DNA of 64,000 nt from Agelas oroides (lineage: Eukaryota > Porifera > Demospongiae > Agelasida > Agelasidae): NCBI GenBank assembly GCA_949130485.1, contig OX422195.1:8982029-9046028 (forward strand), written 5' to 3'. Positions 1-64,000 of the stretch are shown here, piece by piece. The notes beneath the pieces were generated by a model. The model ran no database searches. It was not told where the DNA came from and saw only the letters and a list, made by a program, of their open reading frames with translations. Numbering within the stretch: the first letter of the stretch is position 1; each line of letters opens with the position of its first letter. Position numbers and translations under genes: made by a program.

Positions 1-15
1 TGACAGTGAATGGGG

Positions 16-2753
16 TCATGTGACATTGGCCCTGAGTCTCAAGATCCAGTCTAGTAGAGAGGGCGAGATGACTCGTAGGTACACAGCCATCTTGTGCAGG
101 GGAGAAGCCACTGTGACCTCGTGTTGTCGGCTAGCTATGGCCTGTAGGATCTGCTGGGCTGCATACTGGGGGGTCATGCCACGGAGAGTGGTAGCATCGG
201 TCACTGTGAGAGGATTAGATCATCAGTTTTAGCCATTTCCAAAACCACTTTGTGGATAGACTAGTCTCGTGCCCAGACCCCACCCACGAGGAAAGGGTCT
301 GGTGACGTTCAACCAATCCCTCGGGCTTCATTAATGTTGATTGCGTTCTGGGGAGAATTTTCCCTCTACCAATCATATTGAAGAAAACACAATCTGTAGT
401 GCAACACAGGAAATCCTTGGCTACTTCAGCACAATGACAAAGCACTTTTTTGGTGCATAAATTAGTTATCAGTTCTTGTCTCGTCTTTGTTCTCCTCAGT
501 TGGAGTCTGGAGGTGTCCTCTGTGTCTCGTCTTCGTGTTGTGCAGGTCCACTCCACTTCCGTTAGTACCTTCACTTTTCATATCTTCAGTCTTCTATGCA
601 AACAGCAAGCTACGAATTTTTAATGAAGCCCGAGGAATTAGCCGAATGTCACTAGACCCTCTCCTCGCGGGTGGGGTCTGGGCACAAGACTATGGATAAA
701 TGGGGTAGCCTGTATCTGGGCTATTTCTCCTAGAGGTCAACAGTTTGAATCCCTCAATGTCTCATGTTCGTGACTCCTTGCCCCCCGCGCACACACACAC
801 AGTAAGAGGAAGTGAGGTACAAGGCTAGGGAGGAGTAGCCTGAGAATGAGTTCACACACCAGTCTGTACTGCGACGTCTCCTCCGTCACAAGGCTTTTCC
901 TGCCTTCTGATTGCATACTGGAGGCAGGGAAAGCTTGTCAACAAAGTTACCTGGCTAGACTATTTCTTTCACTCAACAAAAGAGTACTCTAAGGAATTCA
1001 TGTAGTAACAGGATTTAGTAACAGGTTTTGGAGTTAACTGAATTTGCCACAATACCGCTCCTATCTCCCATTAGACCAAGTACTACAAAGTGTACACAGC
1101 TGACAAAGACTCACCAGCACACACAAACAGTCAGGTCAAGTATTGCTTTATCAACTGTTTACCCAAGGACACCTCATAGATGGCCATACCTCCATGCTTG
1201 CTGCCATCTCCCTGCACTGCATTGGTGGAGAGCTGAGTGGCTATGTACCCCGGGCTCACGACAGTGACGGTCACGCCCCTCGGGCCCAGCTCAGCTCTGA
1301 GGGAGTCAAAGTATCCTTGCAGGGCGTGCTTAGAGGCTGAGTCTAGAGGGAGAAGAGAGGTTTGAGCGTTTCTAGCACCGTTAGCACGAACTAGTTGTTT
1401 AATGCAGGACAAGAACAGCTCCTTGGAAAAAAAAGAAAGGGCTGCATTCTTCACCGAGTCGTCCTCTGCACAGAATACTATACCAGCCTCATCAGCTGCA
1501 CTGAAGTGATTGGGAGATGGGGACTGCTATTTCGTCAGTCAGGTGGCTATGTCAATGAAGGCGGTCAGGGCCATAAGACCAAGAGCTATGACCGTCATTT
1601 TTTTAGCCATCCCTCTCAGCCTTACACAGTGGAAATGGCTGCTGTGGCTACTCACAAGAGGAGCGGTATGGGAGTCCTATCTTTCCCTGCAGGCTGCTAA
1701 TCACGACAATGTGCCCTCGGCCCTGGTCCAGCATGGAGGGAAGGAGAGCTGGAAGGAGGAAGGTTTCACCAGTAACTTTGTACAGTAGAAATACATGTAC
1801 ATATGTACACCCCCATCCCTTCACCCCCCACCTCCTCATCCCTCTCCCATCTCCTACCCCACCATCTCCCCACCCTTGGTGAGAGCCACAGTGCCAAAGA
1901 AGTTGACCTCCATCACCCTCCTGTCCACTGCAGCATCTGTCTCCATAACACTGCTCCTTGAGCTCACCCCTGCATTGTTCACGAGGATGTCCACCTGGCC
2001 AAATGCCTCCACCGCTTCCTGTGCCCGCCCTGCAATGGAAGTTGCGTCACTGAGATCGAGGGGAAGAATTTTCGGGGAGTGGAGGGAAGGAGAGGAGGGC
2101 TGGGGGGGGGGGGGGTGGGGATGAAGGACAGGGTGCCATGGTAAAACACAGGTGCACTGGATGCTTTAAAGGTGTGGTAAGCAGACTTTCTGTGTATGGT
2201 TGTTGTCAAGCTCAAACTTGAGTCGCTGCAGCTGTTGCACATTGCGTGAGGCCAGGATCAGCTTGGCACCCAACGAGTGAAACTGTCGAGCCAACGCTGA
2301 GGGAAGGAACAAGGGTAGTCATGTGCCGGCTGTTGCTACATCTGCAAATAGGATCAAAAGTTTTGATCTGTAAGAATCATGCTTGTTCACTTGATAATTC
2401 TCTTCCGATGCTCTTGATCTTTTGATCGGCTTCATATTGCAAACACGTTTATAGGCTAACTATTATCCTTGGGGAACAGTGGTACACAAGGGGTGGAAGT
2501 ATATGCCCTATCCACGCTCTCCACACCATCCAGTCCTCACATATCCACGTCTTTCCACGATACCTTCCCCTAGTCCAGAGCTGGCGCCAGTGATAAGGAC
2601 CACCCTGCCAGCCAGTCGTTGCAGCGCGCGCCGCACCCTCCACCGCTGATACGCTTGCCACAAGCACACCGCTAGTCCTACCAACAGCAGTGCCTTCCCG
2701 ACGCTCCTACTCGCCCAACTGTGGCGGATCACGTAGCCAGCAGCGTCCATCAT
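16..2753 (-). CDS. DHRS7B: DHRS7B-like short-chain dehydrogenase/reductase, complete
   Basis: Six exons join in frame into about 328 residues: 2564-2753, 2187-2296, 1874-2099, 1656-1748, 1163-1342 and 16-203. An N-terminal membrane anchor (VGKALLLVGLAVCLW) precedes the Rossmann cofactor motif TGASSGLG. The structural motif NNAG is in exon 3. The catalytic serine strand (VISSLQGK) is in exon 4. The YSASK catalytic Tyr/Lys motif is split across exons 4 and 5. The C-terminal helix region matches the DHRS7 subfamily, and human DHRS7B has a similar length (about 325). The family are membrane-bound NAD(P)(H) oxidoreductases of the ER and peroxisome, linked to ether-lipid and steroid metabolism; the substrate here cannot be told. 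The exon 2/3 join through a C-rich acceptor is the least certain. The gene is divergent from SOCS gene A. Confidence 0.88.
262..692. mobile_element. MITE with long inverted repeats, in the last DHRS7B intron
   Basis: The ends are near-perfect inverted repeats (TAGTCTCGTGCCCAGACCC at 262 against GGGTCTGGGCACAAGACTA ending at 692). The similarity continues inward for about 75 bp to the ends of the AT-richer core. Flanking 9-mers tggatagac (253-261) and tggataaat (693-701) agree at 7 of 9 positions, which fits an aged 9-bp target duplication. No coding capacity. The TAGTCTCG terminus is shared with the elements at 45458 and 47853, so a common, perhaps Mutator-like, superfamily is inferred. Confidence 0.8.
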
Positions 2754-3124
2754 GCAAGAGCGTTGTCATTCCATTTATCCGAAACTACGAAAGTTTTTCA
2801 TTTCAATTTCTACACAAGGACACGACAGCTAGACCCCATCTGCATAGCGATGTCGGAAGGTCATGAGAGCGGCTAGAGATTGGTGAGTGATCCAAATACG
2901 GCGTGTGATGAGAGCCTTAGTGTTCACTCTAGCTAGGGAGGCTTGCAGTTAATTTGCTGTGAGCACAGTATGGGGCTGATCAAAGTGTGCATATCAATTT
3001 CTGCAGGAGAATGACGTTTGTCCTGTGAGCACCAAAGCCCCTCACACAGTGGACACTACTAACAGGTCATAGACAACATCCCTCTAATGTGAAGCTGTGT
3101 GTGGGTAGCCGCTGAGATTAAGGA
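2754..3124. promoter_or_regulatory. Divergent DHRS7B / SOCS gene A promoter region
   Basis: This 371-bp gap lies between the start codons of two oppositely transcribed genes and so must hold both promoters and 5' UTRs. I see no TATA box or clear ORF. An untranslated first exon for the SOCS gene could lie here but cannot be fixed from sequence alone. Confidence 0.5.
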
Positions 3125-3700
3125 TTGATGGTTATGTCCAGCGGTGGGATGCACCGTTCCCCGTCCAATCGTATCAGTCTCCATCACATCCTCAAAAGAT
3201 TAAGAATGTGTGGATGGTATTGGGGGGATCTCTCAGGAGAACAGGCCAAAGAAATTCTCAAGAATGCCCAAAACGGCTCCTTTATTCTACGAGACAGCAC
3301 AGATGCCTGCCATCTCTTCACCCTTTCCCTAAAGGCACGCAATCTTGTGATTAGCGTTCGTGTCACATTCAGTCGGGGACAGTTCAAGCTGGACTCTTGC
3401 CAACAAGAAGACTGCCCTTCATTCGAGTCAGTGGTGGACATGATAGACTATTACCTTGAGGATGAGAGCAGAGAGTTTTACATTCAAGTGCCAGATTTTG
3501 GAGAGTTTCCTGTCTCTCTCCGACACCCGCTGTGGAAGGAGGTGCCCTCTTTGCAACACCTCTGCCGTAAGAACATTGTACAGTGTTGTAGAACTGGAAG
3601 TAGTATTCACAAACTGCCCCTTCCACCTCATTTGATTCGTTACTTGCTAGAGTTTGCTCCGGAAGACGTCACAAACAACCAGCTACCACCCAACACGTAG
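3125..3700 (+). CDS. SOCS family protein A (SH2 + SOCS box), CISH/SOCS2-like size
   Basis: A single coding exon encodes 191 residues. A short N-terminal region is followed by an SH2 domain at about residues 30-130. It starts with GWYWGDLSGEQAKEIL and carries the phosphotyrosine-binding motif GSFILRDS, whose Arg is invariant in the family. A C-terminal SOCS box (SLQHLCRKNIVQ and LPLPPHLIRYLLEF) should bind elongin B/C. SOCS proteins are substrate receptors of cullin-5 ubiquitin ligases that damp JAK/STAT and receptor tyrosine kinase signalling. Several Met codons near the start (3125, 3134) leave the exact start open. A second SOCS gene lies tail to tail 3.8 kb downstream. The subfamily is not resolved; the small size fits the CISH/SOCS1-3 group. 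Confidence 0.9.
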   Translation: MMVMSSGGMHRSPSNRISLHHILKRLRMCGWYWGDLSGEQAKEILKNAQNGSFILRDSTDACHLFTLSLKARNLVISVRVTFSRGQFKLDSCQQEDCPSFESVVDMIDYYLEDESREFYIQVPDFGEFPVSLRHPLWKEVPSLQHLCRKNIVQCCRTGSSIHKLPLPPHLIRYLLEFAPEDVTNNQLPPNT

Positions 3701-6700
3701 CACATGTCACAACAGGTATCGCACGCGACAGTGCAGTTGTTTATATGCTGGTGTGATGTACTTTTGTGCTTGTGTGTCCTCATGTGTGCCCGTATATATT
3801 ATGTAACATTTCCTGTTGCCCACGCAGTCTTTGCTAACTTAATACTCGACACATACTCGAAACATACTTCGAATAGCTCTGCATAGCAACTGTACACATG
3901 TGGGCATCACAAAGGGCTTCATTCATGCTCAAAATTAAAAAGGCTTTGTACTCTAATGCTGTCATTCACTGCTGAATTTGGTTTCCTGCGACTGCTGGCC
4001 GTCACTTTCCTCTCATAACACCAGACGTCTTTGAGGTGAGATCTCAAACATGATTGGTCATCTTCTTTTGATGTTAATAGACAGCACCAGTGATCCTTGT
4101 CCCTACACAATAGCTGGTGGCTAGATAATCTCATGCCCAGAGAGACGAGTTGCTGGAATACACTGTGACCACTTAAAGTATTTTTCTAGTAAATTTTATC
4201 ACAACAAGAACTTTGCTCACAGTGGGGAGGGGAGGGGAGAGGGGGGAGAAGTGGGAGAACTAACTGGTGTTGAGCGTTTTAGCAAACAATCTGTGAATTG
4301 TGACTGGGATAAGGCTAGCTGCCAGCCTGGCACCTCCTCTCTGCAGACACCTTCATAATTAGAATGCCAGGGGTGGGGCCACTGATATTAATAACATTCA
4401 TATCCTTGTTAATTTGCTAGGCAGGTGTTAGAATCCTTTGTCTTTGCCCACACAAGAGTGGGAGGAGAAATGAGCGAGCAGTTCTAATTATGAGATTCAT
4501 GATAGGGAGTTCACTAAGATTCATGACACTGAGGCAGCAAATGACTTCATCTGGATAGCTAATATTAATTTTGTTTTAAATCTGCTGCGCTGGGTAGTTT
4601 CTGCTATTCCAAGTCCAAGGCAAACATTTTTATGTCCAGACTCACTGTGTCAAAACCAGGGATACATGTACCTCCTAATCACATCCTGTCGAGAATTCAT
4701 GGACCACTGACACACTAGGCTTGTATCGCTAGCTTGACTGCACCAAGGTACAAGGTAGTTCCATTCCCAGGCCTTCCAACTGTCCAGTTTTTTAAATTTA
4801 TTATTATACTGGACAAGATCAAAAGCTAGACAGTTGGAAGGCCTGGGAATGAGGCTCTGCCAACACACACTCAACAGCTGCAAAACATCCCAGGCCACTT
4901 TCCCCCCCTCCCATGTGGCCTGGGAATGAGGTTACAAGATGTCTATGAAGCACACATCTCCAGTGACTTTGATAAGCATCCCCCTACAACTGACCTGATG
5001 CAATGTTGCTCCCATAAGCACAGAATGTTGCTAGTACCCTTGTCTTATTCCCTGACTGTTTAACAGTAAGCCTGGTTAGCCTGGTTATGCAGGCCTTCTC
5101 GCTATCCAGTTTTTGGACAGTGGGAGAAGAGACAGGTAACTTTGTGTCTAAACAAGATATTAACACTGCAGCCACACAGGCAAAGAACATTGCGAATGAG
5201 TATGGTTAAACAATGTCCACCAAGATATTAACACTGCACCTACACAGGCAAAGAACATTGCGAATGAGTAAGGTTAAATAAAATGACCTTGTTCTCAAGT
5301 TGTTAGACTAATTGTTCTCAAGCTATTTCTGTAAATTCTTTGCATTTAATGCAAGCAATTGCTTCTGTGACTTCATGGTCGCCGGTCTGGGTACGAGGCT
5401 ACCTTGGTGGTTGTTTTCATGTTGTGAAAGTCTGTGAAAACTTCCTGTGTGGAAGTTAGAGTGTACTGGACTCATTAACCTTTACAAGTGAGCACCTCCC
5501 TTGGCGTGTGTCTTACCTGTTCACACAGTTGCCCCCAACTGAGCAACATCTGTCTTCCATCAACAACACGCAAATTGACAAGCAAATTACAGTAACATGC
5601 CTCTTATCTTAAAATGCAATTTTACACTCAAGTTACAGGTGAGTGGTGTATGGGTGTGGGTACCTCTCACTCTGTTACTCCCACTTAACCTTGTTTGCAG
5701 CACAGTGCTTGATGGAGTTCTTTGGTACACAAATTGCCACTGTAGTGACTCAGTTACACTGTTTACTGCACTGGGGAAGCCAGGTAATGGGTAAAGCAAA
5801 CACTAATTGGGCACTGTGTTTGTCCTGTGCAATCAGCTGTTAAACTTGGCTGGGTTCAGAGTCAAGGTGATGAATACTGCAACACTCTACTGCACACTCT
5901 TAATGCCATTTGACCACTCCCAGTAAACGATTGCTAGATTGCTATCGGCATTTGGGTGCTTTCAGATAAACACACAATTGCTGATTCTAATAAAAGTTTT
6001 AGCTTTATTTCTAGATAGTGAATTTGGCCATCTGGTCGGTTGAAATGTGCGTAGCCTTGGCCTGCTATTCAAATTAGTTATGCTTAACAAATCGTGTTAA
6101 TGGTCAATGCATTGTTCCGTCAACAAGAGTGAACACCTACATACACATCATATCTGTGGGGAATAGCACTTGGGACTTGGCTGCCAAACTCAACTATGCA
6201 TCAGTCAGCTGACTAATGGACACAGCGACCATAATAGGAAGACGGGCACTGGAGGATGTCTGTCCCCTGTTGCTACACCAGAGTCATGTTCATTGTCAAC
6301 AGTACAGCACTAGTTTGAGGAAGGGGGGTTTGCCTATGTCCGGGCAGCACTATGGAAGCTTGGAAATGATTATAGACACTGTGAAATTAACTGAAGCTGG
6401 TGTGTATCCAAGGCTACATAAATGGGGGAGAGAATGCTTCCGAGAGGCTTCAGTTGGCATACTAACTTATTCCGTAGAAGGTAACTCGTTTGAACACCTG
6501 GAGCAGAAAAATGAGCGTACCTGATTGGTCAATCTCTGAACAGCCATTCATTGGAACTGTTTCGATATCATTTCCATGCATCTGTTGATAGACAGGTAAT
6601 TGCATTGCAAAACTTCTGGGAATTAAGATCCTAGGCATTACAGCCTTTGTAATTTGATCTGTCACTGGAGATGCTGTTCAGCTGGGCAATAGAGAATACT

Positions 6701-7493
6701 AGCTAAATTATAGTGCTACCAAATATGGACATCAGCTGTCTCTGTTGTGTAAATGTCACCTACACTCACTTTAGCATGACCAACGTGGCAGCGAGTCTAT
6801 ACCGGTAAGACAGGATGTCTCGACTGGTCACACCGGTTGCTTACAGCTGTTTCGACTGAATACAAACGCCTATATATTCATACTGTAGCAATGTATATGT
6901 GCAACCTTTGCATGTGCCAGACACATTATTTGGGGTTTGAATTTCGAATTTGAACTATATTCACACTACTATGGTATCTGAATGACATCATGTTGACCTT
7001 GTGCCATGCCAGCACATGCCAGCAGCTGAGATGGCAATAATATGCAGGGGAAGCCCCTGGGTATGTCCCTCTGTATTGGTCATTACATAACAGCACAAAT
7101 TAGTATTTTAACTATTGCAAGCCTGTCATCAAAGTGTCGGTTTGCAAATTTTTTAATAACCAGTTGACATGAAGACCGTTACATACATTGTCCCCTAACA
7201 GTTAACACACACACTTTACATAGGACACACACACACATTGTGACACCAACACAGACTACAGAAATGTACACAAAACAAGGAGATGAGGTGGGTAGAGTGA
7301 TACTGAATTGAAATTCTAATGTTAAATGAGCTAAAAATGGTGACACTATGAAATGGTTGGTACTGGTTATAGTGTGATAAACACGTGGGGAGAGGTACAA
7401 TTAATGACTAGAAGCAACATGTATTCCCAGGCTAGTCTCAAGAAAGGCCTGGTGAAATATTATTGCATTCTCTTTTACCCTAGTCCATTGTCC
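3701..7493. other. Intergenic region between the two convergent SOCS genes
   Basis: No recognisable gene in 3.8 kb. It contains a foldback element at about 4742-4858, a second CCTGGGAATGAGG foldback end near 4925, a tandemly duplicated stretch of about 60 bp at 5152-5275 (AAGATATTAACACTGCA units), and otherwise unstructured AT-rich DNA. Short ORFs here have no family signature. Confidence 0.6.
4742..4858. repeat. Foldback element of the CCCAGGC family
   Basis: Inverted arms CATTCCCAGGCCTTCCAACTG (about 4760-4780) and its complement (about 4832-4852) flank an AT-rich loop. The CATTCCCAGGC outer end is the variant also seen near 52105 and 56966. It probably forms a perfect hairpin stem of more than 25 bp when single-stranded. 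Confidence 0.7.
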
Positions 7494-8150
7494 CTAGTTG
7501 CCTGTGTCAATCTGCAGTGAATTTCTGGAGCCGGAGCTCCTGGAATCTTCACTAGCCCGATCAAACTCCGCGTCTTCCTCTTCGTACAGTGGGAAAAGCT
7601 GCTCGTCAAAGAGAGGGTTCTCGGAGAGGTACAACTCCACAAGTCTCTTGGGAAGTCCCAGTTTGTCCAGGTTATCCCGGGTAACGTGCTTGTGTACGAC
7701 CTCACGACAGAGGAACATGAGTGAGTGCATCTGCTTATGCCGGCACACCGGCTTTGTGAGGTAGAGGTGGACGTCTTGGTGGCGACTGTGGCCTGTGAGC
7801 ACACACACAGGGAGTTTATCCACAACGGAGCGATTGTAGCAGAATGATACTAGATCCATCATTGTCCTAAAGAGGGGCAAGCCCGAGTCTTGCAGGGAGA
7901 GACTAAAGTAGCCCTTGGCATAATCGACACGGACAGAACCATATTTGTTCTGAATCTTGAAAGTGATGGTATACAAATCAGTTCTATTATCGGAGTCACT
8001 AGAATCCCTCACCAAGAAGGCACCATTGGGCTCGTTTTTGAGCATTCTCTCGGCTTCTTCAACAGTAATGTTGCTGTAGTAATAGCCCAATTTGGGCAGG
8101 GTGAGGATGGTGTCAAGCAGGCCACAGCGTTGGTAGTTACAACACGACAT
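7494..8150 (-). CDS. SOCS family protein B (SH2 + SOCS box)
   Basis: One coding exon encodes 218 residues. The SH2 domain spans roughly residues 18-125, with GYYYSNITVEEAERML at its start and the Arg-bearing motif GAFLVRDSSDS. The SOCS box is at about 140-180 (SLMFLCREVVHKHV, then LGLPKRLVELYL). An acidic, serine-rich tail follows (EEEDAEFDRASEDSRSSGS), which is unusual because SOCS boxes normally end the protein. The start codon sits just behind a strong acceptor (TTTTTTCCCCCAG), and a GAG/GTAAGT donor near 8660 marks a separate untranslated first exon. The likely role is that of a cullin-5 substrate receptor for phosphotyrosine proteins. Orthology within the family is uncertain. Confidence 0.9.
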   Translation of the reverse strand: MSCCNYQRCGLLDTILTLPKLGYYYSNITVEEAERMLKNEPNGAFLVRDSSDSDNRTDLYTITFKIQNKYGSVRVDYAKGYFSLSLQDSGLPLFRTMMDLVSFCYNRSVVDKLPVCVLTGHSRHQDVHLYLTKPVCRHKQMHSLMFLCREVVHKHVTRDNLDKLGLPKRLVELYLSENPLFDEQLFPLYEEEDAEFDRASEDSRSSGSRNSLQIDTGN

Positions 8151-8154
8151 GATC

Positions 8155-9213
8155 TGGGGGAAAAAATAAATAAGGGGAAAAAATGAAGAGAGTCTGTTTA
8201 AAATACTGCAGCCTGAAGAATTAACTGGACAAAGTTGTCAAATAAATAAAATATTTATTTTCACCTCCAAGCCTTTTTTAGTCCAATTAGGGAGGAGGGG
8301 TATAAACACTTTATTTGGGAAGCAACAAGCGGGGAATTGAACCTGGGAATTTTCAGCTCACAGCGGAATGCCACTTGGTAACAAGTTACCTCCAAAGTTC
8401 TGGATTTCATCATTGTGGTAATTACGTAACTCTACACGGTTTAGTACCAAAGTACTTGTGTACTGAAGCCTGTGCAATTTATTGCTGCAATAAACTGAAA
8501 CCAATATTTTGCACACTCTCCTAAAAGTTTGGGGACGCCTGGGGACAACACTAAAACATTTGAGACCTTGGCACTCACTTGTGATAGGATCTGAGCTGTT
8601 TACTATAACTAGCCACATTTCAAAAGACTGCCGCAGTTAATGAATATCGAACGCAAACTTACCTCAATCAAAGCATCTGGCTCAAGGTTTTGAAAAATAG
8701 GAGAAGGAAGCTAAACTCATGGGAACTTTGCAACAGCACAAAACAATCTAGCTAGCTAACGATTTTCCATCTCGATTTTTCATGCACACAATATCGTCAG
8801 CCAAAGCCCCATACCCAGACCCTTATAAACTCAGCAAGCGCTGTCATTACACCGATCGTCACTACAGCGATATACACTGCAACATGGAACACACACACAA
8901 ATCTGGACTCACCTATCATAAGCAGTTGAGCTTCTTGCACGGTTGCACAGTTTCCGTGTTCGGCGAGTTTGAGGGTAGTGCAATCGCTGTGGCGATCTGG
9001 GACCGTTGGAGCGCGCTGTTAGATGCGGTGCCGGTGAGATGGATGGAGAGAGAGAGAAGATGGTCGAACAGCTGACCAACTGACTGTCATCAGCTGCACG
9101 TCAGCTGGACACTTAGCGCTCGCTTCAAAAACCGTAAGAGGTCGCCTTGGCATCCGTTGCTGCTGGTTATATGGGAGTTACGCCCACGCACACACGTTTA
9201 GTGAGCGGAAATA
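8155..9213 (-). promoter_or_regulatory. 5' UTR intron, untranslated first exon and promoter of SOCS gene B
   Basis: A consensus donor (TTGAG/GTAAGTTT on the minus strand, near 8660) pairs with the acceptor just before the start codon at 8155, giving a 5' UTR intron of about 500 bp. Upstream DNA to 9213 holds the presumed promoter. No other gene is recognised here. Confidence 0.6.
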
Positions 9214-9592
9214 TAGACCTTATGCAATTGACGTCATCACCTCACGTAAACAAACGTGAAACGGAAAGTAGACGGAAATCCGGATACTAAATGACCGCGG
9301 TCAATGGAGCTTAAGTACAGCGGAGCAGTTTGCGAGCTCCTTTCTCACCAGCGCAGTAAGTGATTTTACGTTTACACCCAGAATGTACAAGGCCTCAACA
9401 GGACCTAACGCTCACCGAAGCGAATAAGCTTACCTGCATGCTTCGTTGACGCAGCGAGCTCGCAAAGTGCTTCGCTGTACTTAAGCTCCATAGACCGCGG
9501 TCTTCCTTGCCACTCAAAATGGCGGCGTAGTATCCGGATTCCGTCCACTTTCCGTTTTACGTTTAATTACGTGTGGTATTGCATAAGGTCTA
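9214..9592. mobile_element. 379-bp MITE with roughly 130-bp terminal inverted repeats
   Basis: The ends read TAGACCTTATGCAAT inward on both strands. Matching blocks continue inward: the ACGTAAA region, ACGGAAAGT, GACGG, ATCCGGATACTA, GACCGCGGTC, ATGGAGCTTAAGTACAGCG and TTTGCGAGCTC. The core has no ORF. The element lies just upstream of the SOCS gene B promoter. Flanking bases suggest a TA target duplication, but that is too short to prove it. Confidence 0.85.
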
Positions 9593-9882
9593 TCCGTTAT
9601 CTGTAATTTCAAGACGCTTTTAGATTGCATTGCACAATCACTCAAAAACAAATGTAGCGGATGTGGGGACAAAGGGCATTTGCACACACAAACAGCCAGA
9701 GCAGTATTGTGAGAAACACAAAATCGCTAAGTGCTGACACTAAACATTCTTTTGCTGCTGTCCCTAGCTAAGAGTTGCTTTAGTAGCAGACCGGCTGCAA
9801 GCCGGGACCTCAGGTCGTGAGCCTCAACGTCATGTTGCCACTCCACTGACCCCCAACGTGACATCTAGCAAGAGGGAGTATG

Positions 9883-10074
<192 letters not shown>

Positions 10075-11179
10075 GGATGACAATTGCAGATATCTCTGTA
10101 TTTTCACACAAGGGCCAGGCACCAATAACCTTAGCAACCCACCTAGCAACTACCATAATTAGTGCCAAGTGCAAGATCCAACAAGCCACTCAAAATGCTG
10201 ACCAAGCTAATTATGAGTACATTCCAGTGTAAGAAACTATGAAAACACTCACAGCTCTGTGCACACATAACTACACTCACAAAAACCAGCTGTCTTAACA
10301 AGCGTACACGTTTCTCGAATTTAATTAACACCAGTCTGAAAACCTCAGATACTCATGCATCCAGAAAGTGAGTGTGGGCCTTTACAGAGATACAAAACTT
10401 GAACGTAAGCAATGTGCTCAAAATATGCAAGGGAATGATCTACATGGGACTGTCCCATGTGATAGATTATTTGATTGGGTACACAGAAAGCTGGCACACT
10501 CCAGGGCAGTATTGCAACTCAGCTGCTATGCATTTACTTGTTTTAAGGACTGCCTACTACTTAATGTACACATGTAGGAAAACCTACAATCCTTTTTATA
10601 CTCAAACTGAATTGAAAAGTTATTGTAGTAACCAAGCAACCAACTACGTTCCCACACCAGACAACACCCTAATTATACTTAGTATTGATTAAGTCATTCC
10701 TGTGTGGCCAATATGCACACAAACATGCGTGTTACATGTACCACAGTGTGAGCTACTATCAACTGACCATGTAGCTTACAGCATAAAGTCAGATCAAATT
10801 TATCAACAAATTTCACTATGTAACTTGCAGATTCTTATACACTCTCGGTTCTGTTACAGAACACGGAAAATTTCAGTGCAGCGGCCACACCCACATTTCA
10901 GTTGGCATAGTGATCACTGCTTGGTTCCCATTCTCAAGATACTAACGGCTTTTGTTATTCAAAACAGACGACTTAATCTCTAAACGTGTTTCACTATTTT
11001 AAGCTCAAGCTATCTGTCTTGGAAGACTTCAATTCAGGACTATGCCTATACTCTTGACACATAAGCCAATCCATGAACCCAGCCACAATACGAGGTACAT
11101 AAAACATACAATGAAAGAGCCAGCAATGGATACAAGGGCACAGCTAGCATGCAGTTATATAGTCATGACTTGCTCATGG

Positions 11180-11390
11180 ACACATTGTGGAATCTCATGA
11201 ACAGTGTGAGCAGTGTGGAATCTCCTGAACAGTGTGAGCAGTGTGGAATCTCCTGAACAGTGTGAGCAGTGTGGAATCTCATGAACAGTGTGAGCAGTGT
11301 GGAATCTCATGAACAGTGTGAGCAGTGTGGAATCTCATGAACAGTGTGAGCAGTGTGGAATCTCATGAACAGTGTGAGCAGTGGCTATGA
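11180..11390. repeat. 28-bp minisatellite, about 7 copies
   Basis: Tandem units of the form GAATCTCATGAACAGTGTGA plus GCAGTGTG, with a C/A variant at one position (CTCCTGAAC or CTCATGAAC). It sits just 3' of the penultimate ATPAF2-like exon found. Confidence 0.9.
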
Positions 11391-11493
11391 GCAGAGACGA
11401 GCTGATTGGAAGTTTGTGTGGATGAGAAAGTGGAGCTAATATTTGGAGATGGGGAGACGTAATTCTGACTCTTCTACTTTGTGCCCCCATTAC

Positions 11494-14400
11494 CTGGTGT
11501 CTCACTTCCAGTCTAGCTAGATCACAGGTCTCAGCGGCATCGACCCTACCCTCAAACAGTGCACAGGTGAGAAGCAGGGACGAACAGGAAGACACACAGT
11601 GGTCAAAACCTGCACAGGGGGGGAAATCACACCAGACATGAAATGACATTAGCCCTGTGCCCAGGTCTCCTCCAGCTTTCTGTTGCTTGCAGTACGGACA
11701 TGCTTTACTGCACTGTGAGTGACAGGGGCCTGGGAAGGGGCCTGGGAAGTGAGGCCATAATTGTATAGGAACTAAAGTTGTGTTTGAATACCTTATTTTG
11801 TAAGGGCATGTCAGTTTGGTGGTGTTAGTAATAAGGCGTGTGTGATGTAGATCTGATGTTGTTGTTTTTCCTATGCTAGCAATCAACTGTACACAGCAAC
11901 TGTTGCCAACAGTTAAGAGGTTACATACACAATTCAATTTTAACACTTTAGGTAAGCGACAGAAACAACGGCTACCCTGATAAGCTCAAGTAAAAATTGT
12001 CACAGAGATTACAAAAACTGTCCTGTTTACTTTACCGAAACAACAGCGATCAATCACTGCTCTCATACACACACTGTACACATAGGATGTTGCTACACAT
12101 GGCAGATTAGGCACCTAATGGATCACTACAACTCATGGCTTGTACACTCTGAGGCGTTGTTTACTGCCAAATGGTCGACCTGACCCGCCACGTTCAGTGA
12201 CTGTCAACTCCATTAGGAGAAACCTCACATAGAAAAACAGCAGCTATTGTAAACATCCTCTGACAAGCTTTGTAATTGAAATATATCCAAGTCTAAAATA
12301 GTCCATTACCATTACAGGAAACTAATGAAAAGTTTGCTCACATATCTCTCTTGGTGTTGCCTAGGTTATATCTCTCCCTGAGGGGGGTGGTACACTCAAT
12401 ATGTAACATGACCACCCCTCTGCCCCCCCCCCTGTCCCCCCCCCCCCCCCCCCCCCAGGGAGAGATAAATATTTCATACAGGGAACTTGAATATGAATAT
12501 TGGCCAATCATCAGATAGCTAATAATTAGTGACTTCCCAGCCAGTCATGCATGTGGGGCACATGCCCCCAGGTGGCAGCTGCCCTGGGGCCCTACCTCCC
12601 AGCCCATAACAACATCAGCTGATAGTGCGCCCTAGGGAAAAATAGCTGCTTGCAACAGTCAGCATTGTTAGCACACAACACAATGGCCACATGTCCATTG
12701 TTTACTGGAAACAATGGACCCAAACACAGCCTCCAGCTGGAATGTTCTGAGGGGGGAAGCAGGGAATGCTCAGAGGTATGATCGGAGCAAATACTGAGGA
12801 ATAGTAATCCTTCTTGGTACTCGTCTACAACTCTTTAGCACCTCTCAGTATTCTCTCAACCCTTTTTTACCTTTACATTTGCAGTCAGTTCGTTTTTGAT
12901 GGCTTGCATCATAAACATAAACTGTAGGAAGGCCCTTACCTCTGAGTGCCCACACGTCCATGCTGGCTACGTAGTGTCTGACTGGTTCTAGCATGTGTGA
13001 AGGGAGGGAGGGAGGGAGAAGGGTCGTACTGGTCTCTAGGGACACTGAAAACCTGAACACAGAGAGAGAGAGAGAGAGGAAAGTGGAGATTGAACGACAC
13101 AGAATCAAGACAGGTTTCCTTCATTGCTGAATGGACCATCATCCACCATAGTTTACACCTGCGATTAACACTGCACAACTACACATTCTTTGAGGTCTAA
13201 AATGAGCTGACATAATTAAATAAGGGTTCCGAGGCAGCTTCAGTACAAATCGTAGGAAGGGTAAAACTGTCCCGCCACACTGAGGGATGTTAGCCCACAT
13301 CAAAACCTCTTCCTGCTTTCAACTAACCCCATTTGGGTTTGGACACGATGTGCAGATAATGAGTCTTATTGTCTCCCTCACCTACACACCAGCACACCAC
13401 CTAAATGTGCTCAAGTGCACCAGCATGCTTACATCTTAGGATGCATTCACCATCCACACAGAATAGTGTACAATAATAGCACATTGCCTCCCTGTCTGTC
13501 TGTCTGTCTGTGTGCCTGTTTGTTTGTGAGCGTGTGCCGAACAAGCTACTCAAAGACCTCTGTGATCGCTGTCATCGTTATGGAGACTGGTGCAGATACC
13601 AGCCTGGTGCAGTTTACCACATGTTGATACTAGTACCACTTCACTCGCTAGCTCACAATGTGCGGCCACCTTTCACTGACCATGCTCTTTACAATGCTGT
13701 TTGCATAGGATGCAAATTTTTCACTAAATTTTCTACCATGGGATAGGTTCGCTAATAGCATCCATACATTGTCCATCCGCTACTAGCTAGGGTAGGTCCG
13801 CTAGTAGCATCTATAGATTGTCCACCCGCTACTAGCTAGGGTAGGTCCGCTAGTAGATCTATAGATTGTCCATCCGCTACTAGCTAGGGTAGGTCCGCTA
13901 GTAGATCTATAGATTGTCCATCCGCTACTAGCTAGGGTAGGTCCGCTAGTAGATCCATAGATTGTCCAGCCGCTACTAGATATCTGAACTCTGAAACTTG
14001 CTATGCAAACAACAACACAACAATACAGTCTACACATATTATCCACTTGCACCACTACACATACAGCGCACTAGGTGTGGTGTTGTGCGGTGTTGGTATT
14101 CATGATTGGGAAGATACCGTGAGATACAACCTGGAGATAATTATCTGGCCCAGTGCACCCAACACTTGTGAAAGTATACAAAGTATTGTCTAGAAGTGAA
14201 GAGCATTGTTTATGGGCAAGGGTGGCGAGAGAGTATATGTGCGCCCCACACAATGTACCAAACACTGTGCAAGGTCCTGATAAGGGGTGGCAACGGCCAC
14301 ACAAGAGGGGTACAATGCTTCCATTCAGCCCAGCTGAACTGTCTTAATGGGTACATGGTGGCAACCTTAAGAAGCAAGGCTCATTAATTACTCATTAATG

Positions 14401-17400
14401 CTACACACACCACCCACCATTCTTTTAGCTTGAATACACCTGTTACTAGGGCCCACTGGTGTGGGAGGCACTTAGATCAGCTGGTAAGATTCACAACACA
14501 AAGCCTGGGGACCTGTGCAGGTCACAGATAATGAATATCCTAAGTAGTACACACAGGCAACCATGTAACGATGTAGAGTTGCATCAGTGGAGGTTGAATG
14601 CCAGTGACCCCACCTGCCCGAGGCTAAACAACCCCCCCTATAGAGCCGAGGTGTCTGCTCAACATACTCTAAGATAGCAACACACACGAAATAATTAAAT
14701 TCATCGCCATGGTAACAGTTTTTTCTTCCCTCTTTTGTTGATGCAATGGAGGGTTTAGAAGCTCATTACTCAGTTAGAGAGACCTGGGATGATGGATACC
14801 AAGTATGTTAAACCATGTACCACTTGTCGCTAATAGACATTGATTGGGTCATAAATTCACCACAATTGAAAAAACAAACTCACCTTTCATTAAACCAATT
14901 AACGATAGGGTCCCACTCTTTTGACTGCAATGCCACGAGGTCATCTGGCTCAGTTGCTCGGAAACTGCAGGACGAATGGTTGGTAAAGGAAGATAGTCGT
15001 GTGTCCACCAACAGGTGGAGAAGTGATCAAAACCGGAGAATACTTGAAAACAAAATTACTTTGTTAATCAATTTTTAGCTGTGTCCATCGATGAAAAACT
15101 AGGTGAGTTAAGCATCAAAAAACCGGACATGGACATACTTAATTACTTTGCGTGCTTGAAATAGTATTCAAGCCAGCGACTGTAATCTTCTTTCAAACAA
15201 CTATCAAATATCAGTTAATGGCTAGTTGTTACAGTTTGGTGCTAATTAGTAGTCTAATTGAGAAACCTGATTGGTTACATGGAATGGTACCAGAAACACT
15301 ACTTCGTTAGGGCGCACGTACCCCTACCCACAACATACCTGCAACAATACCATATATGAATACAGGACATTCAATTTAGTAATGGAGTACACTGTACCCA
15401 GGTGCTTAATTAGTCTAAAGCAGCCACTTTGAAATACAGACAAGGTACCGTCTTGGCCGTCAATTGAATGCCCTACCTCATTAGGGTGCCAACCTGCAAC
15501 CACCAATTAGCAATGAGAGTTGGTTAGACACAATGTGGGCAGGTGGTGTAGCTTCAAAATGCCCACAACAGCTGAGCAATTTGTTTTGGAGAAAATGAAA
15601 GAAAAGGATCCAATCAAACACAGGATCTTTGTCGGATGCTCTTCCTACTGGACCAGTGAAGCACAAGCAAGTCTGTCTGCTTATAACAGCCAAGCTAGAG
15701 GTCTCAGCCAATTTCACGGTTGGACACTGCCTGAGCAATTTATACAATGGCCAGGTTTTTATGGAGAGATATGGTACGTACCATGTACACGTACTGTTTC
15801 GTCCATTGTGCTGCAGTTTAGACTGGGGGTTGTGAGAGATCAAAATGCAATCTAAAACAGTACACTGTGTGAGAAGGCATTGGCCAGCTGCCAATGGTTG
15901 AAAGCTCCCTCCCATTTGAGCATCAAAGAGGCTTTTTGTTTGAACTATATAGTAAGACTCAAGTACAGGAACTGTTGTGGTCCACTTCAGATAAGGCTAC
16001 TCTTTTATCAGAGGACACACTGTGTGTGTGTGTGTCACTCACTCACTCATGCACAAAGTTGCTCTCCCTGTGTAAAACCTGTACACAAGCCACACTCAAA
16101 AATGTCACAGCGCGAGTCTATAGAGACACCTTCTGGGTTTTTAGTGGTCAAATGCTAAGTGTGAAGCTGGTCTGGTACCATGCTGATGTGAGTGTGGTGT
16201 ATGGTGACTCTTAGGAAGGTCCACACAAGTGGTGGTATGTCAGAGGACTCTTTGCTCAATTTCTCACTGACTTTAAATTCATTCGAATGCTTGGAAGGGG
16301 ATCTCTACTCTAACTTGGAATAGACGTCTGGTCATGTGGGCATACGTACCATAGGGTATCTGACGAGAGGTACTGGAGAATGGTGGTGATGATGGAGTCG
16401 GTGTGTCTGTGGAGAGGATCATCAAGGACAGTGTTACACAGAGCAGTCTGCATGGGAGAAAGTGTGTGGGTGTGTAGGGGTGTGTAGGTGTGTGTGGGTG
16501 TGTGGGATGTAGGTGTGTGGGTGTGTGGGTGTGTGGGCATGTGGGTGTGTGGGTGTGTGTGTGGGTGCGGGGGGGGGGGGGGGGGTGGCAAGTGTAAACT
16601 GAGTCAGTTACTGGCCGCTTCACTTTCTCCTTCCATTAGACTGACTCACTCACTCTCAAGGCTACTCTTGTTCGACAGCAGTCAGGGAATAAGACCAGAC
16701 TCACTCACCAGGTGCATCAACTGTGGTTGGACGAATGTTCCTTGTGCATTCCACTCCTGTGCCACTGCCAGTGCAAGAGGCTCACTCGGGATGACAAACT
16801 TCCGCCTGAGAGGTGTGCGGAGGTGACGGTGGTCTAGCATTACACCATAGCCATCTGGAAGGAAAGAGGAGAGGAGAGGAGGGAGGGGAAAGAGGGAGGG
16901 AAAAGAGGGAGGGGAAAGAGGGAGGGGAAAGAAGGAGGGGAAAGAGGGAGGGGAAAGAAGGAGGGGAAAGAGGGAGTGAGTAGGATTGCCTGTATTACTC
17001 CAGCTTTCATGCAAATGTATACGGTGAACATAGAAAGGAGGGAAAGGGTAGAAAATGGTGTATGCATGTGAGGAGGGTACACCTGATGTTCCCACCTTCT
17101 CCTTCGTAGACAGATGCATTCTTGTAAAACCTCTTTCTTTCTGCAGAGAAACAACAGGTGGTATGGTTGCACAGCATAGTAAACAGCACACTCATGCACA
17201 CTCAGTGCTGTTTACACAAAGCAATGCACCAACATGCCAGTCCAGTGTACACATTACATCACCCATGCTGAGTACGCACACACACTCCCTCAATAACAGG
17301 ATGAGAACTGGCTATACCACGTAGCAAAACAGGCTTAGTCTTGCACACACACTGTAGACAGGAAGCTAAGGTCTGAATGGTGTGTGCGTCAGACTTAGCT

Positions 17401-17992
17401 TCGTTCCCAGGCCAGCGCCCATCTTCCCGTCGCTTGCAGTACGGTTAAGCGGGAGCGACGGAAAGCTGGGCGGGGCCTGGGAACGAGGCTACGTCAGACT
17501 ATAAAGTGGACAAGTTCATCATCAAGTTGTCACCGACTGACAGCACAGTTGGCTAATCACTTGCCAACCATTTGCCAAACACATTGTTATTATAACCTCA
17601 TGTTGCCGGACTGTCCGTCTGAGGTCCAGAACATAGAGGAGAGAGTCGGTATTAAATATGTATGATGGTTGTGCTGGTAACTGCATGGTGGCAGCCTGTC
17701 CGACTGCAGTCTCGTGTAGCCAGATTTTTTAATGAGAGCCTGGCTACACAGACTAGTAAGATTGGATCCTCCCTCTATAAATGACAGAGCTACGGATTGC
17801 ATTAATATTGGTGTTCCTCCATGCAAGCATGCTACCCCGCCCACGAGGCAATTTACGCCTCCTCTCACCCCAGTTCCTCGTCACTAGCCCCATCCACCTT
17901 CCGCACACTAGTGGCAACACGGCTTTTCTTCTCCCTCCTCCCCGCGGAGTGCCAGACAGACACACCCTGACCCTACTTGCTCCAAGCATCAT
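11494..17992 (-). CDS. ATPAF2: ATPAF2-like mitochondrial F1-ATPase assembly factor (ATP12), 3' end not found
   Basis: Exons found: 17869-17992 (Arg-rich mitochondrial presequence), 17096-17140 (ERKRFYKNASVYEGEG), 16709-16854 (LDHRHLRTP, VIPSEPLALAVAQEW), 16350-16447 (NTVLDDPLHR, DTLC), 14884-14964 (EWDPIVNW), 12940-12987 (VASMDVWALRG) and 11494-11609 (GFDHCVSSCS...LEVRHQ). Phases join from the first exon through 14884 and again between the last two. One exon between 12987 and 14884 and the terminal exon (expected WG.VEW.HD type) were not located. ATP12 is a matrix chaperone that binds the F1 alpha subunit during ATP synthase assembly. Introns here are up to 1.9 kb, long for this window, and carry minisatellites and a foldback element. 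Confidence 0.82.
12421..12456. repeat. Poly-C tract
   Basis: Near-pure run of C (about 30 of 36) inside an ATPAF2-like intron, close to a short inverted repeat (TATCTCTCCCTG with CAGGGAGAGATA). Similar pure G or C tracts occur at 2101, 16569, 30103, 35739, 37481, 42121 and 61862. Confidence 0.9.
13745..13980. repeat. 46-48 bp minisatellite, about 5 copies
   Basis: Units contain CCGCTACTAGCTAGGGTAGG followed by TCCGCTAGTAG and a TATAGATTGTCCA segment. It lies within an ATPAF2-like intron. Confidence 0.9.
17396..17491. mobile_element. Foldback MITE with perfect 9-bp target duplication
   Basis: Inverted ends TAGCTTCGTTCCCAGGCC and GGCCTGGGAACGAGGCTA enclose further inverted sequence (AGCG...CGTCGCTTGC with GCGGGAGCGACGG). 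The 9-mer cgtcagact occurs directly on both sides (17387-17395 and 17492-17500). It lies between ATPAF2 exons 1 and 2. Confidence 0.88.
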
Positions 17993-18325
17993 AGGAGGGC
18001 TTTATTTAGAATATAGTACCCATCGGTGATGTTTTGTGGGACACACCCTTCAACGTAATACACCACTAATCACACAAATCTTTTTTAAAAAAGAGATGTA
18101 CAGTACAAAACTAAAAAAAAAATTCTAAAAAAAAATGATGTACCAAAGGACTGTTCACGACATTGCATAAAGATGTGAAACGCAGAAGATGGTTACGTAA
18201 AGAAACACACGCACTAAATTACCCCCTTTGAGGGCTGGCATACACACAACTCTACATATAGGGACATCTACTAGCTACCAGTATTGGTGTGGGTGGGAGG
18301 AGGAGGGTTGGTAGGGGAGATTGGG
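17993..18325. other. Gap between parkin-like 3' end and ATPAF2-like start
   Basis: Holds the parkin-like 3' UTR and the ATPAF2 promoter, both on the minus strand. A-rich stretches at 18070-18135 are present. I searched its minus strand for a RING2 domain (paired CxxC motifs with a HxxC tail) and found none. Confidence 0.6.
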
Positions 18326-21161
18326 TCACTTGTTAGGCCAGACGCTCTTGGGGAGGTTGTCTGGATTAACGGGAAATGCCTGGAAGGAGAAAGAAATATG
18401 GTCTGCACACAAACTGACTACACCCAGATTTTGTCTTGCAAGCCCTGAAAATGATTTAATGAAAACTGGAATTCACCATTCTTTTAGTGTGCATGATTTA
18501 CATTCCAGACTCTAAATTGGTACCTTTTCGTCCTCCCTCGACAGTTTCTGGCAGTCTCCCTCATGCCAGAGCTGTTTGCACTCCAGGCAATAGTTCGTGT
18601 GGCAGTGGGTGCATGACGCACGTCGCCGTGTCTTGGGCGGTGGTGGCCTCTTCCGTGGCCATAGCCGCTGATACCATCTACAGGAAGGGAAGGCATGAAT
18701 GCACAGTTTATAAAATAGCCTTCTCCCCTAGCACCTGAAGCGGGAGGCAGCATGCAGCCTCCCTCTTATACCACACCAGCCAAAAATAAAACGCATTCTC
18801 TTTTGCTCCACAACAACCAGGACAATACATGAAAATCTGTTCCCCCTATTCCTCCCTCCCCTCCCCCTTTCCCCTCCCCCCTCTCCTCTCACATTATACC
18901 TGAGGCCAGAGACGGTGACGGTTGGCTCTGTCTCGACTGGCACCTCCTTGCCATGAGACATGTCAATCACATGGTTGCATCTGCACAAAACAGCGTCTCC
19001 AGCCGGCTGGAACACCTTAAGTGCCTTATCTGAAAATTCCTTGTACTAGGAAAAGAAACAAACGATGAAGATCATGTCAGCATATAATGTCTCACGTGCG
19101 TGCCTGATCAATATTGGCTGAATGTTTAAACCACTTACAAAGATCCCATCTTCATCCACAATACGAAAGTGATGAGGGTCTGCGATGACAGCTTTCTTGC
19201 ACTCCTCTCCTACAAAGCAAGCAATCAAAGAGCACCTTTAATTTGAGCTAGAAGATTACAATTTTGCATGTACTAAATTGCCTTCTACTGTACCAGGGAT
19301 TTTCTATGTGTAGAAAGCCCGGATACAAAGGCTAGGACTAACATTGTACAATACCATACCTGGCCCCGGACAGGAGATGGAGTAGCCAAGACCAAGGTCG
19401 GAAAATTGCTGAAAGTTGTCGGCATTTAGTTGTTGTTTGCAGAAATTGCCAAAGCATTCCAGGCACATGCAGTGTTGGCATGGCGAGAAGATAAAGACCA
19501 TCTCCCTGTGTGTGTGTGTGTGTTGTGTGTGTGTGTGTTAGCGACGACATGGTGAGGTTTGCATACGTTGAGTCAGATATGAGGCTGCTCACTTTCGTTC
19601 GGTACACACCATACAAGGAACATTGGGGAAGTTGTCTCGGATCTGCCGTAGCACAGCCACTGGCTTGTTATCACAAGACTTACAGCAGTAAATTATACTG
19701 GCCTGAGGGGGGGAGGTGAAACGGTGAGAAGGGAGGGAAGGGAGTGAGGAGGGGAGAGTAGGAAACAAAGAATGAGAACAGAGAGCCAACCTGGCCTTCC
19801 TTGCAACACTTGGTACAAGATCCCTTCAGCTGGTCGGGCTTGATGTCTTTAGAGAAATGGTCGATAGGTTCAGGTAGGGAGCGATGGAAGTTGTCTGCCT
19901 AAACAACACAATTCAGAAAACATCTTCACTTTACAAGACGCCAACACACACTTATGCCGGGATGGTTTCCACTATTCACTCCAAAATCCAATACAACACA
20001 AAGGCATTCTTCTTCAGGCAGTGAAGATTGTCAGAAAACTTTGTTTACGAATCTCCACTCAAATGTAGCATACCAGTACAAAGGGTGGTCTGGGGCTATA
20101 TATATACAACAAGGGTTACAATCTGCAATCTCCCACCATCATAACACCACTTACCTCCTTACAGTTGGGGCACAGAAAGACGGCTCTAGCTGGAACAAAC
20201 CCCATGCAGTCCTTGCAAAATGCATGCAAAGCCTCTGTGGAAGAAAATGGCCAAACCTGACCACAGTTCCAAGCCAAGCAAACTGGTATGGAACTAAATG
20301 TATGAGTCACAAACGCACCACAAAACAGGCGGCCACCAACACTAAGACAGACAGACAACTAAATGCAAGGCAGATCTCATGCTGACTGACGCACAAGAAT
20401 AGCCTCTTTGGAGGGGGGGTCTGGGTTCGAGACTAAGGGTTTGCAGGCAATGTGGACACTAATGTTTGTCTGGCTTGATGCAACTTTCTTGTGACTTTAG
20501 AGAAGGTGAGAGTTTGACAGCTACTGGCAGCAAAGAAGAGTGCGTACCTTGTGGCTTGTCAGCAGCCATCAGTTCAGTTGTGAAGGCTCCCTTCTTCGTA
20601 CTGGTGATCCGGATCATGTGGATGACCGTCACTGCACCAGCCTTTGAAAGAGCTTCCTGAGAATAGAGTGAAACATGTAACCTCGTCACCCTGTTAGCAC
20701 TCACAATGGTTATTTAGGAGGTGTTTATCAGCTGGCCAAGGGTAATCACTCGCATGTTGTGTTTGCAATCAAGTGACCATTTAAGAGCTGATGCAAACAA
20801 CAAAGGAGGTCTTCAGTCTCTAACATCATTTTAGTTTTTGCAAACAGGTGAACGTAGGTGACAACCCTGTAAATACAGGGAGCTACCCTTTCTACATAAT
20901 CTTCGCCAGAGCTCGCAAAATTGTGTTAAAATTTTTACAATCATTCGCCGTTCCACGCTCACATACCTCCACCGTGATATGCTCCGGAACTTGAAGTCCA
21001 TTGTAGAGAAAGCCCAGGCCCTCTGGCTTCACTTTGAAACCTTCTGCCGCCTTCTGTAGCACTTCATACACCTTGATCGACTTGGGGATAGTCAGAGTCA
21101 GCCGACTGTTCCCATGGCAAATGGTGAAGGTTATCTTTTGTTGTAACGATGCAGTTGCCAT
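18326..21161 (-). CDS. PRKN: Parkin-like RBR protein lacking the catalytic RING2 domain
   Basis: Ten exons join without a phase conflict into 390 residues: 20967-21161, 20548-20656, 20155-20234, 19791-19898, 19593-19702, 19360-19505, 19139-19209, 18900-19045, 18524-18677 and 18326-18379. Order: a ubiquitin-like domain (about 1-75), RING0 (HAFCKDC, LCPNCKE, CTKCCKEGQ), RING1 (VPCMVCTE, FSPCQHCMCLECF, then LGLGYSISCPGP and DPHHFRIVDEDG) and an IBR ending CTHCHTNYCLECKQLWHEGDC. These blocks follow parkin order closely. Parkin should continue with the REP helix and RING2 holding the thioester cysteine. Here a 17-residue last exon (AFPVNPDNLPKSVWPNK) ends in TGA. Parkin marks damaged mitochondria with ubiquitin; this product should be unable to form the E3 thioester. 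The inner Met at 21161 was chosen because it opens the ubiquitin-like fold. Confidence 0.9.
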
Positions 21162-21361
21162 ATTGCCTGTGTCAACTCTGCTTAGCAGCTCAACTGACCT
21201 CGACCTCACTGTCTTGGACTTGGAGCTACAGGCTCAGGCCCGACCCAACAGCGCAGCGCCTCGGGAAGGGTGGAATTAGTGCGCATGCGTACTAGCCACA
21301 CCTCGATTGGTAAGTCACCTGACCGACAAATCGCACTAAACTCTCAATGCTCAAGTAAAGT
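21162..21361. promoter_or_regulatory. Divergent promoter, parkin-like / GH27
   Basis: Only 200 bp separate the two start codons, so the core promoters must lie in this GC-rich stretch. No TATA box is visible. Confidence 0.6.
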
Positions 21362-22525
21362 ATGTTTCTTCGACGCTCGTGTTTCTTCCTCCTCCTCCTC
21401 CTCCTCCCCTGGGCATGTCTGGGTGTGAGAAAAGTAAGCCTGGATAACGGTCTAGGTGCAACGCCTCAGATGGGGTGGAACTCTTGGAACCACTTTGGTT
21501 GTGGCATTAATCAAACTGTGATGGAGGAAACGGCGGATGCCTTTATCTCAACCGGCCTGTATAAGTATGGATATGAGTATGTGAACGTGGATGACTGCTG
21601 GGCCATGAGCAGAGACTCAATTGGTGTTATTCAACCGGACAATGTTAGTTTCCCCGACTTCAGGGGTATGATTGACTATATTCACTCCAAGGGTCTCAAG
21701 TTTGGCCTGTATAGTGATGCAGGGAACAAGACGTGTGCAGGAAGACCTGGGTCCCTCAACTACGAAGCTTTGGATGCTTTCACATACGCTATGTGGGGGG
21801 TAGACTACCTGAAGTATGATAACTGTAATAACGATCAAATATCTCCTCTAATACGCTATCCAAAGATGTCTAAAGCTCTGAATGAGTCTGAGAGGCACAT
21901 ATTCTTCTCCCTGTGCGAGTGGGGCCAGGATGACCCTGCAGATTGGGCTCCCAATGTGGGTAATAGTTGGCGAACCACTGGTGACATCAGCGACAACTGG
22001 GGTCGCATCCTGCAGAACGCTGACTTAAATAATGATTGGTACTCATTGGCTGGTCCTGGCGGCTGGAACGATCCAGACATGTTGGAGGTGGGGAATGGGT
22101 TCACGACCACAACTGAAGACCAGTCCCACTTTAGTTTGTGGTGTCTGATAAAGGCTCCACTGCTGATTGGGTGCGACGTTCGGAACATGTCCAACGATAC
22201 GTTTCGCATCCTCACCAACTCTGAGGTAATTGCTGTCAATCAGGACCCACTAGGAATACAGGGTACAAAGGTCAAATCAGATGGCATCCGAGACGTCTGG
22301 GCAGGGCCTCTTGCAGATGGGTCCTTTGCAGTGGTACTGCTGAATCGAGGGTATACTACAACCTCTATCAAAGCATTTTGGTCGGACATTGGCCTGGCTT
22401 CCTCGCAGAAAGCCACCGTGAGAGACTTGTGGGCGCACAAGGACATAGACACAATGTCTGACAGTGTCACTGCCCTCGTCGAGAGCCACGGAGTAGCCAT
22501 GTACCGCATCACACCAGTCATGTAG
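21362..22525 (+). CDS. Secreted GH27 alpha-galactosidase, intronless, plant/fungal type
   Basis: An uninterrupted ORF of 387 residues. A signal peptide (residues 1-21, poly-Leu core) precedes the GH27 barrel, opening with [19 protein letters not shown]. The catalytic nucleophile is Asp153 in YLKYDNC and the acid/base is Asp208 in TTGDISDNW, by analogy with Asp170 and Asp231 of human [18 protein letters not shown] and INQDPLG are also typical. It should hydrolyse terminal alpha-galactosides outside the cell or in lysosomes. The MGWNSWNHF signature and the length resemble plant, fungal and bacterial GH27 rather than the MGWLHWERF type of vertebrate GLA/NAGA. It is the only multi-hundred-residue gene here apart from the SOCS pair with no coding intron. 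Whether it hydrolyses galactose or N-acetylgalactosamine is not shown. Confidence 0.93.
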
Positions 22526-22708
22526 TATACATACTACATACCTAATAATCTTTTTAGATTATGTTATACATATATATACATGATAATTTATAAGGTGAAT
22601 GCTTTCAGTTTGTGTGATGCAGCACTTCTGTATATTTTCATACTTAGTCTATGATGTAATGTACTGTCACGGAAAAAATGATCCCCCCAAAATTGATCCG
22701 GGGGGATC

Positions 22709-22790
22709 ATTTTTTTCAGGCAAAAGTGATCTGGGGGATCGAAATTTTTGATCCCCCAGATCACTTTTGCCTGAAAAAACTGATCCTACC
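22709..22790. repeat. Near-perfect hairpin in the transposon left end
   Basis: Arms of about 29 bp (from TTTTTCAGGCAAAAGTGATC to its complement ending GCCTGAAAAAA) flank a short A/T loop. A second small palindrome (TTGATCCGGGGGGATCA) lies just outside. It may serve as a transposase-binding or terminator structure; that role is inferred. Confidence 0.85.
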
Positions 22791-22859
22791 ATGGAAAATC
22801 GATCCCCCCTGCCAATTTAACCATAACAACTATTATAATAACTTTAATCAAAAATAAAC

Positions 22860-25641
22860 TTAACTGCAGTTGTGACATAGCCATACATAGTCAGCTTGAT
22901 CAAAAACTATGTCTGGAATGTCTTCGCAGTCTCGATGAAACCACTCGTTGCAAATGTGGCATGAGACAAGTGGTCCTCTGACATCGTCCTTTTTGTTCCA
23001 GGGCAGTCTGCAGGAACAATAGACTGGAACCTTCTGCTTCCGCATGACTCTTCTCCTCCCCAGTCGCCTCTGTCTCTGTGCAAGGGGAAATGGCAAGAGC
23101 TCTCCGTCCTCAAATGAAGAACATAAATGCTCCCGCATGCTCTTCTGGTCGAATGTGGTCAGGTGGGGATCTAGCCCAGCACATAGAACCTGGGCGAAAG
23201 CAACCGCAAAGAGGCTACAGTCAGATGCTCCTGACTGATGCTGAACATCAATGAGTCGGATCTCGAACTCCCAGTCACTTGTGTGCAAAATGACGGCTAG
23301 CTGCTCCTTCAGCTTTGTAAGGGCTGCCTTTGTCATGCAAGCTGGGAGGCTGTCATAGACATCAACAACGCCAGGTGAGCAGTTGACATTTGAGGCACAC
23401 ACCCAGTGCTTTCTGCAGATGTTGATCACCTGGACAAAGTCTTGTGGCTGTGATGTCCATATCTGTTTTTCAGAAAGAAGAACAGGATCCTGCAGACCAG
23501 CTTGTGTTGGATGCTGTTTATGGAGCAAAGTATTGACAGCACTCATGTGCTTGTCAGTGAGCCAGTCTCCGTTCAGAAGTTCACTTTTGTCAACTTCGTT
23601 CAGGCACAGCTCCACAATCCAAGGCTTAATTTTCTTCTGTTTTGTCTTACGTTCTTTGTCTGCATCAATGGCATTTTGCTTGGTGTTCCCTGCCTGAAGT
23701 AGACTACTGCTAAGGTGGTTAGGCGTGGAGCAAGCATTTGGAGACCCTAGGGAATCAATGGTGGACAATGACTGGCTGCTGGTCTTGGCATCAGGTGACA
23801 TTAGATGGTCTGCACCTGGTGACAGGCAGCCTAGGGAATCAGCTGAGGTGTTAGTCTTGGCATTACCAGCAGGTGGCTCATTCCCAGCATCATGAGCAGG
23901 TTCATTGTAGGGCTTCAAGTGGGAACCAGTCACTCTCACCACCACCTCTGAGTTGGCAACGAGTTGCAGGAGATATGTACCCTTTGGAAGAATCTTGAGG
24001 ATCTTATAGGGGCCCACGTAACGATGGTCAAGCTTTCCTCCTTTACGCTTCTTTCGAAGGAAATCTTTTTTGAGCACCAATGCATCCACCTGATAGCACT
24101 CTGGACAGGCATGTTTCCTGTCATAGTGATCTTTTTGCTTTTCTTGTGCTGCAAGGATGTTTGCCTTTGCCTCCTCCAAGCGCTTCTGTCGTTCATTCTG
24201 TAACCTGGTGAAGTCATCAAGCTCATTTACAGGTACATCATCAAGGTGCTTCCTGAGCATTTCTTCTGGACCCGCTTTGCGTAACTCAATATCGATTGGT
24301 AGCGTAGCTCTGCGTCCAAACATGAGCTCGAAAGGGCTAAACTTGCTCGATTCATGCCTTGATGTGTTATAGGCAAAAACACATGTGTCTAAATATGAAC
24401 TCCAGGCTTCCTTCTTTGACTCTGTGACCTTGACAAGCATATTTTGTAGGGTCTGATTGTACCGCTCATCAAGTCCATTAGCCTAAAAATAAAGATGAAT
24501 ACAGAGTCAAATGTAGGAGTCAGAGAAAACAGTAGCATAGCTAAATCAAACATGAATTACTAACTACACTGAAGCCATAATTATAGCACATCGCTGCAAC
24601 AAACTTTATACATGTACTTAATGAATTACAGATTAGATTTACATTACCTGTGGATGATAAGCAGTTGTCAGACGTCGATTAATGCCAAGCAGAGTCATCA
24701 TTTCTGTATCCAACTGGTTGTTAAATTCTCGGCCCTGGTCGGACACTACCACCTGAGGAAGGCCCATCCGCATGAAAATCTGTTGACACAGAAAAAAATT
24801 TACAGACATTTAATCACATGAGCCTAATTACAAAAGAGAGCTTACTCTTCATCAAAGCTTGCACATAAGAAACAATTACCTTGAATAGAGCTGCTGCAAC
24901 TCCATTGGCAGATTTGTCGGGTGTTGGAACAGCTTCAACCCACTTTGTGAAGTAGTCACTTAGTGTGAGGATGTACCGGCTACCATCCTCAGCGGGTGGT
25001 GTCAAGGGGCCCACAAAATCAATTCCAAGCTGATGCCATGGTGACTTTACTGCAATGGGATGTAGCTCTGGGACACCAGTGGTCATTTTTCTGTTCATTC
25101 GTTGACATACATCGCAGGTTGAAATCTATTAAAATGGAAGGAAATACTATCATTCAGTAACTACATCAAAAATACAAACACAAAATTGAACTACATACCA
25201 TATCCTGGACGTCTTTCACTACTCCATGCCACATGAAGCGTTCCTTGATCTTGTATAAAGTCTTTGACTTTCCAAGGTGACCAGCAGTGGGGTCCACATG
25301 GCATGCATGAAGAACTTTCTTCTGTTCTTCCTTACTTTGGATAAACCGCAGCAGCACTTCTCCCTGTATGCATGGTGGGTAGGCATTAATTGGAAAATTT
25401 ACTACAGCACCTATGGTTTCAACCGCCTCACCTTCTCCTTTTGCTTCTTCTTATAGAACAATTCTCCATCCTTGATAATGAATCTCTTTGCCTTGTTTCT
25501 AATGGCTCGCTTCCTGTTCTCTGTCGCACCATTTGGATACCTCCTCTCCGTAAGGTATCGGTAGGCTTGTTCGACTAAGTCCGCATCCCTCTCGTCTGCA
25601 CTTTCGTGGTCCATCCTGCTGGCTCGAAAACGACGAGACAC
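22860..25641 (-). CDS. Ginger transposase: integrase with Ulp1-like protease and PHD finger
   Basis: Five exons join in phase 0 throughout: 25432-25641, 25199-25363, 24880-25125, 24648-24779 and 22860-24482, giving 791 residues with no stop or frameshift. Domains in order: a basic N-terminal region; an H2C2 integrase zinc-binding region (HACHVDPTAGHLGKSKT... then CDVCQRM); a DDE integrase core with first Asp in GIDFVGPL, second in VVSDQGREF and Glu in LDERYNQ; and a chromodomain-like small barrel (RYVGPYKILKILPKGTYLL). A Ulp1/C48-type segment follows with HWVCASNV, VVDVYDS and SGASDCSLFAVAFA, matching the His, Asp and Cys of the family. A C-terminal PHD finger ends CHICNEWFHRDC...WLCHNCS. It should catalyse cut-and-paste movement of the surrounding element; the protease and PHD roles are unknown. 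Confidence 0.9.
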
Positions 25642-25938
25642 AACACCCTAGGTGCCATTTCGTTCGTTTTATGGCGGGTTTGACAGCTACCGATCCGCTA
25701 GGTCAGTAGGTTATGCGCTTCGCGGTACGTATTTACTTCCGGATCAATTTTCCACGTGCGGATCACCCTTTTCAGGAAAAATTGTTCCGGGGGGATCGGT
25801 ATTCCAGCAATTTTGATCCGCCCGGAACATTTTTTTTAACGGAACAATTTTTCCGTGACACCACTATGATGTAATGTACTATGATGTAATGTACTATGAT
25901 GTAATGCAAAAAGAAATGCTGAGTCAGTGAGTCTGCAG

Positions 25939-27737
25939 ATGGCTGGAGCGAGCAGCCTGCTGGAGGAGCTAAGAGGTTAGGCGCCACAACAGCGGAGGGA
26001 ATCAGAATTATTAGGATGTTGCTAATTGAAATATGGGTGGTCTCGTGTGTTGCAGTTCAATACTAGCACTGGGTTAGCTTCGTTCCCGGGCCTTCAAAGA
26101 AGCTGGTCGATGAAAGGTCTGGGAACGAGACTGCTCCGAGCTTGCAACTTACTAATTCACTTGACTTTCATCCAGGAAATAGGTAGGTAGCAGATCCAAA
26201 TACCACAGGGTTTCACATGTACGCACACACACTTGCAGGGCTGCTGCAGCGGCTGAAGACATGTCCTCAGCCCATAGTGGAGGGCCACCCACACCTCACT
26301 CCCTTCTGTGAGACGTTGGAAGCAGTGCTGAGGAATGGACTCAAACGTGAGAAGGCTGACTTGGGGTCAAAAAGCCTGTTCATCCTATCTTTCGTTCTCC
26401 TACTCCCTCTCTCTCCCTCTCTCCTCCCTCTCTCCTCCCTCCCTCCTCCCTCTCTCCTCCCTCTCTCCTCTCCTTCTGCCCCTCCTCCTCCCTTCCTCCT
26501 CCCTCCTCCTCCTTCTCCTCCCTCTCTCTCCTTCTGCCCCTCCTCCTCCCTCTCTCCTTCTGTCCCTCCTCCTCCCTACCTCCTTCTGTCCCTCCTCCTC
26601 CCTACCTCCTTCTGTCCCTCCTCCTCCCTCTCTCCTCCCTCTCTCCTCCCTCCCTCCCTCCCTCCTCCCTCCTCCTCCTTCTCTTCCTCCTCCCTCCTCC
26701 TCCTTCTCTTCTCATGCAGAGCCCAACTCGTGGTTTGGTCTCAACAGGCAAGACTACTGGTCATGGATTGAACCACTACAAGATTACTACTCCTCCTCCC
26801 TCCCTTCCTCTCTCCTCCCTCTCTCCTCCCTCCCTCTCTCCTCCCTCCCTTCCTCTCTCCTCCCTCTCTCCTCCCTCTCTCCTCCCTCCCTTCCTCTCTC
26901 CTCCCTCTCTCCTCCCTCCCTTCCTCTCTCCTCCCTCCCTTCCTCTCTCCTCCCTCCCTTCCTCTCTCCTCCCTCCCTTCCTCCCTCCCTTCCTCTCTCC
27001 TCCCACTCTCCTCCCTCCCTTCCTCCTCCCTTCCTCTCTCCTCCCTCCCTTCCTCCCTTCCTCCTCCCTTCCTCCCTTCCTCCTCCCTCCCTTCCTCCTC
27101 CCTCCCTCCCTCTCTCCTCCCTCCCTTCCTCCCTCCCTCACTCCCCTCTCTCTTGCCCTTCCTCTCCCTCTCCTCCTTCCTCCCTCCCTTCCTCACAGGC
27201 AAGACTACTGGTCGTGGATTGAACCACTTCAAGACTACTACTTTAATGAGAAGTAAGCACACAACTTTGAACTGATGGATAAAAGGGAGATTGAAACCAT
27301 AACAAAGTACCTCTTTCTAATTATAAGACTTCATGTCTGTTTTCAATTTATCTGTCTCCAGACAGAACCCTCTGCTCAGACAAGTGGTGAACGTGGTAGT
27401 ATCATCAACAAAGGTACTATCGCTGCTGCTTGTGTGAATGTTGACAAGCTCATCCTCTTTTTCTCCAGCTGCGCACTGTGCAGGGAAGGGGGAGGTGCTT
27501 CCTGAGGATAGCGCTCTGTCAGAGGCTTATCTCTGTACCCATTGAGCACCTTGTGAGGAACTCCAGACTTACTAGTGTGAGCCGGTTTTCTGTTTTCTTG
27601 CCCTCTTTGCATCATCCTCATTCACCCTCCACACATGCACACACACACTCTCCATACTCCACACCTTCCACACACATGCACACATACACACTCCACACCC
27701 TCCACACACACATGCACATCCACACTCCACACCCTCC

Positions 27738-27779
<42 letters not shown>

Positions 27780-30700
27780 CTGGTACAACAGTGACTCTAT
27801 TATAAGCACTCCTGAACTGAGAAGTGAGGAATAACCACTAGCTATGTTACCATGGTTACAAGCACACATACACACACACACACACTCACACACACACACA
27901 CACACAGAGGTACTGATGTCGCTGTTATTTGAAGTGACAGAGCTCGACTTTAAGCTCAGTGTTGAGAACTCCAGTTTTCTGGATGAAACCTGGACCATCC
28001 CAGTGAGTGAATCTGGTGTGTGTGTACAGTAGGACCTCATTCCTGTTACAGAGGGACGTTGATCACACAAGATAGACAGAAGGTAGACACAAAGGAGACA
28101 GTGGTCGACCATAACATGTCGTGCTGTTGACCCTTCTCTGGTGTCAGTGGTGCTCTGGGCTCCTGGACAAGAGAGGACCTCAAGCCCCTCACTGCCCCTC
28201 GTGTGTCTGCCCTCTGTCTACTTGCTCCTCTCATTATGCTTCACCTCTCGTGGTACTGCACACGCCACACATCTCCCCACACACACTCCTCCCAGGTATG
28301 TCTTTCCGTGTCACTACCGCCCATCAAAACTCTGGATATGATAGTGGGGTAGGTCACATGACAGTGGGGTGGGTCACATGACGATGGGGTAGGTCACATG
28401 ACGGTGGGGTAGGTCACATGACGGTGGGATAGGTCACATGACGGTGGGGTAGGTCACATGACGGTGGGATAGGTCACATGACGGTGGGGTAGGTCACATG
28501 ACGGTGGGGTAGGTCACATGACGGTGGGATAGGTCACATGACGGTGGGGTAGGTCACATGACGGTGGGATAGGTCACATGACGGTGGGGTAGGTCACATG
28601 ACGGTGGGGTAGGTCACATGACGGTGGGGTAGGTCACATGACGGTGGGATAGGTCACATGACGGTGGGATAGGTCACATGACGGTGGGGTAGGTCACATG
28701 ACGGTGGGGTAGGTCACATGACGGTGGGGTAGGTCACATGACAGTAGGTTCAGAAATTGTATCAAACTCTCCACACGAGATATCTGAACATTGCAGGTAT
28801 GTAGAAGACATGGCGCTAATTGTGGGGATTGAGGAAAACTGTCTGGCACAGAAGGTCAGTATCATGGAGGGGCGTGGTCTGTCTAACTTTATGACAGGTG
28901 GGTGTCTATATATCACACGCACAGGCCGGGGTGGATGTGGGTGACGTCCTGGATGAGCTGTGTGGAGAGCCAGTCTTAGACTACATGGGACATGGGAAGG
29001 TAAATTCCTTCTCGCCTCCTCCCATGGGAAGGCAGACCCATCACTCAGTCACCACACTGATGTAACCTCACCTACAGCTCAAGACAATCCTGCTAGCAAA
29101 GTCGCTAGAAGCCACAGAGCTCACCATAGTCAAAGTGAGGCTATTTGTTCTGTTCTTGAGATACACATCCTCACTTCTCTTCCTCTCTCCCCTCCCCTCC
29201 CTCCTCTCCCTCCCTCTCCTCTTCCTCTCTCCCCTCCCCTCTCTCCTCTCCCTCCCTCTCCTCCTCTTCCTCTCTCCCCTCCCCTCTCTCCTCTCCTCTT
29301 CTTCCTCTCTCCCCTCTCACCTCTCCCTCCCTCCCCTCTCACCTCTCCCTCCCTCTCCACCTCTTCCTCTCTCCCCTCCCATCCCTCCTCTCCCTTTCTC
29401 CTCCCTCTCCTCCCCTCCTCTCTCCCCTCATCCATCCGCCCTTCAGAAACATCTCTCAGACGGTTCTCCCTTCTACCCCATCCTCCATCGACATCTGGTG
29501 CATGAGAAGCGCAGCAGAGTGAACCCGCCTCCCTTCAACCAGCCCCCCACACCACGCCGGAAGACCTCAAACATTATGACAGCACACGGAGGATGGTCAG
29601 TGGGTAGATCACTAGGGGGATTCCCCGGGGTTTTCCCTGTATGGTGGCTGGCAGATTTTAGGGGGATTTCCCAGGGTTTTCCCCTGTATGAAACCCTGCT
29701 GGCTTCTCTTTCACAGTACAGAGTACAAGGTGGTGCACCTGGGCAGGGCAGAGAACATACAGAGCAAGGTAGGTGAGCTAAACTGAGCCGACAGTCTCTT
29801 GAACATGTCTAGCCTTGTTCAACTTTCATTAGCTACGTACCTGGGGCTCATTTCCACGGGAGAAAGAGCTTGGCTGCATGCAGAGGAGGTCTGACACTAG
29901 TGATGTCATCTACATCAACATGTGATCCTGATTGCCAAGTTCACTTGGGTTGGGGGGTATTTTCAACCACGCTGAAGCTTGTCTATGAGGTTGAGATCAA
30001 TCACCGTCCTTCATCTAGCTCTCAACAGCTACACAAATGCCATTTGGAGGTCACAAAAGCGTGCAATGTTACTTTTGACTAGCTAGATGCTTTCAGCACC
30101 CACCCCCCCCCCCCCCCCCACCCCCAAACTCATCATGATCTTGGTCATATGGTGTCTCTATTTCTCGTATTGACAGTTTTAGTCCTTGTTATTAATGCAT
30201 AGCTCCCTCCTCTCTCTCCTCCTCTCCCACTCTCCTCTCCCTCCTCCCTCCTTTAGTCCTTGTTATTAATGCATAGCTCCCTCCTCCCTCCTTTAGTCCT
30301 TGTTATTAATGCATAGCTCCCTCCTCTCCCTCCTCCTCTCCCTCCTTTAGTTATTGATGCATAGCCCATGTGACCGTGTTGGACTTCCTCTGTACATGGC
30401 TAGCTACATGTAGCTGTCATGTGGGCCTTGTCAACAGCAACCAGTTTCACCATAACATAGCTGAACGTATTACCTTCACATGTATACACACACACCCATG
30501 CACACATGCACGCACACCCACACACATGCACACACACACACACACACACAGCCCTCAGAGAGGGTTGTTGAACATGCCATATCAAGTGTGCTCAGGGGCA
30601 CTCACATAAGCCAGGTGAGTGAAGGGCTTGCTGGCTTGCTCCTGTGGTATACGGGTGATATATTGTCTACACTCGGCTAACAGGAGGTCATTATCAGGGT

Positions 30701-31872
30701 GTCCCAAACTGAAGTGGCCTTTCTCAATTCACAGAAGGAGGTAAGAAAAACTGTTCCCTTCTCTCCCCTCCCTCCTTCCCCTCTCTCCTCTTCCCTCCTC
30801 CCCTCCCACTCCTCCTCTTCCTCTTCCCCCTCTCTCCTCTCCTCTCCTCTCCTCTCCTCTCCTCTCCTCTCCTCTCCTCTCCTCTCCTCTCCTCTCCTCT
30901 CCTCTCCTCTCCTCTCCTCTCCTCTCCTCTCCCCTCTCCTCTCCTCTCCTCTCCTTCCCTCTCCCTCCTCCCTCCTTCCCTCTCCTCTCCTCTCTCTGAC
31001 TGACTTTTTCTCCCCAGCGACTGATACAGTTTCCCTATGGTCTGGTCTGCGGATGTGGGAGAGGGCTACAACATGACTCGTGCTTTGCACTCATGACAGC
31101 TGGAAATACATCCTCACAAGGGTCACCACCCTCACAAGAGTCACCACCCTCACAAGGATCACCATCCTCACAGGGATCACCACCCTCACAAGAGTCACCA
31201 CCCTCACAAGGATCACCATCCTCACAGGGATCACCACCCTCACAAGAGTCACCACCCTCACAAGGGTCACCACCCTCACAGACATCACCATCCTCACAAG
31301 AGCTACTCCCCTCACAAGAGTCACTACCCACACAAGAGTCACCATCCTCACAAGGGTCACCACCCTCACAAAAGCCACCACCCTCACAGGGAAGAAAGAG
31401 ATTCACTGCCTATATCTTTGAGGCCTCATCCTCTGAACTGGTCAGTTGTACATAAAGACATAAAGAAATATTCTCATTTCCAGGTCACCCCCACCTGGCT
31501 TTCCACCACATGTAAAGCAGACAGCTAGGTGGGAGCCTGGGAACACGGTAGCCTCGTCCCCAGGCCCGTTCGAAAAATCAAACGGGCTCCGATGTTTCGA
31601 ACGGGCCTGAACTGGGCCTGGGAACGAGGCTAGGGAACATGGTTGACATGTCATGGCTTGTTACCTATGTTGTCTTGTACTGCAGGGTCACTACATTTGC
31701 GCTGACATTGGTAAGTTATCGTATCTTACTTCTGGTTTGCATGCTCTGTGTAACGTCTTGAAGTAATAAGCAGATGGAAGCTAAATCTGCTGTCTGTAAG
31801 TGTACCTTTCTTTCTTTTGCAGCCAAAGGATTCAGTCGTACAGAGTGGAGAAAACCCGACAATACTATATGA
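25939..31872 (+). CDS. RUN + PDZ-like + PTB domain protein, family not recognised
   Basis: Exons: 25939-25975, 26239-26346, 26720-26747, 27199-27252, 27362-27413, 27469-27576, 27778-27823, 27908-28002, about 28148-28295 (uncertain), 28805-28854, 28925-28999, 29078-29134, 29447-29595, 29717-29768, 30552-30614, 30684-30740, 31018-31440, 31686-31710 and 31823-31872. All others join in phase. The N-terminal part resembles a RUN domain (FCETLEAVLRNGLK, WFGLN/RQDYWSWI, NPLLRQVVNVVVSSTKLRT). The middle has a PDZ-like core (KAGVDVGDVLDELCGEPVLD). The C-terminal part is PTB/PID-like (TEYKVVHLGRAEN, FLNSQKE, FTAYIFEASSSEL, GHYICADIAKGF). RUN domains bind small GTPases and PTB domains bind NPxY-type peptides, so a trafficking adaptor is inferred. 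An 18-bp minisatellite lies in frame inside the PTB exon. I know no named gene with this order. Confidence 0.78.
26075..26132. repeat. Short foldback of the CCCAGGC family
   Basis: TAGCTTCGTTCCCGGGCCTT faces GGTCTGGGAACGAGACT with a short loop. It sits in the first intron of the RUN/PTB gene. No matching target duplication is seen, so this copy is probably old. Confidence 0.7.
26395..27198. repeat. CT-rich tract with duplicated exon fragment
   Basis: Two long CTCC/CCTT arrays flank a 42-bp segment (26748-26791) that is nearly identical to the true exon start at 27199-27242 (GCAAGACTACTGGTC, GGATTGAACCACT). ORFs spanning the array are a by-product of stop-free pyrimidine repeats. Confidence 0.85.
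28344..28745. repeat. 20-bp minisatellite, about 20 copies, palindromic E-box core
   Basis: Units read GTAGGTCACATGACGGTGGG with G/A variation at one position (GGGGTAGG or GGGATAGG). Each holds the palindrome GTCACATGAC. It lies in an intron of the RUN/PTB gene. Confidence 0.95.
31108..31395. repeat. 18-bp minisatellite inside the PTB exon, about 16 copies
   Basis: Units of the type TCACCACCCTCACAAGAG. In the gene's frame they read as Ser/Pro/Gln-rich hexapeptides (SPPSQE/G). All six frames are open because the unit is a multiple of three without stops, so openness alone does not prove translation. Confidence 0.92.
31549..31632. mobile_element. Foldback MITE with 10-bp near-perfect target duplication
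   Basis: TAGCCTCGTCCCCAGGCCCG faces CTGGGCCTGGGAACGAGGCTA; an inner stem of GTTCGAAA...TTTCGAAC continues the inverted repeat. Flanks gggaacacgg and gggaacatgg differ at one base. Confidence 0.88.
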
Positions 31873-32104
31873 CAATTTGGTGTGTACCACTATACATGGA
31901 GTGTATTCTTTGTACTATATATTGGAGTGAGAAATTTTTAGTTTGTCAAAATTTAATACAACCAAACAAGCTAGTGACAGCAGACACTACAATCATATTT
32001 ATACTTCCAAAAAAAAAATGTCTAAAAAAAACTGGTTTAGTACCAAAGAAAGATGTATTTGTTGGAAATGTGGAGTGGAAAAGTGAGAGGAAAATAAAAA
32101 ATCA

Positions 32105-32186
32105 TGGCAGCGGTGGGATTCGAACCCACGCCACTTTCGTGACTGGTGCCTTAAACCAGCGCCTTAGACCGCTCGGCCACGCTACC
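32105..32186 (-). tRNA. tRNA-Leu (AAG)
   Basis: 82 nt folding as a class II tRNA. The acceptor stem is GGTAGCG/CGCTGCC with discriminator A, the D arm has the A-box GTGGCCGAGCGG, the anticodon stem is CTGGT/ACCAG with loop TTAAGGC giving anticodon AAG, and a long variable arm and a TTCGAATCC T loop (B box) follow. A T6 run just downstream is a Pol III terminator. It lies 53 bp upstream of the ICT1 start codon, on the opposite strand. Confidence 0.96.
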
Positions 32187-32239
32187 ACCTGGTGAATGCC
32201 TACCCCACATTGTATCTTTAACCATGATCCTGAGACAGC

Positions 32240-33618
32240 ATGGCCGCTGTCTTAGTTGGGACGTGCTGCCGTTTGCGAGCACTCACACAGTCCAAGAGAC
32301 CTCGCAGTGTATTTCTGTGCAAATGGTGGTCTCCAAACGTGCACAGATTCTCCTTTGGATCTGAGGTGGGTGATGTTGGGGAGGTAGTATCATGCCTATG
32401 CTTGTTATCAATCTGCCTTTGTACCAGTTACTACAGTTCTGCACTACATCTGGGAATGCTGGGAGCAGTGAAGAGCTGGAAACGTATGAGGGCCCTGTCC
32501 CAAGAGGTGGGTGTGTACTGTGGGTGAAGCTATTCTTGTTGTAAGCATGTGCTATCCCACTTATTTTTCTGCAGACAAACTGTCTGTTTCATTCTCAAGG
32601 AGCAGTGGACCTGGAGGACAAAATGTCAACAAAGGTAGTGTGGCCGAGCGGTCTAAGGCGCTGGTTTAAGGCACCAGTCACGAAAGTGGCGTGGGTTCAA
32701 ATCCCACCACTGCCAGACATTTTTTTCTCACTTTTCCTTTTTTCATACCATATCTACAAAGAGTGCATGTTGTTTTTTTTTTTTTTTTTTTTTCTGAGAT
32801 GCTTCTCATCAGAGTCTTGTAGTTGTGAGGAGGCTGACAATGTGTGTGTGTGTTCTGCAGTAAACACTAAGGCAGACGTGAGGTTGCATGTGGACTCTGC
32901 AGAGTGGGTGCCTGTGAGAGTCAAAGAACGACTGAAAACAATGGTAAGTGCATGATCACAAACTTTACCGTGCTGCATACCGTGCTGCATACCGTCCTTC
33001 ACTTCTTTCCTCCCCAGCTCCCACCCTTCCTCAATCCCTCCTATCCATCCCTCCTTTGATCCCTCCCTCCTATCCCTCCCTCCCTTGATCCCTCCCTCCT
33101 TCCTTCCCCCTCACCTCCCATCCTTTATATATCTCTCCCTCTAGTTTAAATCCCGTATTAACAAGGCTGGAGAACTGGTGATCTCCTCCCAGCGTTTTCG
33201 TTCCCAGCACCAAAACCTTGAGGATGCCATCAGCAAACTTGAAGGGTTCCTGCGGGAAGCTTCTGAGGTACCAAAAGGACCCTCCCAGCTGACCCTTGCC
33301 AGGATCAGGGTGCTGTGAGTTATTGTAGTTTCTAGTGTTAAACAGCAACCTACTAAATGCTCCATGCTACCTCTGAAGGGAATTGTTGGTCCCAATGGTG
33401 TCAGCTATAGAGGGATTCCACTGTACTGGGAGGTAGGAAATGCTGTGGGGTATATACCCGGTATATAGTACAGAATGTTTGAGTAGTGCTAGAGTTTAAG
33501 TGGTTATTCCTCAAAAATGTTATTTTATTACAGCAAGAGGAGGTCCGAGCGGCGGAGACTTACTGAGAAAAAGTATCACTCACACAAGAAATCATCAAGA
33601 AGAACTGATGATTTATAG
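32240..33618 (+). CDS. MRPL58: ICT1/mL62 peptidyl-tRNA hydrolase of the mitochondrial ribosome
   Basis: Six exons join in phase to 197 residues (human about 206): 32240-32365, 32437-32506, 32575-32634, 32861-32943, 33145-33314 and 33534-33618. A basic N-terminal mitochondrial targeting region is followed by the RF1/RF2-like GGQ domain (KLSVSFSRSSGPGGQNVNK). The basic C-terminal tail (KRRSERRRLTEKKYHSHKK) is typical of ICT1/YaeJ and reads the empty mRNA channel. The protein hydrolyses peptidyl-tRNA on stalled mitoribosomes and is a component of the large subunit. Oddly, the 5' splice site of intron 3 (AAAG/GTAGTG at 32634/32635) coincides with the first bases of a tRNA-Leu gene. The tRNA fills the start of the intron. 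The gene converges on CFAP61. Confidence 0.94.
32634..32715 (+). tRNA. tRNA-Leu (AAG), overlapping the ICT1 intron 3 donor
   Basis: 82 nt, nearly identical to the copy at 32105. The acceptor stem is GGTAGTG/CACTGCC, so one base pair has changed on both strands (C-G to T-A), which preserves the fold. The T loop reads TTCAAATCC, an allowed purine change at position 57. Anticodon AAG. A T7 terminator follows three bases after the gene. Base 1 of the tRNA is the last base of ICT1 exon 3, and bases 2-3 form its GT donor. Confidence 0.95.
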
Positions 33619-33625
33619 GACATAC

Positions 33626-33682
33626 TAGCCTCGTTCCCAGTCCTCTGCCAACGGCTGTCATGGAGGACTGGGAACGAGGCTC
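33626..33682. repeat. Foldback element between ICT1 and CFAP61 3' ends
   Basis: TAGCCTCGTTCCCAGTCCTC faces GAGGACTGGGAACGAGGCT around a short loop, 7 bp after the ICT1 stop codon. It could act as the 3' UTR hairpin of ICT1. The flanking 9-mers agree only partly. Confidence 0.8.
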
Positions 33683-33774
33683 AAGATGCACTACATTACC
33701 GTACATTACATCTCCTCTACAACATCACAACTCAATGATGAACGTAACACTCTCTGATACCGCTATTGATGGTG

Positions 33775-35758
33775 TCATATCATGTCTGGTTTGGCATACA
33801 TGGGGAGGTGGTAGGAGTTATACTGGAGGAATCGGAACAGTCTGTTCTCAATCACTTTCTTCACTGGAGAGGACTCAAACTCAGTGGCCAGTCTGGCTCG
33901 GTGGTTCACTAGTGATACCTTGGAGAGGTGGGAGGGTGTGTGGGTGTGGGATAGGGGTGTGAGTATGCAGGAGTATGGTCCATGGGGGTGAAGGGTTTAC
34001 AGGTAGCTGCAAGACCTGGATGGCGGGTTGTACTCACTTCAATGTCTTCCTCAAGTAGCTTCTGTACTCTTTCTTCAAATGACTCTGTCTCCCCCTCCTG
34101 TGAAATGAGGAGCCATATTGTCTATTAATGTACGATTAGCAGGGACTGGGTAGATTGGCCATGCTGTGCATGTGTCACCCTCTCCTCACCCTGACCTCGT
34201 TCCTAGGCCCCCACCTTCTCATAGCAGTATAGCAAGTAATAGAAAAGCTGCCGGGTGGGAACAAGGCTACCTCCCTCCATTGCCACACTTGTCCCCTCCC
34301 TCCCCTCCCCCCTTTGTTCCTCACCATGGGTGTGGCCAGGTGTTCTCTGATCTCCTCCATAAAGTCTGGGAACCGATCGTGGAAGACAGCACATGTCCAA
34401 GGCTCACAGAAATAACTGCAGTAGGTCAGTACATGATCAAACTGCCGTGCAATGACAGGTTGATGGTCTAATTGGTCAGCAATTGTAATAACATCTGCTA
34501 GACCCTCTCTCACTTTCTGGTGAGAGATGGTCTGGCTTGACAGACTGTGAGAGAGACTAGCCAGACCATCTCTCACCCTCCAGAAAAGTGAGAGACTAGG
34601 TCAGTACACGATCAAACACTGTGCAGTGTGGTGATCTCTCTTACCTGAAGAAGTCTGTGATGAGGTTGTCGTCGTACCTCACAAGGAGATTGTTGAGGTA
34701 CTTCTCATGCATGTTGTAGAGACAGAGGTAGTTGGTCACCTCAAATGGCTGCAGGCAAAGGAGCAGCAGGGAACACAACACTCTAACAGGCAAAGGAGCA
34801 GCAGGGAACACAACACTCTAACAGGCAAAGGAGCAGCAGGGAACACAACACTCTAACAGGCAAAGGAGCAGCAGAGAACACAACACTCTAACAGGCAAAG
34901 GAGCAGCAGGGAACACAACACTCTAACAGGCAAAGGAGCAGCAGGGAACACAACACTCTAACAGGCAAAGGAGCAGCAGGGAACACAACACTCTAACAGG
35001 CAAAGGAGCAGCAGGGAGTACAACACTCTAACAGGCAAAGGAGCAGCAGGGAACACAACACTCTAACAGGCAAAGGAGCAGCAGGGAACACAACACTCTA
35101 ACAGGCAAAGGAGCAGCAGGGAACACAACACTCTAACAGGCAAAGGAGCAGCAGGGAACACAACACTCTAACAGACAAAGGAGCAGCAGGGAACACAACA
35201 CTCTAACAGGCAAAGGAGCAGCAGGGAACACAACGCTCTAACAGTGACAGATCAAACACGACCCAGGTTTATTATTCCCTCTTTGGTGCAGAGCTCAGGT
35301 ACAAGGTTGGCTTTGTGCCTGAGCTCTCTTCTCAACAAGGAGCAGCAGTGAACACAAGGCTGGCTTTGTGCCTGAGCTCTCTTCTCAACAAGGAGCAGCA
35401 GTGAACACAAGGCTCTAACACGGCTCAGGTACGAGGCTGGCTTTGTGCCTGAGCTCTCTTCTCAACAAGGAGCAGCAGTGAACACAAGGCTCTAACACGG
35501 CTCAGGTACGAGGCTGGCTTTGTGCCTGAGCTCTCCTCTCAACAAACAGGAGAAGGAGAGAGCCTGGGGATGAGGCTAGCAGTGGCCAGCTCTGCGGTGC
35601 AAACGGTGGGTGGGATTTGACCTCACCTGTTTGCTGAGTATGGTGATGGTCTGTATTTTGTTGTACTGGTTCACATGTAGCCTGAAGTAGCTGCTGTCTG
35701 TGTCTGTCACCAGTTCACGGCCCTGTGTGGGTGTGTGTGTGTGGGGGGGGGGGGGGGG

Positions 35759-35795
<37 letters not shown>

Positions 35796-37478
35796 GCATG
35801 AAGGCAGTGTCTTCTACCGTACCCTCTACTGTCCTTTGTGTGTGCAAGTTTGAAACAAAGCTAGTGACTAGAGTCTTACATAAGAGGGTTGCTCCATTAG
35901 TGTCTGCAGGCTCTCTCCACAGTTGGGTTTCTCTGCATGAAGATAGTAGAGACCTCCTGGAGAGAGAGAGGGAGAGAGGGCTCGTCAGTAACCAGCCATA
36001 CAATGAGAGGAAGAAGGAGAAGGGGAAAGGAAGAGGGAGGAGAGAGGGTGGGAGAAGGAGGGAGGCAGGGAGGGAGAGCTTTTGTGACATATACCTGGTA
36101 GTGTGGCGAATACCGTCTTGGGGTAGGTGTAGGAGGGGAGGAGGTCAGAGGGGGGCGGAGGAGTACTGTCTGCCATGGGGTCCAGCTGGGATAGCAATGT
36201 GGAGGCAAGCTGGAGAGAGGAAGAAAGGAGAGGGAGGAGAGGATGGGACAGGAAAGAGATGAGGGAGGGGCAGAGGAGGACAGGAGAGGGATGAGGGAGG
36301 GGGAGGACAGGGGAGGGATGAGGGAGGGGGAGGGACAGGGGAGGGCAGGAGAGGGATGAGGGAGGGGAAGGGACAGGGGAGGGATGAGGGAGGGGGAGGG
36401 ACAGGGGAGGAGAGGAGAGAGATGAGGGAGGGGGAGGGACAGGGGAGGAGAGGAGAGAGATGAGGGAGGGGGAGGACAGGGGAGGGATGAGGGAGGGGGA
36501 GGGACAGGGGAGGGAAGGGGAGGGATGAGGGAGGGGGAGGACAGGGGAGGGCAGGAGAGGGATGAGGGAGGGGAAGGGACAGGGGAGGGATGAGGGAGGG
36601 AGAGGGACAGGGGAGGAGAGGAGAGAGATGAGGGAGGGGGATGGGCAGGGGAAGGAAGGAGAGGGATAAGGGAGGAGAAATTGACCATCAAGTGACAGGA
36701 TCACTATTAAACATGCACCTTCTGTCCGACTTCTTTGGCGTTGAAGTTGGTGTGTGACCTGTGAAACAAATCAACTGTTAGCTCTGTGTGCACAGTCATA
36801 CCCTCGCCCTCACCACTGGTCAGCCCTGTACTTCCGTGAGAACTTGGTGAGGGGTCCAGCTGCAAAGATGAGGGGATCGTTGGTGTGATGGTCCGCATCA
36901 ATCACCAGACGTTGATCAAACACCAGACACGCATCGTTCATAGCTGGAGGGAATGTGTGTGTGTGTGTGTGTGTGGTGAGTGGTTGCCTGGATGAGTAGC
37001 GCTACTAAACTTGAGTATCCTCACCTTTGAAGGCTTGCTGGTCCACGTGTCTATATTGCTCATGCAGAAAGACCAGTGCCTGCACAAGAGACAGGGATCG
37101 ATGCCCTCATTTGGAGCCTGGTGCTGTATCATCACATATCACACTGCCTCACCTTACACTCTAGAGTAAAGCTCTCTTCCGCTTCGCCTTTGAGCTCCAC
37201 CTCCTTCACCCCCTCACCATCCTCACACCTCCATCCCTCCACCTGCACCCCCACCAATGTGGTGACTCCAAGCTCCTGCAGTGCCATACCCACCTTTTCC
37301 TCAACCGCTGGGTTGTTGAAGCAGCAAGGAGGGTGGGGGAGGGTGAGGGTGAGTCTGTCGGGGGGCAGTCCTGCTGAGAGCAGAGAGTTGGCAGTGCTGT
37401 AGGCAGACAGACTGGAACCATACACCACCATGTGGCCTGGAGGAAGGAAGAGAGGGAGGGAGGGAGGGATGGAGGGAT

Positions 37479-37512
<34 letters not shown>

Positions 37513-40500
37513 ATCCCATTAGAAGTTTTTTGACAACTTTCAAACTTTCAACCACACACCTCCCTCAGGGATCAGCCTTGTCTTTACCCAGGCCAGCATG
37601 TCTGCCGCCTGGTGCTCACTGCTGATGGCATAAACACGGCTGGACTCTCCTTCCTCCTCCTCTTTCTCTCTAGGGAGGCAGAACCGTGTGCCAGTGCAGA
37701 GTACCAGCTGGTCGTAGTACACCCTCCCCCTCCCCCCAGAATTGCCCTCCACCACCACACACTGCTCGGGCCTGTGTTAACATGGGGAGGACCCTGTAAT
37801 CATTGATCTTTCACAGTACTTATACATCTTGTTAATGGGAGCAGTGATTCCAACTACTGACCTATTGATGGCCACCATTTTCCCTCGGACCACATTCACC
37901 CAAGTATTCAGGCCCATGAGACGATAGCACTCAGGCCAGTAACAGCAACTAGACAGAGGGAGGAGAGGAGGGAGAGGAGGGAGAGGGGAGGGAGAAGGGA
38001 GAGGAGGGGAAAGAGGGGAGAACTTAGTGCACAGTAGAGAGACTGTCACTGTACACGTGGAGATTTGTAGAGGTTTGCCTATCAGAGCACAACCTGTGTG
38101 GCAGGCAGTGGTGGCTGTCTTCCTCTGTGCTGCTCCCAGGCACTCCATGGGGGGAGATGAGGGTGAGGTTGTTGAAGCACAGGTGGGGACTGCAGGGATA
38201 ACAAGGAACCAAACAAGTGAGAGGGTTGACAGTCACCAGGAATCAAACCTGGCTTGAGCCATCAGGGCTCTACTACTATGACCACCAGACAACCACCAGC
38301 CCTCACAATCCTCAGTGAAGGTGGTACATACACAGTAAGTATGATTTACCTGAAGATGAGTTTCTCCAGGCAGGCTATGGCAGTGTCTGAGGCCCCCACA
38401 ACCACCACCCGCGAGTTCACTGGAATCTGGAACATAAGGAAGGTTCATAGCAAGCTAAGTGGTAGATATGTAAGCCTCATTTTTAATGTGTAGGAAACAA
38501 AACTCACTGGGTCAGTTTTACTGAACCCAATACATGCGCAGCTGGCCACATGAGGTCTTTGATTAATATCCTCCAAAATTTGTGTGATATCTCTCAGTGA
38601 ATGAAGTGTGTTTATAGCCGTTCATTAAAAATGTTTCTCCTACGAACGGCTTGGGTACGAGGCTAGGTTACAGGCCAATGTACATAGTTCCTAAGTGTAG
38701 CTTCTATTGCAATGGTAGCTCTCATTTGATATCTTTTCCTTTAGCTAGTGCAGGAGGGGAGCTGGTGACGAGGCTCTACTGTAGCCCTCCTCCTCTTGGG
38801 TTACCTTGGGTTCCAGGGTGAGCTTCCTGTTGGTGTGGTAGAGGGCAAGGGGTTCCTTTCTTTCCAGCACCTCTCTCAAGGGAGCATTGATCCCCAGCGG
38901 CTCCAGGTTGTAGGATACCTGGCGCCGAGGCCTGGTCGGTAAGAGGGAGGGAGAGAGGAGGAAGTTTGATAAAACTCTTAGCAGTAATGTGTCGCTTGCA
39001 CATACACAACCAGCCTATGAGACACATAGAAGAATAGTAGTAGTATATAAGGTACGTATATAAGGTCCAGTTGAGCTTATTATTTTAGATCCGTGTACTT
39101 TGAAGAAGCTAGCCAATTGGTCCCTGCAAGCTTTACCTGACAGGCACCATGTCTCCGAGTGCAGAGGTGACGGTGTGGGGTTTGAGGTGGATCGGGGGAT
39201 GACTGGAGGTGTGCAGGGAGTAGTAGAGGCAACTCTTGTGTGACAACCGAAGAAGCTCCTGATAACGGAAAGAGATCCACTCACTGGTAGGGTACTATGC
39301 CCCGATAAACACACGTTCAACAATTTAAGATGAAAGGGAATCTAACCTAGAGCCCCTAGCTTGAGCTGCCAGTTCTCCGATCACAAACAGAGAACGTAAC
39401 TTAAACAATGGGGAACAAACCTTGATGAAGTGTTTGGTGTGTGGGGTGAAGGCGGGATTGAGCACACAGTGGTGCAGGCGGCCGTGTTCCTCAGGACGAT
39501 GATAATCATAGTAGACAAAGTCTTCAATATTGTAGTGAGACCGGATGTAGCCAATGTCCTGGGGAGAGACAACAGACTCAGAATGATAGCACAGTGGCAG
39601 CCTCGTTCTGACTGGTCTGAGGTAGGTAGTGTACACCAGACAATGGCATCTGCCAGGGATGCGTCAGAAACAATCCCCCTTATACCCTTGTTTCTAAAAC
39701 AGCAAAGCCGTATGAAGAATTATACATTCCCCATGTGAATGTAGTTGAAGAATTGTACGTTTCCCAGCCTTCACAGCCTCCGTAGCATTGTGCTACGCAG
39801 CATGAACCTCTGCATGACTGTTGGCAGAGGACTTGGAAGCATGGCTGTTAACCCCCAGCTACAAATGTACACACATCACAGCTATCAACTGAACTGATCT
39901 AGCACCCACCTCTTCCTGCCTCACAATGGCCACACCCACCACCTGGTGTGCACACTCAGCCACCACTGCAGAAAGAGGCGTGGCTCCCTCTCCGAGGGGG
40001 TCCCTTCTTGTCTCCACGTACCTCTTCACATCTGCAATCACTCCCTCACCTCCCTCCAGTCCCCCTACTAACTTCTCCACAGCTGGGAGATCGGAGGATT
40101 GGACTGGACGCACTTTGAATGAGCTAGGAAGAACAGGAGAGGAAGAAGAGGGAGAGAGAAGAGGGGGAGAGAGGAAGAGGGAGAGAGGAGAGGAGGGGAG
40201 GGAGAGAGGGGGTGAGGAAGAGGGAGAGAGGAGAGGAGGGGAGGGAGAGAGGGGGGTGGGGAGGTAGAGAGGACAGAAAAGAGGACATCATTTAAGCAAT
40301 TTGTGTACAGATGTTCCATATTGCAAATGTTACTGGTGCCGGGCAGTCTGAGGAAAGCGACTGTGAGTGTGGTGCAGTGAACGTACTGGAGTAGGGCACA
40401 CTTGTGGAAGACAAAGAGTTCCTGAGACACAGTGGAGCCAACACGAGGGTTCACCCTCTACCGTAGGGAGAGAGAACAAGGTGGAGTAACTCAAATGCAA

Positions 40501-43500
40501 TGTTAACTCATGTGTGACTCTGCTCACAGCAAAATGGCTGAGGAGGGGGAACTCTGGTGCACTGTGTGGCTGGGTCAGGATACAGAAGTCGTGATCCTGT
40601 GAGAGGAGACAGCAGAACCGGTTAATGGAAGGCCAACGAGCAGCTGTATAAGTAGCAGATTATTGATAATATCCCCTCACCCCCTCACCCCCTCACCCAT
40701 GCACACTTAACTGGAAACAGTTGGAACACAGCTGGAAGAAAGTCAATGGACCTGTGGGGGTAAGAGAGACAAGAGTCTAGCTCACTCCTGCATGGCTGAC
40801 ACTTGACATGCTCACCTCATCTCGTATCGTTCATCGATGGCAAAGAGTTGTATGGCGAGTGCACTGCAGCTACCTCTCAACACATACTGCCTTCTCCTCT
40901 TTGTCTTCTTCTTTTCCTCCAAAGTCTTATCGGGCTGGGAGGGGGAAGGGCATGTCACACATACTGCTACCCTGTGTTATCTCACTCGTTTATGCATACT
41001 AGAACACACTCACAGATTCGACCTTCTCTTGTTCATACATGCACAAGTTCAACATGCACACTCTGAAACCCACATACCTGGTACGGTACCTCATTAGCAG
41101 CGTACCTCTTCAGGAATCGTTGTCTCTTCTCTCTCGCTTGCCCGAGAAACCATTGACACAGCACTGCAGGAGGGAGGAAGGGGAGGAAGGGGAGGAAGGG
41201 GAGGTGGGAGGAGGTGGGGGGAGGTGGGGGGAGGTGGGAGGAGGTGGGGGGTATCACTGGTATTGGTACCCTTGTAATCCGGTCAGGTCTAGTTCACTCT
41301 ACCTCTGTAGCATGGTAGATTGTGTGATCTTGGGGTCGGTCATGGCCGCCAGACTCTGCTGCTCACTGAGAACTGAGGGAGAGGAGGAGAGAGAAGGGAG
41401 GAGGAGAGGAAGGGAGGGAAGGGGGGAGGGAAGAAGAGGGAAGGGAAGAGGAGGGAAGGGAAGAGGAGGGAAGGGGAGGGGAGGATAATTATATTTGAGA
41501 GTGAAAGGTGTGTGTCAGGAGTGATCACGCTACCTTGAGTGCTGGTCTGTCCCTCCAGCCCAACTTGGCTTGACGTGGAACTAGAGGAGAGAACCCGTAT
41601 CATGCTACAGACATCAATATGCCACCAAAACACCAATATAAACTACCTTTTGGTTCCTGCAGTGGAGACAGTCAGCTGTTGCTGTGCAACGATTGAAACA
41701 GATTTTCCCAGCACTCCAATAGATGCAGACGACTTTTCCTGCACTCCAATAGAGACAGATGATTTCTGCTGTGTGGCTATAGATGCAGACGACTTTTCCT
41801 GCACTCCAATAGAGACAGACGATTTCTGCTGTGTGGCTATAGATGCAGACGACTTTTCTTGCACTCCAATAGAGACAGACGACTTCTGCTGTGCGGCTAT
41901 AGATGCAGACGACCTTTCCTGCACTCCAATAGAGACAGACGACTTTTGCTGTGTTGGTGACGACTGCCTCAGTTCAAGCGTGGGCTCGTCTGGTTTGAAG
42001 GTCACCATGTCCTTCTCAGAGCTGGACATCAGGGTCGTGGAGGCAGCAGGAGAGCTGCCTATGGGAGGACAATACAGAATGGCAATGTTTCACACACAGT
42101 CCTAGTGAAGAAGAGTGGGTGGGGTGGGGGGGGGGGGGGGGGGGGGGGTGACGCACCCTCAGTGGTGACAGACAGGGTCTCGTCTGCATCAGTAGGGTGT
42201 CTGAGGCCGTGGAGAGGTTCCAGCTGGTAGCAGGTGTTCAGTAGGTCCACATCTACCTCTGTGGTCACACTGATGAACCCCACTGCCTTACCGTCCACCT
42301 ACGGAAAGGAGAAAAGGAGGTGGGGGAAGGGAGGAGAGAGGGGAGGAGAGAGGGTGGGGGAAGGGAGGAGAGAGGGGAGGAGAGAGGGTGGGGGAAGGGA
42401 GGAGAGAGGGGAGGAAAGAGGGGGAGAGAGGGGAGGAAAGAGGGGGAGAGAGAGGAGAGAGGAGAGGAGGGAGGGAGAGAGAAAGGGGAGGAGAGAGGGG
42501 AGGACAGAGTGGAGGGGGAATAGTGATCTTTTATGGAAGAGTAGAAACTTGACAGAGAGAGCCTGGATATAAGACTATGTGAGGACTGCAGAGGAGTGTG
42601 TTCACTATTGGTTAGTGCTCACGTCAGCGACGATAGTCCTGTGGTGGTCATCCTGAGAGGCAATCAGCTCAGCAAGAAAATACTCTCCTGGAGAAGGGAG
42701 ACACCGTATTGTACCATCCAACATGCCTCTACCGATTTGATGTATGGTCCACACACCAATCTGCTACCCACCATACTGTTTGCTCATATCCCCCGTGTGC
42801 TGTCTGAATATCGGCATCAGATCGTCTGCGTCCTCCACCCTGCAACAACAGTACAGTAATGTTGGGGGCCGGGGGTCCACACTGTCTAGCCTCTAGACTC
42901 ACCTAGCTTCCCTGATGTGCAGCATTGGGAAGTGCTGGTGCCGGTGAGTCACATACACATGGTGGGTGGGGCTGACCCCCTCCTCCTCCTCCCTCAATGT
43001 CACCTGGGTAAAGTGGGCCCCCAGCACAGGACCTGTACCACAAGGGGTGCCATGAGTCTCTCATGATTGCTTGTGCTGCTGTGGTGTCTATCACTCACCC
43101 AGGTTGGTGCCAGAGGTCACAGTGAGAAACACAAACTGCAGCAGAGGGACAGCCATGAAGGTAGTACTGGAAGAGGAGGAGGGTAGCTTGTTCAAATGGA
43201 GCACAGTGGTTGAAAGTGGAGAGGGGTGGGGCTCACCGGAGGATCTCTGCACTAGCTCCCTGCTGGAATCCCTCCTTAGCCACAAAAAGGTGAAGAAAGA
43301 GCGTGTTGATTGGCTGAGGGAGGAAGAAGATGCCAGCAATGACAGCTGCCAGAGGGATGGCTGTTAAGGATGCATACTCACCACAGCATTTGGGCAGTCG
43401 TAGGTGCCATACAGCCACTCCTCCCACCTGGCCTGGTCCATGGAGGAGAGGTTGGGGTAGTCAAAGAACGCCATGTGTCCCAGCAGCTCACCATTGGCAG

Positions 43501-43841
43501 TGCTAACCAGGCTGATCCCCAGGTTAGCCTTCTCACTGTAAGCATGATACAAACAGTATAATTCGTGAAGATCACAGATAGTGGAGCCACAGTATTCACT
43601 GTAGATCTATTCTAATTAAGAAGATGAAGGCGACCCCAAGATCTGAATTGTGCAGGCCTTGTGTGATTCCCCCGGCGGCATTTATTTACATGATGTTCTC
43701 CGCATTTGTTCTCCCGAAGATCGCTTCTGTAGATCTTTTCACCAGCTTGGATATGCCGTGCGCATCCAGAGACTCTGTCCTTCGTGCGATAAAATCCTCC
43801 GAAGCTGCGCTCTCCTTCTCCATTGCGAGCACCGTGGACAT
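33775..43841 (-). CDS. CFAP61: CFAP61, cilia and flagella associated protein (radial spoke/CSC)
   Basis: A multi-exon gene of some 25-28 exons. Anchors in order from the start at 43841: [17 protein letters not shown] (43.8 kb), EKANLGISL and [13 protein letters not shown] (43382-43535), [14 protein letters not shown] (43.3 kb), [10 protein letters not shown] and [13 protein letters not shown] (42.7 kb), [13 protein letters not shown] (42.2 kb), [14 protein letters not shown] (40.0 kb), [18 protein letters not shown] (39.5 kb), NRKLTLEPK (38.8 kb), [19 protein letters not shown] (38.4 kb), [17 protein letters not shown] (37.9 kb), [15 protein letters not shown] (37.7 kb), [19 protein letters not shown] (36.9 kb), [17 protein letters not shown] (35.7 kb), [15 protein letters not shown] (34.4 kb) and [12 protein letters not shown] at the stop. 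All match animal CFAP61, a calmodulin- and spoke-associated axoneme protein with a GNAT-like N-terminal and a Rossmann-like part. The disordered middle holds a coding 60-bp minisatellite. Exact joins of several exons were not fixed. Confidence 0.93.
34753..35244. repeat. 35-bp minisatellite, about 14 copies, CFAP61 intron
   Basis: Units contain GGCAAAGGAGCAGCAGGGAA and CACAACACTCTAACA, almost identical between copies, pointing to recent expansion. A related array of about 70-bp units (CTCAACAAGGAGCAGCAGTG) follows at about 35270-35545 and shares the GGAGCAGCAG core. Confidence 0.93.
36210..36690. repeat. GGGAGGG-type purine tract in a CFAP61 intron
   Basis: About 480 bp of GATGAGGGAGGGGGAGGGACAG-like units, degenerate. 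The opposite-strand Ser/Pro/Leu ORFs over it are composition artefacts. Strong G-quadruplex potential on the plus strand. Confidence 0.85.
37481..37511. repeat. Poly-G run of about 30 bases
   Basis: An essentially pure G tract in a CFAP61 intron, beside GGGA-rich DNA. Similar tracts in other introns of this gene are at 35739-35758 and 42121-42149. Confidence 0.9.
41701..41950. repeat. Coding 60-bp minisatellite in CFAP61
   Basis: About four copies, exactly 60 bp in register. On the minus strand each encodes 20 residues of the type [20 protein letters not shown]. The unit itself is a divergent dimer of 30 bp. Most substitutions between copies are single-base, and the frame stays open through the exon. 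Confidence 0.9.
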
Positions 43842-43920
43842 TTGTTAGCTCGTTTCCATGGAAACAAACCACACCTTATTCTAAGCGCAATCTTGTAATA
43901 ATGATGTAGTTCATCGGAAC
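43842..43920. promoter_or_regulatory. 79-bp divergent promoter, CFAP61 / MRPL27
   Basis: The two start codons lie only 79 bp apart, with no room for separate promoters. No TATA box is seen. Confidence 0.65.
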
Positions 43921-44915
43921 ATGTTCGGTTGGAGAAACCTACCACTGGCGCTACAAGCCACTACTTTCCGCAGTATCTGCAGACTAAGGAGTGAGAATGC
44001 CCTTACTGTTGTGATTGGTTAGAAACACGCGAAAAGGCCTGTGCTGGAACATGTGGAATGCTTTATAGGAGTGTTGATTGTATCGATAATTTGTTACACT
44101 TGTTTTTAGAAAAAGGCTGCTGAATTTTGTTTGTTTCTTTTCTAGTACCTTTGCAGCAGGTGAACATTGTACGATGGGCCTCTAAGAAGGCAGGAGGAAG
44201 CACCCGAAATGGCAGAAAATCAGCTGGAAAAAGACTGGGACTGAAATGTGGTAACGGTAAGTAAGTTGTGCTCTAATCGGACTATGGTAGCAATCAGTCA
44301 ATGTGTGTGTGTGTGTGAGTGTGTGTGTGTGCGTGTGTGTGTGTGGACTATGGTAGCAATCAGTCAATGTGCGTGTGCGTGTGCGTGTAGCAATCAGTCA
44401 AATTGTGAGCATATTACAAGACACACAAGCATTTAGTAGGTGCATCAATAAAACTTAAATAATAATTATTGCTTATTAAGAATATAAGCGCAAATGTTCT
44501 CTTGACGTGTGGTACTAACAATAATGCACTACATGTGTTGGTGGGTTTCTGTCATCCATAGGTGAACATGTGATACCAGGCAACATCATTGTGCGACAGA
44601 GGGGAACCCCCTTTCATCCTGGACTAAATGTAAGCAGGATTGCAGGGCAACCTAATGATGGAATTGTCCGTCTGTAACAATCCATGTATTCTCTGTTTGT
44701 AGGTTGGAATGGGTAGGGACCATACTCTGTACGCACTGGTGGAGGGTCATGTCAAATTCACAAAGGAGGCCAAGCCACCGCCACCTGTTTTTCAGAAAGG
44801 GAGAAAGTGGAATCCGTGGAAGAGGCTTGTAAATGTCGTGCAGGTCCCAACATCAAAGAAACTCATTCTCACCAAGATTTTTCACCCTACACAGTCTAAT
44901 AGTGTGCAAATCTAA
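43921..44915 (+). CDS. MRPL27: Mitochondrial ribosomal protein bL27m
   Basis: Four exons (43921-43990, 44146-44256, 44562-44629, 44703-44915) give 153 residues. After an N-terminal targeting segment, the protein has the universal L27 core: [15 protein letters not shown], then [21 protein letters not shown] and [20 protein letters not shown]27 lies near the peptidyl transferase centre of the large subunit. A C-terminal extension of about 45 residues is typical of mitochondrial forms. All splice phases fit. It shares its promoter region with CFAP61. Confidence 0.96.
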
Positions 44916-44987
44916 ACAATATCAAAGATATATCTAATTGTCCGTAAACGCGTAAAAATTACTTTTTTTTTACCCGCGAAAAATCAA

Positions 44988-46097
44988 ATGATGGCGACCA
45001 GTACTACTGCTGTAGATGGGGCCGGGGAAACGAAGGTTGAGGAGGAGGAGGACTACTCCGTATCCGGTAGACCTATTGAGGCAGGCGCTCTGTACACTAT
45101 AGAGGAACGCCTGGAGACTTTCAAAGTCCCTTACTGCAACTGGCCCTTTGACTCGGGACCCTGCACCCCACTGAAGGCAAGAGCTGTGCTTGCATTCTGG
45201 GGAGATACATATACATGGACAAGGGGTAGGGGGGTGTAGTTTCATTGCCTAAAGTGGGTAGCTAGATAGAGACTACCCAGGGCTTCAGTTGGGTGTCGTC
45301 CACATTTCCATTGCCCACAGATGGCCGAAGCAGGGTTCTACTTCTGTGGTACACCCCAGACCCCAGACTGGGTGCGCTGCGTAGTGTGCCACCACAATAT
45401 GGAGGGCTGGGAGGCCACAGATAATCCACTGTGAGATCACAATGCATGAGCACTACATAGTCTCGCAAGCCACACCCTTCGCAGAGAGGAAGGGTCTGTT
45501 CATGCTGCAACCATTGAGTTGTTGCCGAGGAACGCAATTATCGAACATAGCGGTTAGATAATAAGATGCTGACATCCGCTAAACACGTTTTGATGCTCCA
45601 TGACAACAGATGCGATCTATGAAGAGTGCAGATCTGATTGGTCACATCAAGTTTCTGCTGTGGCGACAACTCGATGGTTGCTGTGTGACCAGACCCTGCC
45701 TCTCTGCGAAGGGTGTGGCTTGCAAAACATGAGCACTACATGCATTACAGTGTATTACGTATGTTGTTTTTCACTGTCCCTGCAGTGCAGAGCACAAAAG
45801 TCATGTTCCTAGCTGTCCCTTCCTCAAGATTAAGGACCCCTATAAGATAACTGTCGGTGATGTGCTGGACTTAGAGAGAAAAGCTTTTGAGTGTGCCATT
45901 GTAAGTCACACTACGTGTGCTTTTTGAGATGTCATAAATCATTTGTTTTTGATATTCCTCAGAAACTCGAGTCAGCCAAGCTGGGTGAGGAGATGGATGC
46001 GATCTTGAAGCGTTACAAGGGAGATCTCGTAAAGGCTGCAGAACTTGCAAAAGCAAAAAAGCTAGACAGTTCACAACCCGAGCAGCCAACAGTTTGA
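44988..46097 (+). CDS. BIRC5: Survivin-like single-BIR protein
   Basis: Four exons (44988-45176, 45321-45430, 45786-45900, 45963-46097) give 182 residues. One BIR domain spans about residues 38-115: RLETFKVPYCNWPF, CTPLKMAEAGFYFCG, then the zinc ligands CVVCHHNMEGWE and AEHKSHVPSCPFL. An alpha-helical, Lys/Glu-rich C-terminus (KLESAKLGEEMDAILKRYK) corresponds to the survivin helix that joins borealin and INCENP in the chromosomal passenger complex. The N-terminal extension of about 35 acidic residues is longer than in human survivin (142 residues). Intron 1 starts with GC rather than GT (AAG/GCAAGA); the exon join CTPLK/MAEAGF fits the family only with this donor. Intron 2 carries a MITE. The gene converges on CFAP184. 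Confidence 0.95.
45458..45730. mobile_element. MITE with 10-bp target duplication, survivin intron 2
   Basis: Left end TAGTCTCGCAAGCCACACCC, right end inverse GGGTGTGGCTTGCAAAACAT. Inner inverted blocks (CTTCGCAGAGAGGAAGGGTC; CAACCATTGAGTTGTTGCC) follow. Direct repeats gagcactaca stand at 45448-45457 and 45731-45740. No ORF. Same family as the element at 47853. Confidence 0.9.
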
Positions 46098-46262
46098 GTA
46101 TTAGAACCCTTTTGTGTTGTGGTACATTTCTGTATGCTGTTATACTGTGTACTGTTGAGAGAGTCCAGTTGTCTATCGTCATTGTACACCGAAACTTCTG
46201 TTGAATATTACTAACACCAATGGATATTGTGACAGACGCTGATGTTTGTGAATGGATGGTGG

Positions 46263-49159
46263 TTACATGTGAGGGTGCAGTGTTCTAGCTTGTTCTGTCT
46301 TCTTCCTAAGGCCGTCGCAGAGCACAGTCAATTCCGAATGTCTCTGCTGTAGAGCCTCCAGTCTTGCCTCAAGCTCCTCACTCTGAATGGATGGATGGAT
46401 GAAGCAGGCAGACTCACTGACCAGAGAATGGCTACACACCCAATACACACACTCTGACACAATTTGTACTAAAATAAGAATTACGATGCTGTATCTTTGG
46501 ATCAGAGATGGGAGGTGTTGACATGTATTTATAATACAGAGCATGCTGTGTGCATTCCTGCAGCCGACTATTTAGGGTAAAATCACATTCATACCGCTGT
46601 TTGAACACCTTCCATCACTCATTGGCAATCCAGGCTACCAGATACATACTTAGGACAGATCACAAAATTCCTAATGGCCTATATACCTGGTCTCTCTTCT
46701 CCTCAAAGTCTCTGAGCAAGCCGGAATGGCTGACCAGTCCACCCTTCTGACGCAGACGGAGGTTGTCTGTCCGCAGACAATCCCTTGCCTGTTTCATGCG
46801 AGTCAAGTGGTCACGTTTCTAGAGAACAAAAAAAAACATTTCATCAGCACAGTAGCAGCCCAATTCCCCATTTTTTTTTGGTAGCGTTGACAATAATACA
46901 TGGAAACGGAAGAGCGAAAAAACATATTTAACCACTCTTCTGCTTCCATGTAATATTGTTTAACTGAAGAGTTTTAAAAGTGGGAGGTCTAGGAACAACC
47001 TTTGCCACTACAGCCTCCATCTCTCTGAGCTTTGCTCTTTTCTCACTGTTTTCAGCCTGAAAATATCAATCATAACAAAACTCAAATGAGATCCACAGAA
47101 AATAATCACCCAACAGACAAAGGTGTAGTGGTACCTGTAGGAACTGCAGTTTTTCTTTGACGTGTGTGAGGACCTGGACGGTGGCGGTGACCTTCCTCTT
47201 GAGCTTGAGGATATCCTCGTTCCTCTCCTCAATCTTCTCGTTCAGGTCCACATTGTTAATCTTAAGCTGTTCAAAGTCAATCATGTGCAGTCCCTCCGCT
47301 AGCTGCTCCTGTGTATGCATGTGTACAAGAGAACTCAAGTGCAGTGTACAAGTATTACATTAGTAGGACTGTACACTACCCTCATTCCCAGGGGCCACTT
47401 GCAGTATGAAAGTGAGTCAATATCTGGGAACAATTGCCTTATAGTCTCGTTCCTGGGCACTTGGAAAAATGCCTACCTCAGGAGCCTGAGTACGAGGCTA
47501 GTAACTACCCTGCTTTCAGCCTGAGTACGAGGCTAGTAACTACCCTGCTTTCAGCCTGAGTACGAGGCTAGTAACTACCCTGCTTTCAGCCTGAGTACAA
47601 GGCTAGTAACTGCTTTCAGCTTGAGGCAGAATCAGTTACCTTCTGTTTGATGAGTGCTTCTAGCTTTTGACTCTTGTTCTGCAGTCTTATGTTCTCCAGT
47701 CGAGCCTGCAGTACAGTATCAAGGAGGGGTAGTAGTTTGTGTACCAGACACACCGGCACCATGTGGTCTCACCTGGACGACCTCATGTTCCTTCTTGGCC
47801 TCCTGAGACTGGTAGTGCTCCACCTCCTACACAACATGGGAGGGAGGGGACATAGTCTCACAAGCCACACTCTTCATAGGAGAGGAAGGGTCTGCAACTA
47901 GTGAGTTGTCATCGAGGAGGGCATATATTATTGTGCAGTGTGGCTAGGGTATTAGACACTGACATTTGCCTAACAAACATGTGACGTATTTGCTACTCTA
48001 TGGTGCAATCCACAAAGAGCTCTGTCACAACTACATTTTACCATGATGACAACTCGATGGTTGCACAGTACGACAAAAACCTTCCTCTCTCAAGCTCTGC
48101 AAAGGGTGTGGCTTGCGAGACTAGAGGGGACAGTAGCTAGCATACAACAAAGGCTAATAGTAGCTTTGTTCATACTGACTAGCTTTGTTCATACTGACTT
48201 GTGGCATGAGCTTCTTCCCTGATCGACTGTAGACAGCCGCCAGCGCCTTCTCCCGTTTGTAGGCCACAAACTCGGCACTGCATCAACAAAACACAATGTA
48301 ACTATGTAGCCTCCCAGTACCCAAGCTCTTTCTCCTCCCACACACAGTAATGAGCCTGGTATGTAACTATGTAGAGTGGAACCCTTCTTAAAGAACAACC
48401 TGAAATGAATGGTTAATCAGAATATGTTATTTCTCCCTGAAGTAGGGACTAAACTAGAACCAGAACCCGCACAGTATCAAGAGAGACTGCAACTAAACCA
48501 GACACATCCCATGTTGAGAGGTAACTATGTCCATGAGTAAACTAGTTGTTAGAGACGCTTGGTGTAGCATAAGCACTCACACAGCCTGGTCGACCTGTGC
48601 CAGTTTTCTGTCTTGAGACTCCTTATTTTTCTCCTCCTCCTCCTTGTTCTCTTTCTGCATTGTCAGCAGCTCCTTCTCCTCCTTCTCCAAGCCCTCTGTG
48701 GAGTCGGAAGGGGGGGAAAGAGAATGGTAGGCTATGGAGTAGCCTTATTTTCCATGGGAACACAATGCTAACTGGTGGAAGTGGTAGCCTTGTACCCAGG
48801 CTCTTTCTCGCACGGAAAGAGGAAATGAGCCTGGGAACAAGGCTATGGAAGTGGTTCAGGCCAGGTCTTACTCATGCACTGGTCATAGCGTTTCTCTTGG
48901 TCAGTGACGTTTCTGCCAGGGTCCGGGCGTTCCTCCGTCTGTGTGCACACAAACTGCATGTCATTGGTGCAGCTTATGACAACAACAGGGATACGTGGGT
49001 GTACCTTTTTTCTTGAGAGGTACTCTGCAATTTTGTGCTGCAGCTGTGAATTCGTAATCTTCAATCCATCTTGCTCACTCAGTGCCTCCTATAGCAGCAC
49101 AGAATGAGTATGGTATTGAACCAGAGAGAGAGAGAGAGGGAGGGGGAGAGAGAGAGAGG

Positions 49160-49199
<40 letters not shown>

Positions 49200-50543
49200 G
49201 GGTATAACAACGAGGTGTTATATGTTGGGCAATCTACTGACCTTCAGCTCTTGCATGAGAGTCTCCCTGTCAACAATCTCCTCTTCTTCTTCTTCTTCCA
49301 AAATGTCTTCCAGAGGCACAGGCTGTGGTGTAAGGGCACTGGGAGACTGCAGCTGTACCAGGAGACCTGGAGAGGTGAGGGAGTGGAGAGGCGAGGGAGT
49401 GGAGAGGCGAGGGAGTGGAGAGGCGAGGGAGTGGAGAGGCAAGGGAGTGGAGAGGCGAGGGAGTGGAGAGGCGAGGGAGTGGAGAGGTGAGGGAGTGGAG
49501 AGGCGAGGGAGTGGAGAGGTGAGGGAGTGGAGAGGCGAGGGAGTGGATACATTTGCTTGTCATACCTATACCAGGATGGTCTATACCTTGATCCTCCATT
49601 GGCTGTGGGCTGGTGGCTGCTTCCTCAGAGGTGGTCAGTTGCTGTGGAGCCTGTTCTCCCTCATCAGTCTCCACAGGACTCTCAGTCTGATGGGAGGAAG
49701 TCGTAATTATATAGTCAATGTGGAGAACAAACAAGCGGAAGCAAACTGACGCACAGTTTTCTCTTCTCCCTCTGTTTCCTCTGTGTCCACCTGCTCTGTA
49801 ACTCCAGTCGTTTCATCAGCTTGATCAGTAGGAGCCCCGCCCCCTTCTTCAAGTTGTGCTGTAGCTCCACCCCCTTCTTCAGGCTGTCCTGTGACCCTAT
49901 CCTCCTCTTCAGGCTGTCCTGTGACACCGCCCCCCTCTTCAGGCTGTCCTGTGACCCTATCCTCCTCGTCAGGCTGTCCTGTGACCCTATCCCCCTCTTC
50001 AGGCTGTCCTGTGACCCCGCCCCCCTCGTCAGGCTGTTCCACGACCTCTCCACCTTCACCAACCTGCACACCACCATCATCGTCCTTCCTACCCTCACCA
50101 GGCTCCCCATCATTTCCTCCCTGTTGTGAACAAGAAATTCTTATTGCACAACCTTTTACTACAGTGCATGATAGCTACCGTAGTCTATTGGCTCTCTGCC
50201 CCAGATGATCTAGACTAAGCTACCTGGTACCTGGTCTGGTGTAGGAGTCTCCTCCTCCTTCTGATCACCAGCCACTGCTGCCTGCTCTCCACCATCAGGT
50301 GGAGGCACCTCCTCTAAGGGGACTCCCTCTCCTTGTACAACAGACTCTCCTTCACCATCCTGCGCGGGCTGTTTCTCCTCTGTGTGCATCATGCATGTGT
50401 GGTTAGGATGCTTGATCACTTATCATAAGCTTGTTGCATGTGCAAGATCACGTGATCTTACCATTTGCTACCGTTTCCTCTTGTGTCCTTTCTTCCTCTT
50501 GCGTTTGCTGAGCCACAGCAGTTGCTTCTCCGCTTTCAGCCAT
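46263..50543 (-). CDS. CCDC96: CFAP184/CCDC96 coiled-coil axoneme protein
   Basis: A multi-exon gene from ATG at 50543 to TAA at 46263. The N-terminal third is acidic and low-complexity, including seven 10-residue repeats (EEGGGVTGQP type, 49831-50040). The C-terminal two thirds are coiled coil. Anchors: ETLMQELK (49.25 kb), LKITNSQLQHKIAEYLSRKK (49.05 kb), EKRYDQCMS (48.9 kb), LLTMQKENKEEEEKNKESQD (48.65 kb), EFVAYKREKALAA (48.25 kb), ARLENIRLQNKSQKLEALIK (47.7 kb), LHMIDFEQLKINNVDLNEKI and TATVQVLTHVKEKLQFLQ (47.2 kb), and KQARDCLRTDNLRLRQKGGL (46.77 kb). The LHMIDFEQLKI and VLTHVKEKLQF strings are characteristic of CCDC96, which pairs with CCDC113 at the base of radial spoke 3 and the nexin link. 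Exon ends were not all fixed. Shares a promoter region with TK1. Confidence 0.9.
47507..47625. repeat. 35-bp tandem array built on a foldback end, CFAP184 intron
   Basis: Three copies of CCTGAGTACGAGGCTAGTAA plus CTACCCTGCTTTCAG. The GAGTACGAGGCTA part resembles the right terminus of the TAGCCTCGT foldback family, and a left-type end (TAGTCTCGTTCCTGGGC) lies just upstream at about 47443. Confidence 0.8.
47853..48123. mobile_element. MITE with perfect 9-bp target duplication, CFAP184 intron
   Basis: Ends TAGTCTCACAAGCCACAC and GTGTGGCTTGCGAGACTA are inverted; inner blocks (GAGAGGAAGGGTCTGCAAC; GAGTTGTCATCGAG with GATGACAACTCGATGG) also pair. The 9-mer gaggggaca is directly repeated at 47844-47852 and 48124-48132. 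Same family as the survivin intron copy. A 9-bp duplication suggests a Mutator-like source. Confidence 0.92.
48785..48845. mobile_element. Foldback MITE with perfect 9-bp target duplication
   Basis: TAGCCTTGTACCCAGGCTC faces GAGCCTGGGAACAAGGCTA; the short inside (TTTCTCGCACGGAAAG) also folds. tggaagtgg is directly repeated at 48776-48784 and 48846-48854. Confidence 0.9.
49366..49550. repeat. 16-bp minisatellite, CFAP184 intron
   Basis: About 11 copies of GAGTGGAGAGGCGAGG with occasional GCGAGG to GTGAGG change. Each unit supplies a potential GT or AG splice dinucleotide beside a real exon boundary. Confidence 0.92.
49831..50040. repeat. Coding 30-bp minisatellite in CFAP184
   Basis: Seven copies, each 30 bp, encode minus-strand decapeptides with a constant GQPEE core and a variable GGGVT or DRVT half. 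It is part of the acidic N-terminal exon. Confidence 0.9.
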
Positions 50544-50743
50544 GGCTAATGTTGCTTTGGTGGGCTCTATTTGGAGTAAAAGTTTCTGAAGACGAGACTA
50601 CCATGGCAACGAGGTTTTGATTGGTTGCTTGATTTCCCACACCTTCCCGGGTTAAAAAGGCGCGGGAATTCGTGCGATCCGGAGTGTTCGGCTGAAGGAG
50701 TGGTATATATTTGCAGTGCTTTCCCACCAGCTCTCAACCTGCG
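50544..50743. promoter_or_regulatory. Divergent promoter, CFAP184 / TK1
   Basis: The start codons are 200 bp apart on opposite strands. The stretch holds TTGGTTGCTTGATTTCCC and the string GGCGCGGGAA at about 50659, which resembles an E2F site; E2F control is known for TK1 in other animals, so S-phase regulation is plausible. A TATATAT sequence lies about 40 bp before the TK1 ATG. Confidence 0.6.
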
Positions 50744-52554
50744 ATGTCTTGCGTAACTGCCGGAACGTGTCGTTCCATTATTACCCGAGCCAGTGGCCAA
50801 ATCCAGGTAGCAAATTATGAGTCGTCTGTAGCAAGGAAGAGTCAGATTGTGATGGGCATTTGTTGGGGTGGGTCTGGAGTGAGTTCTTATACTGCAGTGA
50901 TCTCTCCTTCAGCTCATTCTTGGCCCCATGTTCTCCGGAAAAACGTGAGTTGACTGAATCATTTCATAGTTTACTACCTTAGGCCATTTTAAACCAATGT
51001 AGTATTTCACTCTACTACTCTGCGTAATTCTGCTATTTATGGAATCATCTATCTCAATATGGATTGCTTGTGGTTTTCTCCAGGACAGAGTTGATACGTC
51101 GCATGAGACGGTTCCAGGTAGCCAACCACTCCTGCCTGATGATCAAATATTCCAAGGACGACAGATACGATAGGAGCTCTGTTGCCACTCATGACAAGTT
51201 AGTGATCGCCTGTGTTGATGTGTCGCCAATCTCTCTTTCTTGCTGGCGAGAGTCTGGCTACACAAGACTAGTGTACACTGTTGTTATAATGGGGTTTATT
51301 GTATTAATGGATTGTAGAGCTTTTGTTACTTAGCATGTCTTGTATAGTCTCGTGGGACGAGACTGTGCTGCCAAGGTTGAATGTTTCTCGACAGTCTTTT
51401 TGAGCTGTTTCATATCGTTGTTTCAACTGAAGCAAGAGGTTTAAAGCTTTTATTTTTCACTGATACTCATATACTCAGACCTCGTTGTACACACAACCCT
51501 CCCCCTCTCTCTACCTCTCGCTGGCATGCACATAAAGGCAATTGACAGCGGCTACATCAACCTGTGATCTCACTTCTATCAAGAAGACAGCAAAGAAATA
51601 TGGAGTCATCGGAATTGATGAAGGACAGTTTGTAAGTGCAAATGCTTGCTCACACTTGTTCCTATCCTCTCATCACACCTGTTCCTATCCTCTCAGTTCC
51701 CAGACATTGTTGAGTTCTGTGAGGACATGGCGAATCAGGGAAAGACAATCATCGTAGCTGCACTTGACGGCACCTTCCAAAGAAAGGTACATACATGGCT
51801 ACTGTTGTTCTATAACATTATTAGTCTTGTGGTCAGACCGTAAGACCCTCCTGCTGTGAAACTGTTTGACTTGGTTTGCCAAACCATTTTTTCTTGAGAT
51901 TGTGAGGTATGGGCACTAGATTTATATTTATATCGACATACACACATGCACAGCCATTTGGCTCCATCCTTGACCTGGTACCCAAAGCCGAGAGTGTGAT
52001 CAAACTGAAGGCTGTCTGCATGATATGTTTCAAGGACGCTGCCTTCACCAAGAGACTTGGCTCCGAAACAGAGGTCAGCACAGCACCATTCACCAGGGTG
52101 CCTCCTGGTCTCATTCCCAGGCCATGTGAGGAGACATGTGGTCTGGGAATGAGGTGCATCCATGTTGGACCATTCTTCTCCCCAGACTAAATTCCTTGTG
52201 GGTTATTCTGTATTGTACCAACATTAATGGCGCGTGGTTCTCATTGATGATCAGATTGCAATGGCTTGCAAGTGTGTAGTGCCTCAATTTAGCTGTGAAA
52301 AAAATCTGAACAATATTGGTCTGGGAACTGTATTTGTGGAGTGTAGTAGTATTGTGGAGAGTGTAATATTCAACTGGCAGTGTGCATGCCCACAGGTGGA
52401 GGTGATAGGTGGTGTGGACAAGTACATGGCTGTGTGTCGAACCTGCTACACTCTTCCCACCCATCACCACCTCACACCCACTGAAACCACACCCATCCGA
52501 GGAGGAGACATCACGACTGGTCGACAACTCTTCCCAGATGAAGAATTACTATAA
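50744..52554 (+). CDS. TK1: Cytosolic thymidine kinase TK1
   Basis: Seven exons join in phase to 223 residues (human 234): 50744-50806, 50913-50944, 51084-51197, 51538-51631, 51697-51786, 51954-52073 and 52396-52554. The P-loop is [27 protein letters not shown] follows; the catalytic Glu/Asp motif is [16 protein letters not shown]. The lasso region is [16 protein letters not shown]. Zinc ligands are in VCMICF and VCRTCY. It phosphorylates thymidine in the salvage pathway for dTTP. The start codon sits in MSCVTAG, like human MSC. The C-terminus ends [11 protein letters not shown] and has no KEN triplet, the APC/C signal that triggers mitotic destruction of human TK1. Confidence 0.97.
52108..52156. 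repeat. Short foldback in TK1 intron 6
   Basis: TCTCATTCCCAGGCCATGTG faces CATGTGGTCTGGGAATGAGG. It shows the CATTCCCAGG end variant and a very short loop. Confidence 0.75.
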
Positions 52555-52825
52555 GTTTTTGTCACTCTACTACCCACAGCCCATTTTGTCAAGTTTCGTG
52601 TACCGTCAGTTGTTTGTATATTGACATTTCGTTCTTAGTTCATGAATTTCATATTGTAGTGTTGTTTATATAATACAGTCATGTATTGGAGCCATTACAT
52701 TACATTTGTTAATTATTACAGTATAATATAATCACAGCACATTAAAAAAGCCCTCCCTCAGGAACGCCATGAAGAGAGTGCAAATGGTGGAAGAGGGATG
52801 ACATACATAGGTGAATGAAAATAAA

Positions 52826-55144
52826 TCATAAGTCACTGCATGATGGTGGCCATTGTTGGCGGGTCATCTTAGGAGGAGGGGTGACAGGGGCAGGGCTGCT
52901 TGGGGGTGTGAGCTGGGGGAAGGAGGATGGTAACACTTGTCAACCTTTAAATGTTTCCTCAGAGAAGGCCAGACATGGTGTCTTGTAGTGTGCTCGACAA
53001 CATTCCAAGGAAATGGACACAAGCTACAAGAAATGCTTTATGGACAAAGTCGCAATGGGTGCATTAGGCTTTTGATTGTTGTCCTTAGAATGTCATTTGA
53101 GTACACTATTTAGTGTCGCTATCACATGGTCTTCCCTCCTCTGATGTGCCCTACTGTTCACCCACCCTGAGTTCTGTGTAGTGGTGAGGAAGATGTAACT
53201 GTTGTCCTGTGTGCTCCACAATCAGATAGCCCCTCTTCTGAGATCGGCCAAGCACGTACACCTCATCGCCAGCCTTCAGCACACATGGACCAGTGTCTGT
53301 GTGCAGACATTGGCAAGTCAATTATGAAACCAGTAAGACAGTGTGAAGAGGTGGTCTAGCCTTGTTCCCAGGCTCTCCGCCCATGCATGAGCCTGGGAAC
53401 AAGGCTAGAGGTAGCGGTGACTTGAGCAAAATTCATCATGAGTTTGCAAGACCACAATTTGCCGCATATCAGTTTCTCAGGCCTTTCAGTTTTTGACCAC
53501 TTACACAAACCATGAAGTGGTCAAAAGCCCTCACCTGGGTAGTGGCATTTCATCACTCTCCACTGGGGAAACCCCACCTTGTAGTTGCCAATAATCGTGT
53601 AGTTCCGCACTGTGTAGGGTTTCTCGCCGTTTTGGGGGTGCAGCATCACCCCTCTCATGTCAGTGCTGTGCGTGAGAGAGAGATGTTGCTATAATGTAGC
53701 ATAGACACCATGTAGCTCTCCACACCCTCCACACCTCCTTCTCTTGTTACACACCTCCTTCTCTTGTTACACACCCTCCACACCCTCCACACCTCCTCCT
53801 CTCATTACACACCCTCCACACCCTCCACACCTCCTTCTCTTGTTACACACCTCCTCCTCTCATTACACATCCTCCACACCTCCTTCTCTTGTTACACACC
53901 CTCCACACCTCCTCCTCTCATTACACACCCTCCACACCTCCACACCTCCTCCTCTCATTACACACCCTCCACACCTCCTTCTCTTGTTACACACCCTCCA
54001 CACCCTCCACACCTCCTCCTCTCATTACATTCCCCCCCACACCTCCTCCTCTCATTACACACCCTCCACACCTCCTTCTCTTGTTACACACCCTCCACAC
54101 CTCCTCCTCTCATTACACACCCTCCACACCTCCTTCTCTTGTTACACACCTCCTCCTCTCATTACACACCCTCCACACCTCCTTCTCTTGTTACACACCC
54201 TCCACACCTCCTCCTCTCATTACACACCCTCCACACCCTCCTCACCTCCTCCTCTCATTACACACCCTCCTCACCTCCTCCTCTCATTACACACCCTCCA
54301 CACCCTCCTCACCTCCTCCTCTCATTACACACCCTCCACACCCTCCTCACCTCCTCCTCTCATTACACACCCTCCACACCCTCCACACCTCCTCCTCTCA
54401 TTACACACCCTCCACACCCTCCTCACCTCCTCCTCTCATTACACACCCTCCACACCTCCTCCTCTTGTTACACACCCTCCACACCTCCACACCTCCTCCT
54501 CTCGTTACACTCCCCCCCCACACCCTCTTCGGCCCACATTCCTCCTTTTCCTGCACATGTCCCACCCTCCCCTCCACACCCTCACACACACACTCCTCCT
54601 CCACACCCTCACACACACACACTCCTCCTCCCCCTCCTCCACACCCTCACCTGAGGTGTGTCTGTGCCTCTCCCTGGAGTCGTGCTTGTCGTAGAGAAAA
54701 CTTGAGCTGTGGCCAGTGTTTCCGGCTGAGGAACATTCGAACTGCAGCTTGGATGATGACTGCCGCCTGGTGCAGGAGCCGCCCGCGTTGCTCCTCCAGG
54801 TAGTGTCGAAACTCCTCACTACACACGGGAGGAGAGAATTTACTGAGTTATGCAGAGAGAGTGCAGAGCTCTATTATCGGCCTGGCAGCCTAAAGCTGGA
54901 AGGGCTTGGAGATAGACTGTAGTTACTTTGACCGAAAGCTGGAAGGGCTTGGAGGTAAACGGTTGACCGACATAGTTTGAATGTACCTGTGTATGGGGAA
55001 GACAGACTGACAAGACATGCTTACTTGAGGAAGACTTTAGTCTTGCCAAGAGCGTAGCAGTCTTCTGCAATGTCTGACTCCTCCAGTAGTCTACTGAACA
55101 CCACCAGGAGGTCCTGTGGTGGAGGACGAGAAGCTGGTGTCATG

Positions 55145-55175
<31 letters not shown>

Positions 55176-58100
55176 CACCCAACACACACCTCTGCCATTT
55201 CTCTGGGTCTACACCGTAGGCGTGTGATGGCAGTTGGTGCAATCAGTCGATACCGCTGTACAAACTCCTCACATGGCATCCAGTGGATGTAGCCTTGGTT
55301 TAAGGGAGGAGGGGGGAAGAGAGAAGGGGAGAGGAAGAGAAAGAGGGGGAGGGAAGGGGGAGAAGAGAAAGAGGGGGAGGGAAGGGGGGGGAGGAAAGAG
55401 GGGGGGAAGGAAAGAGGGGGAGAGAAGGGGAGAGGAAGAGAAAGAGGGGGAGGGAAGGGGGGGAAGGAAAGAGGGGGAGGGAAGGGGAGAGGAAGAGAAA
55501 GAGGGGGAGGGAAGGGGGGGAAGGAAAGAGCAAAGGAAGGTTAGAGACGGCACCGAAGCCTTTGGGCGGATGAGCTCTCACCTCCCTGAATGAGGTCAAC
55601 TGTCTCAAAGATGGCCAGGTGTTGGATCTGTTGGCTCACCACCTCACGGTCAAAGTGGCCGGGGGACTGAGAAAGGTTAGACTGAGGGGGAGAAAGGCAG
55701 GGACATAGGATACACTGTGATATACTGGGTATACTGGAATATACTAGGGATATACAGGGATGTACTGGAATATACTGGATGTACAGGGATGTACTGGAAT
55801 ATACTGGGATGTACAGGGATGTACTAGGGTATACTAGGGATGTACTGGGGATGTACAGGGATGTACTAGGGTATACTAGGGATGTACTGGGGATGTACAG
55901 GGATGTACTAGGGTATACTGGGGATGTACTAGGGATGTACTAGGGTATACTGGGATGTACTGGGGTATACTAGGATGTACTGGGGTATACTAGGGATGTA
56001 CTAGGGATGTACAGGGATGTACAGGGATGTACTGGGATGTACTGGGATGTACAGGGATGTACTGGGATGTACAGGGATGTACTAGGGATGTACAGGGATA
56101 TACTGGAATATACTGGGATGTACAGGGATATACTGGAATATACTGGGATGTACAGGGATGTACTGGGGATATACTAGGATGTACAGGGATGTACAGGGAT
56201 GTACTAGGGATATACTGGGATGTACTGGGGAGGAAGTAAGTATATAGTGCCTACCTTAAGACAGCGCACAAAGAATGGTTTTGCTTTCTTCAGCATTGAA
56301 AATACATCAGTGATGTTGGACTAAAGGAGGGAAGGAAGGACAGGGTCAAAGTCAGGTCTCCCACAGTAAGAGTATTTTGCGTGCATCTCACCTGAAAGTC
56401 CTGGACGTATGTGGTCGGTTGTTTTGTTTCAGAATGCCTGCAGGATGATTTGATCATCATGGCAAGAAGGTGGCTGCATAGTAGCTGGTGTAACGTACGT
56501 GGCATGCTGCAAGTAGGCCGGTGTGATTCTACACATCTGTCCTTTGGGTGTGCCATCTGTCCAGTAGGTCAAGGGAGAAGAGGAGGAAGAGGATGGGGAG
56601 GCGGAAGAGGAGGGGGAGGAGGAGGGGGAAGAAAGGAGGAGGAGGGAGGAGGAGGGAGGAGGAGGGGAGGGGAAGGAGGTAGGAAAGAAGAGGAGGGGGA
56701 AGAAGAGGGGAAGGAAAGGAGGAGGAGGGAGGAAAGAAGGGGGAGGGGGTGAGTAAAGCTCTCTGAGACGCAGGGTGCAAGACCCTTGTGTGTTACCTAG
56801 GAGATCTCTGTTGAGCTCCACTGCAAACAAATGAGCCACAAAACCAAATTTACAGTCCTGCAAAGAGAGAGACGACCTTGGGATGCCATCACAGCAAAAC
56901 AAATTCAGAACGTCACGAGACATGCTTGGTAACAGATTAATCCCATGCAGGAGAGCGACATTCCCAGGCTGCCACCGAGCATGAGAGCCTGGGAATGAGG
57001 CTACATCTCATTCCAGATCCCCTCCTGCCTTTCTTTGCTTGCAGTACAGACAAGCAGGATACTGCAAGCAATGCAAAGTGGGGCAGGATGTGGCAACAAG
57101 GTCACCATTTCACAGAGGCATGATCACAAGTCCTACCTTGCTGTTGAATGCAGCAATGATATCGTCAGCAACAGTGTCAGCGTTTGCATTGAGCAGACTG
57201 TAGACGTCATAAACCACCTCCCCACAATGGTGTCGGATTGCAAAAGTAGAAGCTGATCCAACTGGGGGGACAAAACTGGAGAGAGATAGGTGTTATCGGG
57301 AAAGAGTGGAAGGGAGAGGGAGAAGGGAGGGAGGGAGGGAGGGAGGGAGGGAGGAGAAAGAGAGCCAAGTAAATCAGCAAGGTTGTCAGTTCCTGTCGTG
57401 TGCAGTCTATTGCAGTGACATACCATCTGTTAGCCTTGAATCTATCTCTTAGTCGAATTCTAAGATCTTCTGAAGTAACTCTGAGAGAAAGGAAAGAATG
57501 GAGGAGAGGAGGGGAGGAGAGGGGGGAGAGTAGGGGGGGAAGGGGGGAGGAGAGGAGGGGGGGGAGGGGGGGAGGGAAAAGAAAGATGGGCATCAATGCA
57601 CATCACAGGGACAAGCAGCTTTCACTATTGCCATTATGCAATGCACACTAGTTGCTCACCGTGGTGAGAGAGTCTCCTGGTTGAGGAGCTGCACCATCCC
57701 AGTGTGCTGTTGGCGTGCAAGGAAGACGAAGTGAGGCATGTGTTTGAAGAATTAGTCAGACCAGCATCCTTACCTCTCCCCCAATCAGCTCAAGACATGG
57801 GATACAGTCGTACAAATTACTCTCAAACATGGGATCCACATCCTCTTCACTGGAGGAGGAAGAGAGGAAGAGAGGAAGGGAGGAAGAGAGGAAGGAAGGG
57901 AGGAAGGGAGGGACAGAGGAGGAGGGACAGACAACAGAGAACGCAATGAAGAGAGGGGAAGAACTGTAGCTAGAAAGTATTAGTGTGACAACGTGTAGGA
58001 GGTATGTGTGTCCTGCATACCTGCACTCACGGACGGTGGAGACAAATACTGATTGAGTGTAGTAGTACTGGATTTTCTCAGCTGTCCAATTCACACAGAA

Positions 58101-61100
58101 CTGCTCCAAAGAGTTGACCTATTGAACAGAGAAGGGTGGGGGGAGGGGGAGAAGGGAAGGAGGAGAAGAAGGAGAAAGGAGAGGGAGGGGGAGGGGGAAG
58201 GAGAGGGGGAAGAAAGAGGAGGAGGAGGAGAAGGGAGAGGGAGGGGGGAGGGAAGGAAGGCAGAGGAGGAGAAGGGGGGAGAGCAGAAGGAGGAGGAGGA
58301 GTACAGCTGAGGTCATATGACACCACGATAGACAGTATGGACATGGTGTTTCCATAAGCTCTCCTCAGAAGGAGAAAATCACTTCAAACAATGCCTCAAG
58401 CAATGTATTGTTTGAAACCATATCATATCCAATAAAACACCATACCTTATGGAGAGAGAATGGCTGGCTATGGAAGCTTAGTAACAGAGTATGGAGAGAG
58501 AATGGGTGGCTATGGAAGCTTATCGACAGAGTATGGAGAGAGTATGGGTGGCTATGGAAAGCTTATCGACAGAGTATGGAGAGAGAATGGCTGGCTATGG
58601 AAGCTTATCGACAGAGTATGGAGAGAGAATGGCTGGCTATGGAAGCTTATCGACAGAGTATGGAGAGAGAATGGGTGGCTATGGAAGCTTATCGACAGAG
58701 TATGGAGAGAGTATGGGTGGCTATGGAAGCTTATCGACAGAGTATGGAGAGAGAATGGCTGGCTATGGAAGCTTATCAACAGAGTATGGAGAGAGAATGG
58801 GTGGCTATGGAAGCTTATCAACAGAGTATGGAGAGAGAATGGCTGGCTATGGAAGCTTATCAACAGAGAATGGAGAGAGAATGGGTGGCTATGGAAGCTT
58901 ATCAACAGAGTATGGAGAGAGAATGGGTGGCTATGGAAGCTTATCAACAGAGTATGGAGAGAGAATGGGTGGCTATGGAAGCTTATCGACAGAGTATGGA
59001 GAGAGTATGGGTGGCTATGGAAAGCTTATCGACAGAGTATGGAGAGAGAATGGCTGGCTATGGAAAGCTTATCGACAGAGTATGGAGAGAGAATGGGTGG
59101 CTATGGAAAGCTTATCCACAGAGTATGGAGAGAGAATGGGTGGCTATGGAAAGCTTATCGACAGAGTATGGAGAGAGAATGGGTGGCTATGGAAAGCTTA
59201 TCGACAGAGTATGGAGAGAGAATGGGTGGCTATGGAAAGCTTATCGACAGAGTATGGAGAGAGAATGGCTGGCTATGGAAAGCTTATCCACAGAGTATGG
59301 AGAGAGAATGAAGCTTTAGTATTATCTAGCTGGAACCCCCTCTCTGACCTCGTTTGCTTCAAAGCCAAAGAAGTCGATGATGTGTAGCGCATGGCTTTCT
59401 CCTGCTGGCTGCTGGTGTCGGTTGAGTATTCCACCCTGTCCCCTCTGGGAGGCTCCACGGAGAAGTGTGTTGATACGACGCATGATGGCAACCACAGTGC
59501 GAATGTAGAGCGCCTTTGCAAGTGCATCACGAGCTCCATTGGCCTAGGGAGGGAGGAGGGAGGGAGAGGGAGGAGGAGGGAGAGGGAGGAGGAGGGAGGG
59601 GGAGGGGAGGAGGAGGGAGGGGGAGGGAGGAGGGAGGGAGAGGGAGGAGGAGGGAGAGGGAGGAGGGAGAGAGAGGGAGGAAGAGGGAGAGGGAGGAGGG
59701 AGAGGGAGGAGGGAGAGGGATGAGGGAGAGAGAGGGAGGGAGAGGGATGAGGGAGAGAGAGAGGGAGGGAGGGGGATGAGGGAGAGAGAGGGAGGGAGAG
59801 GGATGAGGGAGAGAGAGGGAGGGAGAGGGAGAATGAATATTTTGACATTGGACTACTCCACCCCTCATTGGTTTGTTATTTGCAAATCCAATGAAGAGTT
59901 TCACACACACACATGAGGGGAGAGGGAGAGGGAGAAAAAGGGAGAGGGAGGAGGAAGAGGGAGAAGGAAGGAGAGGGAGGAGGAAGAGGGAGAAGGAGGG
60001 AGAGGGAGGAGGAGGGAGAGGAAGAAGGAAGGAGAGGGAGGAGGAAGAGGGAGGAGGAAGAAGAGGGAGAAGGAAGGAGAGAAGGGAAAGAAAGAGATAA
60101 ATAGGAAGGGAGAGAAGGTTGGAGGGGACATCAGACCCAGACATGCTAAGCACTTACAGCAGCTGCAGAGCACGCCGAGTAGACAGCCTGTCCCCTCCCA
60201 GAGCGGTAGGTCCTGAGCGTGAGTGCTCTCTGGAGAAGTTGTGGCTGCACACCAAGGAGATTGCCCACGGCACGCAGCTCTGGGAGGGAGGGAAGGAGGG
60301 ATGAAGGATGGAAGGGAGGGAAGGAGGGATGAAGAAATGGAGGGAGGGAAGGAGGGATGAAGGAATGGAAGGGAGGGAAGGAGGGATGAAGAAATGGAGG
60401 GAGGGAAGAAGGGATGAAGGAATGGAAGGGAGGGAAGGAGGGATGAAGGAATGGAAGGGAGGGAAGGAGGGATGAAGAAATGGAGGGAGGGAGGAAGGAA
60501 GGATGAAGGAATGGAGGGAGGGAAGGAAGGATGAAGGAATGGAGGGAGGGAAAAAGGGGAGAGGGACAGAGAAGGGATGAGGAGAGGGGGAGAAGGAGGG
60601 AGAAGAGAGGGAGGAAGGGAGAGAGGAGGGGGTGAGGTGGTGTGTGTGGTGTGTGTGAGTATGTGTGAGGGGGGGATTGGGGTACCTTCACTGCCCTGCA
60701 TGGACAGCTCCTGGTTTTTGGCCTCATAGAAAAGAATGTTTCCGACCAACAAAATGGCTACCAGCACCTTGACCACGTCCGTGAGAGGGATACCCAGCTG
60801 GGCGAGGCTGGACTGTGAGGGTGTGAAGGTGTGAGAGTGGGGGGAAAGAGCCACTGTCATGCTTGGCATTGTCTCCGCACACACAACCTTCCTCTGAACA
60901 CACTGAAGTGGGCACTCCAGCCAATCCCATAGCTGGCTGACACACGGGCACCCTAGCCACAGGGACAGTTGCCAGGGGCCCACACAAGAGGAAGGGAGTC
61001 ATTAGCCCCCTCGCCATTCAGCACCCTCTCCGGCTCAGGGTCATTAGATATGACCACCAATAGTGACACCCACGTGCAACACACACAAGTCCAGACAGCC

Positions 61101-63520
61101 AAACCACTCCAATGGAAAGAAAACAACTATTTCAATGTCTTCCTCCCCCTCCTCCCCTCCCAGTCTCAGCACATAAACCATAAGCAACAGCTTACATGCC
61201 TAAACTACCTCCAAATTCCAAACTAGACTCTACACAAATTAACAGTGGCTCATGAATATGTCTGGCAAGAATAAGGAAATAAAGCCATGAGCCCAGGCTC
61301 CAAAACTGCAAGAGAAGATCTGGAACAAAAAGCCTGGGTTCGAGGTTTGCTGTCATATGCTGACTGTTGTGTGTTTACGGGTGACCCCTCTCTCACCTTC
61401 CATGCCTCAAAGTGGTTCTGCAGATGTTGCGGAGCATCCTTTGGCAGCTGGCCTTGAGACAGGTAATGGATGGTCTGAATATCATGGCAGTCGAGGTAAT
61501 ATTTACCTAGTGTTCGGAACAAGAGAAAGAAAAGTTGGATGTTTGGCTAAAGACGGGTTATAGTTTACTATCTTTCAGGAGGCATGTTGGAGTATATACC
61601 AGTTCACTAGCAAGAATAGTGTCAGACCCTCTCCCCCCACCAACCCAACCTAATGACCTAGCTACACCTGCACCCACATTGCTTGTGTGGTCTTTGGTCC
61701 TCATCAGACAGTTGACCAGCTGTGTGGGTAGAACTCCTGCCACACCAGATAACACATCAAGACAGACAGATGTGTGACCAGCGAGGCGTGCAGAACTAAG
61801 ATAGCTGACCACACCTTAAACAGAGCCTCACAAGCACCCATCTGAAACTGTTTTCCTCTCTCCCCCCCCCCCCCCCCCCCCCCCCCCCAAGCCTCTCTAA
61901 ACAAGATGAAGTTACTCATGCTCTCTCTCTCCCTTCCTCCCTCTTTTTCTTTCCCTCTCCCTCCCTCCCTCCCTCTCACTTCTTTCCTCTGGAGTAAGGC
62001 CTGCCAACATCTGGTAGAAAATGTGATAGTTTTGTTCATTTGGACTCGGACTCACAAGCCTTGTCTGCAGACACAACACATTACATCATCATTACACAAT
62101 CACTACACATTACATCATCATTACACAATCACAAACCATTACATCATCATTACACAATCACTACACATTACATCATCATTACACAATCACAAACCATTAC
62201 ATCATCATTACACAATCACTACACAGATCTCGAATCAAGATGCCGACTCACTTGGTCCAGGAAGAAGCAGTTTATCTTCACTTTGACAATCTGCAGTCCA
62301 CTGTACTGGATATCCACCACTCTTCCCTGCAGGTGTGGCCATTATTTCACTATTCAAGCTTTCTACGTTGAGCGTCTCTTGACTCACAATTCTGCTGGAA
62401 TCCTTATTGCTCTCAGTGCATGCAGTACCCAGTGCCTTCAATACCACTGAGGAGACCTGCCAGTACTGTGTGTGCGTGTGAGAAAGGGAAAGGGAGGAGG
62501 GAGAGAGGAAGGTTGGAAGGGAGAGGGGGAGAGAGAGGGAAAGGGAGAGGGGGAGAGAGAGGGAAAGGGAGGAGGGAGAGAGAGGGAAAGGGAGGAGGGA
62601 GAGAGGAAGGTTGGAAGGGAGGAAGGAGGAAGGGGGAGGGGTGTCGAACTTTTCTGAGGTCCTGTAGCCAATCTGTCCTGTGAGCTGTCTGAAACATTTT
62701 GACCAGCAGTTGGTCAGCAGTGAAGGACTTGCCTGCCCCACTCGCTCCACTGACAGGAGGAGGAAGAAACTAAATCATTATAACATCACCAAATACCGTA
62801 CACCATACATGAGCAACTAATATGCATAACGTGCATGTTTGTATGGTAGTGATCAGTGCATGTGTCTGGTATCATTTTGCAGTAAGCATTGGTGTCCTAG
62901 CTATCTATTAGCATATTGACGTGAATGCATTGTACAGTGGAAGGGTAAGACAAGGAGCGGTAGATCAGGGGGGAGTTCTTATTACACCGATTTTCACATA
63001 CTCACTGCGATTGTGTAATGTTGCTTGAACTCCACTATGACACTACCTCGTGCTCAATCTCACCTAAAGAGGAGTGCTCTGGGCTGTTTGGCATGTGTAA
63101 GGTCTGCGACTAACATATTAGAAAGCTTTTTGAGCACTGAGTGCATGATAGGGCCTGGTGGCTCATAGGGGTTCACGCACAGTAGGATAGGTCCCACCCA
63201 TGTCTGGGGAAGATAAATTAAGAAGAAACATGTGATATTTGCAACATGCTTTAATGGTACCTTCAGTTATATTTAAAAGCACTCTTAATATTAGCACTAA
63301 TCACATAACTACATTATACTAGTTGACTATTATTCCAATCTGGCTGAAGGCCAATGCCAAACAGACTAACCCGACTACACTCCGCATGTACTACACGCTA
63401 TAAACTTACGAAACACTGTCCGTCTACAAATCTCTGTTGAAGCGTCTTGAGAATAGCCTCCACCGTGAGGGGCCCACTGAGGTGAATCAGGTTAAAACTA
63501 CTCTCCTGTTCCTCCGCCAT
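52826..63520 (-). CDS. Divergent unconventional myosin with IQ motif and SH3-like tail
   Basis: A gene with more than 20 exons from ATG at 63520 to TGA at 52826. Motor anchors in order: SGPLTVEAILKTLQQRF (63.5 kb), GPILLCVNPYEP (63.2 kb), P-loop GASGAGKSFTADQLL (62.74 kb), switch I NKDSSRIGR (62.3-62.4 kb), NYHIFYQMLAGLTPEER (62.0 kb), VVKVLVAILLVGNILFYEA (60.75 kb), ALHIIDFFGFEANE (59.35 kb, switch II), VNSLEQFCVNWTAEKIQYYY (58.1 kb), HHCGEVVYDVYSL (57.2 kb), KKAKPFFVRCLKS (56.3 kb) and ALGKTKVFLK (55.05 kb). An IQ-like helix follows (AAVIIQAAVRMFLSRKHW, 54.7 kb), then an SH3-like stretch (VLKAGDEVYVLGRSQKRGYL, 53.2 kb) and a Pro-rich end. The P-loop has Ala where nearly all myosins have Glu (GESGAGKT). 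The head starts almost at the first residue. The class is not recognised. Confidence 0.88.
53357..53407. repeat. Foldback element in a myosin intron
   Basis: TAGCCTTGTTCCCAGGCTC faces GAGCCTGGGAACAAGGCTA with an 11-13 base loop. Flanking gaggt is shared, but the 9-mers differ at other positions. Confidence 0.82.
53720..54640. repeat. CACACCTCC-type minisatellite, myosin intron
   Basis: More than 25 mixed units of ACACCCTCCACACCTCCTCC plus TCTCATT or TCTTGTT. Three 300-residue ORFs overlap here in the plus frames because the units contain no stops; none resembles a protein family. Confidence 0.93.
55725..56235. repeat. GGGATGTACT minisatellite, myosin intron
   Basis: About 30 short units (GGGATGTACTAGGGTATACT and GGGATGTACAGGGATATACT mixtures) in changing higher-order arrangements. 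Confidence 0.92.
58455..59315. repeat. 42/43-bp minisatellite, about 20 copies, myosin intron
   Basis: Units contain GGAGAGAGAATGGGTGGCTA and TGGAAGCTTATCGACAGAGTA. Most early units are 42 bp; most units from about 58980 on carry an extra A (GGAAAGCTT, 43 bp). All three plus-strand frames are open over almost the whole array, giving apparent ORFs of about 300 residues. The true myosin exon resumes at about 59340 on the other strand. Confidence 0.95.
59540..60130. repeat. GGGAGAGGGAGGA purine tracts in myosin introns
   Basis: Long, degenerate AGG/GAG tracts in the intron either side of 59830-59910, continuing as GGAGGGAAGGAGGGATGAAG units at 60290-60560. Opposite-strand Ser/Pro/Leu ORFs over them are artefacts. 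Confidence 0.85.
61862..61888. repeat. Poly-C run
   Basis: About 27 consecutive C in a myosin intron next to a CTCTCTCCCTTCC tract. Confidence 0.92.
62085..62225. repeat. 58-bp tandem repeat, 2.5 copies
   Basis: Alternating ACACAATCACTACACATTAC and ACACAATCACAAACCATTAC half-units, each followed by ATCATCATT. It lies in a myosin intron between the switch I exon and the HIFYQMLAGL exon. Confidence 0.88.
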
Positions 63521-64000
63521 TGCCAGTACATGTACACTCGCCCACCATACACTAAACGGTACAGTTGTACGCTTGCTGACGGCAGCTACCCCAATAGCTG
63601 CCCACCTTGGGGGAACGAAACGTGAATATCAGCTGATTGCGGACGGCTAGTATAACTGGGATTCTTAGAGGCACAAAGTAAGGCCTGATTCTGTGCTACT
63701 GTTTTACTTCATACACTACTGCTCACAGTAATGGTAATGCAATAATACTGTTGGCGACACTGAACTCTGACTAAACGCGTTGACATTAGCACTTGCCTAC
63801 GCGCGCACACTGTAAATAGTCACGTGGATGATGAAACCCCCGCCATGTGGCCCAGCCCTACACTTGCAGATTCTAGTATCTTTTACTGGTTTATTTTGGC
63901 AAACATCACAAACAGAACACATTTTATACTTTGCACACTGAAAACATTACAACCACAAACTGAACACACTGCTAAAAAGATAAGTTTACATGACGAGTCA
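63521..64000. other. Myosin promoter side and window end
   Basis: About 480 bp upstream of the myosin start codon. I see no coding exon and no TATA box. It should include the myosin promoter. Confidence 0.5.

What the first reader, a model, noticed from the sequence alone, without database searches (positions are those of the whole stretch)
32575..32860. A tRNA-Leu gene supplies the 5' splice site of ICT1, a peptidyl-tRNA hydrolase gene
Seen: ICT1 exon 3 must end at 32634 for the GGQNVNK/VNTK join to hold. Base 32634 is position 1 of a foldable tRNA-Leu(AAG), so tRNA bases 2-7 (GTAGTG) are the intron donor. Known: tRNA genes are Pol III units with internal promoters. Inference: U1 binding and Pol II transit compete with Pol III transcription at this point, and the acceptor stem and splice site constrain each other. 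A tRNA insertion may have created or shifted the donor.
Basis: partly seen in the sequence, partly recalled or inferred. Interest (0 to 1): 0.82.

Follow-up and report, generated by a model that had tools for sequence, protein, structure and literature searches.

The report
tRNA gene overlapping ICT1's splice donor
In a eukaryotic (probably animal) genome, a complete-looking tRNA-Leu gene begins on the last base of an exon of the mitochondrial ribosome-rescue gene ICT1, so the same bases would have to serve as a splice site and as a tRNA end; it looks like a local duplication that landed there without breaking the gene, and whether the two uses compete is untested.

Summary
ARAGORN and Rfam both place a tRNA-Leu(AAG) at 32634-32715 (+). 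A six-exon ICT1/mL62 gene (32240-33618) with no second copy found needs exon 3 to end at 32634 to give the conserved GGQNVNKVN stretch. Base 32634 is therefore the last exon base and tRNA base 1, and tRNA bases 2-7 are the donor GTAGTG. The intronic copy differs from both at 3 of 82 sites, each CpG to TpG/CpA; two of them turn an acceptor-stem C-G pair into T-A. A genome search gave 12 hits, all tRNA-Leu genes, so it is not a SINE. Best reading: a local inverted duplication, tolerated because tRNA-Leu's GGTAG also reads as a donor. The donor is middling for this genome (10 of 20 others score lower). Splicing and RNase P release of the tRNA from one ICT1 transcript would exclude each other by geometry, as for splice-site-overlapping microRNAs; this is inference. 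Transcription of the tRNA, competition and conservation are all untested. Striking, probably incidental.

The parts
32240..32365 (+). ICT1 exon 1 (start codon; likely mitochondrial targeting region, inferred), donor GAG|gtgggt
32428..32506 (+). ICT1 exon 2, donor GAG|gtgggt
32575..32634 (+). ICT1 exon 3, ends in ...GGQNVNK plus first base of a Val codon
32635..32860 (+). ICT1 intron 3 (226 nt), GTAGTG...CTGCAG; up to 32741 it resembles the inverted upstream copy
32634..32715 (+). tRNA-Leu(AAG); base 1 = last base of exon 3, bases 2-7 = splice donor
32641..32651 (+). A box TGGCCGAGCGG (Pol III internal promoter; motif recalled)
   Evidence: sequence
32694..32704 (+). B box GGTTCAAATCC (11 of 11 other tRNA-Leu hits have GGTTCGAATCC; motif recalled)
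32720..32726 (+). T7 run, likely Pol III terminator, 4 nt after the tRNA
32105..32186 (-). sister tRNA-Leu(AAG), inverted, 53 nt before the ICT1 start codon; identical to the copy on contig C4
32861..32943 (+). ICT1 exon 4, donor ATG|gtaagt
33145..33314 (+). ICT1 exon 5, donor GCT|gtgagt
33534..33618 (+). ICT1 exon 6, coding part; stop codon TAG at 33616-33618

Best explanation
A tRNA-Leu(AAG) gene was duplicated locally and in inverted orientation from the copy just upstream of ICT1 (inferred) and now starts exactly at the exon 3/intron 3 border (shown). ICT1 stayed intact because tRNA-Leu starts with GGTAG, which also reads as a usable donor (G|GTAG) after the exon's AAA; the GGTA shared by typical donors and by the tRNA may also have been the join (inferred). 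The main use of the site is most likely ordinary ICT1 splicing at 32634 (inferred from protein conservation). The tRNA copy keeps a callable cloverleaf, A and B boxes and a T7 terminator, and may be transcribed by Pol III at some level (not shown). On any one ICT1 pre-mRNA, splicing takes tRNA base 1 away with the exon, while RNase P cutting before base 1 would cut off the donor, so the two products exclude each other by geometry; whether RNase P ever acts there is unknown. I take the arrangement to be tolerated rather than selected.
For: tRNA called by two programs; its fold is -35.1 kcal/mol, z -2.97, 0 of 200 shuffles as good (that energy fold keeps the acceptor and T arms but not a canonical anticodon arm). 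ICT1 open and without a second copy found. Closest relatives are the inverted copy 447 nt away and the C4 copy, both 96% and identical to each other; ungapped similarity to the inverted copy runs 26 nt past the tRNA 3' end. 12 hits in the genome, all in called tRNA-Leu genes. All three differences are CpG to TpG/CpA (P = 0.027 if three random C/G sites were hit, 0.006 if three random sites), in a window with CpG o/e 0.33. Polarity: the base at 66 is G in 11 of 11 other tRNA-Leu hits; 6/76 is C/G in L010, L011 and L015. U1 5' end TAACTTACCTG in 12 of 12 genes read. A donor AAG|GTAGCA was placed by script in a CCT gene.
Against: The 3'-flank match to the inverted copy is only suggestive: 12 of 1000 shuffled flanks reach its score, and two other tRNAs' flanks do about as well (11 and 18 of 1000). 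The C4 copy shares TCAACAA just before the tRNA with exon 3, which the upstream copy does not, so a source at C4 is not excluded; by score that match is no better than shuffles (224 of 1000), and the best of the seven 5'-flank scores is with an unrelated UAG gene, not adjacent to the tRNA (3 of 1000; 14 flank tests in all). No transcripts, no empty site and no relative were available, so direction and age of the copying are inferred. The kept pair at acceptor position 6 could mean selection for a working tRNA, that is more than mere tolerance.
Confidence: 0.68

Rival explanations
1. Splice-or-tRNA switch: the overlap is used. When the tRNA folds or Pol III/RNase P engages, the donor is hidden or cut off and ICT1 mRNA falls; when U1 binds first, ICT1 is made and no tRNA comes from that transcript.
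For: In the folded 322-nt context bases -1 and +1..+6 are almost fully paired (mean unpaired 0.004 against 0.105-0.236 for the four other ICT1 donors). The donor has T at +5, where 17 of 20 local donors have G. Splice-site-overlapping microRNAs work this way (PMC8465124, passages).
Against: Averaged over -3..+6 the donor is no less accessible (0.23) than the others (0.17-0.25), and bases -1 and +1 are already paired (0.02 unpaired or less) at all 12 transcript lengths tried, also before the 3' half of the acceptor stem exists, so hiding is not special to the tRNA fold. Donor strength is middling, 10 of 20 lower. In C. elegans same-strand intronic tRNAs have lower Pol III occupancy (PMC4999229, passages). 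A paper in the reference list of the review reports by its title that processing of splice-site-overlapping miRNA exons does not change alternative splicing (title only). CpG decay in this copy hints at a methylated, little-used gene.
Confidence: 0.12
2. The tRNA copy is a dead or dying pseudogene that only serves as intron sequence and donor (not exclusive of the duplication story).
For: 5 CpGs where the two sister copies have 8; same-strand position inside a host gene, lower Pol III occupancy in C. elegans; human tRNA loci are mostly unmethylated (PMC8113476, passages), so CpG decay suggests less protection.
Against: The changed acceptor pair is still a pair, Rfam score 56.8 against 56.1 for the sister, the B box change is still a purine, T7 terminator kept. 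C-to-T changes could also come from transcription-associated mutation in an active tRNA gene (mentioned for flanks in PMC8113476).
Confidence: 0.25
3. The true donor is 32637 (TA|GTGTGG) or both tandem donors are used, giving NK-GI-NTK instead of NK-VNTK.
For: It is in phase and open.
Against: Scores 0.09 against 1.70, and would insert a residue into a stretch that has no gap in the 3 printed alignments. It would still lie inside the tRNA, so the main observation stands.
Confidence: 0.05

Closest known systems
Intronic nuclear tRNA genes (C. elegans: 44% of 609 tRNA genes; PMC4999229, passages read)
   Different: Here the tRNA is not merely inside the intron: its first base is exonic and its acceptor stem contains the donor. 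That paper calls release of intronic tRNAs by splicing theoretically possible.
Splice-site-overlapping microRNAs (SO-miRNAs; review PMC8465124, passages read)
   Same: A structured RNA lies across an exon/intron border, so its processing and splicing can exclude each other.
   Different: Here a tRNA with its own Pol III promoter, and the processing enzyme would be RNase P; no competition has been shown.
nimtRNAs, nuclear intronic tRNA-like copies of mitochondrial tRNAs (PMC7722341, passages read)
   Same: tRNA-shaped intron sequence near a 5' splice site; in a two-exon reporter such an insert 50-100 bp downstream raised splicing most, in a three-exon reporter one close to a 5' splice site lowered exon inclusion.
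   Different: This is a cytosolic-type tRNA-Leu with Pol III boxes, and it contains the donor rather than lying downstream of it.

Membership tests
Functional nuclear tRNA gene (tRNA-Leu AAG) | Complete cloverleaf over the curated score | tested here: met
   ARAGORN call and 56.8 bits (cut-off 29)
Functional nuclear tRNA gene (tRNA-Leu AAG) | A box, B box and T-run terminator | tested here: met
   read against recalled consensus motifs
Functional nuclear tRNA gene (tRNA-Leu AAG) | Transcribed and processed | not testable with these tools
   no RNA data
ICT1/mL62 (MRPL58) | RF-1 domain with GGQ; best sequence matches are ICT1/mL62 | tested here: met
   PF00472 68.7 bits (cut-off 35); of 18 PDB sequences matched, the best 10 are named ICT1/mL62, 6 are bacterial ArfB/YaeJ-type, 2 are weak cyanovirin matches
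tRNA-derived SINE | Many dispersed copies with a non-tRNA body and tail | tested here: not met
   12 hits, all in tRNA-Leu genes; intron remainder 32742-32860 matches only itself. Caveat of the tool: words very common in this genome are skipped
Splice-site-overlapping structured RNA (SO-miRNA-like) | Structured RNA spans an exon/intron border | tested here: met
   tRNA base 1 = 32634 = last exon base
Splice-site-overlapping structured RNA (SO-miRNA-like) | Processing and splicing shown to compete | not testable with these tools
   no RNA data

The most novel reading that the evidence does not exclude
A tRNA counterpart of splice-site-overlapping microRNAs: each ICT1 transcript can become either ribosome-rescue mRNA or a tRNA-Leu, chosen by whether U1 or tRNA folding/RNase P gets the seven shared bases first, so that tRNA processing capacity sets the level of a peptidyl-tRNA hydrolase.
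Probability: 0.08. Interest if true: 0.8.

Novelty: new variant of a known kind. Interest (0 to 1): 0.42.

Why it matters
If both uses are live, one set of bases has to satisfy U1, the acceptor stem and RNase P, and the locus becomes a natural test of how Pol II splicing and tRNA processing share a sequence. Even if the tRNA is silent, it would show that a tRNA gene can replace a splice donor without breaking the gene, because GGTAG reads as both. I saw no report of a nuclear tRNA gene containing a spliceosomal 5' splice site in my searches (listings and starts of abstracts only; open-licence PMC papers only; two showed 15 of 232 and 12 of 3,831 papers), so the absence is weak.

Tried and rejected
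SINE origin: rejected (with the tool's caveat on very common words). Second ICT1 copy or empty site in the assembly: none found. Old intron shown by a related gene: the one other RF-1-domain gene matched (C18; subfamily not tested) has one unbroken match (profile 19-56) over the region where ICT1's exon 3 match ends (33), so no support (4 matches in all, 2 of them ICT1's own). Donor strengthened by the change at +5: same matrix score, modest U1 gain, so not claimed. Donor unusually hidden in the fold: depends on the measure, 0.004 for -1..+6 but 0.23 for -3..+6, within the range of the other donors. Donor unusually weak: with a recalled human-like matrix it is the weakest of ICT1's five (0.63 against 1.73-6.26), with the genome-own matrix it is mid-ranked; the latter rests on 16 introns placed by a script in four CCT genes (two of them with a profile offset of 2-3 residues) plus ICT1's four others. 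Same arrangement elsewhere: 0 matches of a degenerate pattern in prokaryote genome contigs, which says little for a eukaryote. Species: not identified; a search for 259.3 Mb and 13 listed genome notes of sponges and two cnidarians gave no genome of this size; that it is an animal is inferred from the ICT1 matches only. The tRNA survey is partial: 20 tRNAs from the window and 17 loci; no rows were printed for L034 and L039-L043, although searches show tRNAs there, so 'k of 20' tRNA counts leave those out. Searches for exonised tRNA-derived repeats gave 5 papers, none followed.

Full report
What is there. The window is C13:8982029-9046028 of a 259-Mb, 141-contig genome of unnamed species. ARAGORN finds two tRNAs in the window, both tRNA-Leu(AAG): 32104-32187 (-) and 32634-32715 (+); Rfam gives 56.1 and 56.8 bits and the borders 32105-32186 and 32634-32715. 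A six-exon gene lies over and around the second: exons 32240-32365, 32428-32506, 32575-32634, 32861-32943, 33145-33314 and 33534-33618 (stop TAG 33616-33618), joined to an open 200-aa protein. Its best matches among solved structures are ICT1/mL62 (10 of 18 matched sequences, E from 2.4e-34; species not printed, recalled as mammalian), with no gap at the exon 3/4 junction in the 3 alignments printed; it carries the RF-1 domain (68.7 bits), and no second copy was found (6 matches, its own exons). The finding's coordinates, exon end and donor are right as far as sequence can tell.

The overlap. The last exon base (32634, first base of a Val codon) is tRNA base 1; donor bases +1 to +6 (GTAGTG) are tRNA bases 2-7, the 5' strand of the acceptor stem. 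With the acceptor at 32861, 32634 is the only GT between the start of exon 3 and the end of intron 3 that keeps frame, motif and spacing; 32637 is in frame but weaker (0.09 against 1.70) and adds a glycine. Reading on into the tRNA meets a stop within it (...ALV*).

Where it came from. The nearest relatives of the + tRNA in the genome are the inverted copy 447 nt upstream and one on C4, both 96% and identical to each other; three further AAG genes and two UAG genes are 87-89% and four CAG genes 79-81%. The inverted pair lies with the 5' ends facing each other, with ICT1 exons 1-3 between, and the upstream tRNA ends its 5' side 53 nt before the ICT1 start codon. Ungapped similarity between the two continues 26 nt past the tRNA 3' end (inverted arms of 108 nt, 87%), but by shuffles that flank match is only suggestive (12 of 1000; two other tRNAs' flanks reach 11 and 18 of 1000), and the 5' flanks of the two show nothing (289 of 1000). 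I infer a local inverted duplication with its 5' join at base 1, where GGTA is shared with a standard donor. The C4 copy is preceded by TCAACAA, as is the + copy in exon 3 (224 of 1000 shuffles score as well), so a join to a C4-derived copy cannot be excluded. CAAC in the last 8 leader bases occurs in 6 of the 20 tRNAs surveyed, the + copy and two pairs of near-twins among them, so it may be a Pol III start signal. The best 5'-flank score of all was with a UAG gene and not adjacent to the tRNA (3 of 1000; one of 14 flank tests); I take it as chance.

What has changed since. The + copy differs from the sister copies at bases 6, 66 and 76 (window 32639, 32699, 32709): C to T, G to A, G to A, each in a CpG of the sisters. 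Base 66 is G in the 11 other tRNA-Leu hits, so that change is derived; at 6/76 the sisters and L015 have C/G, and four others (L012, L013, L014, L016) G/C. By the chance that three hits at C/G sites all fall in CpGs is 0.027. The window is CpG-poor (o/e 0.33, TpG o/e 1.26), as expected for a methylated genome (inference). Bases 6 and 76 lie in a CpG facing a CpG in the stem, so decay on each side turns a C-G pair into a T-A pair; pairing is kept, but this needs little or no selection. Human tRNA loci are mostly unmethylated (PMC8113476, passages), so CpG loss hints that this copy is less protected; the same paper mentions transcription-associated mutation near tRNA genes, another source of change. 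Promoter boxes and the terminator remain.

The donor. All 12 U1 genes read begin TAACTTACCTG (17 of 19 matches over the cut-off). From four CCT genes, 16 introns were placed by script; with ICT1's four other donors they give a matrix in which AAG|GTAGTG scores 1.70, above 10 of 20. It lacks G at +5, as do 3 of the 20. A recalled human-like matrix makes it ICT1's weakest donor. Predicted U1 pairing is -6.5 to -6.7 kcal/mol, against -6.2 with the sisters' start and -9.7 with the GGTAGGG start of the other subfamily. In the tRNA fold, bases -1 to +6 are 0.4% unpaired, against 10-24% for the other ICT1 donors, but over -3 to +6 there is no difference, and bases -1 and +1 are already paired at each of 12 shorter or longer transcript lengths. 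The exon 3 stretch AAAATGTC is also perfectly complementary to the tRNA trailer GACATTTT (8 bp; 71 of 5000 shuffled leaders reach it; none of the 19 other surveyed tRNAs exceeds 6).

Mechanism. Shown: shared bases, open gene, callable tRNA, near-identical sister copies. Inferred: splicing at 32634 is the main use; the tRNA copy may be transcribed by Pol III; on one Pol II transcript splicing and RNase P cleavage exclude each other, because the cut before base 1 and the splice after base 1 are one base apart. Not shown: any transcript, any competition, any regulation. In C. elegans 44% of 609 tRNA genes are intronic, no more than chance, and same-strand ones have lower Pol III occupancy, although specific tRNA-host pairs are conserved among Caenorhabditis species (PMC4999229, passages); so my default is a tolerated passenger.

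Compared with what is known. It would work most like splice-site-overlapping microRNAs (PMC8465124, passages) if both products are made; in anatomy it is an intronic tRNA gene pushed one base into the exon. nimtRNA reporters show that tRNA shapes near a donor can raise splicing, or lower exon inclusion, depending on the construct (PMC7722341, passages), so the sign of any effect on ICT1 is open. My literature searches (listings only, partly capped) showed no nuclear tRNA gene that contains a spliceosomal donor. I rate it a new variant of a known kind, of moderate interest.

Noticed in passing
window 32621-32628 and 32716-32723: Exon 3 AAAATGTC is perfectly complementary to the tRNA trailer GACATTTT, extending the tRNA fold by an 8-bp helix.
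   Followed up: partly
window 32105-32186 and 32240: A tRNA-Leu gene lies head to head 53 nt upstream of the ICT1 start codon, so Pol III and Pol II starts may be very close there as well.
   Followed up: partly
L029, L035, L036 and window, leaders of tRNA genes: CAAC occurs within the last 8 leader bases of 6 of 20 surveyed tRNA genes (two near-twin pairs among them), possibly a Pol III start signal.
   Followed up: partly
window about 34780-35250: Tandem array open in several frames with 34-aa repeats such as [34 protein letters not shown].
   Followed up: no
window 31549-31632 and about 33627-33681: Short inverted-repeat elements with CCTCGTTCCCAG-like ends, MITE-like.
   Followed up: no
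G000 C14 5551346-5634519: Cluster of U1 snRNA genes: 12 of the 17 over the cut-off lie in about 83 kb.
   Followed up: no
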